This document shows positions 1 through 37,586 of a stretch of DNA of 37,586 nucleotides, one piece after another. The notes below the pieces were generated by a model. That model worked only from the letters and a program-made list of their open reading frames with translations, was not told where the DNA came from and did not search any database. How positions within the stretch are numbered: the first letter of the stretch is position 1; each line of letters begins with the position of its first letter. The stretch is from a virus: positions 1-37,586 of IMG/VR virus record IMGVR_UViG_3300035122_000006; one strand, given 5' to 3'. Both the position numbers and the translations under genes were made by a program.

Positions 1-125
1 GCAAGTTGAGCGTTTTCTTGTTTTAGTTTATCGAGTTCATCTTGCAGGGATTTTGTTTGTTCGCTGACTTGTTCTTCAACAATCTCGCTTGTTTTTCGAC
101 GTGTACGTTTTTTCTCTTCAATCAT
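1..125 (-). CDS. Duplicate 5' fragment of the coiled-coil virion-module gene at 37078-37584
   Basis: This is the N-terminal part of the protein encoded in full at 37078-37584, repeated because the contig ends overlap. It is not a separate gene. The ATG is at 123-125 on the minus strand. Its ribosome binding site, GGAGG on the minus strand at 133-137, is present only at this end of the window. Confidence 0.7.
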   Translation of the reverse strand, partial: MIEEKKRTRRKTSEIVEEQVSEQTKSLQDELDKLKQENAQL

Positions 126-127
126 GT
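1..127. repeat. Terminal direct repeat, left copy (assembly overlap)
   Basis: Bases 1-127 are identical to 37460-37586. A 127-bp perfect overlap is what a de Bruijn assembler leaves on a circular contig, so the unit genome is 37,459 bp. Headful packaging of a circularly permuted genome, as in P22-like phages, would give this. A genuine short terminal repeat is possible but less likely, because the repeat stops inside a gene. Confidence 0.9.
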
Positions 128-154
128 GCTAGCCTCCACTTGAAGACTAGCACA
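123..154 (-). promoter_or_regulatory. Hairpin with Shine-Dalgarno in its loop
   Basis: On the minus strand TGTGCTAG (147-154) pairs perfectly with CTAGCACA (125-132). The loop carries the GGAGG ribosome binding site (133-137), and the A of the start codon is the last base of the 3' arm. The arrangement could control translation of the 168-aa protein, by exposing the Shine-Dalgarno site while holding the start codon. It could also be a processing site. The structure is seen directly; the role is inferred. Confidence 0.5.
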
Positions 155-173
155 ATCAGATTAAAAGATTAAA

Positions 174-1127
174 CTAGTATCCTAGTTCAATACGGTAATC
201 TACAACGTCGTTCAGGGCCCCAACAACTGCCGATCCTACATGAATTGCGGCATATCCGTTATTCAGAAACGGATCGCTAACAACCAGTGAATCTTCCCCG
301 GCAAAATTGATATGCGGGAAATCTACACCGGCGGCGGCCACGGCGGAGGTTGGATAAGCAAATGCGGTAAAGCCAGACGCATCAATATCAACAGTCACCG
401 TGTTGGTGGTGGTATTGATGGCCGTGATTTTACCCCTTAAACCATCCATTTGAGTCATACCGAACTCAGGAGGTACATGAATAGTGATATATTCACCAAC
501 GCTATACCCATGAGTTACGGAAAGAGTGATGACGGCCGGGTTAGCGGCTGTTATCGCAGTAATGAATCGTTTTCTAGGAGAGTAGATATCTTGATACCTA
601 AGTCTCTGAGAAACGATTGCTGTAGCCGGTGCGGCAAACCCTGCGGCTGGAAGATATCCAAGCGTATAGTTATTCGCTCCACCTACTGCCGTGATGGAAA
701 AATCCATTCCAGCAATTTGTAACATTCCCGTGGTTTGAGTGACCCTAACAATATCGCCAACGGAATAACCGTGTGCAACGGCTGTTGCTACAGCTGGGGA
801 AGCGGCTGTCAATGCCGTTCCTGTTACTGGAGTTTCTAATTGCAATGTCTGATTTGTATCAATCAGAGTAAAGCCATTAGTTGCCGCCCCGGTTGTTTGA
901 TCCGTTGCCGCTCCGTTAGTGTTTTGGACAGCTCTATATGAACCGGCCGGCATCCCAAATTGCCACCATGCGCGTTTGATAACGCCAGGGTTAGCAACTG
1001 AAGCAAAGTTTGTTCGATTGAACAATTCTACTCTTACATTAGCTCCTACCTGCGCGAAAGGGACCTGAATATCTTCAGATACCCCATCAGAGATATAAGA
1101 GCCTAAAATGATCTGTGGCTGTGGCAT
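174..1127 (-). CDS. Virion protein with tandem FCCH-like beta domains
   Basis: A 317-aa protein encoded just after the coat gene (11-bp gap) with a strong AAGGAGG ribosome binding site. It has two copies of an 'AHGYSVGD.VR' type repeat (about residues 118-160 and 205-252), the pattern that in phage structural proteins is often matched to the E1 FCCH beta-barrel family. Composition is Ala/Thr/Val-rich with no transmembrane segment. Likely a head decoration, head-completion or tail adaptor protein. Paralogous segments occur in the proteins at 4635-4997 and 35907-37091. The exact role is not determined. Confidence 0.75.
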   Translation of the reverse strand: MPQPQIILGSYISDGVSEDIQVPFAQVGANVRVELFNRTNFASVANPGVIKRAWWQFGMPAGSYRAVQNTNGAATDQTTGAATNGFTLIDTNQTLQLETPVTGTALTAASPAVATAVAHGYSVGDIVRVTQTTGMLQIAGMDFSITAVGGANNYTLGYLPAAGFAAPATAIVSQRLRYQDIYSPRKRFITAITAANPAVITLSVTHGYSVGEYITIHVPPEFGMTQMDGLRGKITAINTTTNTVTVDIDASGFTAFAYPTSAVAAAGVDFPHINFAGEDSLVVSDPFLNNGYAAIHVGSAVVGALNDVVDYRIELGY

Positions 1128-1138
1128 CTTATTCCTCC

Positions 1139-2086
1139 TTATGCGGCGCGGGTTTGACGTAGGTTAAGAACCCACGTATCGTTAGTGATAGCTCGTGCTT
1201 GAGCGAATTTGTATCCAACACTGGCGTTTAGTGCTAACGGGCCATCATAGATAGGTGGACGATAGATAAACTGTGTTGAATATCCGTTTTGCTCAATCAC
1301 TGTATAGGCATCGAGACCAGTAATGAACATATTGTAAACGTCTGCGCCAAGCAATGAGCTTGATGGACTAACGCTACCAATGCTTGAAAGTAGGAATCGA
1401 AGATTTGAAACAGATCCCCATTCAGCCCTCATGCCTTCATCGCGTGGGTATTGGGCTTTCGCTAAGAATCCTTGTACTTGTTCAATCGACCTAATAAGCT
1501 GTGTTGAACCCATCGCAATATAAGCATCACGTACTGGGCCTGTTCCAAACTTATCAGCACCTTCAATCATATCACTAACAGTATAAGCGTTCGCATCTGC
1601 TAGCGTCTCGATTACATTATCAACATCCGATCTAGCGATATTTGTTGGATTATCGCCATTAGCTCCCCCGGTAGCATTGATAAAGCTAGCCGTGGAAAGG
1701 AGCATATCTCTAGTTAGTTCGTCTTCTGACTGCCTAAGAGATACACCAAGCCGTTTAGCCGCTTGATTTAATACCGGATCTTGTGACTGTAATGTTACCT
1801 GCTCGTTAAGCAAAATATAAGTTCCATAAAACTGAACCTGCGCATCGATGTCAACCGCAGTTAAATTCTGTGGAGCTGGTTCAATCCCTGAATTTCCTAA
1901 TGGCACTGTAGCCGTTAGAAGGGGATTGTATCGCCGCATACGAAATGTTCTACCGCCATTTTTTGGCATGTATTTTTTCGTAGCAGGGAGATTGAAAATC
2001 ATATATGGCACTGGAACCGCTAGTAATTTATAACTAAACGATTGTTGCACCGGTGCCGGTAATATGGTACTTGTGGTAATTCCCAT
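1139..2086 (-). CDS. Major capsid protein, N4-gp56 family
   Basis: A 315-aa protein with the hallmarks of the N4-gp56-type coat: N-terminal 'NGGRTFRMRRYNPL' strand, 'PLGNSGIEP', then the 'AVDIDAQVQFYGTYILLNEQ' arm, an LxxxLxRxM helix near residue 130 and a C-terminal 'FAQARAITNDTWVLNLR'. This family adopts the HK97 fold and builds the icosahedral shell. It follows the scaffold gene, as expected, after an unusually long structured leader. The ribosome binding site is AAGGAAA. The coat assignment is firm; the family assignment is from motif memory. Confidence 0.88.
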   Translation of the reverse strand: MGITTSTILPAPVQQSFSYKLLAVPVPYMIFNLPATKKYMPKNGGRTFRMRRYNPLLTATVPLGNSGIEPAPQNLTAVDIDAQVQFYGTYILLNEQVTLQSQDPVLNQAAKRLGVSLRQSEDELTRDMLLSTASFINATGGANGDNPTNIARSDVDNVIETLADANAYTVSDMIEGADKFGTGPVRDAYIAMGSTQLIRSIEQVQGFLAKAQYPRDEGMRAEWGSVSNLRFLLSSIGSVSPSSSLLGADVYNMFITGLDAYTVIEQNGYSTQFIYRPPIYDGPLALNASVGYKFAQARAITNDTWVLNLRQTRAA

Positions 2087-2256
2087 AAGTGTTTCCTTAT
2101 CAACAATTTACGTTCTTGTTAATTAGGAACGGAGGATTTCCTTTTACACTCCTGGGCTGGGGAAGCCTGATACACCCGAAGCGCTTGCGAGACGCTAATA
2201 CGCGGGCAGGTGATGAGACTGCGTTACATCAATTTAATTGTAACATAGTAAATATT
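2087..2256 (-). promoter_or_regulatory. Structured 5' leader of the coat gene
   Basis: This 170-bp non-coding gap sits in an otherwise tightly packed operon. On the minus strand it folds into several hairpins. They are GTTACA/TGTAAC (2223-2244); a nested stem of CCTG/CAGG, CCCG/CGGG and AGCG/CGCT (2166-2210); GGCT/AGCC (2155-2167), which shares bases with the nested stem; and CGTTC/GAACG (2111-2131). It could hold a promoter, a processing site or an mRNA-stabilising element that raises coat expression. I see no coding frame. Confidence 0.5.
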
Positions 2257-2988
2257 TTACTGGTACTTTTCAGCTTCGCTCATCTCTTCCCAAAGCTGTT
2301 TTCTAAGTTCCGGGGTTAAACCATTAGCAAATGCGTTAGCTTCTGCAAGGGCCGATCTTTTGGGTACTGCAGAGGAGCTGGAAGGGGGACGATTTTCTGT
2401 TTTGGTCTTTTGTGGTTTTGGCATCTCTTCCTCTTCTTTGGTGATTCCATATTTAGTCTTTAACGTCTTATATAACAAACGAGACATACGCATCGGGTCC
2501 GCTTTCAAAGCTTCAATATCCTGAGCTGTTTCGGGATCATCCGTGATTAGCTTTTGTACATTCTCCTGATTCACCACTTCATTGTAATCGGGATATTGTT
2601 GTGATAGTTTCTGTGGTATATTCTGTGTTTCTTGCTGTTTCTGATAATCTTGCAGTTCTTTCTTTACCATCTGCTGGGCTAGTTTTTTAGCTTGAGCGGC
2701 AGTTAAGAGTTCATCGTCATCGAATGTGTAAGTATCTTCTGGTTCCGGAGCCGGTTGTTGTTGGCTCATTTGATCTTTGTATTGCAGTTGTTGTTCAAGT
2801 GCCTTGTTTTGCTCTTTCAGTTCCTTCATCATCTCACGCATCTCACGCCAGTTTCTATCGGCTGGAGTCTCTTCAGGTTCTTTGTCTGCATTTTCTTCGG
2901 TTTTCTGTGTGCTTTCTTCTTCAGGTGTACATTCTGCTGTATCCAAAACGTCTTGATCTTCAACTTGTTCAATAATTTGGTCTTCCAT
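2257..2988 (-). CDS. Head scaffolding protein
   Basis: A 243-aa, very acidic N-terminal half (runs of E, D and Q) with heptad-like coiled coil around residues 48-85, a central helical region and a basic/Ser-rich linker before a C-terminal helix. Charge pattern, coiled coil and position between the portal-side genes and the coat gene are typical of podovirus scaffolds, which chaperone coat assembly and leave before packaging. The frame is open upstream, but the ATG at 2988 has AGGA at the right distance and starts the acidic domain, so I chose it. Confidence 0.8.
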   Translation of the reverse strand: MEDQIIEQVEDQDVLDTAECTPEEESTQKTEENADKEPEETPADRNWREMREMMKELKEQNKALEQQLQYKDQMSQQQPAPEPEDTYTFDDDELLTAAQAKKLAQQMVKKELQDYQKQQETQNIPQKLSQQYPDYNEVVNQENVQKLITDDPETAQDIEALKADPMRMSRLLYKTLKTKYGITKEEEEMPKPQKTKTENRPPSSSSAVPKRSALAEANAFANGLTPELRKQLWEEMSEAEKYQ

Positions 2989-3049
2989 AATGTTCCTATG
3001 TAATTTAAACTTAGAATTATCATCATAGTAACAAAATGGAGAAAATACA

Positions 3050-3469
3050 ATGAAAAATGATAAGACTGTAGGCCAGCATTGCGTTGATTTGCTTAATGAA
3101 TCTGAAAAGATGGAAGTAGGTGATTTATCAAGTGGATGCACCAAAGATTATATGAATGAGATTCAAAAATGTGCTGTGGATGGATTAGATAATGGTGATT
3201 ATGAGGGTGACTTTTATGTAGTCGCTATGAGAAAGCGTGAGCGTCATATGGTTAATGTGATGCGGTGCTACTATTTACATCGGCAAACGAAGCCAACGCC
3301 AGGGTGGGATATGGATTTATGGAGAGTGAGCCAAAAAGGGGATCTGTTCTTTTGTTGGTCGCTTCCGGATATTCACACGGGAAATGATATGCTCGACTAT
3401 CCGGAAGAATTTAAAGACACTCCAGATTTGCTTAACTTTGTGCATCAATTCGCACAAGAAAAGCTTTAG
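3050..3469 (+). CDS. Conserved phage protein of unknown function, opposite strand in late module
   Basis: A 139-aa protein with a good ribosome binding site (GGAG nine bases before ATG). The 'FYVVAMRKRERHMVNVMRCYY' region followed by 'TPGWDMDLW' and a C-terminal 'LLNFVHQF' resembles a small protein often seen near capsid genes in metagenomic phages. I know no function for it. It is the only plus-strand gene inside the roughly 24-kb minus-strand virion module. It is divergent from the scaffold gene and overlaps the end of the next minus gene by 4 bp, so it needs its own promoter in 2989-3049. Confidence 0.7.
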   Translation: MKNDKTVGQHCVDLLNESEKMEVGDLSSGCTKDYMNEIQKCAVDGLDNGDYEGDFYVVAMRKRERHMVNVMRCYYLHRQTKPTPGWDMDLWRVSQKGDLFFCWSLPDIHTGNDMLDYPEEFKDTPDLLNFVHQFAQEKL

Positions 3470-3648
3470 TCCATTCCGCCTTCGTGCATCGGATAGCGTC
3501 CCGGATTTCCGTATTCAGGATGTTTTTGATACGGTTCCATGCCCGCATATGGTTCGTTGGCTTCTTTTAGTCCAGCCTTGCGCCCTTTCATGTAGTCGTG
3601 CATCCCGACTTTTTCTTTCATACGCGAATATTCTGATTGCTTTTTCAT
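3466..3648 (-). CDS. Small hydrophilic protein, unknown
   Basis: A 60-aa protein, rich in Lys, Met, Gly and Pro ('GNPGRYPMHEGGMD' at the end), with no membrane segment. Its start overlaps the stop of the preceding gene as ATGA, and GAGAGGT lies upstream, so it is translationally coupled into the portal-to-scaffold run. No recognised domain. Confidence 0.6.
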   Translation of the reverse strand: MKKQSEYSRMKEKVGMHDYMKGRKAGLKEANEPYAGMEPYQKHPEYGNPGRYPMHEGGMD

Positions 3649-3848
3649 TTGTACCTCTCACGGTGATCTTTAATATAGAAGTCTTCAAAAAAGAAGTCGG
3701 TATCAGGGGCTTGCTGAGGGCTGTTGTGACTATTCATTGGAGTATCTGCATATTTCTTTTTCTGATAGCTTGAGGGCCGTACATCGTCGTAGTCTGGAAG
3801 ATTGTTCAATCTAGCAACTTGATAATCGTAATCTTTTAATACTGCCAT
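3645..3848 (-). CDS. Small protein, unknown
   Basis: A 67-aa protein from the ATG at 3848, which is preceded by TTGAGGTAAAT, a clear ribosome binding site. The longer frame would begin at a TTG with no such site. The middle is Asp/Tyr/Pro-rich and the C-terminus acidic with aromatic residues ('DTDFFFEDFYIKDHRERYK'). It ends in an ATGA overlap with the following gene. Unrecognised. Confidence 0.6.
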   Translation of the reverse strand: MAVLKDYDYQVARLNNLPDYDDVRPSSYQKKKYADTPMNSHNSPQQAPDTDFFFEDFYIKDHRERYK

Positions 3849-3855
3849 ATTTACC

Positions 3856-4026
3856 TCAAATCGCCCCTTCAGGCGTTCTAAAATTTGCTGATCCGTCTCT
3901 ATCAAGCAAGATACGGTTTTTCTTACTTATATCAGACTTTTTCTTTTTCTGTTGGGAAATTAGGGGGTTGAGTCTGGCCGCTATCTCGCGGGCTTTTTTG
4001 GAAGGTCGTTCGGGCATCGTCGGCAT
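3856..4026 (-). CDS. Small basic protein, unknown
   Basis: A 56-aa reading frame from ATG at 4026 to TGA at 3856, immediately before the ribosome binding site of the next gene. It is strongly basic, with a Lys-rich stretch 'SQQKKKKSDISKKNR' in the middle. The ribosome binding site is weak, and a second ATG lies three codons in. It is supported by spacing, charge similarity to its upstream neighbours and absence of any other gene in the gap. Confidence 0.5.
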   Translation of the reverse strand: MPTMPERPSKKAREIAARLNPLISQQKKKKSDISKKNRILLDRDGSANFRTPEGAI

Positions 4027-4073
4027 AAAGTTATACTCAGTTATAGGGGGTTATATCTCATTTGAGATATAAG

Positions 4074-4265
4074 TTACTTCTTCTTTCTCAGTTTAGACAA
4101 TGTCTTAGCCATTCTAGCCTCTTGACCAACTTTGCCTTTCTTCTTAGCGGCCGCATTTAGCTTTTTCTTTGGGATTTTTTTCCCAGCTGGGACGCCTAAC
4201 GCACGATGAAGACGCCCTTTGTCACCCTTGTCCGATAAAGCTTTCTGAATCCATTTTTTTGCCAT
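4074..4265 (-). CDS. Small lysine-rich protein, unknown
   Basis: A 63-aa protein (64 if the first of two adjacent ATGs at 4268 is used; the second fits AAGAGG better). It is extremely basic with 'GKKIPKKKLNAAAKKKGK' and a 'KLRKKK' end. Composition recalls nucleic-acid-condensing proteins. It is coupled by ATGA overlap to the gene before it. No domain is recognised. A role in binding packaged DNA or polyanionic scaffold is inference only. Confidence 0.6.
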   Translation of the reverse strand: MAKKWIQKALSDKGDKGRLHRALGVPAGKKIPKKKLNAAAKKKGKVGQEARMAKTLSKLRKKK

Positions 4266-4405
4266 CATCGCCTCTTAAGTTTCTTGATTAACTTCTTATC
4301 ATCGCCAGCTTCCTTTTTAAACGTCTTGATGTCTTCTCTAAGGTGCTTTGTGACAGTCTTTCGCATCTTAGCCGCTTTCTTAGCTGGGCCTTTTTTCTTA
4401 GCCAT
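4265..4405 (-). CDS. Small lysine-rich protein, unknown
   Basis: A 46-aa frame, overlapping its upstream neighbour as TAATG and its downstream neighbour as ATGA, which makes coupled translation likely. About a third of residues are Lys or Arg ('MAKKKGPAKKAAKMRKTV', ending 'KKLIKKLKRR'). It resembles the adjacent basic proteins in charge and start sequence and may be a duplicated cassette. Function unknown. Confidence 0.55.
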   Translation of the reverse strand: MAKKKGPAKKAAKMRKTVTKHLREDIKTFKKEAGDDKKLIKKLKRR

Positions 4406-4638
4406 TACATTCCAGTTGTTTTTAGATGTCCGTATCCCATTTTTTTTAACTTTTTTCTTACTCCTTTTTCTTTACCTAATTCACTTTTAATTTTAGATTT
4501 AGGTTTTCCTTCTTTTTTCATTTTCTTTTTCAAACTCAGTGCTTGTTTTTTTTCTTGTTTAGCCGCTTTTTTACCTGTGAAATACATTTTAGGTTCACCT
4601 TTTACTGGAGAAACCGCTTTTTCTTTCTTCTTTTTCAT
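4405..4638 (-). CDS. Small lysine-rich protein, unknown
   Basis: A 77-aa protein starting 'MKKKKEKAVSPVKGE', with Lys clusters throughout and few hydrophobic residues. The ATG at 4638 has AGGAG five bases upstream and forms an ATGA overlap with the preceding stop, so I prefer it to the longer frame. Third of three consecutive strongly basic proteins between the portal and scaffold genes. Confidence 0.6.
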   Translation of the reverse strand: MKKKKEKAVSPVKGEPKMYFTGKKAAKQEKKQALSLKKKMKKEGKPKSKIKSELGKEKGVRKKLKKMGYGHLKTTGM

Positions 4639-4997
4639 GGGGCTCCTATATTGTTCCATGTTCCTGAATCAGGGATTGCTTGTGCATCGGTGAATGCGCT
4701 CTGTGTATTCGGTACTGCCGTCGGCGTCACAAATGGATATTGATTGCTTGTGTCAATATCAATTGAAAATGAGGTTGAATTAATCACAGTGATCGCACCC
4801 GAAGCGTTTATGTTCATTCCATATTCTTTCGGAATTAGCAGTCTAATGATCTGATTGCTAATGTAGCCATGAGCAACATCAGTTGTTACAATGGCTGGTG
4901 AAGATACTGTAACATCTGTTACCACACGGCTACGGGGATCATATACGGCCCTTTGTAGCCCATTGTTGACGAAATGGGTTACGGGGATCGTAGTCAT
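4635..4997 (-). CDS. Small structural protein with one FCCH-like domain
   Basis: A 120-aa protein whose centre, 'TVSSPAIVTTDVAHGYISNQ' followed by '.RLLIPKEYGM', matches the second repeat of the protein at 174-1127. The end is Ser/Thr/Pro-rich with 'GTWNNIGAP'. Likely a virion surface or connector component. The start overlaps the previous stop as TAATG, with no strong ribosome binding site of its own, so it is probably coupled. Confidence 0.65.
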   Translation of the reverse strand: MTTIPVTHFVNNGLQRAVYDPRSRVVTDVTVSSPAIVTTDVAHGYISNQIIRLLIPKEYGMNINASGAITVINSTSFSIDIDTSNQYPFVTPTAVPNTQSAFTDAQAIPDSGTWNNIGAP

Positions 4998-5194
4998 TAG
5001 TATTTGCTATCTGGAATATGACCACGTAGGTATCTTGTTTGATCTCCAATAGCATCGTCAATTCCTGCTGATGTATCGTCTAGATCAACATTTAAACCCT
5101 CTTCTGCGCGAGGAAATTCTACGTCTACAACATCTCTTGGCATATTGGCGAACTCGCCATATCCTTTCCCATAGTATTCACGACCCTTAGGCAT
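4997..5194 (-). CDS. Small protein, unknown
   Basis: A 65-aa protein from the ATG at 5194, which has AAGGAG seven bases upstream; the ATG at 5200 is too close to that site. The N-terminus is basic/aromatic ('MPKGREYYGKGYGEF') and the rest acidic. It may be a small virion component, as it sits just downstream of the portal pair. Unrecognised. Confidence 0.6.
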   Translation of the reverse strand: MPKGREYYGKGYGEFANMPRDVVDVEFPRAEEGLNVDLDDTSAGIDDAIGDQTRYLRGHIPDSKY

Positions 5195-5317
5195 TTTCAT
5201 ACTCCTTGTACGGTTATAATTTAATTTTAAAGAATGTAGGTAATAATGCAATCATTTGTATATTTCACACCTCACCTTTTTCCATTTTCCATCTTTTCAT
5301 TTAAGCAAGAGAGAGTG
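5195..5317 (-). other. Non-coding gap after the portal/zinc-ribbon genes
   Basis: A 123-bp AT-rich gap in the late operon. It contains the ribosome binding site of the next gene (AAGGAG). I see no convincing promoter, terminator or open frame apart from in-frame upstream codons of the 65-aa protein. Confidence 0.4.
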
Positions 5318-5521
5318 TCAATGTTTACATGACTCGCTATTTCCGCAATCGTAACATGTTAAATATGATCCTTTGTCAGTGTGAATTAATGTCAACTGAC
5401 TGCCGCATGCACAAAATTTCGGATTCGGATCAACAATCCAACGAACATTTTCTGATGAACCAAATTCGCAGGTTAAATTCTCAAATTGATTTTTCATAAA
5501 TTTACTATTGTCTTCATTCAT
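5318..5521 (-). CDS. Small zinc-ribbon protein
   Basis: A 67-aa protein with CxC ('FCACG') near residue 38 and CxxC ('CYDCG') near residue 57, followed by a further Cys/His, which is the layout of a compact zinc ribbon. It begins in an ATGA overlap with the portal stop. Zinc ribbons of this size usually bind nucleic acid or stabilise a fold; nothing here shows which. No strong ribosome binding site, so it is probably coupled to the portal. Confidence 0.6.
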   Translation of the reverse strand: MNEDNSKFMKNQFENLTCEFGSSENVRWIVDPNPKFCACGSQLTLIHTDKGSYLTCYDCGNSESCKH

Positions 5522-7542
5522 CTAGGCTTATTTTCCATTTTACTGTATTCAAATTCTTGCTGTCCGCCTACCGTCTCATTACGTTGCAACATATCTATAA
5601 TTCCAAGGGCTTTCTGAACATATTCAAGATCCATACCTTGCAATTCTTTGATTGCCCTCATCTGATCCAGTGCCGCTTGGGACCTGTCTTTCTGACCCTC
5701 TTGTAAACGTTCGTAAGCAAGCATTTGATTCTCTTCCACTCTGGAAGCCCGTTCAATAGCGAGACCCCTATCAGCTTCAGCCTTAGATAAAAGACTCTGC
5801 ATCTGAGCGTCAGTAACTCCCATCTGAATTTGAGACTGTTGCATAGCCATCTGCTGTTGTTGTTGTTCTTCAGCTTGAATTTGTTGGATAAGTTCGTTCT
5901 TTCCTTGTATTTGAGCATCTTCAAGTATAGATGCGGTGGGGATAGGGATACCGATCTCTCGGAAATAAAGTTTTTGCTTAAGTGATAGCTGTTTTTGTGT
6001 CGTTGAGTACGAACCCTCTTGAACTGATACATCGAACTTTCCGAAATAACGATCAAAAAACTGTGAGGATGGCTCTTCATTTATAATTCTCCTAACCTTT
6101 CCTGGGGTTAGATTGTGCTGGAAACCGATCATTAATAGCTTCCCTACCATTTTGATAGAATAGTCTAGCTGATCGAATATCTTTTGAAGAGTCACAAGAC
6201 CCGCGCCTTGTCTAAGCATTGAAAGGATGCCGGCCTTGTCGTCTTCTGCCGTTCCTAAAAGCTCTTCGTTAACCCCTGATATTTGGCTTATCTCATCGCC
6301 TAATATCTTGGATAGCTCGATCATGGATGGTGGTACCTGCGGCGGATCAATACGTTGAATATGAACGCCGGGTTGTTTACCTTTTTTAAGAACTATTTGC
6401 CTACCTTGGGACGTTTGATAGATAGATTCGGGATCTACTAGCGCCCCCTCTTCCATCATCCAGCCTTGGTTGATGGTCGATTCGAGAATATCTAATTCAA
6501 TTACCTTGCGCCGGTTGTATAGATATTGCGAATCCCTAAGGTCTCTCACTACTCCTTGTACGCGCCAAGGAAAATATGGCAACTGAGGTTCGTAATAGCA
6601 CCAAAACGGGACGAATGGATAACAATCCCCAAAATGACCTTTTCCATGATAAAATGTTTTTCCATTCACTAATATGGCTAACTGAACGGTGGGGATAACT
6701 TGGTCGACCACTTCCAATTGAGGGAATGCATTTAGGAATTCTTTCATAGAATTCTCATCACCGGGCCATTCTAGGGAATCACCAGACTGAGTATCCACAA
6801 TCATTTGACCTTTGCGGTATGTACGATAGTAATACTCATCATAGGTTAAAAAATCTGCATAACCGTAATTGTATGTTTCTGGCTGGAAATAGAATTTTCC
6901 GTCACTTGTTCCCCCTTGGCCTTGCATTCTCATGATCTCATCGGCGTATTCTGGCAGTAGGGATGCTATCTCCTTATTGTTCATGTATTTTCTTCGCCAA
7001 ATGTAGTTACAATCCGACAAGTCTTGCTTGCGATAGTAGGGGTCGATGATAAAGTCATTGTATTGCAAAACGTCTATTTGTGGATCGCCATTGATAGGGT
7101 CTTGCCTAAAATCCCACCACAAATGAAGTAATGTTTGTCCTGTTACTACAGATCCCTCGAATGCGTCGCTTATATTCTTATTGACGCTTGCCACACTTTC
7201 GGCCCAAAACGCTAATTTAGTCATCTGATCGCTAGTCTGCTGATCCTCTTGCTCGCGTGGAACATACTCGATACTTTTTTGATGCTGGCGTTGATAGCCA
7301 GTTATCATGTTGACAATGCGCCTAATCCGGTTGAAATTGAAAGACTTTCGACGGAAACTAGGGATATTGCCATATAGATCATTCCATAAAGTTTGATCAC
7401 CAGAATAGAATCTAGTATCTGTATCGGCTTCGGCCCAATACGCTAAATTGAGTGTTATGGCTTCCCGGTAGGTATGCTCTAATTGGTTTTGTAAAGATTT
7501 ATCGCGGTCATCGAAAAGACCGACGGAAGGAAAAAGGGTCAT
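5518..7542 (-). CDS. Portal protein, P22-like
   Basis: A 674-aa protein, the usual length for P22-type portals. It has an N-terminal 'RIRRIVNMITGYQRQH' segment, a central 'RDLRDSQYLYNRRKVIELD' clip region, 'SGVNEELLGTAEDDKAG' and a long Gln/Glu-rich coiled coil (about 560-655) corresponding to the barrel. The portal is the dodecameric ring through which DNA is packaged and ejected. It follows TerL after a 62-bp gap, and its ribosome binding site is AGGGAG. Confidence 0.87.
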   Translation of the reverse strand: MTLFPSVGLFDDRDKSLQNQLEHTYREAITLNLAYWAEADTDTRFYSGDQTLWNDLYGNIPSFRRKSFNFNRIRRIVNMITGYQRQHQKSIEYVPREQEDQQTSDQMTKLAFWAESVASVNKNISDAFEGSVVTGQTLLHLWWDFRQDPINGDPQIDVLQYNDFIIDPYYRKQDLSDCNYIWRRKYMNNKEIASLLPEYADEIMRMQGQGGTSDGKFYFQPETYNYGYADFLTYDEYYYRTYRKGQMIVDTQSGDSLEWPGDENSMKEFLNAFPQLEVVDQVIPTVQLAILVNGKTFYHGKGHFGDCYPFVPFWCYYEPQLPYFPWRVQGVVRDLRDSQYLYNRRKVIELDILESTINQGWMMEEGALVDPESIYQTSQGRQIVLKKGKQPGVHIQRIDPPQVPPSMIELSKILGDEISQISGVNEELLGTAEDDKAGILSMLRQGAGLVTLQKIFDQLDYSIKMVGKLLMIGFQHNLTPGKVRRIINEEPSSQFFDRYFGKFDVSVQEGSYSTTQKQLSLKQKLYFREIGIPIPTASILEDAQIQGKNELIQQIQAEEQQQQQMAMQQSQIQMGVTDAQMQSLLSKAEADRGLAIERASRVEENQMLAYERLQEGQKDRSQAALDQMRAIKELQGMDLEYVQKALGIIDMLQRNETVGGQQEFEYSKMENKPR

Positions 7543-7604
7543 CAGGCTCCCTAAAAGTTAATTGTATACTTAATATATAAAGTATTTTCGATATGGATGA
7601 AAGC

Positions 7605-9119
7605 CTAGTAATGGGAAGGCGTATTGAAAAAGCTATTTGTCTGAGATATTCCCGCATGTTTCTCCCACAATTTGCGGTCTAGCTCTGCGGCATTTTCGGT
7701 TCCCGTGATAAGAGGAATCGATTGCGATAGATACATAAAAGCATCGGCACCATGTGACGCATCGTCATGCACTTCTTTCTGTGACCAGCGTCCTAGTTTC
7801 TCATTCCATTGTTTCTTATACGTTTCGAGCCGTTTTATTCCTGTAGCACACCTAGTTTCGTCAAACCAGCATCTAGGTATGACCATCCGGGCATTATCCC
7901 ACTGGTCGGCTTTGGCCATTTGATCTATAGCCGTCATTTCAAAGTTATGATTGCGAGCTGTCTCGACTCTTGTTAATCCAGTCGTGTATTCTGTATTTTT
8001 AGCATCAGGAGGAACAAAATGGTCGGTGTAGATGTATGGCTTTTCTTTGAGGAGCTTTATGTAATGGATCATATGCTCGTTATTGCCTTCGATATAGTCT
8101 ATGACGTGAATTTCCTGGTTGATTAGTTGAAATATCCAGATAGCCGTGTAGTCATCATATCCGAGATCCCACGCGGTAAATGTTTTTGATCCTTCCTGAT
8201 AGGGAACATTAGTTATTCTGTTTTCTTTTCTTGCCTGATTCATCTGTCTTATGAAAAAAAATCCCTCTGAAGATTCCTCAAATGCTTCTTCAGGGGTTGA
8301 TGGATATTCGCGCTTCATCGAATCTTGCTGTGTCACGGCTTTCCTAACATACCACCACTTTTGAGGATCTAATAACTGGATACCTATAGCTTCGAGTGAC
8401 TCAAAATAATCGGCGTAATCATTCGGTATTAATGTGCGCCTATCCGTTCGATAATCAGGATGACGCCACCAAGGGAAAAAGTGAAAGCGAAAGTCTAGTT
8501 CTGTCACGTCTTTGTTGAATCTGGATTGTTGGCACATATCATAGAAGTAGCCTTCTTTACCTTCGGCGGTAGACTCGATGAAGATATGCTGTCCAGGCGC
8601 TACGGTATTTAGAGATCCTGAAATAATTTCCGAAGCTTTATCCCGATAATGAGCACAGATATAACCAAACTCGCTAATATGGAGATACTGAAAAGTTTGG
8701 GATCGCAGGGAAGTACCCACCCTAATACTAGAGCCATTTGGAAAAGCAAGTTCGCGCACACTATCACTAGTAGCAGGATATGCGTAGCGAATAAACTCTG
8801 GTAAGTTGTCATAAGCAAACCGTATCTTTTTGAATATTTGTTGGGCATCTTCTTTCGTATGGGCAATGATCCCCGCGGATATATTAGGGGTGAATAGGCA
8901 GGCATCCAGAAATAGGATTGAGATAAATGTGGACATCCCTAATTGCCGGGCCTTCAAAATTATATTCATATTATTCAAATTGGCGCATAGCTCTTTTTGC
9001 GCCCAATTCAAAACAAATGGACATATCTTACCGTTCTTGTCGACTATCTTGTAAAAGTTCTTGAATCGTTCTTCAATTGAACGGAAAATTGGTTTAATTT
9101 TCTGAAGATCTTCGATCAT
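7605..9119 (-). CDS. terL: Terminase large subunit
   Basis: A 504-aa packaging motor. The ATPase domain shows a variant Walker A 'KARQLGMST' (56-64), Walker B with catalytic Glu 'LHISEFG' (146-152) and a coupling motif 'ESTAEG' (182-187). The RNase H-like nuclease domain shows 'AWDLGYDD' (about 320) and 'HDDASHGADAF' (about 461-471). It converts ATP hydrolysis to DNA translocation and cuts the concatemer. Its start overlaps the preceding gene by 26 bp. Headful cutting fits the circular contig. Confidence 0.93.
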   Translation of the reverse strand: MIEDLQKIKPIFRSIEERFKNFYKIVDKNGKICPFVLNWAQKELCANLNNMNIILKARQLGMSTFISILFLDACLFTPNISAGIIAHTKEDAQQIFKKIRFAYDNLPEFIRYAYPATSDSVRELAFPNGSSIRVGTSLRSQTFQYLHISEFGYICAHYRDKASEIISGSLNTVAPGQHIFIESTAEGKEGYFYDMCQQSRFNKDVTELDFRFHFFPWWRHPDYRTDRRTLIPNDYADYFESLEAIGIQLLDPQKWWYVRKAVTQQDSMKREYPSTPEEAFEESSEGFFFIRQMNQARKENRITNVPYQEGSKTFTAWDLGYDDYTAIWIFQLINQEIHVIDYIEGNNEHMIHYIKLLKEKPYIYTDHFVPPDAKNTEYTTGLTRVETARNHNFEMTAIDQMAKADQWDNARMVIPRCWFDETRCATGIKRLETYKKQWNEKLGRWSQKEVHDDASHGADAFMYLSQSIPLITGTENAAELDRKLWEKHAGISQTNSFFNTPSHY

Positions 9120-9696
9120 GTTTCTTTGCTAATTTTGTCAGCCAATCTTGATACAAATAGGGAGTTAAATACATATTTTCATACAGTATAGTCGTTAGTC
9201 TCCCATTTTCAAATCCATTTGAGATTAAACGAACAAATGAGGGGGGATCAATATCAAGATCGTCACCTTTTTCCATGATGAGGTTTTGAATTCTTATCAT
9301 CTCTTGGCGCATCTCCGCTTTCTCTCTTTGGCTCTCCTCCCATATGCGTTTTTGATCGTCCCTTTCCTTTTTTATCCTTAAAAATTCCTCATCTTCATAA
9401 TGAGATACCGGCATACCATACAGACACGATCTAAGATACTTTGACCTATCCGGATGACGCATTTTCCTTTCTGCTTTTGCTAGAATCTGTCGGAATCTTT
9501 CGCGTGAAACGTTTAATAATTTTCCCGCGGCTTGATAAGTCATTTTGTTGAAATAATAGAGTCTAACGGCCTGTGCTTCTCTATCGGTAAGGGTTTCCAA
9601 AACTTTGTCTATGGCTTCATGGATTAGGGACAATTCTGCCTTATAACGGGGATCATCAATTTCATATTCTATCATTTGAATAGCTTGCTGGATCAT
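9094..9696 (-). CDS. Sigma-70 region-4-like DNA-binding protein
   Basis: A 200-aa protein. Residues about 35-95 ('LTDREAQAVRLYYF', 'TYQAAGKLLNVSRERFRQIL', 'RKMRHPDRSKYLRS') match the helix-turn-helix of RpoD region 4.2 closely, including the RERxRQI recognition helix and the RHP ending. Regions 1-3 are absent. The C-terminal half is a charged helix and an unrelated tail. It sits between TerS and TerL with overlaps on both sides. It may steer host RNA polymerase to late promoters, or act as a DNA-recognition subunit in packaging. Confidence 0.75.
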   Translation of the reverse strand: MIQQAIQMIEYEIDDPRYKAELSLIHEAIDKVLETLTDREAQAVRLYYFNKMTYQAAGKLLNVSRERFRQILAKAERKMRHPDRSKYLRSCLYGMPVSHYEDEEFLRIKKERDDQKRIWEESQREKAEMRQEMIRIQNLIMEKGDDLDIDPPSFVRLISNGFENGRLTTILYENMYLTPYLYQDWLTKLAKKHDRRSSEN

Positions 9697-10055
9697 TCAC
9701 TGTCGAGTTCCTGCATCATTTCCATCATAAACTTTCGCATGAGCTTTTTCCCATCTTCGTCAAGATCGGTAGGTTTATCCCTTTGATCGAGTCTTTGCTT
9801 ACCAAGCCATATTTGCATGGGTGTATTACCTTCCATTGCATTTTTATATTGCGCCTCTCTTAGTAAACTCTCCCCCTTAGCTTTTTTTTCCTGAGAATAT
9901 ATCGAATATTCCATGTTATGATCTGTCTTACATCTTATATACAAAGTATCAGGGGATATTCCAAAATAAGCGGCTATTTCGCTTGTGAAACATCCTGCCT
10001 GTAAGAGCTTATCTACCTTTTCCCAGTCAATTTTTGCTTTTGGTCTTCCTGCCAT
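9693..10055 (-). CDS. terS: Terminase small subunit
   Basis: A 120-aa protein beginning 'MAGRPKAKIDWEKVDKLLQ' with a helix-turn-helix 'TSEIAAYFGISPDTLYIRC' (24-42) and the typical 'NTPMQIWLGKQRLDQRDKP' segment (about 76-94). Such proteins recognise the packaging site and recruit the large subunit. It is first in the minus-strand packaging operon, facing the shared promoter region. There is little Shine-Dalgarno sequence before its ATG, so translation may be from a very short leader. Confidence 0.85.
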   Translation of the reverse strand: MAGRPKAKIDWEKVDKLLQAGCFTSEIAAYFGISPDTLYIRCKTDHNMEYSIYSQEKKAKGESLLREAQYKNAMEGNTPMQIWLGKQRLDQRDKPTDLDEDGKKLMRKFMMEMMQELDSE

Positions 10056-10059
10056 AATA

Positions 10060-10117
10060 TTTACTCATATGCTATATTTTGGTTGTACGATTAATCCATA
10101 TGTTATATCGTATGAGT
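10060..10117 (+). promoter_or_regulatory. Divergent promoter/operator region A
   Basis: A plus-strand promoter reads TTGTAC (10083-10088), 17 bp, TATCGT (10106-10111). It is flanked by TTTACTCA (10060-10067) and ATGAGT (10112-10117), an inverted pair. The 58 bp align without gaps with 21167-21224, with 42 identities, including a 13-bp block ATATTTTGGTTGT. It should drive the accessory genes from 10190. Reverse-strand transcription of TerS must start in the same stretch; TTGCAA-15-TATAAC on the minus strand is only a weak candidate. Confidence 0.65.
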
Positions 10118-10146
10118 CTAAATTGCAACATATGACGAATCAATGA

Positions 10147-10163
10147 ATATTCATAATGAATAT
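10147..10163. promoter_or_regulatory. Palindrome in the leader of the accessory operon
   Basis: ATATTCAT (10147-10154) and ATGAATAT (10156-10163) form a perfect 8-bp inverted repeat with a one-base centre, between the region A promoter and the first gene. A dimeric repressor site or a weak RNA hairpin are both possible; AT-richness makes chance formation plausible. Confidence 0.35.
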
Positions 10164-10189
10164 GATTATTACAACAAAGGAGTGGTATT

Positions 10190-10786
10190 ATGATGAAAGT
10201 AAAAGTAAAAATTGAAGGCATTAAGCCCCTAGTTTTTCACAAGTTTAACATTGAATCTATCACAGCTCTATCCAAGCCTAAATCGGGAAATAGCGGGAAC
10301 AATCCAGAAGAATGGAAAAATTCATTTTTTCATGATGATGAGAAGTTGTATATCCCTGATAATTATATATTTGCATGTTTGAAAAATGCCGCTGTTCATA
10401 CGAAAGTAGGGCGTGGATCTATTCAAAAAACTTGGATATCAGCGGTGAATGTATTAACAGAAAAAGCTTTCTTGAATCGAGAAATTTTTGCAGATTGGGA
10501 AAACGCTACGGAAGCTGACATACCGACTTCTTCTTCATTACCCGTTTACATAGATATTCGGATGGTAGCAAATCCCAATACTAAAGGTAAAAACGTTCGG
10601 TATCGGGTTGCTTGTTCACCCGGTTGGGAAACTGAATTCGAGCTTTTAATTGATGATAGTTTGATATCTCAACAACATGTCAAAAAAGTCATTGAAGATG
10701 CGGGAAAGCTTCAAGGTATTGCTGAGCTTCGCACTCTGGGATATGGACGTTTCATCGTTAATGAAATGACTTTTGAAAAGGAATAA
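10190..10786 (+). CDS. Unknown early protein with C-terminal GYGRF motif
   Basis: A 198-aa protein, first gene of the plus-strand accessory operon, with a strong AAAGGAG site. It has N-terminal 'KVKVKIEGIKPLVFHKFN', a middle rich in Asn/Ser, and C-terminal 'GIAELRTLGYGRFIV'. A beta-alpha start plus a Gly-rich G-x-G-R-F near the end is loosely like RAMP/Cas-type ferredoxin folds, but I cannot establish homology. Its promoter-proximal position suggests an early takeover or counter-defence role (inference). Confidence 0.7.
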   Translation: MMKVKVKIEGIKPLVFHKFNIESITALSKPKSGNSGNNPEEWKNSFFHDDEKLYIPDNYIFACLKNAAVHTKVGRGSIQKTWISAVNVLTEKAFLNREIFADWENATEADIPTSSSLPVYIDIRMVANPNTKGKNVRYRVACSPGWETEFELLIDDSLISQQHVKKVIEDAGKLQGIAELRTLGYGRFIVNEMTFEKE

Positions 10787-11007
10787 AATTTATATAAAAG
10801 TAATGAAAGGGATAGGAATGGAAAGGAATGGAGCGGATTGGAACGGAATGGACTGGAAAGGAGCGGATAGGAACGGAATGGAAAGGAGTGGAATGGATAG
10901 GATAAGACTGGAATGGATAGGAGTGGAAGGGAGTGGAATGGAACGGATTGGAGAGGAAGGGACAGGAAGGGGATGGAAGGGAAAGGATTGGAACGGAATG
11001 GTTTTTA

Positions 11008-11045
11008 TGGCGGAATGGTTAGTGGGTTCGACTCCCGCATCGCCA
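11008..11045 (+). ncRNA. tRNA-like minihelix, unit 1
   Basis: A T-arm (GTGGG, loop TTCGACT, CCCGC) is followed by ATCGCCA, whose last six bases pair with TGGCGG at 11008-11013 (one G-U). The loop has canonical T54-T55-C56-G57-A58-Y60. Only an 8-base linker, resembling a D-loop (AATGGTTA), replaces the D and anticodon arms. A T-run follows, so it may also act as a terminator. No CCA is encoded. Confidence 0.55.
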
Positions 11046-11146
11046 ATTTTTAATGAAATGGAGCGGAATGGATTGGAATGGACTGGAACGGAAGGGAGAG
11101 GAGTGGAGTGGAAGGGAAAGGAATGGACAGGATTGGAATGGTTTTA

Positions 11147-11184
11147 TGGTGACAAGGTTAGTGGGTTCGACTCCCGCATCGCCT
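11147..11184 (+). ncRNA. tRNA-like minihelix, unit 2
   Basis: Same T-arm as unit 1 (GTGGG-TTCGACT-CCCGC). The outer stem is GGTGA with TCGCC (one G-U), and the terminal pair of units 1 and 3 is lost (T opposite T). Downstream is TATTTTT. Confidence 0.55.
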
Positions 11185-11300
11185 ATTTTTAATGGATCGG
11201 AGTGGAACGGAGTGGAAGGGAAGGGAAGGGAGTGGATCGGAACGGAAGGGAGAGGAGTGGAGTGGAAGGGAAAGGAATGGACAGGATTGGAATGGTTTTA

Positions 11301-11338
11301 TGGTGACATGGTTAGCGGGTTTGACTCCCGCATCGCCA
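11301..11338 (+). ncRNA. tRNA-like minihelix, unit 3
   Basis: The outer stem TGGTGA/TCGCCA is intact. The T-stem has changed from GTGGG/CCCGC to GCGGG/CCCGC, converting a G-U into a C-G pair. The loop is TTTGACT. A run of seven T follows at 11341-11346 and just before, consistent with an intrinsic terminator ending the array. Confidence 0.55.
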
Positions 11339-11373
11339 ATTTTTTTATACGGTAGCTGTGATGGATAAATTTT

Positions 11374-11664
11374 ATGATAGAATACTTAGTAATAAATAAT
11401 AAATATTCTGATAGTTCCGGTACCGCTTTCGGTAATGGAGGGGCGTCTAATAATTTGGCTTGTACTGGCACTGGTATTGACTATGGTGCTGGAAATGGTA
11501 TTGGCTATGGTTCTGGCCATGCGTCGGGCGATGCGTCAAGCTATGGGTCTGGTTATGGGTCTTGCTCTTATTATAGCTATGAAAATGGCTCTGGGTGTGG
11601 CGATGGATTTGAATGTGGATATGGGTATGGCGATGATGATGGGATCGGGTTTGGATATATATAA
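11374..11664 (+). CDS. Gly/Tyr-repeat protein 1
   Basis: A 96-aa protein. After about 35 residues it becomes a Gly-alternating repeat ('GYGSGHASGDASSYGSGYGS', ending 'GDDDGIGFGYI'). A second frame is also open here but would give an implausible Met/Leu/Ala string. I favour the Gly/Tyr frame because a second gene at 13551 encodes the same style of repeat from a 6-bp DNA repeat. No signal peptide. The ribosome binding site is weak. Function unknown; low-complexity aromatic/Gly proteins can self-associate. Confidence 0.5.
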   Translation: MIEYLVINNKYSDSSGTAFGNGGASNNLACTGTGIDYGAGNGIGYGSGHASGDASSYGSGYGSCSYYSYENGSGCGDGFECGYGYGDDDGIGFGYI

Positions 11665-11688
11665 ATTAAATGGGGATTTACAAATTTC

Positions 11689-11955
11689 ATGAACTATCAA
11701 CTTGATTTATTTGAAGAGGTGTCTGAACTCAAAATTCTTGAGGAGCGTGACCGTCAGATACAGCAAGAAGTCACCAACATTCGGCGCGGTCTCTTTGGCA
11801 GGCTAGGCAAGGTATACAAGTGGATGATCGAATATCGCCAAATTCAAGAAGAATACGGCAATAGGTTGTCAGCAATTGAGAAGCGTTTGGCAGAAAAAGA
11901 GCGAGAGGTGTCGGAACTAAAACAAACGATTTCATGGATGGAGAGCGTAGCGTGA
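11689..11955 (+). CDS. Small coiled-coil phage protein
   Basis: An 88-aa protein starting 'MNYQLDLFEEVSELKILEER', a beginning I recall from small proteins in many metagenomic phages. Residues about 20-85 are heptad-like with high Glu/Lys/Arg and Leu/Ile. No function is known. The stop TGA overlaps the GTG start of the next gene inside a repeated translation-start element. Confidence 0.65.
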   Translation: MNYQLDLFEEVSELKILEERDRQIQQEVTNIRRGLFGRLGKVYKWMIEYRQIQEEYGNRLSAIEKRLAEKEREVSELKQTISWMESVA

Positions 11956-12155
11956 GTGAAAATATTTCCGAAGAGGAAGAAAGGAGACGGATAGATTTCA
12001 TGCTGGAAGAACATGAATGTCAAGGCGCACTCAATGCTAAGACTTGGTTAACTCCTGGGTATCATCGTGAATTTTGGCTCATTGTCAACAACATCTATAC
12101 ATGGATAAACTATTGTCCATATTGTGGTTATAAACCTGAAAAACCTTGGTGGTAA
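11952..12155 (+). CDS. Small protein with C-terminal zinc knuckle
   Basis: A 67-aa protein from the GTG at 11952, which follows GGAGAGCGTAGC, the repeated start element. Acidic N-terminus ('SENISEEEERRR') and 'CPYCGYKP' at the end, a half zinc ribbon; an upstream Cys in 'HECQG' could complete it. Unknown role. Confidence 0.6.
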   Translation: MSENISEEEERRRIDFMLEEHECQGALNAKTWLTPGYHREFWLIVNNIYTWINYCPYCGYKPEKPWW

Positions 12156-12167
12156 ATTATGAAATGG

Positions 12168-12184
12168 ATGGAGAGCGTAGCGTG
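12168..12184 (+). repeat. Repeated translation-start element
   Basis: GGAGAGCGTAGCGTGA, with flanking ATGGAT, occurs at 11936-11955 and 12164-12185. A shorter GAGAGCGTAGCATGA form lies at about 12407-12421. In each case GGAG/GAG serves as ribosome binding site and the GTG or ATG at the end starts the next gene. A similar 17-mer occurs inside the methyltransferase gene near 14871. Confidence 0.6.
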
Positions 12185-12403
12185 AAACATAGATATGGAT
12201 GGGTTGTAGGAATTATTTTACTTATGGGGCTTCTGACAATTGTGGGATGTTCAGCATCTACCAGATTGAATGATAGATATTATGCATTTTCTTATCATGA
12301 ATATAATGGACATACTTATATTGTTTTGTCGGCCCGTTGTGTGCATTTCATTCACGACCCTGATTGTCAATGTGAAAAAATTAATTGCAAAAAGAGAATA
12401 TAG
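12182..12403 (+). CDS. Small lipoprotein
   Basis: A 73-aa protein from the GTG at 12182 with a basic start (MKHR), a hydrophobic stretch and the lipobox 'TIVGC' (Cys about residue 23), so it should be lipid-anchored after signal peptidase II cleavage. The mature part is about 50 residues with 'CVHFIHDPDCQCEKINCKK', a Cys cluster. Superinfection exclusion or a lysis (outer spanin) role are the usual options for phage lipoproteins. Neither is shown. Confidence 0.6.
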   Translation: MKHRYGWVVGIILLMGLLTIVGCSASTRLNDRYYAFSYHEYNGHTYIVLSARCVHFIHDPDCQCEKINCKKRI

Positions 12404-12417
12404 ATTGAGAGCGTAGC

Positions 12418-12561
12418 ATGAGTGAAGAATACGAACCATTTGACTTTCTTATAATGACACAAGCATTAGTAGGAATCTGTGGACTAAAGAAAACGAAAGA
12501 GATTGTGATGTATTACTATGAATTAAAAGAACAAATTGAAGAATTAGATGAACAAAAATGA
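12418..12561 (+). CDS. Small protein, unknown
   Basis: A 47-aa frame starting at the ATG of the third copy of the repeated start element and ending in an ATGA overlap with the phosphoesterase gene. Sequence 'MSEEYEPFDFLIMTQALVGI' then a helical, charged C-terminus. Both junctions support translation. No recognised family. Confidence 0.55.
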   Translation: MSEEYEPFDFLIMTQALVGICGLKKTKEIVMYYYELKEQIEELDEQK

Positions 12562-13199
12562 AAATTGACGCTATATCAGATCTTCACGGATATAAACCTA
12601 CTCTCGCAGGAGGGGATATTCTCATCATTGCGGGTGACTTAACTGCAAGCGATGTTGAACGTGAATATGATGATTTTCTAAGTTGGCTATGTAATCAAGA
12701 TTATGCAAAAAAAATCATTGTAGCAGGCAATCATGATCAATTTTTACAAGACAATCCCGATTGGTTCGCAGATCGCGACGATTCTATTGAGTACCTGTGT
12801 GATTCAGGAACAGAAATAGAGGGATTGAAGATATGGGGAAGCCCATATACTCCTTGGTTTGATGGAGTCAACCCCTTATGTAGTGCTTTTATGAAACCTG
12901 ATTATGAACTTGAGCAACACTGGGAAAAGATACCTGATGATCTCGATATTCTTATTACTCATGGTCCTCCTTGGGGTATTCTCGATCAAACTATAGGACG
13001 CAGTAGAGTTATCAATTGTGGATCTCGTTCTCTGCTTCACACTATATATCATAAAGATCCAAAATGTCATATTTTTGGTCATATTCATGAACAGGGCAAA
13101 AAGAATTTAACGTTTAATGACACAATTTTTTTAAATTGTTCGATAGTCAATGAACAATATGAACCTGTCCATGACGCTTGGATAATGGAGATTGGATAA
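12558..13199 (+). CDS. Metallophosphoesterase (calcineurin-like)
   Basis: A 213-aa protein with all metal-binding motifs in order: D-x-H (Asp8, His10), GDL (26-28), GNHD (about 57-60), 'ITHGPPWG' (about 133-140) and GHIH (about 173-176). It hydrolyses a phosphodiester or phosphomonoester; the substrate (nucleotide, second messenger or nucleic acid) cannot be told. Phages may use such enzymes to remove signalling nucleotides or trim RNA/DNA ends. Cytoplasmic, no signal peptide. Confidence 0.88.
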   Translation: MKIDAISDLHGYKPTLAGGDILIIAGDLTASDVEREYDDFLSWLCNQDYAKKIIVAGNHDQFLQDNPDWFADRDDSIEYLCDSGTEIEGLKIWGSPYTPWFDGVNPLCSAFMKPDYELEQHWEKIPDDLDILITHGPPWGILDQTIGRSRVINCGSRSLLHTIYHKDPKCHIFGHIHEQGKKNLTFNDTIFLNCSIVNEQYEPVHDAWIMEIG

Positions 13200-13224
13200 A
13201 TGTGTAATGAAAGGAGACATTAGA

Positions 13225-13563
13225 ATGAATGAAATTATAGAAATTAACGGTGAAAAATATCAAAAATTATCCACCGAAAATAAGCAGTACGTCATGTGCA
13301 GGACATACTCCGCGGGAGTATTTGCGGGATATCTTGAGCGCAGAGAGGGTAAAGAAGTAACGTTAAAAAATGCTAGGCGTATTTGGCGCTGGGCAGGGGC
13401 CGCATCTCTTTCTCAGCTAGCGCAATCAGGAACATCAAAACCAGAGGAGTGCAAATTTCCCGAAGAAGTTGATGAAGTTTTGTTAACTGAAGCAATTGAG
13501 ATTATACCGATAACTGAAAAAGCTAAAAAAACAATCGACTCTGTTCCGATATGGAAAGCTTAA
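13225..13563 (+). CDS. Conserved phage protein (DUF6948-like)
   Basis: A 112-aa protein from the ATG at 13225, eight bases after AAAGGAG. The stretch 'YVMCRTYSAGVFAGYLERRE' and 'LKNARRIWRWAGAASLSQLA' is characteristic of a small phage family that I recall as DUF6948, followed by 'EVLLTEAIEI'. The family has no known function. It appears in accessory regions of many phages. Its 3' end overlaps the next gene by 13 bp. Confidence 0.75.
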   Translation: MNEIIEINGEKYQKLSTENKQYVMCRTYSAGVFAGYLERREGKEVTLKNARRIWRWAGAASLSQLAQSGTSKPEECKFPEEVDEVLLTEAIEIIPITEKAKKTIDSVPIWKA

Positions 13564-13814
13564 ATTTTGACGCGGTCAACGGCTACGGCTACGGATGCGT
13601 CAATGGCTGCGGCAATGGCTACGGAGAGGGCTATGGCTATGGCGATGAATATAGCGATGTCTACGGCTATGGCTACGGCAATGGCTACGGAGATGGTTTC
13701 GGCTATGGCGATGGTTACGGAGTAGGCGATTTATACGGCGAGGGATATGGCGGGGGCTATGGCTATGGCAATGGCGAGGGATATGGCTACGAATATGGAT
13801 ACGGCGATGGATAA
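13551..13814 (+). CDS. Gly/Tyr-repeat protein 2
   Basis: An 87-aa protein made almost wholly of G-Y-G-x units with Asp, Glu and Asn in the variable places ('GYGEGYGYGDEYSDVYGYGY'). The DNA is a 6-bp repeat (GGCTAY / GGCGAT), prone to slippage, so length should vary between relatives. No ribosome binding site of its own; it overlaps the previous gene and may be coupled. Unknown function. Self-association or structural/adhesive roles are guesses. Confidence 0.55.
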   Translation: MESLNFDAVNGYGYGCVNGCGNGYGEGYGYGDEYSDVYGYGYGNGYGDGFGYGDGYGVGDLYGEGYGGGYGYGNGEGYGYEYGYGDG

Positions 13815-13829
13815 AGGAATATATCACAC

Positions 13830-14084
13830 ATGTGGAAAGATATTAATAAGATTACACCAAAAAATGGTGATTGGGTGGTGGTAAGAACTTGGTATGAGGA
13901 TAAAGCTGAGTATTTTCAAGATAGATTTATTAGAGATAAACCTTATGGATCTGACTGGATTTATGCTGTCGATACCTACGTAACACATTGGTGCGAGCTT
14001 CCTGAAGATGTTTGTTCATGTTGCAATCAAATTATTGAAAAATCAAACAGTTCGAAGGATCGGAGTATTTCAAATGACAGATAA
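13830..14084 (+). CDS. DUF551-like protein
   Basis: An 84-aa protein of the small phage family that opens 'W.di....P..g.wV' and ends '.VTHWCELPE' (here about residues 50-59), followed by a CxC..C tail 'DVCSCCNQ'. DUF551 proteins are frequent in prophages with no known function. First of three adjacent genes of this type. Confidence 0.65.
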   Translation: MWKDINKITPKNGDWVVVRTWYEDKAEYFQDRFIRDKPYGSDWIYAVDTYVTHWCELPEDVCSCCNQIIEKSNSSKDRSISNDR

Positions 14085-14313
14085 AGATTGGATAGATATA
14101 AATTTTAGAATGCCTGAAACTCATAAACCAGTATTATGCAGTGGAACACTTGATGGTAAACATTGTGTTTTTGCTGGCTGTTGGGATAGTGTAAGCGATC
14201 ATAATGAGTGGTATTGTTTTCCCGAATGTTGGTGCTGTTGCTGTTCCCAACCTGAAACTATAGTACATTTTTGGATGCCCTATCCTCCAAAAAAAAATCC
14301 AGTAGAAAGATGA
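14074..14313 (+). CDS. DUF551-like protein
   Basis: A 79-aa protein from the ATG at 14074 (CGGAG upstream), overlapping the previous gene by 11 bp. 'DWIDINFRMPETHKPVLCSG' at the start and 'ETIVHFWMPYPPKK' at the end are the two ends of the DUF551 pattern. A 'CWCCCCS' cluster sits in the middle, possibly metal-binding. Function unknown. Confidence 0.65.
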   Translation: MTDKDWIDINFRMPETHKPVLCSGTLDGKHCVFAGCWDSVSDHNEWYCFPECWCCCCSQPETIVHFWMPYPPKKNPVER

Positions 14314-14375
14314 CAGATACAAATAATGCTAGACATGAATATGGACTTGATTGGAAAAAAATAAATGTGGATTGA
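14310..14375 (+). CDS. Possible 21-aa peptide
   Basis: A very short frame starting in an ATGA overlap with the preceding stop and overlapping the next start. Sequence 'MTDTNNARHEYGLDWKKINV' plus one Asp. It resembles the first line of its DUF551 neighbours ('MTDKDWIDINF'), so it may be a truncated copy. Confidence 0.3.
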   Translation: MTDTNNARHEYGLDWKKINVD

Positions 14376-14550
14376 TTACACAATCAGACAACCTACATAC
14401 GGCGAAGTCATCTTTGCTGAGTATGTGGATCACGACTCAAGAATCAAATACGATCATTTTCTGTATACTTCAGCAACTGAAGCATTCGACATTATCCGTT
14501 GGAAAGGTCGGTCGATCGTTCCAGTGAGAGGAAAACTACCAGCGAATTAA
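14365..14550 (+). CDS. DUF551-like protein
   Basis: A 61-aa protein: 'MWIDYTIRQPTYGEVIFAEY' then 'VPVRGKLPAN', a shortened version of the same pattern as its two neighbours. The ribosome binding site is weak. It directly precedes the methyltransferase. Function unknown. Confidence 0.6.
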   Translation: MWIDYTIRQPTYGEVIFAEYVDHDSRIKYDHFLYTSATEAFDIIRWKGRSIVPVRGKLPAN

Positions 14551-14577
14551 GAAGCATTTTATATGGATTGAAGATCT

Positions 14578-14829
14578 ATGATATCAATAAGGAATGATTT
14601 GTTAAATGGATTATCACTTTTTAGTGGCATAGGTGGAATAGATGTGGCTTTATCTGAATACGTCCGACCAATCGCGTATTGCGAAATCGAACCCTACTGC
14701 CAAAGCGTCCTCTTGTCGAGAATGCAAGAAGGGGATTTGCCCAAAGCACCAATTTGGGATGATATACGAACATTATCCAAAGGAGTTATCGGTGAACCTG
14801 TCGACATTATCGTCGGCGGGTTCCCATGA
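14578..14829 (+). CDS. Methyltransferase N-terminal fragment
   Basis: An 83-aa product if the TGA is obeyed. It contains motif I for S-adenosylmethionine binding ('SLFSGIGGIDVAL', about 13-25), the acidic 'YCEIEPYCQSVL' of motif II, 'IWDDIRTL' of motif III and the first half of motif IV ('DIIVGGFP'). It lacks the catalytic Cys and target-recognition parts, so it cannot be active alone. Confidence 0.7.
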   Translation: MISIRNDLLNGLSLFSGIGGIDVALSEYVRPIAYCEIEPYCQSVLLSRMQEGDLPKAPIWDDIRTLSKGVIGEPVDIIVGGFP

Positions 14830-15391
14830 CCATGCCAAGATATCAGTATTGCAGGAGCTGGAAAAGGCTTGGATGGAGAGCGAAGCGGACTTTTTTTCGA
14901 GATCATGCGCTTGGCCAAGGAAATCAAGCCCGAGTTCATATTCCTTGAAAACGTCTCTGCCATCACTGGGAGAGGGGGTCTTCGAGTTGTTAGAGAAATT
15001 ACCTCGCTGGGGTATGATTGTCGATGGTGTATTATATCCGCTTCATCGGTTGGAGCGCTTCACAAAAGAGAGCGCTGGTTCCTTTTGGCCCACTCCAAAA
15101 GCAAGGGATTGGAAAGACAACGGAGAATCTCCTTCGGAACAACGCCGACACAGTCCAAGCCTTCCTTGTCGGGTGAAAATGATTGCAACGCCTATAGCCA
15201 GTCAAGCAGGAAAACCGATACGCGCTCCAAGTCCTTCAACAATAAACAAGACTCATGGAGAGAACATTCAGGATTCTATTGGCCGTTTGAATCCAGAGAT
15301 GATTGGCAAAAAATTGTGTCCGAGATGGATAAGTGTTTTGATGGGATACCCTACCATGTGGACCGACTTAAGGCACTTGGAAACGCCGTAG
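14642..15391 (+). other. Long overlapping +1 frame with WPTP / MGYP signatures
   Basis: A 249-codon frame stays open through the methyltransferase gene, including past its TGA. It reads 'LPRWGMIVDGVLYPL', 'ESAGSFWPTPKARDWKD' and 'RWISVLMGYPTMWTDL', patterns I recall from annotated phage proteins near cytosine methyltransferases. Motif VIII and the 'DGIPYHVDRL' segment of the methyltransferase are the same DNA in frame 0. It could be overprinted coding or a by-product of conserved codons. Confidence 0.3.
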
Positions 15392-15453
15392 TGCCACAAC
15401 AGGTTAGAAAAGCTTTTGAAGAATTGATAGGAAAAAAATATGAAATGGCCTAA
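14869..15453 (+). CDS. Methyltransferase C-terminal fragment
   Basis: In frame with the N-terminal fragment; a restart at ATG 14869 would give 194 aa. It holds the 'DGERSGLFFEIMR' segment, motif VI 'FLENVSAI', motif VIII 'ALHKRERWFLLAHS', a variable recognition region and motifs IX/X 'VDRLKALGNAVVPQQV'. Without the PC dipeptide (14830-14835) this fragment alone should not methylate. It overlaps the next gene by 14 bp. Confidence 0.7.
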   Translation: MDGERSGLFFEIMRLAKEIKPEFIFLENVSAITGRGGLRVVREITSLGYDCRWCIISASSVGALHKRERWFLLAHSKSKGLERQRRISFGTTPTQSKPSLSGENDCNAYSQSSRKTDTRSKSFNNKQDSWREHSGFYWPFESRDDWQKIVSEMDKCFDGIPYHVDRLKALGNAVVPQQVRKAFEELIGKKYEMA

Positions 15454-16198
15454 ATGTCGATTTTTCGATGTAGAAGATTCATGTATATTAGCCGGATATG
15501 TGGGGAGCCAATCACATGGCACCTATATTGCTCCAAAAAATGGGGGAATCGATGACAAAGATGTTATGGGAATCCTTGTACCTCCTATTCGTTTTTATTT
15601 CGGATTAGATAAGTTTGAACATCTCGATACATGGGTAGATGAATATGACCTTGTGTTTTATGAAGTGCGTAAATTTTTTAGACTTCTCTTAAAGAATAAT
15701 CCGAATGTTATTGGATTTCTCTGGCTTCATGAGACAGCTTATATCAAGAAAACTGAAATGGGGGAGATGCTGATTAATGAACGGGATATTTTTTCAAGTA
15801 AGCAAATTTACCATTCGTTTACTGGATATGCCTATAGTCAACTCTCAAAAATGCAGAAGTATAATTGCAATGGGCATTTAGGATCCAAGCGTAAAGCTTT
15901 GATTGAAAAATTTGGATATGACACAAAAAACGCCTCCCATCTTATTCGTTTGTTAAGAATGGGAATAGAATTTCTCACAACGAAGCAGTTAAATGTGTTG
16001 AGAGAAGATGCACAGCAGTTGATTGCGATCAAAAAAGGGGAATATTCCCTAGAAAAGATTCAACAAATGGCTGAAGATCTCTTTAACTCAGCTCGAGCGG
16101 CTTTTATTAATTCAAGTCTTCCTGATTACCCCAATGAGAAAAAAGCGAATGAACTTTTAATTAAGATTATCAAAGATCAATTAAATGGAAAGATTTAA
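15440..16198 (+). CDS. Nucleotidyltransferase superfamily protein (RlaP-like)
   Basis: A 252-aa protein with the polymerase-beta-type active site: 'GSQSHGT' (22-28) and 'DDKDVMGI' (38-45), with further acidic residues in 'EYDLVFYEVRKF'. A mostly helical C-terminus follows, containing 'GSKRKALIEKFGYDTKNASH', typical of the phage/RlaP group (PF10127). It would transfer a nucleotide to RNA or protein. Substrate unknown; tRNA or RNA-end repair and counter-defence are plausible. Confidence 0.8.
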   Translation: MKWPKCRFFDVEDSCILAGYVGSQSHGTYIAPKNGGIDDKDVMGILVPPIRFYFGLDKFEHLDTWVDEYDLVFYEVRKFFRLLLKNNPNVIGFLWLHETAYIKKTEMGEMLINERDIFSSKQIYHSFTGYAYSQLSKMQKYNCNGHLGSKRKALIEKFGYDTKNASHLIRLLRMGIEFLTTKQLNVLREDAQQLIAIKKGEYSLEKIQQMAEDLFNSARAAFINSSLPDYPNEKKANELLIKIIKDQLNGKI

Positions 16199-16238
16199 TA
16201 ATTAGAATAAACTACCAGCAAATTAAGGACATCATCAT

Positions 16239-16418
16239 ATGCAAGAAAAAACTTTGAAAGATTTGAATAAAGAACGCCAAGATCAAACAATTCTTAACTT
16301 CACTATAGAAGGTATTAAGAAACACTTTGAACAGGAACTGGAAAGAGTAAAAGATGAAATTGATTACAATGAGAAACTGATTAGAGCAATAGAAGAGACA
16401 ATTACGAAGTTGTCTTGA
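16239..16418 (+). CDS. Small coiled-coil protein
   Basis: A 59-aa frame, 'MQEKTLKDLNKERQ' to 'IEETITKLS', almost wholly charged helix. Last gene of the accessory operon, ending 4 bp from the convergent methyltransferase stop, with no terminator between. Preceded by AAGGAC. Unknown function. Confidence 0.5.
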   Translation: MQEKTLKDLNKERQDQTILNFTIEGIKKHFEQELERVKDEIDYNEKLIRAIEETITKLS

Positions 16419-16422
16419 GATA

Positions 16423-17268
16423 TCAAACATATTCCTTGAGAAAATCCATCTGGTAAATCTTTTCGATCTCCTTGCGTGGCGTCCCTTTTGCCATCCTGCG
16501 CCATACACACTCGGTGCGTAGGTCTCGATGACCGCCTTTTGCTGTATTAGAGCTACTGTTTTTAGTTTCGAACTCAAACTTTTCCCAATCATTAGGGACT
16601 GCATCATTCGGATAACAGGAAAGCAAAAAGGAGCCCTCGCACTGATCCAATGTTTCGATCAACTTCTCAAAATCTGATTGAGTATATCCATTGTAATGCC
16701 CTTGATTTGTATTTGGATAAGGCGGATCGCAATAAAAGAAAGTTTGTGGAGAATCCCATCGTTTTATGCAAGTTAGAGCATCCTCACATGAAATATAAGT
16801 TGATTGTAATCGGTCAATCGCATTTGGTATCGATTCTTTTTTATTTTTACTTACCAAGGCATGATTTGCAGCAAATTTTGCAGTTCCCCATCCCTTATTA
16901 AACCCATTAACAAAAGATTGCTGTATGTTTATATAAAAATAATAGGCCATTTCTATTTCATCTTCTGAATAACAAAGCTGTTTCGATAATTGATATTCCC
17001 ACTGAGAATAAAGCGCATAATCAATCATTTTTTTAAGATCGTGTCCTTGATCTCTCAAGACCTTAAAAAAGGTGTAAATCATTTTATTCGTATCATTTAA
17101 TACTTCGCGGTAATAAGTTTTGTTTGACGGAATAGCGGGAGGTTTTGCGAAATAAACTGCGGCGCCTCCACAGAATGGCTCCACAAAATTTGTATGTTTA
17201 GGAATGAGTTTGACAATCTTAGACGCTAGACGTTGTTTTCCGCCGTAATATGAAAATGGTGGTTTCAT
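16423..17268 (-). CDS. dam: Adenine-N6 DNA methyltransferase, Dam/D12 class
   Basis: A 281-aa protein with 'FSYYGGKQ' (5-12), 'FVEPFCGGAAVYF' motif I (about 29-41) and the catalytic 'FYCDPPYP' motif IV (about 173-180). This layout is the D12 class, which usually methylates GATC-type sites. The phage DNA would be protected from host restriction or mimic the host pattern. Complete and apparently intact, unlike the cytosine enzyme. It ends the minus-strand replication operon. Confidence 0.88.
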   Translation of the reverse strand: MKPPFSYYGGKQRLASKIVKLIPKHTNFVEPFCGGAAVYFAKPPAIPSNKTYYREVLNDTNKMIYTFFKVLRDQGHDLKKMIDYALYSQWEYQLSKQLCYSEDEIEMAYYFYINIQQSFVNGFNKGWGTAKFAANHALVSKNKKESIPNAIDRLQSTYISCEDALTCIKRWDSPQTFFYCDPPYPNTNQGHYNGYTQSDFEKLIETLDQCEGSFLLSCYPNDAVPNDWEKFEFETKNSSSNTAKGGHRDLRTECVWRRMAKGTPRKEIEKIYQMDFLKEYV

Positions 17269-17287
17269 TACTGTAATAATACAAAAT

Positions 17288-17554
17288 TTAAAGCAAAATA
17301 GCTAGTAGGGCTGGAGCTATTTTCATCACTGATATAGTGATAGCAGGTGCTACTTCTTTCACCATCTTCTTAATTATTTTGCTTGAATATCCAAGAGTCT
17401 TCACCAAAAGTATATGTGAATCGCTTACTTTTGCTTTATGAATCTTATCTGCAATTTTCCTCACTTTATGAATATGGCGAACTCTATCACTTTCGGAAAG
17501 TTTTGAAAGGCGAGTTTCTAGCTTTATTGAAATATTGATATTGACAGGTTCCAT
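17288..17554 (-). CDS. Small protein with hydrophobic C-terminus
   Basis: An 88-aa protein: charged N-terminal 65 residues, then 'APAITISVMKIAPALLAILL', hydrophobic enough for a tail anchor. Preceded by AGGGG. It could be a tail-anchored membrane protein; a holin or inhibitor role is speculative. No family recognised. Confidence 0.55.
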   Translation of the reverse strand: MEPVNINISIKLETRLSKLSESDRVRHIHKVRKIADKIHKAKVSDSHILLVKTLGYSSKIIKKMVKEVAPAITISVMKIAPALLAILL

Positions 17555-17586
17555 GATTACCCCCTGTTAATTCTTTATTAATTGTT

Positions 17587-17808
17587 CTAAGGACTCAAGT
17601 CTACCTCTATCTCTATCAAATTTTTAAGATTGCGCTCCGCCGCCTGCTCTATAGCATTGTCATTCCCTAGTATGAATTGGCTAACAAAACCTGTGATCAA
17701 TATAAAGATCAGGAGGACGACGAAAAAAACCAGACTAATTACTTGGCTCAGAATTGGATCTTTGAAAATTGCGAACAGTCGCATTAATTTGAAAATTCGC
17801 AAATTCAC
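17587..17808 (-). CDS. Small single-pass membrane protein
   Basis: A 73-aa protein from a GTG with GAGGA eight bases upstream. 'VISLVFFVVLLIFILITGFV' (about residues 23-42) is a strong transmembrane segment, followed by an acidic C-terminal tail. The gene overlaps the preceding coiled-coil gene by 74 bp in another frame, an arrangement seen in compact lysis or membrane cassettes. A candidate holin, pinholin or inner-membrane spanin. The evidence is topology only. Confidence 0.5.
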   Translation of the reverse strand: MNLRIFKLMRLFAIFKDPILSQVISLVFFVVLLIFILITGFVSQFILGNDNAIEQAAERNLKNLIEIEVDLSP

Positions 17809-18007
17809 GTGCGTAGTCCTCGAACTGTTTTAAAGCCTCAAAATCGACTTGCTTATCTTCTAAATCATTAGTCAATTTTAGTAATTTATTTTCAAGGATT
17901 CTGCAAGTAGATTTTAATTCAGAAATCATTTTTTGCTGATCGTTTAATCTTTCTGTCATGTAATCGAATATTTCTTTGTTGCGTCTTTTTCCGAATAAAT
18001 CGAACAT
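17735..18007 (-). CDS. Coiled-coil protein
   Basis: A 90-aa protein from ATG 18007, which overlaps the preceding stop as TAATG and has GGAG nine bases upstream. Residues about 15-70 are heptad-like ('MTERLNDQQKMISELKSTCR'). The last 25 codons are shared with the start of the membrane protein gene in another frame. Unknown function. Confidence 0.6.
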   Translation of the reverse strand: MFDLFGKRRNKEIFDYMTERLNDQQKMISELKSTCRILENKLLKLTNDLEDKQVDFEALKQFEDYAREFANFQINATVRNFQRSNSEPSN

Positions 18008-18165
18008 TACATATATCTCCATTTTATAATTTCGCAGTATTTGTCATAGGTGGAAGACCAATAGTTTAAGTACATTACCTGTTCTTTTCCATCGGAAATC
18101 ATCACAACTTGAACGGGTGTCCCCTCCCGCGGCTTGCACTCAGAGTAATCAATCCATTCACTCAC
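18007..18165 (-). CDS. DUF551-like small protein
   Basis: A 52-aa frame from a GTG overlapping the nuclease stop as GTGA and ending as TAATG on the next gene. It starts 'MSEWIDYSECKPREGTPVQV', the W-I-x-x-x-x-x-x-P start of the DUF551 type, and ends short. Both junctions argue for translation. Fourth relative of the plus-strand DUF551-like set. Confidence 0.55.
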   Translation of the reverse strand: MSEWIDYSECKPREGTPVQVVMISDGKEQVMYLNYWSSTYDKYCEIIKWRYM

Positions 18166-18470
18166 GCTCGATGCACCTCAATTTCGATGTTGTACATATC
18201 CATAACGGTTTTTCGCTTATTGATACTCGTCCTAGTATCTTTACCTTTACACTCCACGAAACGGATCGTCCCGTCTGAATAGAAGATCATGAAATCCAAA
18301 TAGTAAAATATGCCTCCGGGAAGATCAAACCGTGTTTCTCTCAAATAAAAATCCACTTCCCCAGCTAGCTTTGCCCAATCAAGCGTGGAGGCGAACCTGG
18401 CTTCAAGTTTTGATCTAAACTTCTGGCCTCTGATTTCTACAGGACAATTTTTGTACTTGTATTTTTTCAA
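18162..18470 (-). CDS. DUF1064 nuclease-like protein
   Basis: A 102-aa protein. 'RSKLEARFA' (19-27), 'YYLDFMIFYSDG' (56-67) and 'FVECKGKDTRTSINKRK' (71-87) follow the E-(x)n-D-(x)n-ExK layout of PD-(D/E)xK nucleases and match the phage DUF1064 family, which is linked to recombination/replication modules. Probably cuts branched or replicating DNA. It starts with TTG, overlapping the previous stop as TTGA. Confidence 0.8.
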   Translation of the reverse strand: MKKYKYKNCPVEIRGQKFRSKLEARFASTLDWAKLAGEVDFYLRETRFDLPGGIFYYLDFMIFYSDGTIRFVECKGKDTRTSINKRKTVMDMYNIEIEVHRA

Positions 18471-18688
18471 ATCTCTGGGGGCCGCAGAATGGTTAATTCT
18501 AAAAGTTTACTTAAGAATTGCTCTTCATCATCGCTGACATTCTCGTCATGTTTCAAATGGGAACGGATCTCAAGACGGATATCGCTGAGGGCCATCAGAG
18601 CATCATCAACGTAACAGAATCGTTTTAAAGCATTGTTGTAACCAAGTATATCGACATTATCGAATTCTTGTGTGAGGGTGACTTTCAA
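18467..18688 (-). CDS. Small acidic protein, unknown
   Basis: A 73-aa protein beginning with TTG after a weak site. Sequence 'KVTLTQEFDNVDILGYNNAL' and an acidic 'HDENVSDDEEQFLSKLLEL'. Coupled to the DUF1064 gene by a 4-bp overlap, so probably a partner in replication or recombination. No family recognised. Confidence 0.5.
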   Translation of the reverse strand: MKVTLTQEFDNVDILGYNNALKRFCYVDDALMALSDIRLEIRSHLKHDENVSDDEEQFLSKLLELTILRPPEI

Positions 18689-18733
18689 AGTAGGCCTATA
18701 TTCTAAATTTGGTGTTTTCCACGTATATCACCT

Positions 18734-19360
18734 TCATAATTTCCTCACTTCTTCTTTTTGAAGTGCAAATATTTCTTCAAGCTTATCATCCTCAATTTCG
18801 TCAAAAATAAAATTTAATTCATTATCTTCATAAAATCCTTTTTGATTCAAGAGAATGGCTATTTTTCTTAAATTTATATCCTTCAATATATCATTCATTG
18901 TAGATTCATTAACCGTATAAATATATCCGCCAATATCTCTATATCTTTTGATTTTTCCCATCTCTATTAATTTTCTTATTACTCGAGATGAAAAATCTTT
19001 ACTAAATCCATTTTCTTCTAAATGCTTATATGTAATTAATGGCATACATAATGAGCTGTTTGTGACTTCTTTTGAATAACAATTCGTTTGATGATTTATC
19101 ATAGTGCAGCAATCATTAATTACTGTGAAGAGGGGCGAATAATAAAGAGTATGAAAATGCAATGGTGTGTTGTATTCTAGCGTTTTTTTAAATTCTTGGT
19201 TATAAAAATTAAGTTGTTCTATCTCTTTATTTCTTACAAATTCTAAAGACCATAATGTAAGTTTCCATTGGCAAAAAACTTGAACTAACATTTCAATTTT
19301 GTCTAAAATAAAATTTAATAATTCTTCTTCCCGTTCAATTAATTTTTCCTCAACAATCAT
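18734..19360 (-). CDS. Unknown helical protein, possible winged helix
   Basis: A 208-aa protein with AGGAAG before its ATG. The N-terminal 100 residues are helical with aromatic and Cys residues. The segment about 108-150 ('ITYKHLEENGFSKDFSSRVI', 'KIKRYRDIGGYIYTVN') reads like a winged helix-turn-helix. It lies directly after the initiator gene (13-bp gap), the place of helicase loaders in lambda-like phages, but no AAA+ motifs are present. Confidence 0.55.
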   Translation of the reverse strand: MIVEEKLIEREEELLNFILDKIEMLVQVFCQWKLTLWSLEFVRNKEIEQLNFYNQEFKKTLEYNTPLHFHTLYYSPLFTVINDCCTMINHQTNCYSKEVTNSSLCMPLITYKHLEENGFSKDFSSRVIRKLIEMGKIKRYRDIGGYIYTVNESTMNDILKDINLRKIAILLNQKGFYEDNELNFIFDEIEDDKLEEIFALQKEEVRKL

Positions 19361-19373
19361 ATTCTTCCTTTCT

Positions 19374-20342
19374 TTAAACTGTTAAGTACCAGTTCTTTTC
19401 AAGAGCCATTCTATAGTAACCTGGGATTGATTTCACGGGCTTTTTCTTCATCATGCCTTGCACATAGTAAGCAGTTTCCCTAAGGGCGCTTAACGGATAG
19501 GTCTTCAAGAATTTTCTAGCGATCTTGATTGGGATTCCTATGAACTCTAGAGTCTCTAACGCTTTTTGAGGATTATCAAAACAATCAGAAACAGATATTT
19601 CCTTGAAAAGGCAATTGCGACCGTCGGCAGACGGGGGATCTGTTATTAGACAATGGTCTTTGTTTATATGTTCTTTGTTTACATCCCTCTTTCGGGATGA
19701 GCCTCCTAGAGAGCATTTCCCTTTTTCGGTATTAGCCTCAAAGCTCGTCTCCTTTTCGGGATGACCCCCTGAATTGTGAACAATCTTGACAGGCCCAGGT
19801 TGTGCAAGCCTCTCGATTATCCATTCAGCCTCTTCTTTTGGGATCTCTTGCTTGCGTTCGGGAAAATCGAGATTTTTATGATCCACACGATCCATGAAGG
19901 CGTTATTATAGGCCCAAATATTCAAAACCGTAATCATATGAACTGGTTTCTTATTGATGCACTTGTCACCGTCCATGGTACGCGTATATTTTTCCTCTAC
20001 ATGAATAAGGGGAGATCCCTCCAATTGCTCAAATGGCATTTGAAGAATACGTTTTGATTCCGTAATCGTATTTTTTCCGCAACCCACATGAGATGCCAGA
20101 TCTTCGGTGCTTCTAAAACACTTGCTAGAGCCCGCACGATAGCGCAGGACGCGATAAACCTCCTTCTCGGTAGGTGTGAGTCTCCGGCGGTAATATCGCC
20201 TTTCTCCGGTCGTTGTATCGATTTCTTCAGCAATATACGTTAGATGATCGAGGATAGAGGGAACACGATCATAATGACGAGGCTCTGAGCTCGCAAATTC
20301 AACATTACCGTTATAATCTAAAAGTGATTCTTGGTTTGACAT
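19374..20342 (-). CDS. Replication initiator, O/HTH-type
   Basis: A 322-aa protein. Residues about 54-105 ('RLTPTEKEVYRVLRYRAGSS', 'STEDLASHVGCGKNTITESK') form a winged HTH of the kind in phage replication proteins. A low-complexity linker (about 190-235) follows, then a C-terminal part ending 'KSIPGYYRMALEKNWYL' typical of replisome organisers. It should bind the phage origin and recruit host helicase. GAGG precedes the ATG. The linker DNA carries three repeats like iterons. Confidence 0.72.
   Translation of the reverse strand: MSNQESLLDYNGNVEFASSEPRHYDRVPSILDHLTYIAEEIDTTTGERRYYRRRLTPTEKEVYRVLRYRAGSSKCFRSTEDLASHVGCGKNTITESKRILQMPFEQLEGSPLIHVEEKYTRTMDGDKCINKKPVHMITVLNIWAYNNAFMDRVDHKNLDFPERKQEIPKEEAEWIIERLAQPGPVKIVHNSGGHPEKETSFEANTEKGKCSLGGSSRKRDVNKEHINKDHCLITDPPSADGRNCLFKEISVSDCFDNPQKALETLEFIGIPIKIARKFLKTYPLSALRETAYYVQGMMKKKPVKSIPGYYRMALEKNWYLTV
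19688..19765. repeat. Three iteron-like repeats inside the initiator gene
   Basis: TTTCGGGATGAGCC (19690), TTTCGGTATTAGCC (19724) and TTTCGGGATGACCC (19754) share TTTCGGKATKA at spacings of 34 and 30 bp, about three helical turns. In lambda and P22-like phages the origin iterons lie within the initiator gene linker, as here. An origin is inferred, not shown. Confidence 0.4.
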
Positions 20343-20382
20343 ATCTACCTCAGTTAAAAAAGTTATTCGGATTTACTTTTTT

Positions 20383-20456
20383 GCCAGATGTGATATGATG
20401 ATTGACCTAAGAATGATGATTTTGTATTCTTTGGTTATCATCATATCATATCTGGC
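20383..20456. promoter_or_regulatory. 20-bp inverted repeat upstream of the initiator gene
   Basis: GCCAGATGTGATATGATGAT (20383-20402) pairs with ATCATCATATCATATCTGGC (20437-20456), 19 of 20 positions, around a 34-base spacer. The arms contain ATGATG repeats. Location just before the initiator gene suggests an operator or origin site; it also encloses a promoter. Confidence 0.6.
20402..20430 (+). promoter_or_regulatory. Promoter candidate, plus strand
   Basis: TTGACC (20402-20407), 17 bp, TATTCT (20425-20430), lying in the spacer of the inverted repeat. The transcript would start near 20437 and run away from the initiator gene into the terminator at 20494-20519. Confidence 0.4.
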
Positions 20457-20519
20457 GATTAGATAATGATGTATTCTCATCAAAGAATCAAGGAAAAGCC
20501 ACGGGAAACCGTGGTTTTT
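20437..20519 (+). ncRNA. Possible short RNA divergent to the initiator gene
   Basis: A promoter candidate, no open frame, and an intrinsic terminator about 80 bp later define a possible small RNA. Lambda makes the 77-nt OOP RNA beside its O gene in a similar layout. Here the RNA would not overlap the initiator coding region, so an antisense role would need another target. Confidence 0.35.
20494..20519 (+). terminator. Rho-independent terminator
   Basis: AAAAGCCACGG, GAAA tetraloop, CCGTGGTTTTT: an 11-bp stem ending in a T-run on the plus strand. Confidence 0.8.
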
Positions 20520-20637
20520 CTATATTAGAGCGTAAAAACTTTTCTTTAAGTTCTCATATTTTCAATGCTATGCTACAGTGTGAATCACTAAGTTATCGCA
20601 ACTGGTGACAATTTTCTCACCTCCATTGTTGCACACG

Positions 20638-20659
20638 CCCCCAGAAATGGGGGTTTTTT
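20638..20659 (+). terminator. Rho-independent terminator
   Basis: CCCCCA, GAAA tetraloop, TGGGGG then TTTTTT. It lies 17 bp before the ATG of the 53-aa gene. It either ends a second short RNA starting around 20575 (TTAAGT-17-TATGCT is a weak promoter candidate) or attenuates that gene. Confidence 0.8.
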
Positions 20660-20676
20660 CAATTCTAGGAGCGGAC

Positions 20677-20838
20677 ATGAGTAGAAAATTAACAACAATT
20701 ACACCCTTACCAAAAGACCTTGAAAGGTGGTTGGTAAATAGATGGTGGAAAGAGATAAATAATGGAATTGAGATGCCTAGAGGCAAAAAAAAACCTCGCC
20801 ATTACGGTGACGAGGTAAAGACAGAGGAGAAGGAGTGA
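20677..20838 (+). CDS. Small basic protein, unknown
   Basis: A 53-aa protein from ATG 20677 with TAGGAGCG upstream; the longer frame upstream runs through the terminator and is rejected. 'TPLPKDLERWLVNRWWKE' then a basic 'MPRGKKKPRHYGDE'. Its 3' half overlaps an antisense terminator of the HTH gene. Unknown function. Confidence 0.5.
   Translation: MSRKLTTITPLPKDLERWLVNRWWKEINNGIEMPRGKKKPRHYGDEVKTEEKE
20785..20815 (-). terminator. Rho-independent terminator of the HTH gene
   Basis: On the minus strand CCTCG...CGAGG closes a hairpin (inner CC/GG pairs) at 20794-20815, followed by nine T (20785-20793). It lies 83 bp beyond the HTH gene stop, inside the opposite-strand 53-aa gene. Confidence 0.75.
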
Positions 20839-20897
20839 CACTTCCCTTACTTTGAATCTTACAAAATTTTTCCATTAAAAAAAACGATTTATGTATC

Positions 20898-21140
20898 TCA
20901 GTCACGTCTTCGATTTGACAGATAGCAACGGTATGTCCACTTTACGAGATCATCCCCTAGAACTTTACCTCGAGTAGCCAATTCAATCCGATGTATGGCC
21001 CTGTATGTCGGCAATCGGCGCCCCCGCATATATGCTAAAATTGATTGATAGCTTAGATCATTATCTAAACAAAATTTCGTTAAAGTCATTTTTTTAGACT
21101 TCAAATATTGCTGTAATGGATGCGGGCTATGTATAGACAT
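20898..21140 (-). CDS. Small HTH repressor, Cro/YdaS-like
   Basis: An 80-aa protein: 'PLQQYLKSKKMTLTKFCLDN' and 'LSYQSILAYMRGRRLPTYRA' give a five-helix HTH of the Cro/YdaS type, with a basic C-terminal tail. It faces the plus-strand recombination operon across a 104-bp region containing paired half-sites and has its own promoter. The natural candidate to bind that operator and its copy at 10060-10117. Confidence 0.75.
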   Translation of the reverse strand: MSIHSPHPLQQYLKSKKMTLTKFCLDNDLSYQSILAYMRGRRLPTYRAIHRIELATRGKVLGDDLVKWTYRCYLSNRRRD

Positions 21141-21146
21141 ATCTAT

Positions 21147-21175
21147 ATTGTACAGAGAGACGAATATTTACTCAA
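21147..21175 (-). promoter_or_regulatory. Promoter of the HTH gene
   Basis: On the minus strand TTGAGT (21170-21175), 17 bp, TACAAT (21147-21152). The predicted start of RNA is at or next to the ATG (21140), so the message would be nearly leaderless. The -35 overlaps the left operator half-site TTTACTCA, allowing autoregulation. Confidence 0.6.
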
Positions 21176-21227
21176 TTGCAATATTTTGGTTGTGTTAAAT
21201 ATGATTAAATTGTATCATATGAGTAAA
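21167..21227 (+). promoter_or_regulatory. Divergent promoter/operator region B
   Basis: Plus-strand TTGTGT (21190-21195), 17 bp, TATCAT (21213-21218). It is bracketed by a perfect 8-bp inverted pair TTTACTCA (21167-21174) and TGAGTAAA (21220-21227). Homologous to region A at 10060-10117. A repressor spanning both half-sites would loop or cover the -35 and -10. Confidence 0.65.
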
Positions 21228-21244
21228 GACAAAGGAGAGTGAAA

Positions 21245-21517
21245 ATGTACATGATTGATTTAAATGATTTGGATCAGTTTCCAGAAATGACAGCTTATTC
21301 ACTGCGCAATTATTTAAATTTCGGCACAAAGCCCGGCAGTTTTCTTACTGCTTTACTTGCTAATGATTTGAAAAATGCCGTTACAAAAGCTGACGATGAA
21401 AATATTTTACTAATACGTGAATATGTACGGTGGTTAATATTTAATGCTCCCGATGAATCATGGGGAACTTATGATAAAGTCAACGCGTGGATTAAAGAGG
21501 AGCCTAATCATGAATGA
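21245..21517 (+). CDS. Conserved phage protein, unknown
   Basis: A 90-aa protein. The ATG at 21245 is seven bases after AGGAG; the GTG at 21239 is too close. 'YSLRNYLNFGTKPGSFLTAL' and 'VRWLIFNAPDESWGTYDKV' are recurrent in small phage proteins beside recombination genes. No function known. First gene of the operon driven by region B, so very early expression is likely. Confidence 0.7.
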   Translation: MYMIDLNDLDQFPEMTAYSLRNYLNFGTKPGSFLTALLANDLKNAVTKADDENILLIREYVRWLIFNAPDESWGTYDKVNAWIKEEPNHE

Positions 21518-21683
21518 AAAGTTGCTTGATGCTGAAGACATACGCCAACTCAAAGAGGATGAGTTACGAGAGGAGGCTAGGGATCTCGAAGATTTTGAAG
21601 ATCGTCTTTTAGACGACGACGATGATTATGACACGCCTATAAGCTTGCAAACCCTCGGCCTTATCTGGGCCGATTTTATGTGA
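21510..21683 (+). CDS. Small acidic protein
   Basis: A 57-aa protein from ATG 21510 (GAGGAG upstream), overlapping the previous gene by 8 bp. Very acidic, with 'RLLDDDDDYDTP'. Highly acidic small proteins can mimic DNA, as some anti-restriction proteins do; no specific evidence here. Confidence 0.55.
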   Translation: MNEKLLDAEDIRQLKEDELREEARDLEDFEDRLLDDDDDYDTPISLQTLGLIWADFM

Positions 21684-21686
21684 AAA

Positions 21687-21707
21687 GGGCGACCGTAGGA
21701 GTCGCCC
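21687..21707. other. Perfect 7-bp GC hairpin between genes
   Basis: GGGCGAC (21687-21693), 7-base loop, GTCGCCC (21701-21707). There is no T-run on the plus strand. On the minus strand it is followed by TTTTC, so it could stop antisense transcription, or act as an mRNA-stabilising or processing structure in the recombination operon. Confidence 0.5.
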
Positions 21708-21745
21708 CAAAATGAAATGACTGTAACTTCAAAAAAGGAGATCTA

Positions 21746-21946
21746 ATGAAGTTTTTCACTCTTATATGTGCCCTATGCGCTATTTTATTGTCAACATCGG
21801 CCTGCGCCCCATTTTCGGGAATTAGCTCAGTTTCTGGTTCATCTGTATGTAGCATTTATTCAAGCGAAGCGGGAAAGCTATCGGAAGATGCTGAATTTGT
21901 TTTGATTGAGAAAATCAAAAAGGAGATTAAAAATGAAACACGATAA
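21746..21946 (+). CDS. Small exported protein, probable lipoprotein
   Basis: A 66-aa protein with AAGGAG before its ATG. 'MKFFTLICALCAILLSTSAC' is a signal peptide; the Cys at 20 follows S-A, a tolerable lipobox. The mature part is Ser-rich then charged ('EKIKKEIKNETR'). An envelope-associated early protein suggests superinfection exclusion. No family recognised. Confidence 0.6.
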   Translation: MKFFTLICALCAILLSTSACAPFSGISSVSGSSVCSIYSSEAGKLSEDAEFVLIEKIKKEIKNETR

Positions 21947-22127
21947 TGTTATTTCTCTTTTGAGAAAAAATTATTGGAAATTACAAGATATCATTAAGCA
22001 AATTCAAGAGGATGCAAATTTGTACGAAAATAAATTAAATCGTATTCGAGAAGAATTGGATCAATATCGGAATGAGTCAGCTAATATATTAGATGCCATA
22101 GCCTGTCTGGAGGATGAAGATGAGTGA
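21933..22127 (+). CDS. Small coiled-coil protein
   Basis: A 64-aa protein starting at ATG 21933, AAGGAG upstream, overlapping the previous gene by 14 bp. 'KLQDIIKQIQEDANLYENKL' and on is heptad-like. Precedes the annealing protein gene, overlapping by 8 bp. Unknown role. Confidence 0.55.
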   Translation: MKHDNVISLLRKNYWKLQDIIKQIQEDANLYENKLNRIREELDQYRNESANILDAIACLEDEDE

Positions 22128-22836
22128 TTTAATTCCATCTGATAATGAAATGACTGTGTTTAAAACTATGGCAATGGCCGCATCAAAATCCAATTTATAT
22201 CAAAGATTTGGAGGGTATGAGGGGATCATGACTATTTTGCTGACGGCGAGAGAACTTGGCTTGCCACCGATGCTTTCGTTAGCTGGAGGGATTCATATTA
22301 TCAAGGGTAATATTATGCTGTCGGCCCGCTCTATGAATGCCTTAATCAGACGCGATGGTCATAAGGTTGAAACTATCACTACGGGCGATACCGTTTGTAC
22401 ATTGAGAGGGACGCGTAAAGATGGGGAAACGATGGAAGTCAGTTTCTTTATCGAAGAAGCAAAACGCGCGGGGTTGATCAAAGAAGGGTCAGGATGGGCC
22501 AAGTGCCCAAATGATATGTTGTACGCTAGGGCACTTTCAAGGCTCGCCAGACGACTTTTTCCAGATGTTATAGGTACATGCTATATTGATGGAGAAATCC
22601 CAACAGACGGCGATTCTGATAGAAATATAGTTGAAAGCAACGTCATTGATGTTGAAATAGAAAAACCGAATTTGGAACCGATTACTGACCATCAACATGA
22701 AACTCTCTTACAGCATATCATAGATGACGATCATAAGAGTAAAGTGTTAGACTATTTCGATGTCACGTCTCTCGAACAGCTCAGACAATGTGATTATGAA
22801 ACCATAATGAGGAGAGTAGATAATGGAACAAGGTAG
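22120..22836 (+). CDS. RecT-like single-strand annealing protein
   Basis: A 238-aa protein from ATG 22120 (GGAGG six bases upstream). The segment 'ILLTARELGLPPMLSLAGGI' with 'IIKGNIMLSARSMNALIRR' is the conserved core I associate with phage RecT-family annealing proteins. A further 'ARALSRLARRLFPDVIGTCY' follows. It overlaps a YqaJ exonuclease gene, the standard two-gene recombination cassette. It would anneal resected ends to make replication or packaging concatemers. Confidence 0.75.
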   Translation: MSDLIPSDNEMTVFKTMAMAASKSNLYQRFGGYEGIMTILLTARELGLPPMLSLAGGIHIIKGNIMLSARSMNALIRRDGHKVETITTGDTVCTLRGTRKDGETMEVSFFIEEAKRAGLIKEGSGWAKCPNDMLYARALSRLARRLFPDVIGTCYIDGEIPTDGDSDRNIVESNVIDVEIEKPNLEPITDHQHETLLQHIIDDDHKSKVLDYFDVTSLEQLRQCDYETIMRRVDNGTR

Positions 22837-23677
22837 TTCTGCATGGTTAACAAAACGTAAAGAGTGCATCACTGCAAGCGATATACCGACTATTATGGGA
22901 ATATCATCGTATGGTAAGACGGCGCGCGACCTTTGGATGCAAAAAAAAGATCTGGTGCCTGCGGACGAAATGAATATCGCAATGGAGCATGGCATTAGAA
23001 CTGAGCCAATGGCAAGAATGTGTCTCAATAAACTCACCGGAATCAAGTTTCAACCGCAGGTGTTGTTTCACCCGGATCATCCGCATTTTATGGCATCATT
23101 GGATGGTTTAGATTATTCGGGAACAAGAGCTTGTGAAATCAAATGCCCCTACAATATCAAAAATTATCATGCGGCTCTTCAACGGAAAGGCCCGGCGCAG
23201 GATCATTACGCACAAATGCAATGGCAGATGTATGTAGGTAAATTGAAACATATTATTTATTTTGTGTACTGGAGCGATATAGGGTTTTATATTACTGAAT
23301 GCAAACGCAATGAAGATTTTATTCGTGAAGCCGTCGAAGCGGCAAATCAGTTTTATGACTGGATGGTGAATAACATAGAACCACCGGACGAATACTGGCA
23401 TTTAGAAGAGTCCGTGGAAGCGGATAGGATTCAGCGGGCTATCCAGCTAAAAGAGATCATCAAAGATAGCGAAAGGGAGCTGGATGAGATCAAAAACTAC
23501 TATTTGGAAAAGTCAGATTTTCAATCTGTGAAATGTGGCCCCCTCTGCATACGTATCCAAGAAACAAAAGGGTCTATTGACTATAAGTCAATACCTGAGA
23601 TACAAAACATTGACTTAGATCAGTATAGAAAACCGAGCTATACAAAATATGTAATGACGATCAAAAAAGAAGATTAA
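22823..23677 (+). CDS. YqaJ/lambda-Exo-type exonuclease
   Basis: A 284-aa protein with 'CITASDIPTIMGIS' (about 13-26), 'MEHGIRTEPMAR' (about 54-65), 'FMASLDGL' (about 91-98), 'CEIKCPYN' (about 107-114, the ExK) and 'HYAQMQWQMYV' (about 133-143): the complete active-site set of the lambda Exo/YqaJ family. It resects double-strand ends 5' to 3', feeding the annealing protein encoded just upstream with a 14-bp overlap. Confidence 0.9.
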   Translation: MEQGSSAWLTKRKECITASDIPTIMGISSYGKTARDLWMQKKDLVPADEMNIAMEHGIRTEPMARMCLNKLTGIKFQPQVLFHPDHPHFMASLDGLDYSGTRACEIKCPYNIKNYHAALQRKGPAQDHYAQMQWQMYVGKLKHIIYFVYWSDIGFYITECKRNEDFIREAVEAANQFYDWMVNNIEPPDEYWHLEESVEADRIQRAIQLKEIIKDSERELDEIKNYYLEKSDFQSVKCGPLCIRIQETKGSIDYKSIPEIQNIDLDQYRKPSYTKYVMTIKKED

Positions 23678-23690
23678 CAGAGGAGGCCAT

Positions 23691-23822
23691 ATGTGGCCGT
23701 TTCTTGTTGAATTTGCGATCTGCGGATCGCTTTGTCTTTTGTCTTTTCTTTCTGAAGAAACAACATTATGGAAAATCAAACATTCACGATTTGCGTTGTT
23801 TCTTCAGAATTTTCTTAGTTAG
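23691..23822 (+). CDS. Tiny membrane protein
   Basis: A 43-aa frame with a very strong site (GAGGAGG). 'MWPFLVEFAICGSLCLLSFL' is a plausible membrane segment, followed by a basic C-terminal half. The coding region includes a 14-bp inverted repeat. Last gene of the operon; a small-holin role is possible but unsupported beyond topology. Confidence 0.45.
   Translation: MWPFLVEFAICGSLCLLSFLSEETTLWKIKHSRFALFLQNFLS
23751..23808 (+). terminator. Long inverted repeat between convergent operons
   Basis: TCTGAAGAAACAAC (23751-23764) and GTTGTTTCTTCAGA (23795-23808), a perfect 14-bp stem with a 30-base loop, followed by ATTTTCTT on the plus strand. It sits where the plus-strand recombination operon meets the end of the late operon and probably terminates or protects the plus message. 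Confidence 0.5.
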
Positions 23823-24030
23823 AGAATGGAAGGTCAATAACTGTGACTCCTTCGCTTCCTTGTCTGTATCCGTACAATTCAGAATCAAAATCAGTTTCGG
23901 AACATGAAAGCTGAAATTGTTCATAATGCATCGGACACGGTGAGCTAGGTTCCATTTCAAGATGAGTGCACCATTTGACGTTGCAAGATGGCAGTACGGG
24001 GAATAAAAGTAGCCATAAAATTCTGTACAC
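23815..24030 (-). CDS. Lipoprotein at the end of the late operon
   Basis: A 71-aa protein from GTG 24030, five bases after GAGGAG. 'MYRILWLLLFPVLPSC' is a signal peptide with lipobox LPSC (Cys16). The mature part is short and acidic, with two more Cys. Last gene of the late operon, a common place for lysis genes, so an outer-membrane spanin-like role is the leading guess. A longer overlapping frame (23784-24050) lacks a ribosome binding site and a membrane segment. Confidence 0.55.
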   Translation of the reverse strand: MYRILWLLLFPVLPSCNVKWCTHLEMEPSSPCPMHYEQFQLSCSETDFDSELYGYRQGSEGVTVIDLPFSN

Positions 24031-24039
24031 GTGTTCTCC

Positions 24040-24663
24040 TCAAGATTCATTCAATCCATAAATGGAAACAATAGCACTTGATCCCATATTTATAAATCTA
24101 ATTGCGTCATTATCTTCCGCGGAAGCCCTTTCAGCACCAAGTGACATTCTCGAATTCGTAGCTGTAGATGTGTCGTGTCTAAAGGCATCAACAATCCATG
24201 TAGTTTTATAGCTAGCATTTGTTGGGTCATAAATCCAACCTACAAATCTGCCTCCGCCTGAATAATTTGTTCCAGAAGACAATACTTCCATACCTTCAGT
24301 ACCACCAGAATTGACATTCCCATAATAATCATTTACGGCAGTTTTCCACGAAGAACCATTGTCAGTGGATACTTGAAGTTGTGAATTGTTAGCTGATATA
24401 AATCGTCCCATAAACATATATGTTCTGTATGTATCCGTCATATAAGTATTGTCAAAAACTATTGTCGATCCAGTTCCAGTTCCAAGATAAACCCAAGCAC
24501 CTGGACCACTTCCAGATCCTGTAATTGTGACGACATTACCACTTGCGGACGTCGATACTGAACCTGCTCCCACAATATCAATATTTGGCTTGGCTGGATC
24601 AATAACCGCCGTTCCTGAGTCAGTTAAAATATCTGTGAATCCTGTACCTGTATTGAAAGTCAT
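24040..24663 (-). CDS. Tail fibre/receptor-binding-type protein
   Basis: A 207-aa protein. N-terminal 'TFNTGTGFTDILTDSGTAVI' and a Gly/Ser hinge 'VVTITGSGSGPGAWVYLGTG' are typical of fibre collars, then a beta-rich C-terminal domain with many aromatic and Asn/Ser residues. AAGGAG precedes the ATG. Probably contacts the host surface. Confidence 0.65.
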   Translation of the reverse strand: MTFNTGTGFTDILTDSGTAVIDPAKPNIDIVGAGSVSTSASGNVVTITGSGSGPGAWVYLGTGTGSTIVFDNTYMTDTYRTYMFMGRFISANNSQLQVSTDNGSSWKTAVNDYYGNVNSGGTEGMEVLSSGTNYSGGGRFVGWIYDPTNASYKTTWIVDAFRHDTSTATNSRMSLGAERASAEDNDAIRFINMGSSAIVSIYGLNES

Positions 24664-24671
24664 AAATCTCC

Positions 24672-25673
24672 TTAATTAGCTGTCCATGATCCCGAAGAAT
24701 TTAATATGACAAAATCGGTATCGGTGGTTACTGTTTTTATCCATATTACGTCCCATTTAGCATTTGAATCCAAAGAGCCTCCTGCTCCAGTTGTGGTATC
24801 TACGCCGTTGTAATGGATTGTCTGACTAGCGTTTTGAGCAATAGATACGGCCCCAGCTCCTTTTCTGATGATTACGAATTGATCCCCAAAGGTTGACGTG
24901 GATGGCAATGTCATGGTAACTGATCCCGCATCATTTACAACATACATGACAAAAGGAACCATTGGCGCAGGATCGGCAGATACTTCGACACATGTCCAAC
25001 TGGCAAAGCCGGAGGCATCAATTGTGATTGTATTACCTGGACCTTGCCCAGAAGTCACAATATTCGTTCCACCTAAAACTTGTACTTCTCCTGATCCATC
25101 AGGAACAACATTAGGCGCACCATCGTCAGTCTCAAAATTGGTTGTGGCTGTACCACCTCCGAGAAGTTGCAACCATCCATTCGCATCTACTGTAAAAGCG
25201 CTTGAATCTGCGCTCAATAAACCGGCATCGTTATTATCGGCTGGCACTGTAATTGCGGCACCAACCTGAATATCAAGATCCAAAGTATTTGCAATGTTTG
25301 CTCGAGTGAAAAGAGGTTGTGCATGCGTGGCATTAGCAACAGTATTTCCATTAACATCAATTATTCCAGCGGCGGGAGCAGCTACGTTTCCATCGTCGGC
25401 TCTAAGTTCTGTTACACTTCCACCTGTTCCCCCTGTGAATAATAGCCACGTAGCCCCATTAGCATTGTTGGCTTGTAGATTGACTAATATCCACACGTCA
25501 GCATCTACAGGATCAACCGAAGATTTTAAATGAACCCAAACGCTGGGGACCTTATAAAATCCTTGATCATCCTGTGTATCTGAAATCAAAGGCGCACGAT
25601 CTCTAACATATGTGGGAGCAAAAGCATAATTTACGCCTAAATATTTTGTTATGTCTCCGATTGGGGATGCCAT
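24672..25673 (-). CDS. Tail fibre-like protein
   Basis: A 333-aa protein with Asn/Thr/Gly-rich beta repeats, a repeated 'TDDGAPNVVPDGSGEVQVLG' hinge and a C-terminal module ('TLPSTSTFGDQFVIIRKGAG', 'QNASQTIHYNGVDTTTGAGG') common in phage fibres and bacterial adhesin-like proteins. No enzymatic motif seen. It forms part of a six-gene fibre cluster. Confidence 0.7.
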   Translation of the reverse strand: MASPIGDITKYLGVNYAFAPTYVRDRAPLISDTQDDQGFYKVPSVWVHLKSSVDPVDADVWILVNLQANNANGATWLLFTGGTGGSVTELRADDGNVAAPAAGIIDVNGNTVANATHAQPLFTRANIANTLDLDIQVGAAITVPADNNDAGLLSADSSAFTVDANGWLQLLGGGTATTNFETDDGAPNVVPDGSGEVQVLGGTNIVTSGQGPGNTITIDASGFASWTCVEVSADPAPMVPFVMYVVNDAGSVTMTLPSTSTFGDQFVIIRKGAGAVSIAQNASQTIHYNGVDTTTGAGGSLDSNAKWDVIWIKTVTTDTDFVILNSSGSWTAN

Positions 25674-25976
25674 TTAATTCTCTTTTGTGGCCTTTTGTTC
25701 TCTTTGTTTTCGCGACATATAGTCTGGATGAGAAAAAATCATTTCAGCTAATATATCATCTTTTAAGGGAATGCTTTCAACTCCTGAAGCCTCTAATTTA
25801 GGAATCCATTCACTTTTCAGACGTTCCATACATTTTTCATATTTATGACTTAAAACGTATTTTACTCGTCGTTTCATATCAGCTTCAAATTCATCTTCAT
25901 GAACGTCATGACAAATAATCTTCTTTTGGATGTCTGAAAGTTCTAAAATCAATTCTCCATCTACTTCAAATTTCAT
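25674..25976 (-). CDS. Small protein within the fibre cluster, unknown
   Basis: A 100-aa protein, 'MKFEVDGELILELSDIQKKI', with a charged helical middle ('KRRVKYVLSHKYEKCMERLK') and C-terminal 'HPDYMSRKQREQK'. Hydrophilic, unlike the fibre proteins around it. Adjacent genes are contiguous, so it may be a fibre assembly chaperone (inference). AAAGGAG precedes the ATG. Confidence 0.65.
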   Translation of the reverse strand: MKFEVDGELILELSDIQKKIICHDVHEDEFEADMKRRVKYVLSHKYEKCMERLKSEWIPKLEASGVESIPLKDDILAEMIFSHPDYMSRKQREQKATKEN

Positions 25977-25986
25977 TGATGCTCCT

Positions 25987-26607
25987 TTAAGCTACTAAAT
26001 ATCCATTGACTAATGTTCTACCGTCAGCGGCACCTATCAAATCGACATTATCTGCTCCTACACCTATGGATTCTATTTCAAATGTAGCAGTATCCCCCGC
26101 GTCCATATCTGCAATGACCGACAAGACACAAAGTCTAGTATTTGATACAAAAGTTCCAAGATTTGATTCATAGGTTCTGTTGCTTGTGACAATACGAAAA
26201 AAACAATCCGCTGAAGAAGCGCCAAAGTCAGTAGCATTGATTTTAAGACCGATATAATATTTACCTGTCACAGGCGCCGTAAATGTTGCGGCACTCCCCG
26301 CCCCATCACCTGGATCAAAATCGCTGTTTTGATCATATATTTCTGTAAGAGCGGTACCAGATCCTAGAGAATAAATGGTTCCATTTCCTGTGACATTAGC
26401 ATCAGTCGAAGCTAAGTTGGCAAGAAACGCAGGTTGCGATGAATTTGTCATCTCTCCGGCGTCCGTGACAATTACAGTACTATCTTGTAAGAGCTTGCCT
26501 GTTGTTCCATCAAATCTTGATAGAGCGTTATCAGTAGAGGATGCGGGGCCTACTACATCACCAGATCCCGGGCCTGAGCTTGGTGTGCCTGAATTTATCT
26601 TACTCAT
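25987..26607 (-). CDS. Fibre protein with C1q-like domain
   Basis: A 206-aa protein. N-terminal 'GDVVGPASSTDNALSRFDGT' is a widely shared fibre anchor. Residues about 60-205 ('NSSQPAFLANLASTDANVTG', 'FTAPVTGKYYIGLKI') have the jelly-roll pattern of C1q/TNF-like trimer domains, which bind surfaces at fibre tips. It overlaps the preceding gene by ATGA. Confidence 0.7.
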   Translation of the reverse strand: MSKINSGTPSSGPGSGDVVGPASSTDNALSRFDGTTGKLLQDSTVIVTDAGEMTNSSQPAFLANLASTDANVTGNGTIYSLGSGTALTEIYDQNSDFDPGDGAGSAATFTAPVTGKYYIGLKINATDFGASSADCFFRIVTSNRTYESNLGTFVSNTRLCVLSVIADMDAGDTATFEIESIGVGADNVDLIGAADGRTLVNGYLVA

Positions 26608-26939
26608 GTTGAATATATTCCGTTTACGCGGGCCGATCCGGATCCTGGCGCCCCTGCTGTTTGTCTAACTCTAAATTGTGTCCCTATCCCAATGATAGGT
26701 GGTTCGCCATTCACTTGATCGACACCGGCTGAATCATCAATTACTAAGCTTTCCCCGGATTCTAGCGTCAAATTGACGTTATCTGCTCCATCCCATGAAA
26801 ACTGCAATGACACATTTGTTTGATTTTGTAGCCAATATTTGCCCCAATTTTTTGTTAATGGAGTTCCAATATTCGCAAAAGCGGCCCCTATAGATCCAAA
26901 GGCAAGAGACCTTTCAACGTCTGGATATGATCTGCTCAT
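26604..26939 (-). CDS. Small tail-fibre-associated protein
   Basis: A 111-aa beta-rich protein ('QNQTNVSLQFSWDGADNVNL', 'GIGTQFRVRQTAGAPGSGSA'). It may be a capping or adaptor domain for the neighbouring fibre. It is coupled to the C1q-type gene by a 4-bp overlap. Confidence 0.6.
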   Translation of the reverse strand: MSRSYPDVERSLAFGSIGAAFANIGTPLTKNWGKYWLQNQTNVSLQFSWDGADNVNLTLESGESLVIDDSAGVDQVNGEPPIIGIGTQFRVRQTAGAPGSGSARVNGIYST

Positions 26940-26947
26940 CTTAACCT

Positions 26948-27808
26948 CTAAATTGTTACAGTTCTAAATGATACAGAAACGATCAATTGTGCATCATTGG
27001 AAGCATTGCCCCCGAAATTGTTATTTAAATTATCCAATACTAATGCTTGAGCTTCAGCGCTTGTTGCCACCACGATTGAATCAATTGCGGGTTCAGCATT
27101 TGTATAAGTATCTGCCGCTTGATCGATAAAACCCGTACATTCGATTGTTTGGCTCACTTGTACACCGCTTGCATCCGTATATTTAATTCCTAAATTGTCT
27201 CCTGCTTCGGTTAATACTTCAGACCCTGCAACAAGTTTAAACGACGCTCCCTTGAATTCGATGATTGATCCAGCCGCTGGCGCCGCTACTAATTCAATAG
27301 GGGTAGTGGCGAGTGCTTTTATTTCAGCGGCACTTAAGGTCGTTACCTTTTGCTGAATTAGATTTGGGTTAACTTGTGCGGATAAAGTACCTGCTCCCGG
27401 TGTATATAATATTGATAAATCTGAACTAGTGATCGACGCGAAAACCGGATCTGCACCTGTAGAACCCAAAAGCACTTGACCATTTGTTGCCACAGCTATA
27501 GGTGTAATGGCGGATGTTCCAGAGCCTACCAAGACTCCATGATCTGTAAACGTCGTAGCTCCCGTTCCCCCATCTACTACGGAAATGGGAAGAGTGATAT
27601 TTGTACCAATGACAACCCATTGAGCAACACCGGCCGCATATCGGCTTAATTTGTACCAATCATCGGCTGGCTGATTAAGCCATTCCGTTCCTACAGAATA
27701 GCCAATATCATTACCCGTGGGGGCGCGCTGTGCTATGATTTGATTTGGTGGATTTGGAGCATCTACGCCTAGATATGACGTGGGATTTTGACCTTGAGGT
27801 TGTGTCAT
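26948..27808 (-). CDS. Tail fibre protein
   Basis: A 286-aa protein from ATG 27808, which overlaps the previous stop as ATGA; a longer frame upstream lies inside the previous gene. 'NPTSYLGVDAPNPPNQIIAQ' and 'LPISVVDGGTGATTFTDHGV' are standard fibre N-terminal/shaft motifs. The C-terminal 100 residues form a beta domain resembling a C1q-type or putative tip domain ('ATTPIELVAAPAAGSIIEFK'). Confidence 0.7.
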   Translation of the reverse strand: MTQPQGQNPTSYLGVDAPNPPNQIIAQRAPTGNDIGYSVGTEWLNQPADDWYKLSRYAAGVAQWVVIGTNITLPISVVDGGTGATTFTDHGVLVGSGTSAITPIAVATNGQVLLGSTGADPVFASITSSDLSILYTPGAGTLSAQVNPNLIQQKVTTLSAAEIKALATTPIELVAAPAAGSIIEFKGASFKLVAGSEVLTEAGDNLGIKYTDASGVQVSQTIECTGFIDQAADTYTNAEPAIDSIVVATSAEAQALVLDNLNNNFGGNASNDAQLIVSVSFRTVTI

Positions 27809-29025
27809 CGTTTTTTCCTTCTTTTCTTTGTTTTCGGCTGAGGTGATTGCCATGGAAGATCAGGGCTAACCTCGTCGAAGTTTGTATAAAATTCATCTAC
27901 ATCTATTTTTTCATTCAAACGGGCATAGGGAATGTTTGGATCTTGTCTCATATATTTCCAAAACGCGGCCCCTACAGAGGGATTTTTCCCTTTCCACCAT
28001 TTATATCCGTCCTTTTCTCCCATTGTCTTCGCTGTTCCTTGTCCTGTTGCAAATTTATTGTAAATCTCTGGGCTTACATTTTGATAGGCATACCATGGAC
28101 CACCACGAAATTTGAGAAGAGGGACTTCTAAATCTGGACTATAAGCATACTCTTGAATAACGGCACTCTTAAGATCGTTCCAGTCGCGTTGTTGTAGGTC
28201 TTCAAGTTTTTTTCGATATTGCTTTTTATCGACTTTAATATCCGCGTAACCTTTCTCTTCATTTACTTTAACGACGCGTCCATTTTTACCATCTTTTGTG
28301 CGAACTAAATCACCGACTTCAATTTTTGTCGTATCTACGATCTTTTCAGCAGGTTTCCCGGCTTCTGGATAAGCCTTTTCAAACCTCTCTGTTTCCTCGA
28401 TCGCTACGCCTGGTGTGTCACCAGTGATTGATTTGACACGCGTAATGAGATTGCGAAACTCCGGATCTTTTGCCGACTTACCTTGCGACTCAAGGTTTTT
28501 GATTCTGTCTAAAATTTTGCTGACATTTCGTTTTTTGACATCAGATAGATTTTCAACGTCTATTGATTCGGTTAGCTTTTCCGTAATTGATTGGGATTCG
28601 GGAGAGGCTCCTTCATCAGGTGTTATTTCCTGATTTTCTTCTACGGCCGCATCAAAGCTTTCCATTTTTCTTTGAATTCTGGATGCCGCATCAGAACCCC
28701 CTTGATAAAGGGCAAAACCAGCTAATGCCAATGGTGCTGAAAGGAGCATTGAAGCTAAACCACGATTGAGTTTTTGCGCTCTTCTTCTTTCGGGTTGATC
28801 CCCCTCTTGAGCTCTAATTTTTCCCCTTTCTCCAGCAGTAGTCGGTCTTCTTTCTATCCTTTCTCTAGCCTTTCGTTGTGCGACCGTTTCAGATCCCATA
28901 GATGGAGAAACAAGTTGTTGCGCTGCCTGCGAGGCGGCTACTAATCCCGTTTGACCAACTAGATTGCTAAGTCCTTGAGGATTCCTGAGTAATTGATGTA
29001 ACAACTGTCCGACTTGTGGATTCAT
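27805..29025 (-). CDS. Internal/ejection protein with KTSC-like domain
   Basis: A 406-aa protein. Residues about 92-112 ('LASMLLSAPLALAGFALYQG') could insert in a membrane during ejection. A long charged helical middle is followed by a KTSC-like domain (about 290-350: 'VPLLKFRGGPWYAYQNVSPE', 'GAAFWKYMRQ'). A very basic C-terminus 'KTKKRRKKR' follows. Position after other internal proteins and size suggest a DNA-ejection protein; KTSC function is unknown. Confidence 0.65.
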   Translation of the reverse strand: MNPQVGQLLHQLLRNPQGLSNLVGQTGLVAASQAAQQLVSPSMGSETVAQRKARERIERRPTTAGERGKIRAQEGDQPERRRAQKLNRGLASMLLSAPLALAGFALYQGGSDAASRIQRKMESFDAAVEENQEITPDEGASPESQSITEKLTESIDVENLSDVKKRNVSKILDRIKNLESQGKSAKDPEFRNLITRVKSITGDTPGVAIEETERFEKAYPEAGKPAEKIVDTTKIEVGDLVRTKDGKNGRVVKVNEEKGYADIKVDKKQYRKKLEDLQQRDWNDLKSAVIQEYAYSPDLEVPLLKFRGGPWYAYQNVSPEIYNKFATGQGTAKTMGEKDGYKWWKGKNPSVGAAFWKYMRQDPNIPYARLNEKIDVDEFYTNFDEVSPDLPWQSPQPKTKKRRKKR

Positions 29026-30392
29026 CTACCTAAAAATGCCTTTCTATAAGACCCTGTTTCATAAAGACGATTAAGAAATGGGTTTTCTGCTAATTGATTT
29101 AATTGGCTTTGTTGATAAGAACTCAATTCTAATCCATTTTTTACACCATCATTTACAGCCTGCCTAAATGCGTTTAATGATCCGCCATGTTCATTTTTCC
29201 ATTTCTCAGCTATCAGTAAAAGTGAATCTGAACCTTGAAGATTTTCTTGAAGATAATTACTTAAAGATTCAACCGCTTTATCCTGTTCTCTTAAAAATTT
29301 TCCCCGTTCGTTCGCGTCAATTCCTATCCGTTTGTATTTACCCACGTTCAATTTATCCACGGAATCTTTCATCGTGCTATATGAAGAACGTAAAGGATTG
29401 ATTAAATCTTCAGCAGAAATAGGAGTTAGACCCGATTCATTGGCGATTTCATAAAGATTTTCTTGATCTCCATACTTCATCATTAAACGCGCAGTATTTC
29501 GATAAGAATCTATTTTGTTAGTCGGTATATTCCCGGTATTTTGAACGGCTAAATCTCTTTGAAGTGCGTTCGATAACGTATTTCTAGCTTTGATATAATG
29601 GGAAAAACTTTGTTCGGCTAATCTCTTCTTTTGAGATAATGGAATATTTGCATTTGCGTAGTCTTGTTTATACATATTTAAAAATGTATTTTTATCCCTT
29701 GAATCTTGTCCTATTCCTTGATCAGCAAAGTAATCATCAAATTCGCTTAATAGTTGGTCATCTCTAGCCTGCTCGGCTTGAATTTCCAAAGTTGGATCTG
29801 ATAATCTCGTCCTAGCTTCTTGTTGTTGCTGATTGACAATATCGGGAGCTAATGGAACACCTCGTCTATATTGTTCCGGTGTCAATCCCCCCTGATCTTG
29901 AAGTTGAAATTGTGATTGCGCATTTTGAGGCTGTTGTTGGGTAGCGACTGGATATTGTGCTGGTTTTTGATATTGCCTCTCTGGTGCCGTCCTATTTCCT
30001 GTAAATAATCCTGACTGGCTGTATTCATATTGAGGGGATGGAGGAGCTTGATCCGTAGCGGCGCCCTGATTTGGTGGTGGAGATGGTTGAGGAGCGGGTT
30101 GTTCATTAGGGAGAGATCTTTGTCTCATCATTAAAGGCAACAATCTACTAACATCAAATGGGTTTCCCGTCATTCCAGTAGCGCGTAGAAGATTGGCATA
30201 TTGAGCCATCTCGGGATCGTTTTTAATCAGCATATTGGCGGCTTTATTTGCATAATCCGCTTCAATCTGACGCCTCATTAGGGTTTCAGCGGTTTTAGAA
30301 AATCCCTGACCAAATCCTTCACCGATTTGTGGAAGTGCGGCATGTGCTAATCGTGATCCTAGCGGTACGTCCTGTGGAATTATTTGAACCAT
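29022..30392 (-). CDS. Internal virion/ejection protein
   Basis: A 456-aa, Gln/Pro-rich protein: helical N-terminus ('GEGFGQGFSKTAETLMRRQI'), a Pro/Gln spacer (about 95-190) and a long helical C-terminus. This composition is usual for podovirus internal core or DNA-transfer proteins. It follows its probable partner with zero gap and overlaps the next gene as ATGA. No enzymatic motif. Confidence 0.65.
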   Translation of the reverse strand: MVQIIPQDVPLGSRLAHAALPQIGEGFGQGFSKTAETLMRRQIEADYANKAANMLIKNDPEMAQYANLLRATGMTGNPFDVSRLLPLMMRQRSLPNEQPAPQPSPPPNQGAATDQAPPSPQYEYSQSGLFTGNRTAPERQYQKPAQYPVATQQQPQNAQSQFQLQDQGGLTPEQYRRGVPLAPDIVNQQQQEARTRLSDPTLEIQAEQARDDQLLSEFDDYFADQGIGQDSRDKNTFLNMYKQDYANANIPLSQKKRLAEQSFSHYIKARNTLSNALQRDLAVQNTGNIPTNKIDSYRNTARLMMKYGDQENLYEIANESGLTPISAEDLINPLRSSYSTMKDSVDKLNVGKYKRIGIDANERGKFLREQDKAVESLSNYLQENLQGSDSLLLIAEKWKNEHGGSLNAFRQAVNDGVKNGLELSSYQQSQLNQLAENPFLNRLYETGSYRKAFLGR

Positions 30393-30959
30393 TTAAACAC
30401 CGTAAATTGATTTTGCAGATTGAGCGCCGTAACCTTGAGCTACTCCTTGTCCCATTCCTCCAAAGCTTTGAGCTAGTGCATCCAAAGCACCGGGAACTTG
30501 CGGCCTGTATATATTTTGGAAATTGGGTTGAAGAGCCTGACCGGATAGTCCAGTAAGATTTCCGGCGGCCTGTCCTAGTAAATTGGCTTGAAGCTGACCT
30601 ATATTGCTCCCCAAATTCGTTGCGGCAGTTCCTAAAGCATTTTGAAAAGCTGAAGATCGCAGTGAGTTACGAGAGGCAAAGCGTCCAGCTATTCCCGGTG
30701 CTATCTGTTGCTCAAACTGTCTCATAATGGGATCGGATAACGCCTGCAATTGGCTTGTATCACCCCCTAGAATACCTTTGTAGTAATTAAGACCTGGTGA
30801 AACGGCTTGTCCTAGAGATTCTTGTAATTGGCGTTGCTGTGGATTTAATAAGTTGATTTGTTCAAATCTTCCCGGCTGTCCCGTCAATCCACCTTGGGAA
30901 AGACCCGAAGCGGCCGCCGCTCCACTCTGCAATAGCATCATCATTAACAAAGGATTCAT
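30393..30959 (-). CDS. DNA-transfer/ejection protein, P22 gp7-like type
   Basis: A 188-aa protein with a hydrophobic start ('MNPLLMMMLLQSGAAAASGL') and a Gln/Gly/Ala-rich body. 'RFEQINLLNPQQRQLQESL' and 'IMRQFEQQIAPGIAGRFASR' followed by 'LRSSAFQNALG' form a recurring podovirus pattern in proteins released into the envelope at infection. AAGAGGT precedes the ATG. Confidence 0.65.
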   Translation of the reverse strand: MNPLLMMMLLQSGAAAASGLSQGGLTGQPGRFEQINLLNPQQRQLQESLGQAVSPGLNYYKGILGGDTSQLQALSDPIMRQFEQQIAPGIAGRFASRNSLRSSAFQNALGTAATNLGSNIGQLQANLLGQAAGNLTGLSGQALQPNFQNIYRPQVPGALDALAQSFGGMGQGVAQGYGAQSAKSIYGV

Positions 30960-31009
30960 CGAAACCTCTTTTTTCTCTCATAGTACATAGTTTAAGCCAA
31001 AAACTGAAT

Positions 31010-31504
31010 TTAATTTTTAATATATTCTAGAACGACAATAGCACTATCAATCTGTGGCGCGCCTGTCCCATTTACGATGACTATATTAGTCCCAGTGATA
31101 GTCAAGGAGATTTGATTCGTCGCCGCTGTGGCATCTACATAGGGGAGGGGTCTATCATCTGGGACAGCCGTTCTAGCTGTGCCGTAAATGTTGGTATATA
31201 GGACGACATTTGTTAAACCATGAGCCGTGTTTGATGTAGCACCCGCGGCAATAGGGCCTGTGATTTCGTATACTGTCCTTAATACTTCTCTAAGCTCCAA
31301 ACGCGAAGAGGACGCGCCAAAAAAACGTTGTCCTGCATTGACTTCGTTTAGATCGTATGATCCTATCTGTCTTTCATTCACGCGAACGGCTATGTTTTGG
31401 TACACTTCTACCAATTTGGTATGAAATCGTTCTGTATTGGTAGCTGGGAAGATTTCATACTGAGCGAGGTATGACCTAGAGGTGGGGTTGTTTCCTGCAT
31501 TCAT
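31010..31504 (-). CDS. Structural protein, tail-associated
   Basis: A 164-aa protein: a helical N-terminus with 'QRFFGASSSRLELREVLRTV' followed by a beta-rich end ('ATNQISLTITGTNIVIVNGT'). 'GATSNTAHGLTNVVLYT' resembles fibre or tail-needle tip modules. It is coupled to its upstream neighbour by ATGA. It could be a tail knob or needle component (inference). Confidence 0.6.
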   Translation of the reverse strand: MNAGNNPTSRSYLAQYEIFPATNTERFHTKLVEVYQNIAVRVNERQIGSYDLNEVNAGQRFFGASSSRLELREVLRTVYEITGPIAAGATSNTAHGLTNVVLYTNIYGTARTAVPDDRPLPYVDATAATNQISLTITGTNIVIVNGTGAPQIDSAIVVLEYIKN

Positions 31505-31743
31505 ATTCTATTAATACTCTTATATTCTTCTGGGAATTCTGGAACAGGATACCAAGCTATCACATCCTTAAATTTAATATTGTCTGATCTACCTATAAAT
31601 CTTCCATTCCAAGTATCGTAGGAAAAAATATCATAGACTATTTCTTTTTCATCTCCTCCTTCGTATTCGTACGTGGTCTCATATATGATTAATACATAAA
31701 GATGTTCTGTAATATCCACACTGGGATTTCTCCAATTTTTCAT
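31501..31743 (-). CDS. Small protein, DUF551-like ending
   Basis: An 80-aa protein ending 'DVIAWYPVPEFPEEYKSINR', which resembles the closing motif of the DUF551 type seen elsewhere in this genome. The N-terminal part is beta-rich and acidic ('YETTYEYEGGDEKEIVYDIF'). Overlaps at both ends place it firmly in the tail operon. Unknown function. Confidence 0.6.
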   Translation of the reverse strand: MKNWRNPSVDITEHLYVLIIYETTYEYEGGDEKEIVYDIFSYDTWNGRFIGRSDNIKFKDVIAWYPVPEFPEEYKSINRI

Positions 31744-34034
31744 ACCAAATCATCCACTCTTTTAGCCCAGAGCAACATCGCATAAAATGTAAATTGACTC
31801 TGGTTAATCGTCCTATCTTTCATTTGCTCATCATTCATCGTGAATTGAATTTGAACCGTTTGACCATCTGCAAAGCCATATCCCCTATGCCATATAGTCT
31901 TTTTCACAGATCCGTTAAGATCCAAGTCATCAGGCCGTGTTCTGACTACATTTGAACCAAGTTGTCCTGGAAGATCGGGATCATTTGTAACGGTAATATC
32001 GTCGTCATCGACATATATATTGTAGACCGCTTCACCTGCCGCTGTTGTATCAAACAAAAAATCAATGTGATTCAATTGCATCGCTGACCCCTGTTTCCAA
32101 AATGGGGTAAAAAACTTTGTTCGCATGTCAAAATTATCATAATGGGTGACTTCACCAAGCATCGCATATGCAAAGGGAAAGGCGCTCGTATCTCCAACGA
32201 CTACCAAAACATTATTACTATCTACAATATCGGCAATTTGCTGAACCGTTTGGCCATTCGCGGCAATTTCCGTGGCATCATTACCCAATGGATCAAATGC
32301 GGCATTATTGGTGTTTAGGGCATTTACTGTGCTGATATAATCGCCCACTTCAAAACAGTGATTCGGTATCGTAAGAGTCACCTGATCGCCCGTTTTTGAT
32401 GCACCAGTTAAATATCTGGTCGGGACAACGTTTGTTTGCTCTTCAAAAAAACTGACGACATAGCCGTTTTGATTGCCTGCTACGATATTTCTAAATAGAG
32501 ACTGCCCTTGGCCAGATACCCAAGAGAAATCTGCCTCGGCCCAAGTGGTACCTGCAAGATCGGCCCATGTACGATCGGTTTGTCGTTGGAAATAACCGAA
32601 ACATGTAAAGCAGTCTTTCCACATGGCCCAGTTATTATCTCGGTAATTATAGATGAGCATCCGATTAGGATAAACGGGATCGTTTACATTGTCGGGATAT
32701 GTCCACATGACAATTTCATTATAATAATCCCTAATTCCGTAGACTCTCTCTATTCCGCTATTTCCATTGTGAATATCAAATACAAAAGAGGGGATAATAT
32801 CATCAAAACGCCTTACTGAATCTCCATTACATGAATGAATTCCAATATTTCCTACTGTCATGACTGAATCATCAAATTGCACAACGCTAAATTTGGATTC
32901 AGCACCCGATTCCGTGTTGATCTTTCGCACATAGAATGGATCGTTTTCATTTCCTGTATAGACGAGTTCCCATGTAGATCGTTCACATTCAATAATGACA
33001 CGCTCACGAATGAATCCTACCGCTACGATCTTTTCAGCAGTAGGGATATCTAAAAATCCTCCACGACCTTGTATATCGTCGCGCCATCCATTGGTGGTGT
33101 CTAATATGTTTCCAAGTTCAGACCACCTAATTCTTTGTGGATAGATCGTCGGAACGGCAGTATCAATCTCTCTCGTCAGAAAACCCATGAGCCTTTCTTT
33201 ATAGGGTAAAATTATCGAAGCATCGGAAAGGGTTCTTGATCCGGAAGCATTTAAATTGGGAGCAAACGACGTCCAGTCTGTACCATCGTAGTACCGAATA
33301 GGATCGGTATTGTTCGTGCCATCAAAATTAACAGCCCAAAATAATCGCGTGTTCCCCGGGTTTTCAAAGTTAGTCGTATAGAAAAATTGGCTATTGCTTC
33401 CCGACCATGTGGTAGGTGTGACCGCTGGTAGCTCTTCCCAAGCACCGGATGTAAATCTATAAGCATAGACAGTATCAAAAGCTATTGTTTGCTCGTTATT
33501 GTTTGGCTCTCTTTCCCTTGTTCGTAGTCCCATCACAGGAAGATTAGGAAAATAGCAAAAGTCTATTTCAACGGATATGCCTCCTGCAATGGGAGCGGCA
33601 AAAGTAACTGAAATAGCCCCGGTGTTGTAATTAATAGTTCCGCTGACTGCATTTAGGTTGTTAGTCGCTGTTACATTCAATGTTCCATCTTCAGGGGTAT
33701 CATCCAATATTGTTTCGTTCCCTCCCCCACTATCAAAAGTTAAGGTGATCGATCCTGATTGAATTTGGGCTGAGGCTTCAAGAGAGAGAGTTGTAATGAT
33801 GGTGGCGCCCCCATTATCATACGTTGCAGAAGCAAGCGTATTTGATAATGATTGAGCGGTTAGGCAACGTCTAAGCCTTCCAACCAAACTATACCCTAGC
33901 TTTTTTCTCATCCGGCCGCGGTAATTCCACATATTTTCAAGGGTAGACCACGCCACTGCATTAATCATGAACGGCTTTCTATTCGTCTGAAGCCCAGTTG
34001 TATATTCCCCTATGAGAATTGGTTCGTACATCAA
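31740..34034 (-). CDS. Packaged-DNA stabilisation/tail-hub protein (gp10-like)
   Basis: A 764-aa protein, the longest in the genome. 'EYTTGLQTNRKPFMINAVAW' and 'LENMWNYRGRMRKKLGYSLV' near the start, then beta-propeller-like blades ('VAVGFIRERVIIECERSTWE', 'VMTVGNIGIHSCNGDSVRRF'). The C-terminal part has a degenerate FCCH-like segment (about 560-640). P22-group hub proteins sit under the portal and seal packaged DNA; this is the best candidate by size, fold pattern and position. Confidence 0.65.
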   Translation of the reverse strand: MMYEPILIGEYTTGLQTNRKPFMINAVAWSTLENMWNYRGRMRKKLGYSLVGRLRRCLTAQSLSNTLASATYDNGGATIITTLSLEASAQIQSGSITLTFDSGGGNETILDDTPEDGTLNVTATNNLNAVSGTINYNTGAISVTFAAPIAGGISVEIDFCYFPNLPVMGLRTREREPNNNEQTIAFDTVYAYRFTSGAWEELPAVTPTTWSGSNSQFFYTTNFENPGNTRLFWAVNFDGTNNTDPIRYYDGTDWTSFAPNLNASGSRTLSDASIILPYKERLMGFLTREIDTAVPTIYPQRIRWSELGNILDTTNGWRDDIQGRGGFLDIPTAEKIVAVGFIRERVIIECERSTWELVYTGNENDPFYVRKINTESGAESKFSVVQFDDSVMTVGNIGIHSCNGDSVRRFDDIIPSFVFDIHNGNSGIERVYGIRDYYNEIVMWTYPDNVNDPVYPNRMLIYNYRDNNWAMWKDCFTCFGYFQRQTDRTWADLAGTTWAEADFSWVSGQGQSLFRNIVAGNQNGYVVSFFEEQTNVVPTRYLTGASKTGDQVTLTIPNHCFEVGDYISTVNALNTNNAAFDPLGNDATEIAANGQTVQQIADIVDSNNVLVVVGDTSAFPFAYAMLGEVTHYDNFDMRTKFFTPFWKQGSAMQLNHIDFLFDTTAAGEAVYNIYVDDDDITVTNDPDLPGQLGSNVVRTRPDDLDLNGSVKKTIWHRGYGFADGQTVQIQFTMNDEQMKDRTINQSQFTFYAMLLWAKRVDDLV

Positions 34035-34597
34035 TACGCCCTTATGTAAAATCGTTGTCCCGCGGTCAAAGAAGATGTATTTGAAAATGAAAATGATTGC
34101 TCAGATTTTGAAATTAAAGTGAACACTGATTGATTTGTAGTATTTGCTTTTGATATTTCAGTTATATAATTAATATCTTTTGCTTCATTTTCAAATGTTA
34201 TTGTAATTGACTTGCCGCTCCATCCGCTATCATCCACGTTTAAATTTATGGGATTACCGTATACAATTATATTACCTGTGCTTCCCAGCTCAACATAAGC
34301 TTGAAGAAAAGGAGAAACAGGAATGACTTGCCCATTTGATTGATATCTCTGAACGATATTTAAACGTTCACCACTGACTTTTTTCGTGTATAGCCCAATC
34401 TCATCCTCTAACACATTAGGATCGCTTTCTTGATAAAGGAATGTGACGAATTTATGTTTTCCCCCATCAGTATTATCCGTTAAAGAAAAATGATTCACCG
34501 AAAAAATTGTGTTGATCTTTGAGAAATTAGTTAAAAATTCCGGTTGATTATCCTGCAACTTATCATATGGCTGTGGAACGTCTGGTTTGTAGGTCAT
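34031..34597 (-). CDS. Fibre-like paralogue 3
   Basis: A 188-aa protein. 'KPDVPQPYDKLQDNQPEFLT' then 'FSVNHFSLTDNTDGGKHKFV' matches the N-terminal module of the two preceding genes. The C-terminal half is beta-rich and divergent, ending 'LTAGQRFYIRAY'. Coupled by ATGA overlaps. Probably a short tail spike or fibre subunit. Confidence 0.65.
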   Translation of the reverse strand: MTYKPDVPQPYDKLQDNQPEFLTNFSKINTIFSVNHFSLTDNTDGGKHKFVTFLYQESDPNVLEDEIGLYTKKVSGERLNIVQRYQSNGQVIPVSPFLQAYVELGSTGNIIVYGNPINLNVDDSGWSGKSITITFENEAKDINYITEISKANTTNQSVFTLISKSEQSFSFSNTSSLTAGQRFYIRAY

Positions 34598-35181
34598 GGT
34601 ACCTCGTAAACAAAGATGTAAAATTGTTCCCCTGCCGTAAATGTTCCACCTGTGACTAACGAGAATCCACTAGTCGTTTGAGACGTTACATATGGCATCG
34701 TGAAACCCACGACTGCGGCCACACTATTTCCATATGATGTTCTTACGAAGTAATTGGCATTGTCTGCATTGGCAGTAAATGAAAAGGTTATTGTACTTCC
34801 ACCCCAAGTTGCGGATAGGTTTAACGCCGTACCAATTGTGGTTACGGTTGGGGATGCGGCTAATTGCCCATACATAGAGGCAAATGGAATAAAACCTACA
34901 GATTCTTCTGCATTTGATTGATAGTTGACCACTGGATAAATGCGATTAGATGCTGTTGTATGTGGTGCCATCACCATATCAAGGCTACTTGTCGCCTCAA
35001 TGGGTATGGTATTATCATATTTCAGTAATACCATATTATGTTTACCGTTATTAGCTGTTGAATTTAAGGCCACATGATTGACTGAAAATCTAGTATTCAA
35101 TGTGGTGAAATTATTCAATAGATTCGCTTGTCCATCGAGTAGATCTTCATCGGGAATTGGAATTGTAGGATCATATGTCAT
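34594..35181 (-). CDS. Fibre-like paralogue 2
   Basis: A 195-aa protein with the same plan: 'DPTIPIPDEDLLDGQANLLN', 'SVNHVALNSTANNGKHNMVL', then a beta C-terminus ending 'FTAGEQFYIFVYEV'. Closest to paralogue 3 in both ends. A tandem duplicate with its own tip sequence. Confidence 0.65.
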   Translation of the reverse strand: MTYDPTIPIPDEDLLDGQANLLNNFTTLNTRFSVNHVALNSTANNGKHNMVLLKYDNTIPIEATSSLDMVMAPHTTASNRIYPVVNYQSNAEESVGFIPFASMYGQLAASPTVTTIGTALNLSATWGGSTITFSFTANADNANYFVRTSYGNSVAAVVGFTMPYVTSQTTSGFSLVTGGTFTAGEQFYIFVYEVP

Positions 35182-35765
35182 TGTTCGTATACCTGAAAAT
35201 TCATAAAAGAATTTACTGTCAAATTAGCAATAACCACCGTAAAACCACTGACTGTTTGAGAATGAACTGTTGGAGTCGATATTAATAGTGGCCCATCTAT
35301 TAAATTTTCAAATGATACAAAAACATAATAATTTGAGTTTGCCGCATTTGTTGTAAAATTGATGACAAAGGTTGATCCTGCTGTAAACGTAGATGTTGCC
35401 GTATTCACATTGACAGGGGTTACGGGGAAATAGATTGTATTGCCAGCTAAACCTTGAATCCTTCCAAAAGCAAAAGGGGTAGCATTTTGCTCTACTCCGC
35501 TACTTTGGTATCTAGCCCTTAGATTAATCTGTCCATTGCCATTATCTTCTGAAAATAGAGCTACTTCATCAGCCGCTGGCGTCGGAGCGGATCCCTGCGC
35601 TGTAAAAATGATCTGTTCATGAACCCCTTGAGATTCTAAGGCTGTTAACGGTCTGTGGTTCTCTGAATATATTTCGTTGATAGCTTTGAAATTTTGCCTC
35701 AAATTGAATTGAGACTCGGAAAAGGTATCAGTGGCCTGTGGTATATTGCTTTTGTAAAATGTCAT
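35178..35765 (-). CDS. Fibre-like paralogue 1
   Basis: A 195-aa protein: 'YKSNIPQATDTFSESQFNLR', 'YSENHRPLTALESQGVHEQI', a beta middle and 'VNSFMNFQVYEQ' at the end. First of the three tandem paralogues. The ribosome binding site is poor, and it overlaps the preceding small gene by 38 bp. Confidence 0.65.
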   Translation of the reverse strand: MTFYKSNIPQATDTFSESQFNLRQNFKAINEIYSENHRPLTALESQGVHEQIIFTAQGSAPTPAADEVALFSEDNGNGQINLRARYQSSGVEQNATPFAFGRIQGLAGNTIYFPVTPVNVNTATSTFTAGSTFVINFTTNAANSNYYVFVSFENLIDGPLLISTPTVHSQTVSGFTVVIANLTVNSFMNFQVYEQ

Positions 35766-35907
35766 TTTTCTTTTTGCAGGGGCAATTTCTTGGGTGTTTA
35801 TTTGGCCTATTGCGGCAATAAATACAATTTATATCGTCGCAGGTTTTTTCTACCCATTCATCATATAAATAAATGGCGTCCCAAACTGTACAATACTTTT
35901 TGCTCAT
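35728..35907 (-). CDS. Small Cys-rich protein
   Basis: A 59-aa protein from ATG 35907, sharing one base with the preceding stop (TGATG). 'CDDINCIYCRNRP' and 'HPRNCPCKKK' give seven Cys plus His, suggesting metal binding. It is nested between two structural genes and overlaps the fibre paralogue. Function unknown. Confidence 0.5.
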   Translation of the reverse strand: MSKKYCTVWDAIYLYDEWVEKTCDDINCIYCRNRPNKHPRNCPCKKKNDILQKQYTTGH

Positions 35908-37091
35908 CAATAGTTATTGAAGAACTGTCCTGCATTATAGTCAAGTTGATCCGTGTAAATTGTTGATGTTCGTTGATTTCGTTGTTGTATGATCGTTCTT
36001 CTTTGGGATTGTAACAATTGTTCTTCATAAATAGGCATATATTCTGCTCTGACGCCTAGTTCCCTTCTGTCAGTAAATATCTTCAATGATGCGCCTAAGG
36101 CTATTACTTCCCACCATTCGTTTAAGATAGGATTTTCTGAATCGTCCAATAGGCTAGCGGGATTAAAAAAGGCTTCCACTTCTACCTTATATCCTCGATC
36201 GGGAATCGGTCTTAAGATAAATTCATTTTGGTAAAACAATGAAGCAAATGGCCTGCCTGCTACGTATGGCCTTCCTGCAAAATCTATACTGGTACCGGAA
36301 GGGATAGGATCTCTAAATGTTGCGCTAATGGCTCCTGTAAGATAATTGACTGTACCATAGCTTGATGATCCCGGAACACCGATACCACCTGATTCATAGG
36401 CCGTGAATGCGGTTCCATCAATAGCATCTAATGTGAAGTTACTAGCATTAATGACGGTGACGGTATAAACATTGTTGTTTAGCTCTACCATTCCACTGAC
36501 ATTTTGAATTCTTATTGTATCACCGGTTGCCAAACGATGATCGTTGGCTGTTATCTGAACTGGATTTGCTTGTGTTGCATTGCTGATATTGAACGGTTCG
36601 AGGGTGGGATCAATCAAATTGCCTTGGCTATCGTCAGCTAAGGTCAGGGCCTCCCCAGCGGAATTTAAAGTGGATACCACCACGCTATCTTTTGTTAAGG
36701 GAACAGGTGTTACCGTGAACGCATAGGGGCCAACCGTTCCATCTCCCGTGGTGACAGCATTTTGTAATATCATCGCCTTGTTATATTTGCGATAAAATTC
36801 AGTTTGAGATTGAGACCACCAGCTTTCAAAGCCTGCAATGTACAGTGGGGGTTCTACGGTTACGTATTTGTTTACAGGCAACGGATAACGATCTTGGTTT
36901 GCCTCAGTATAAAAAACATAATTGGTCTTTAATGTTTTAAGCCTTAACTCTTCAGGAAAATCATAGACCATGTACCAGTTCACATAATCAACGATCTGTT
37001 GATCGGTAAGTTGGGACGGGTTAGGAGATTTGGTTATTCTCCTAATCTTGATCTTAATTTGCTCTAAATTGGTTAACTCAGGCTGAAACAT
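35907..37091 (-). CDS. Head-tail adaptor protein with FCCH-like domain
   Basis: A 394-aa protein from ATG 37091 (AAAAGGTG upstream; the frame extends 4 codons to a TTG). The N-terminal 100 residues ('LEQIKIKIRRITKSPNPSQL', 'YVNWYMVYDFPEELRLKTLK') are characteristic of podovirus tail-accessory proteins. The middle 'ANDHRLATGDTIRIQNVSGM' is an FCCH-like beta domain. The C-terminal part is helical. Probably a connector between portal and tail hub. Confidence 0.65.
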   Translation of the reverse strand: MFQPELTNLEQIKIKIRRITKSPNPSQLTDQQIVDYVNWYMVYDFPEELRLKTLKTNYVFYTEANQDRYPLPVNKYVTVEPPLYIAGFESWWSQSQTEFYRKYNKAMILQNAVTTGDGTVGPYAFTVTPVPLTKDSVVVSTLNSAGEALTLADDSQGNLIDPTLEPFNISNATQANPVQITANDHRLATGDTIRIQNVSGMVELNNNVYTVTVINASNFTLDAIDGTAFTAYESGGIGVPGSSSYGTVNYLTGAISATFRDPIPSGTSIDFAGRPYVAGRPFASLFYQNEFILRPIPDRGYKVEVEAFFNPASLLDDSENPILNEWWEVIALGASLKIFTDRRELGVRAEYMPIYEEQLLQSQRRTIIQQRNQRTSTIYTDQLDYNAGQFFNNY

Positions 37092-37584
37092 CACCTTTTC
37101 CAAATTCTAATTGTGAAAATGTGAAACGGTGGTGTCTTTTTCCTGGGGATCTTATTTGATCTCCATTGGCATCAAGAAGATATGCTTTATCTTGTTCATA
37201 ACAATCTTCATTCAAATGCCTAGCCACCATCAAAGGCAACTCGTATTCTTTACCATCTTCAAGAACATATTTCTCTATTGGGTCTCCTTTGTACTTTCTA
37301 AAATAAAAGCTTAGGGATCCACCAGCGGGCTTTAAAGAACGAAATACACCCCTGACTTTTTTATGGTCTTCCTGCCTCATTTCCTCTAATGAAATGACAT
37401 CACCTTGACGTTGCAAAGTGGGAGTATCTTTGTATTCTTTTGTTCTTTCTAACTTTGACGCAAGTTGAGCGTTTTCTTGTTTTAGTTTATCGAGTTCATC
37501 TTGCAGGGATTTTGTTTGTTCGCTGACTTGTTCTTCAACAATCTCGCTTGTTTTTCGACGTGTACGTTTTTTCTCTTCAATCAT
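37078..37584 (-). CDS. Coiled-coil virion-module protein
   Basis: A 168-aa protein. Basic start ('MIEEKKRTRRKTSEIVEEQV'), coiled coil (about 20-50: 'LQDELDKLKQENAQLASKLE'), then a globular half with 'RSLKPAGGSLSFYFRKYKGD' and 'HHRFTFSQLEFG'. After circularisation it follows the gene at 174-1127 and has a GGAGG site in a hairpin loop (123-154). Likely head completion or virion assembly. Its first 125 bp are repeated at 1-125. Confidence 0.65.
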   Translation of the reverse strand: MIEEKKRTRRKTSEIVEEQVSEQTKSLQDELDKLKQENAQLASKLERTKEYKDTPTLQRQGDVISLEEMRQEDHKKVRGVFRSLKPAGGSLSFYFRKYKGDPIEKYVLEDGKEYELPLMVARHLNEDCYEQDKAYLLDANGDQIRSPGKRHHRFTFSQLEFGKGDVSA

Positions 37585-37586
37585 GT
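37460..37586. repeat. Terminal direct repeat, right copy
   Basis: Identical to 1-127. One copy should be removed to obtain the 37,459-bp circular sequence. Confidence 0.9.

Follow-up and report, generated by a model that had tools for sequence, protein, structure and literature searches.

tRNA-elbow minihelices beside the candidate guide tracts of a VIPR locus and in the gene gaps of other phages

What kind of locus carries a small tRNA-like element at the end of each of its pentamer tracts, and what might these elements do there? We analysed a 37,586-base virus record (the whole stretch of DNA, hereafter the window) that encodes a P22-like portal protein and a large terminase. The original prediction, made from the letters of the window, had recognised tRNA-like minihelices, and this part stood. 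Its suggestions of terminators or captured tRNA 3' ends were not supported as the general role, and it had missed both the GGANN/VIPR context and the punctuation of operons. The relevant features are:

10190..10786, + strand: Vipr-like protein gene, 198 aa, PHROG 4652, predicted Cas7/Csm3 RAMP fold
10810..10999, + strand: candidate guide tract 1, 38 pentamers, GGANN, with two deviations (AGACT, GGGAT)
11008..11045, + strand: tRNA-elbow minihelix 1, then ATTTTT; covariance model E 0.0011
11060..11139, + strand: candidate guide tract 2, 16 GGANN pentamers
11147..11184, + strand: tRNA-elbow minihelix 2, outermost pair lost, then ATTTTT; T-arm-only model match
11194..11293, + strand: candidate guide tract 3, 20 GGANN pentamers
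11301..11338, + strand: tRNA-elbow minihelix 3, T-loop TTTGACT, then ATTTTTTT

The Vipr-like gene and its pentamer tracts

The product of 10190-10786 matched phrog_4652 with an E value of 2.6e-15. Its AlphaFold model (mean pLDDT 86) resembles Csm3/Cas7 chains, with a Foldseek E value of 1.2e-8 and a VIA Z of 12.1 at an rmsd of 4.8 over 160 residues. PDB entry 36pp chain D ('SUSP1 Vipr protein') was matched by the family profile at E 7.4e-34 and by the window protein alone at E 1.3e-4. The product is a single-domain RAMP homologous to SUSP1 Vipr. According to the main text of the preprint, VIPR (Viral Interference Programmable Repeat) comprises the Vipr protein and vrRNAs with 9–16 YNNGG repeats and a structured 3' tail, and the guides read double-stranded DNA through the NN positions with a one-base skip (PMC13142463). 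In the same text, guide function and the target rule are demonstrated for GGY systems, and 'a related consensus' is allowed besides GGY (PMC13142463). Based on the match to 36pp and this description of a Vipr protein with pentamer guides, we classify the window locus, from its sequence, as a VIPR system with a GGA consensus. The association of gene and array is already known as VIPR and is not new here.

The window resembles VIPR in its phage-borne, Cas7-like RAMP of about 200 aa and in its adjacent tandem pentamer tracts, which combine a fixed triplet with a hypervariable NN (38, 16, and 20 units) and are followed by a structured element. It differs from the systems described in the preprint's main text in its consensus (GGA versus GGY), in the length of tract 1 (38 units, against 9–16 there), and in its separators, tRNA-elbow minihelices, of which that text says nothing. 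The word tRNA never occurs in the main text (PMC13142463); its supplement may mention minihelices.

Viral contigs were scanned for GGANN runs, and the matches listed fell into two kinds: repeats of low diversity, and loci whose NN is diverse. Among the matches listed of this second kind, nearly all carry a homologue of window 10190-10786; L089 is an exception. Searching by protein instead of pattern gave 53 loci, in 35 of which a strict detector found pentamer arrays. A period-5 signal (statistic ≥2.3; tract 1 of the window reaches 3.0 of 3) occurred in the flanks of 63 of 68 Vipr-like genes at non-redundant loci, compared to 0/68 shuffles and 4/53 distant control regions. This set of 68 consists of 17 loci found by the GGANN pattern itself, the window, and 50 found by protein alone; the signal was present in 45 of these 50. 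The fixed triplet varies between phages (GGA, GGC, GGT, GTT, GTC, GCA). In the pooled GGA loci all 16 dinucleotides are used at the NN positions, and the likeness of neighbouring NN units is 0.074 versus 0.077 after permutation, indicating that the tracts are not slippage microsatellites. A microsatellite reading was rejected on this lack of a tandem-duplication signal in NN and because low-diversity repeats make up most of the pattern loci that lack the gene. Given the VIPR preprint and the Cas7 fold, TRAP-like and CsrA-decoy readings of GGANN were dropped.

Conserved separators divide the arrays of ten Felix O1-like phages into segments; of 36 distinct ones, 34 were exact multiples of five, 45–80 nt long. 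Close relatives in this group (L128, L186–L194) share the separators but differ in the pentamer segments between them, and near-identical segments occur at different positions, downstream in L194 and upstream in L128. These patterns suggest cassette-like turnover. For the window tracts, exact matching of three 10-unit patterns to viral contigs under the 1-nt-skip rule returned no target. No self-target was found either; self-matches of the window were no better under the 1-nt-skip rule than under other rules. One Felix-type array segment was compared to E. coli genomes by ordinary BLAST, which is blind to gapped targets, and gave no match.

Several further observations concern the gene and its surroundings. 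Within the window, a sigma-70 region 4 protein is encoded at 9094-9696, between the small and large terminase genes. Two small ORFs, at 11374-11664 (directly 3' of the third minihelix) and 13551-13814, are rich in GY/GD-type short repeats. In the window, no gene next to the Vipr-like gene was recognised as HNH or PHROG 5926-type, and several downstream ORFs are without an assigned family. In 20 other loci, including L145, L148, L156, L161, L169–L172, and L177–L183, an HNH-endonuclease-like gene lies just 3' of the Vipr-like gene and probably encodes a nuclease of the vap accessory kind known from VIPR. Vipr-like genes also occur in several Methylobacterium genomes (L206, L208, L211, L215, L217, L222), most with nearby GGC tracts, and a Diapherotrites archaeon bin (L221) has a partial Vipr-like match and a GGC tract.

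Structure and covariation of the minihelices

The three predicted 38-nt units of acceptor stem plus T-arm, with a D-loop-like linker, were recovered at 11008-11045, 11147-11184, and 11301-11338, and the RNAfold minimum-energy structure of each equals the proposed shape. Every unit consists of a six-position acceptor-like stem, an 8-nt linker (AATGGTTA, CAAGGTTA, and CATGGTTA; pattern xxxGGTTA), a 5-bp T-stem with the T-loop TTCGACT or TTTGACT, an unpaired A, and the 3' acceptor strand. A D-loop without a D-stem is likewise a feature of the tRNA-like domain of tmRNA. Each unit closes one GGANN tract, to which it is joined by GG-T4/5-A. Neither ARAGORN nor Rfam recognised a tRNA in the window, and the D-stem and anticodon arm are absent, so that a full cloverleaf is lacking. 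The acceptor stem is not followed by a 3' CCA, and the letters CCA of units 1 and 3 take part in base pairs. Rfam gave nothing relevant at either gathering or permissive thresholds, an exact search of viral contigs with the window T-arm gave no match, and neither did BLAST of the region against phages.

Taken alone, the window makes a case for the minihelices that is only suggestive; it becomes strong only with the relatives. The folding energies of the three units are ordinary compared to shuffles (z = −0.49, −0.45, and −1.26). Pairing-preserving changes among them are one-sided and none is compensatory, the outermost position of unit 2 is an unpaired T opposite T, and units 2 and 3 lie inside a duplicated block. 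Tracts 2 and 3 share their last 11 pentamers exactly.

An architecture finder (acceptor stem, GG-containing linker, T-arm) gave 32 matches in all fetched loci, 30 of them on the gene strand, and one match in 1.7 Mb of reversed sequence. A covariance model was trained on 16 actinobacterial copies, leaving out the window sequence. Its best match in the window was unit 1 (25.2 bits, E 0.0011); the T-arm of unit 2 was matched weakly (E 0.6), unit 3 was missed at E ≤1, and the relative L141 was matched at E 6.7e-6. In 0.91 Mb of unrelated viral loci, the background of this model amounted to one match below E 0.05. Other loci, mostly VIPR, likewise gave one match below that threshold in 0.62 Mb, indicating that most VIPR loci are without this form of minihelix.

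The covariance-model search over related phages that had been proposed as a check gave, across 14 sources, 35 matches in 11 phage or prophage records, all 35 on the + (gene) strand. Among them are 34 distinct, covarying sequences, which speaks against captured tRNA 3' ends as the general explanation. In the alignment of the 35 matches 95.7% of cells pair, and the covariation score of 0.831 compares to 0.165±0.024 in shuffles and was reached in 0/500 of them; doubly changed cells numbered 118 versus 34.5±4.5. Slid structures scored 0.07–0.17. This alignment was fitted to the model and hence leans towards the structure; the ungapped, window-free training alignment gave a covariation of 0.715 versus 0.132. 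The claim that pairing is kept while sequence varies was borne out in the relatives, where both sides change in 10 of 11 pairs and pairing is retained, the opposite of the random stem drift that the original prediction named as its refutation. In the window, pairing is kept through one-sided changes only, and unit 2 loses its outermost pair. The linker GG and the T-loop TTYRA are kept across copies, and most have an unpaired position between T-stem and acceptor stem. Rfam recognises none of the copies, and the sole ARAGORN call on the minihelix loci was an odd tRNA in Trine overlapping a minihelix. Judged by this sequence comparison, the minihelices form a genuine RNA class whose stems covary.

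As predicted, each window unit ends in a T-run, with ATTTTT or longer after all three; ATTTTA follows one unit in L141. The units might accordingly be tRNA-shaped intrinsic terminators, each guide RNA being its own transcription unit that ends in the T-run. Four T's within 12 nt downstream were found after just 5 of 37 copies, which does not support termination as the general role, and the T-loop and GG linker are kept though a terminator has no need of them. A terminator scan did not flag the units, a weak argument since its rule relies on short loops and adjacent T's. We regard this explanation as improbable; in the window, where T-runs follow the units, termination may add to cutting or take its place.

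Placement of minihelices in VIPR loci and gene gaps

Minihelices lie beside or alternate with guide tracts in eight VIPR loci. An alternation of minihelix, tract, and minihelix was found in LittleE, Trine, MakoManhole, and Piscicoccus; a single copy adjoins the tract in Planomonospora and prophiBWHA-1, and two copies do so in L141. The minihelix is not required for VIPR, since L124, whose protein is the closest (79% identical), has tracts and no minihelix, and most VIPR loci have other separators. Directly after a GGANN tract, L038 carries a tRNA-like gene (6887-6956; ARAGORN, odd anticodon), that is, a fuller tRNA in the minihelix position. Mycobacterium phage Dove has a lone GGCNN tract (L201:1606-1670) in the gap where LittleE has a whole VIPR cassette. 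The VIPR cassette of MakoManhole (L196:1641-3145) is a clean insertion relative to AnarQue (L202), with the same minihelix at both ends.

Outside VIPR, we counted placements in about 5 kb from each of three actinophages, Mycobacterium phage Oaker, Streptomyces phage Kaine, and Gordonia phage Cafasso. Minihelices were present in 16 of 18 intergenic gaps of at least 80 nt and absent from all shorter ones; 15 of the 16 end 31–50 nt before the next start codon. The detector found no pentamer tracts in these minihelix-bearing stretches.

This distribution bears on two further explanations. The minihelix could be the retained 3' tail, or handle, of the guide RNA, which would cap or protect its 3' end and might bind Vipr like the SUSP1 tail, with no cut on the 5' side. 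Such a tail would fit the vrRNAs of the preprint's main text, in which a tract is followed by an invariant structured 3' tail (PMC13142463), and every window tract is directly followed by GG-T4/5-A and a minihelix. However, the minihelix also stands 5' of the first tract in Trine, MakoManhole, and Piscicoccus, the same element occupies gene gaps away from any tract, and a short GGGATAG-like stretch, shared by several actinobacterial loci and lying between the end of the tract and the minihelix, could be the tail instead. We consider the handle unlikely, though a better candidate than termination. Alternatively, the units might be free tRNA mimics, decoys for aminoacyl-tRNA synthetases or for tRNA-modifying or -cleaving enzymes such as anticodon nucleases, placed in array or operon solely for expression. 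The conservation of elbow and acceptor features while helix sequences vary would suit a decoy. Yet there is no anticodon arm, the freely varying acceptor stem sequence implies no fixed synthetase identity, and the regular spacing to the next start codon points to a role in cis; we judge decoys very unlikely, the least probable of these explanations.

Candidate processing by tRNA-maturation enzymes

The reading we favour, and consider fairly probable, is a VIPR locus punctuated by tRNA-like minihelices that would be cut by host tRNA-maturation enzymes, freeing guides or mRNAs. A Cas7-like Vipr protein is encoded ahead of three GGANN tracts, in which the NN dinucleotides would determine a gapped DNA target. 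Each tract is followed by a minihelix made up of an acceptor stem, a D-loop that keeps the conserved GG but has no D-stem, and a T-arm. RNase P would recognise its 5' side and possibly a tRNA 3' nuclease the other, so that a transcript of the locus would be cut into single guide RNAs and, in other phages, into single mRNAs. The minihelix might then cap the upstream RNA at its 3' end or the downstream RNA at its 5' end, or be excised, alternatives between which sequence cannot tell. Recognition by tRNA-maturation enzymes is suggested by the elbow nucleotides, the stacked acceptor/T-arm helix, the strand, and the placement; RNase P is the leading functional idea, and both the stacked helix and the T-loop of its substrates are indicated here by structure and covariation. 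The absent 3' CCA is a weakness of the cutting reading, and the position left unpaired between T-stem and acceptor stem in most copies also counts against it.

RNase P processes non-tRNA substrates, among them phage C4 antisense RNA, M3 RNA, pre-tmRNA, and mRNAs (PMC11143913). In the phage T4 Pro-Ser precursor neither tRNA encodes the CCA, which RNase P prefers there (PMC11143913). The minihelices would be like these substrates and the tRNA-like domain of tmRNA in offering an acceptor/T-arm stack for recognition without a full tRNA, and unlike them in lacking a CCA end and occurring in many copies per genome; the searches made revealed no homology to them. Hammerhead-ribozyme-interspersed VIPR arrays are reported in the preprint's main text (PMC13142463). 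As in those arrays, a self-contained RNA element lies between guide tracts and would separate guides by cutting; unlike the ribozyme, the window element is tRNA-like, has no Rfam match, and would need host enzymes. Another analogy is mitochondrial tRNA punctuation, in which tRNA-shaped elements between genes on the coding strand mark cutting sites. The minihelix differs in having only the acceptor/T-arm half and a D-loop, without an anticodon arm, in belonging to phages, and in that its cutting is putative.

From their placement, the intergenic minihelices of unrelated phages probably mark cut sites in long transcripts. The broader proposal, which we hold to be evenly balanced, is a new class of 38–44-nt tRNA-elbow RNAs in phages of several bacterial groups, by which polycistronic transcripts would be cut gene by gene through host tRNA-maturation enzymes, and which some VIPR systems would have adopted for guide release. 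Guide release from VIPR arrays is so far accounted for mainly in SUSP1-like and hammerhead arrays, and the engineered guide arrays of genome editing, in which tRNAs serve as spacers, would have a natural counterpart in a tRNA-like separator. If true, a covarying tRNA-elbow element that occupies most of the larger intergenic gaps in some phages would represent a general way to process phage mRNAs.
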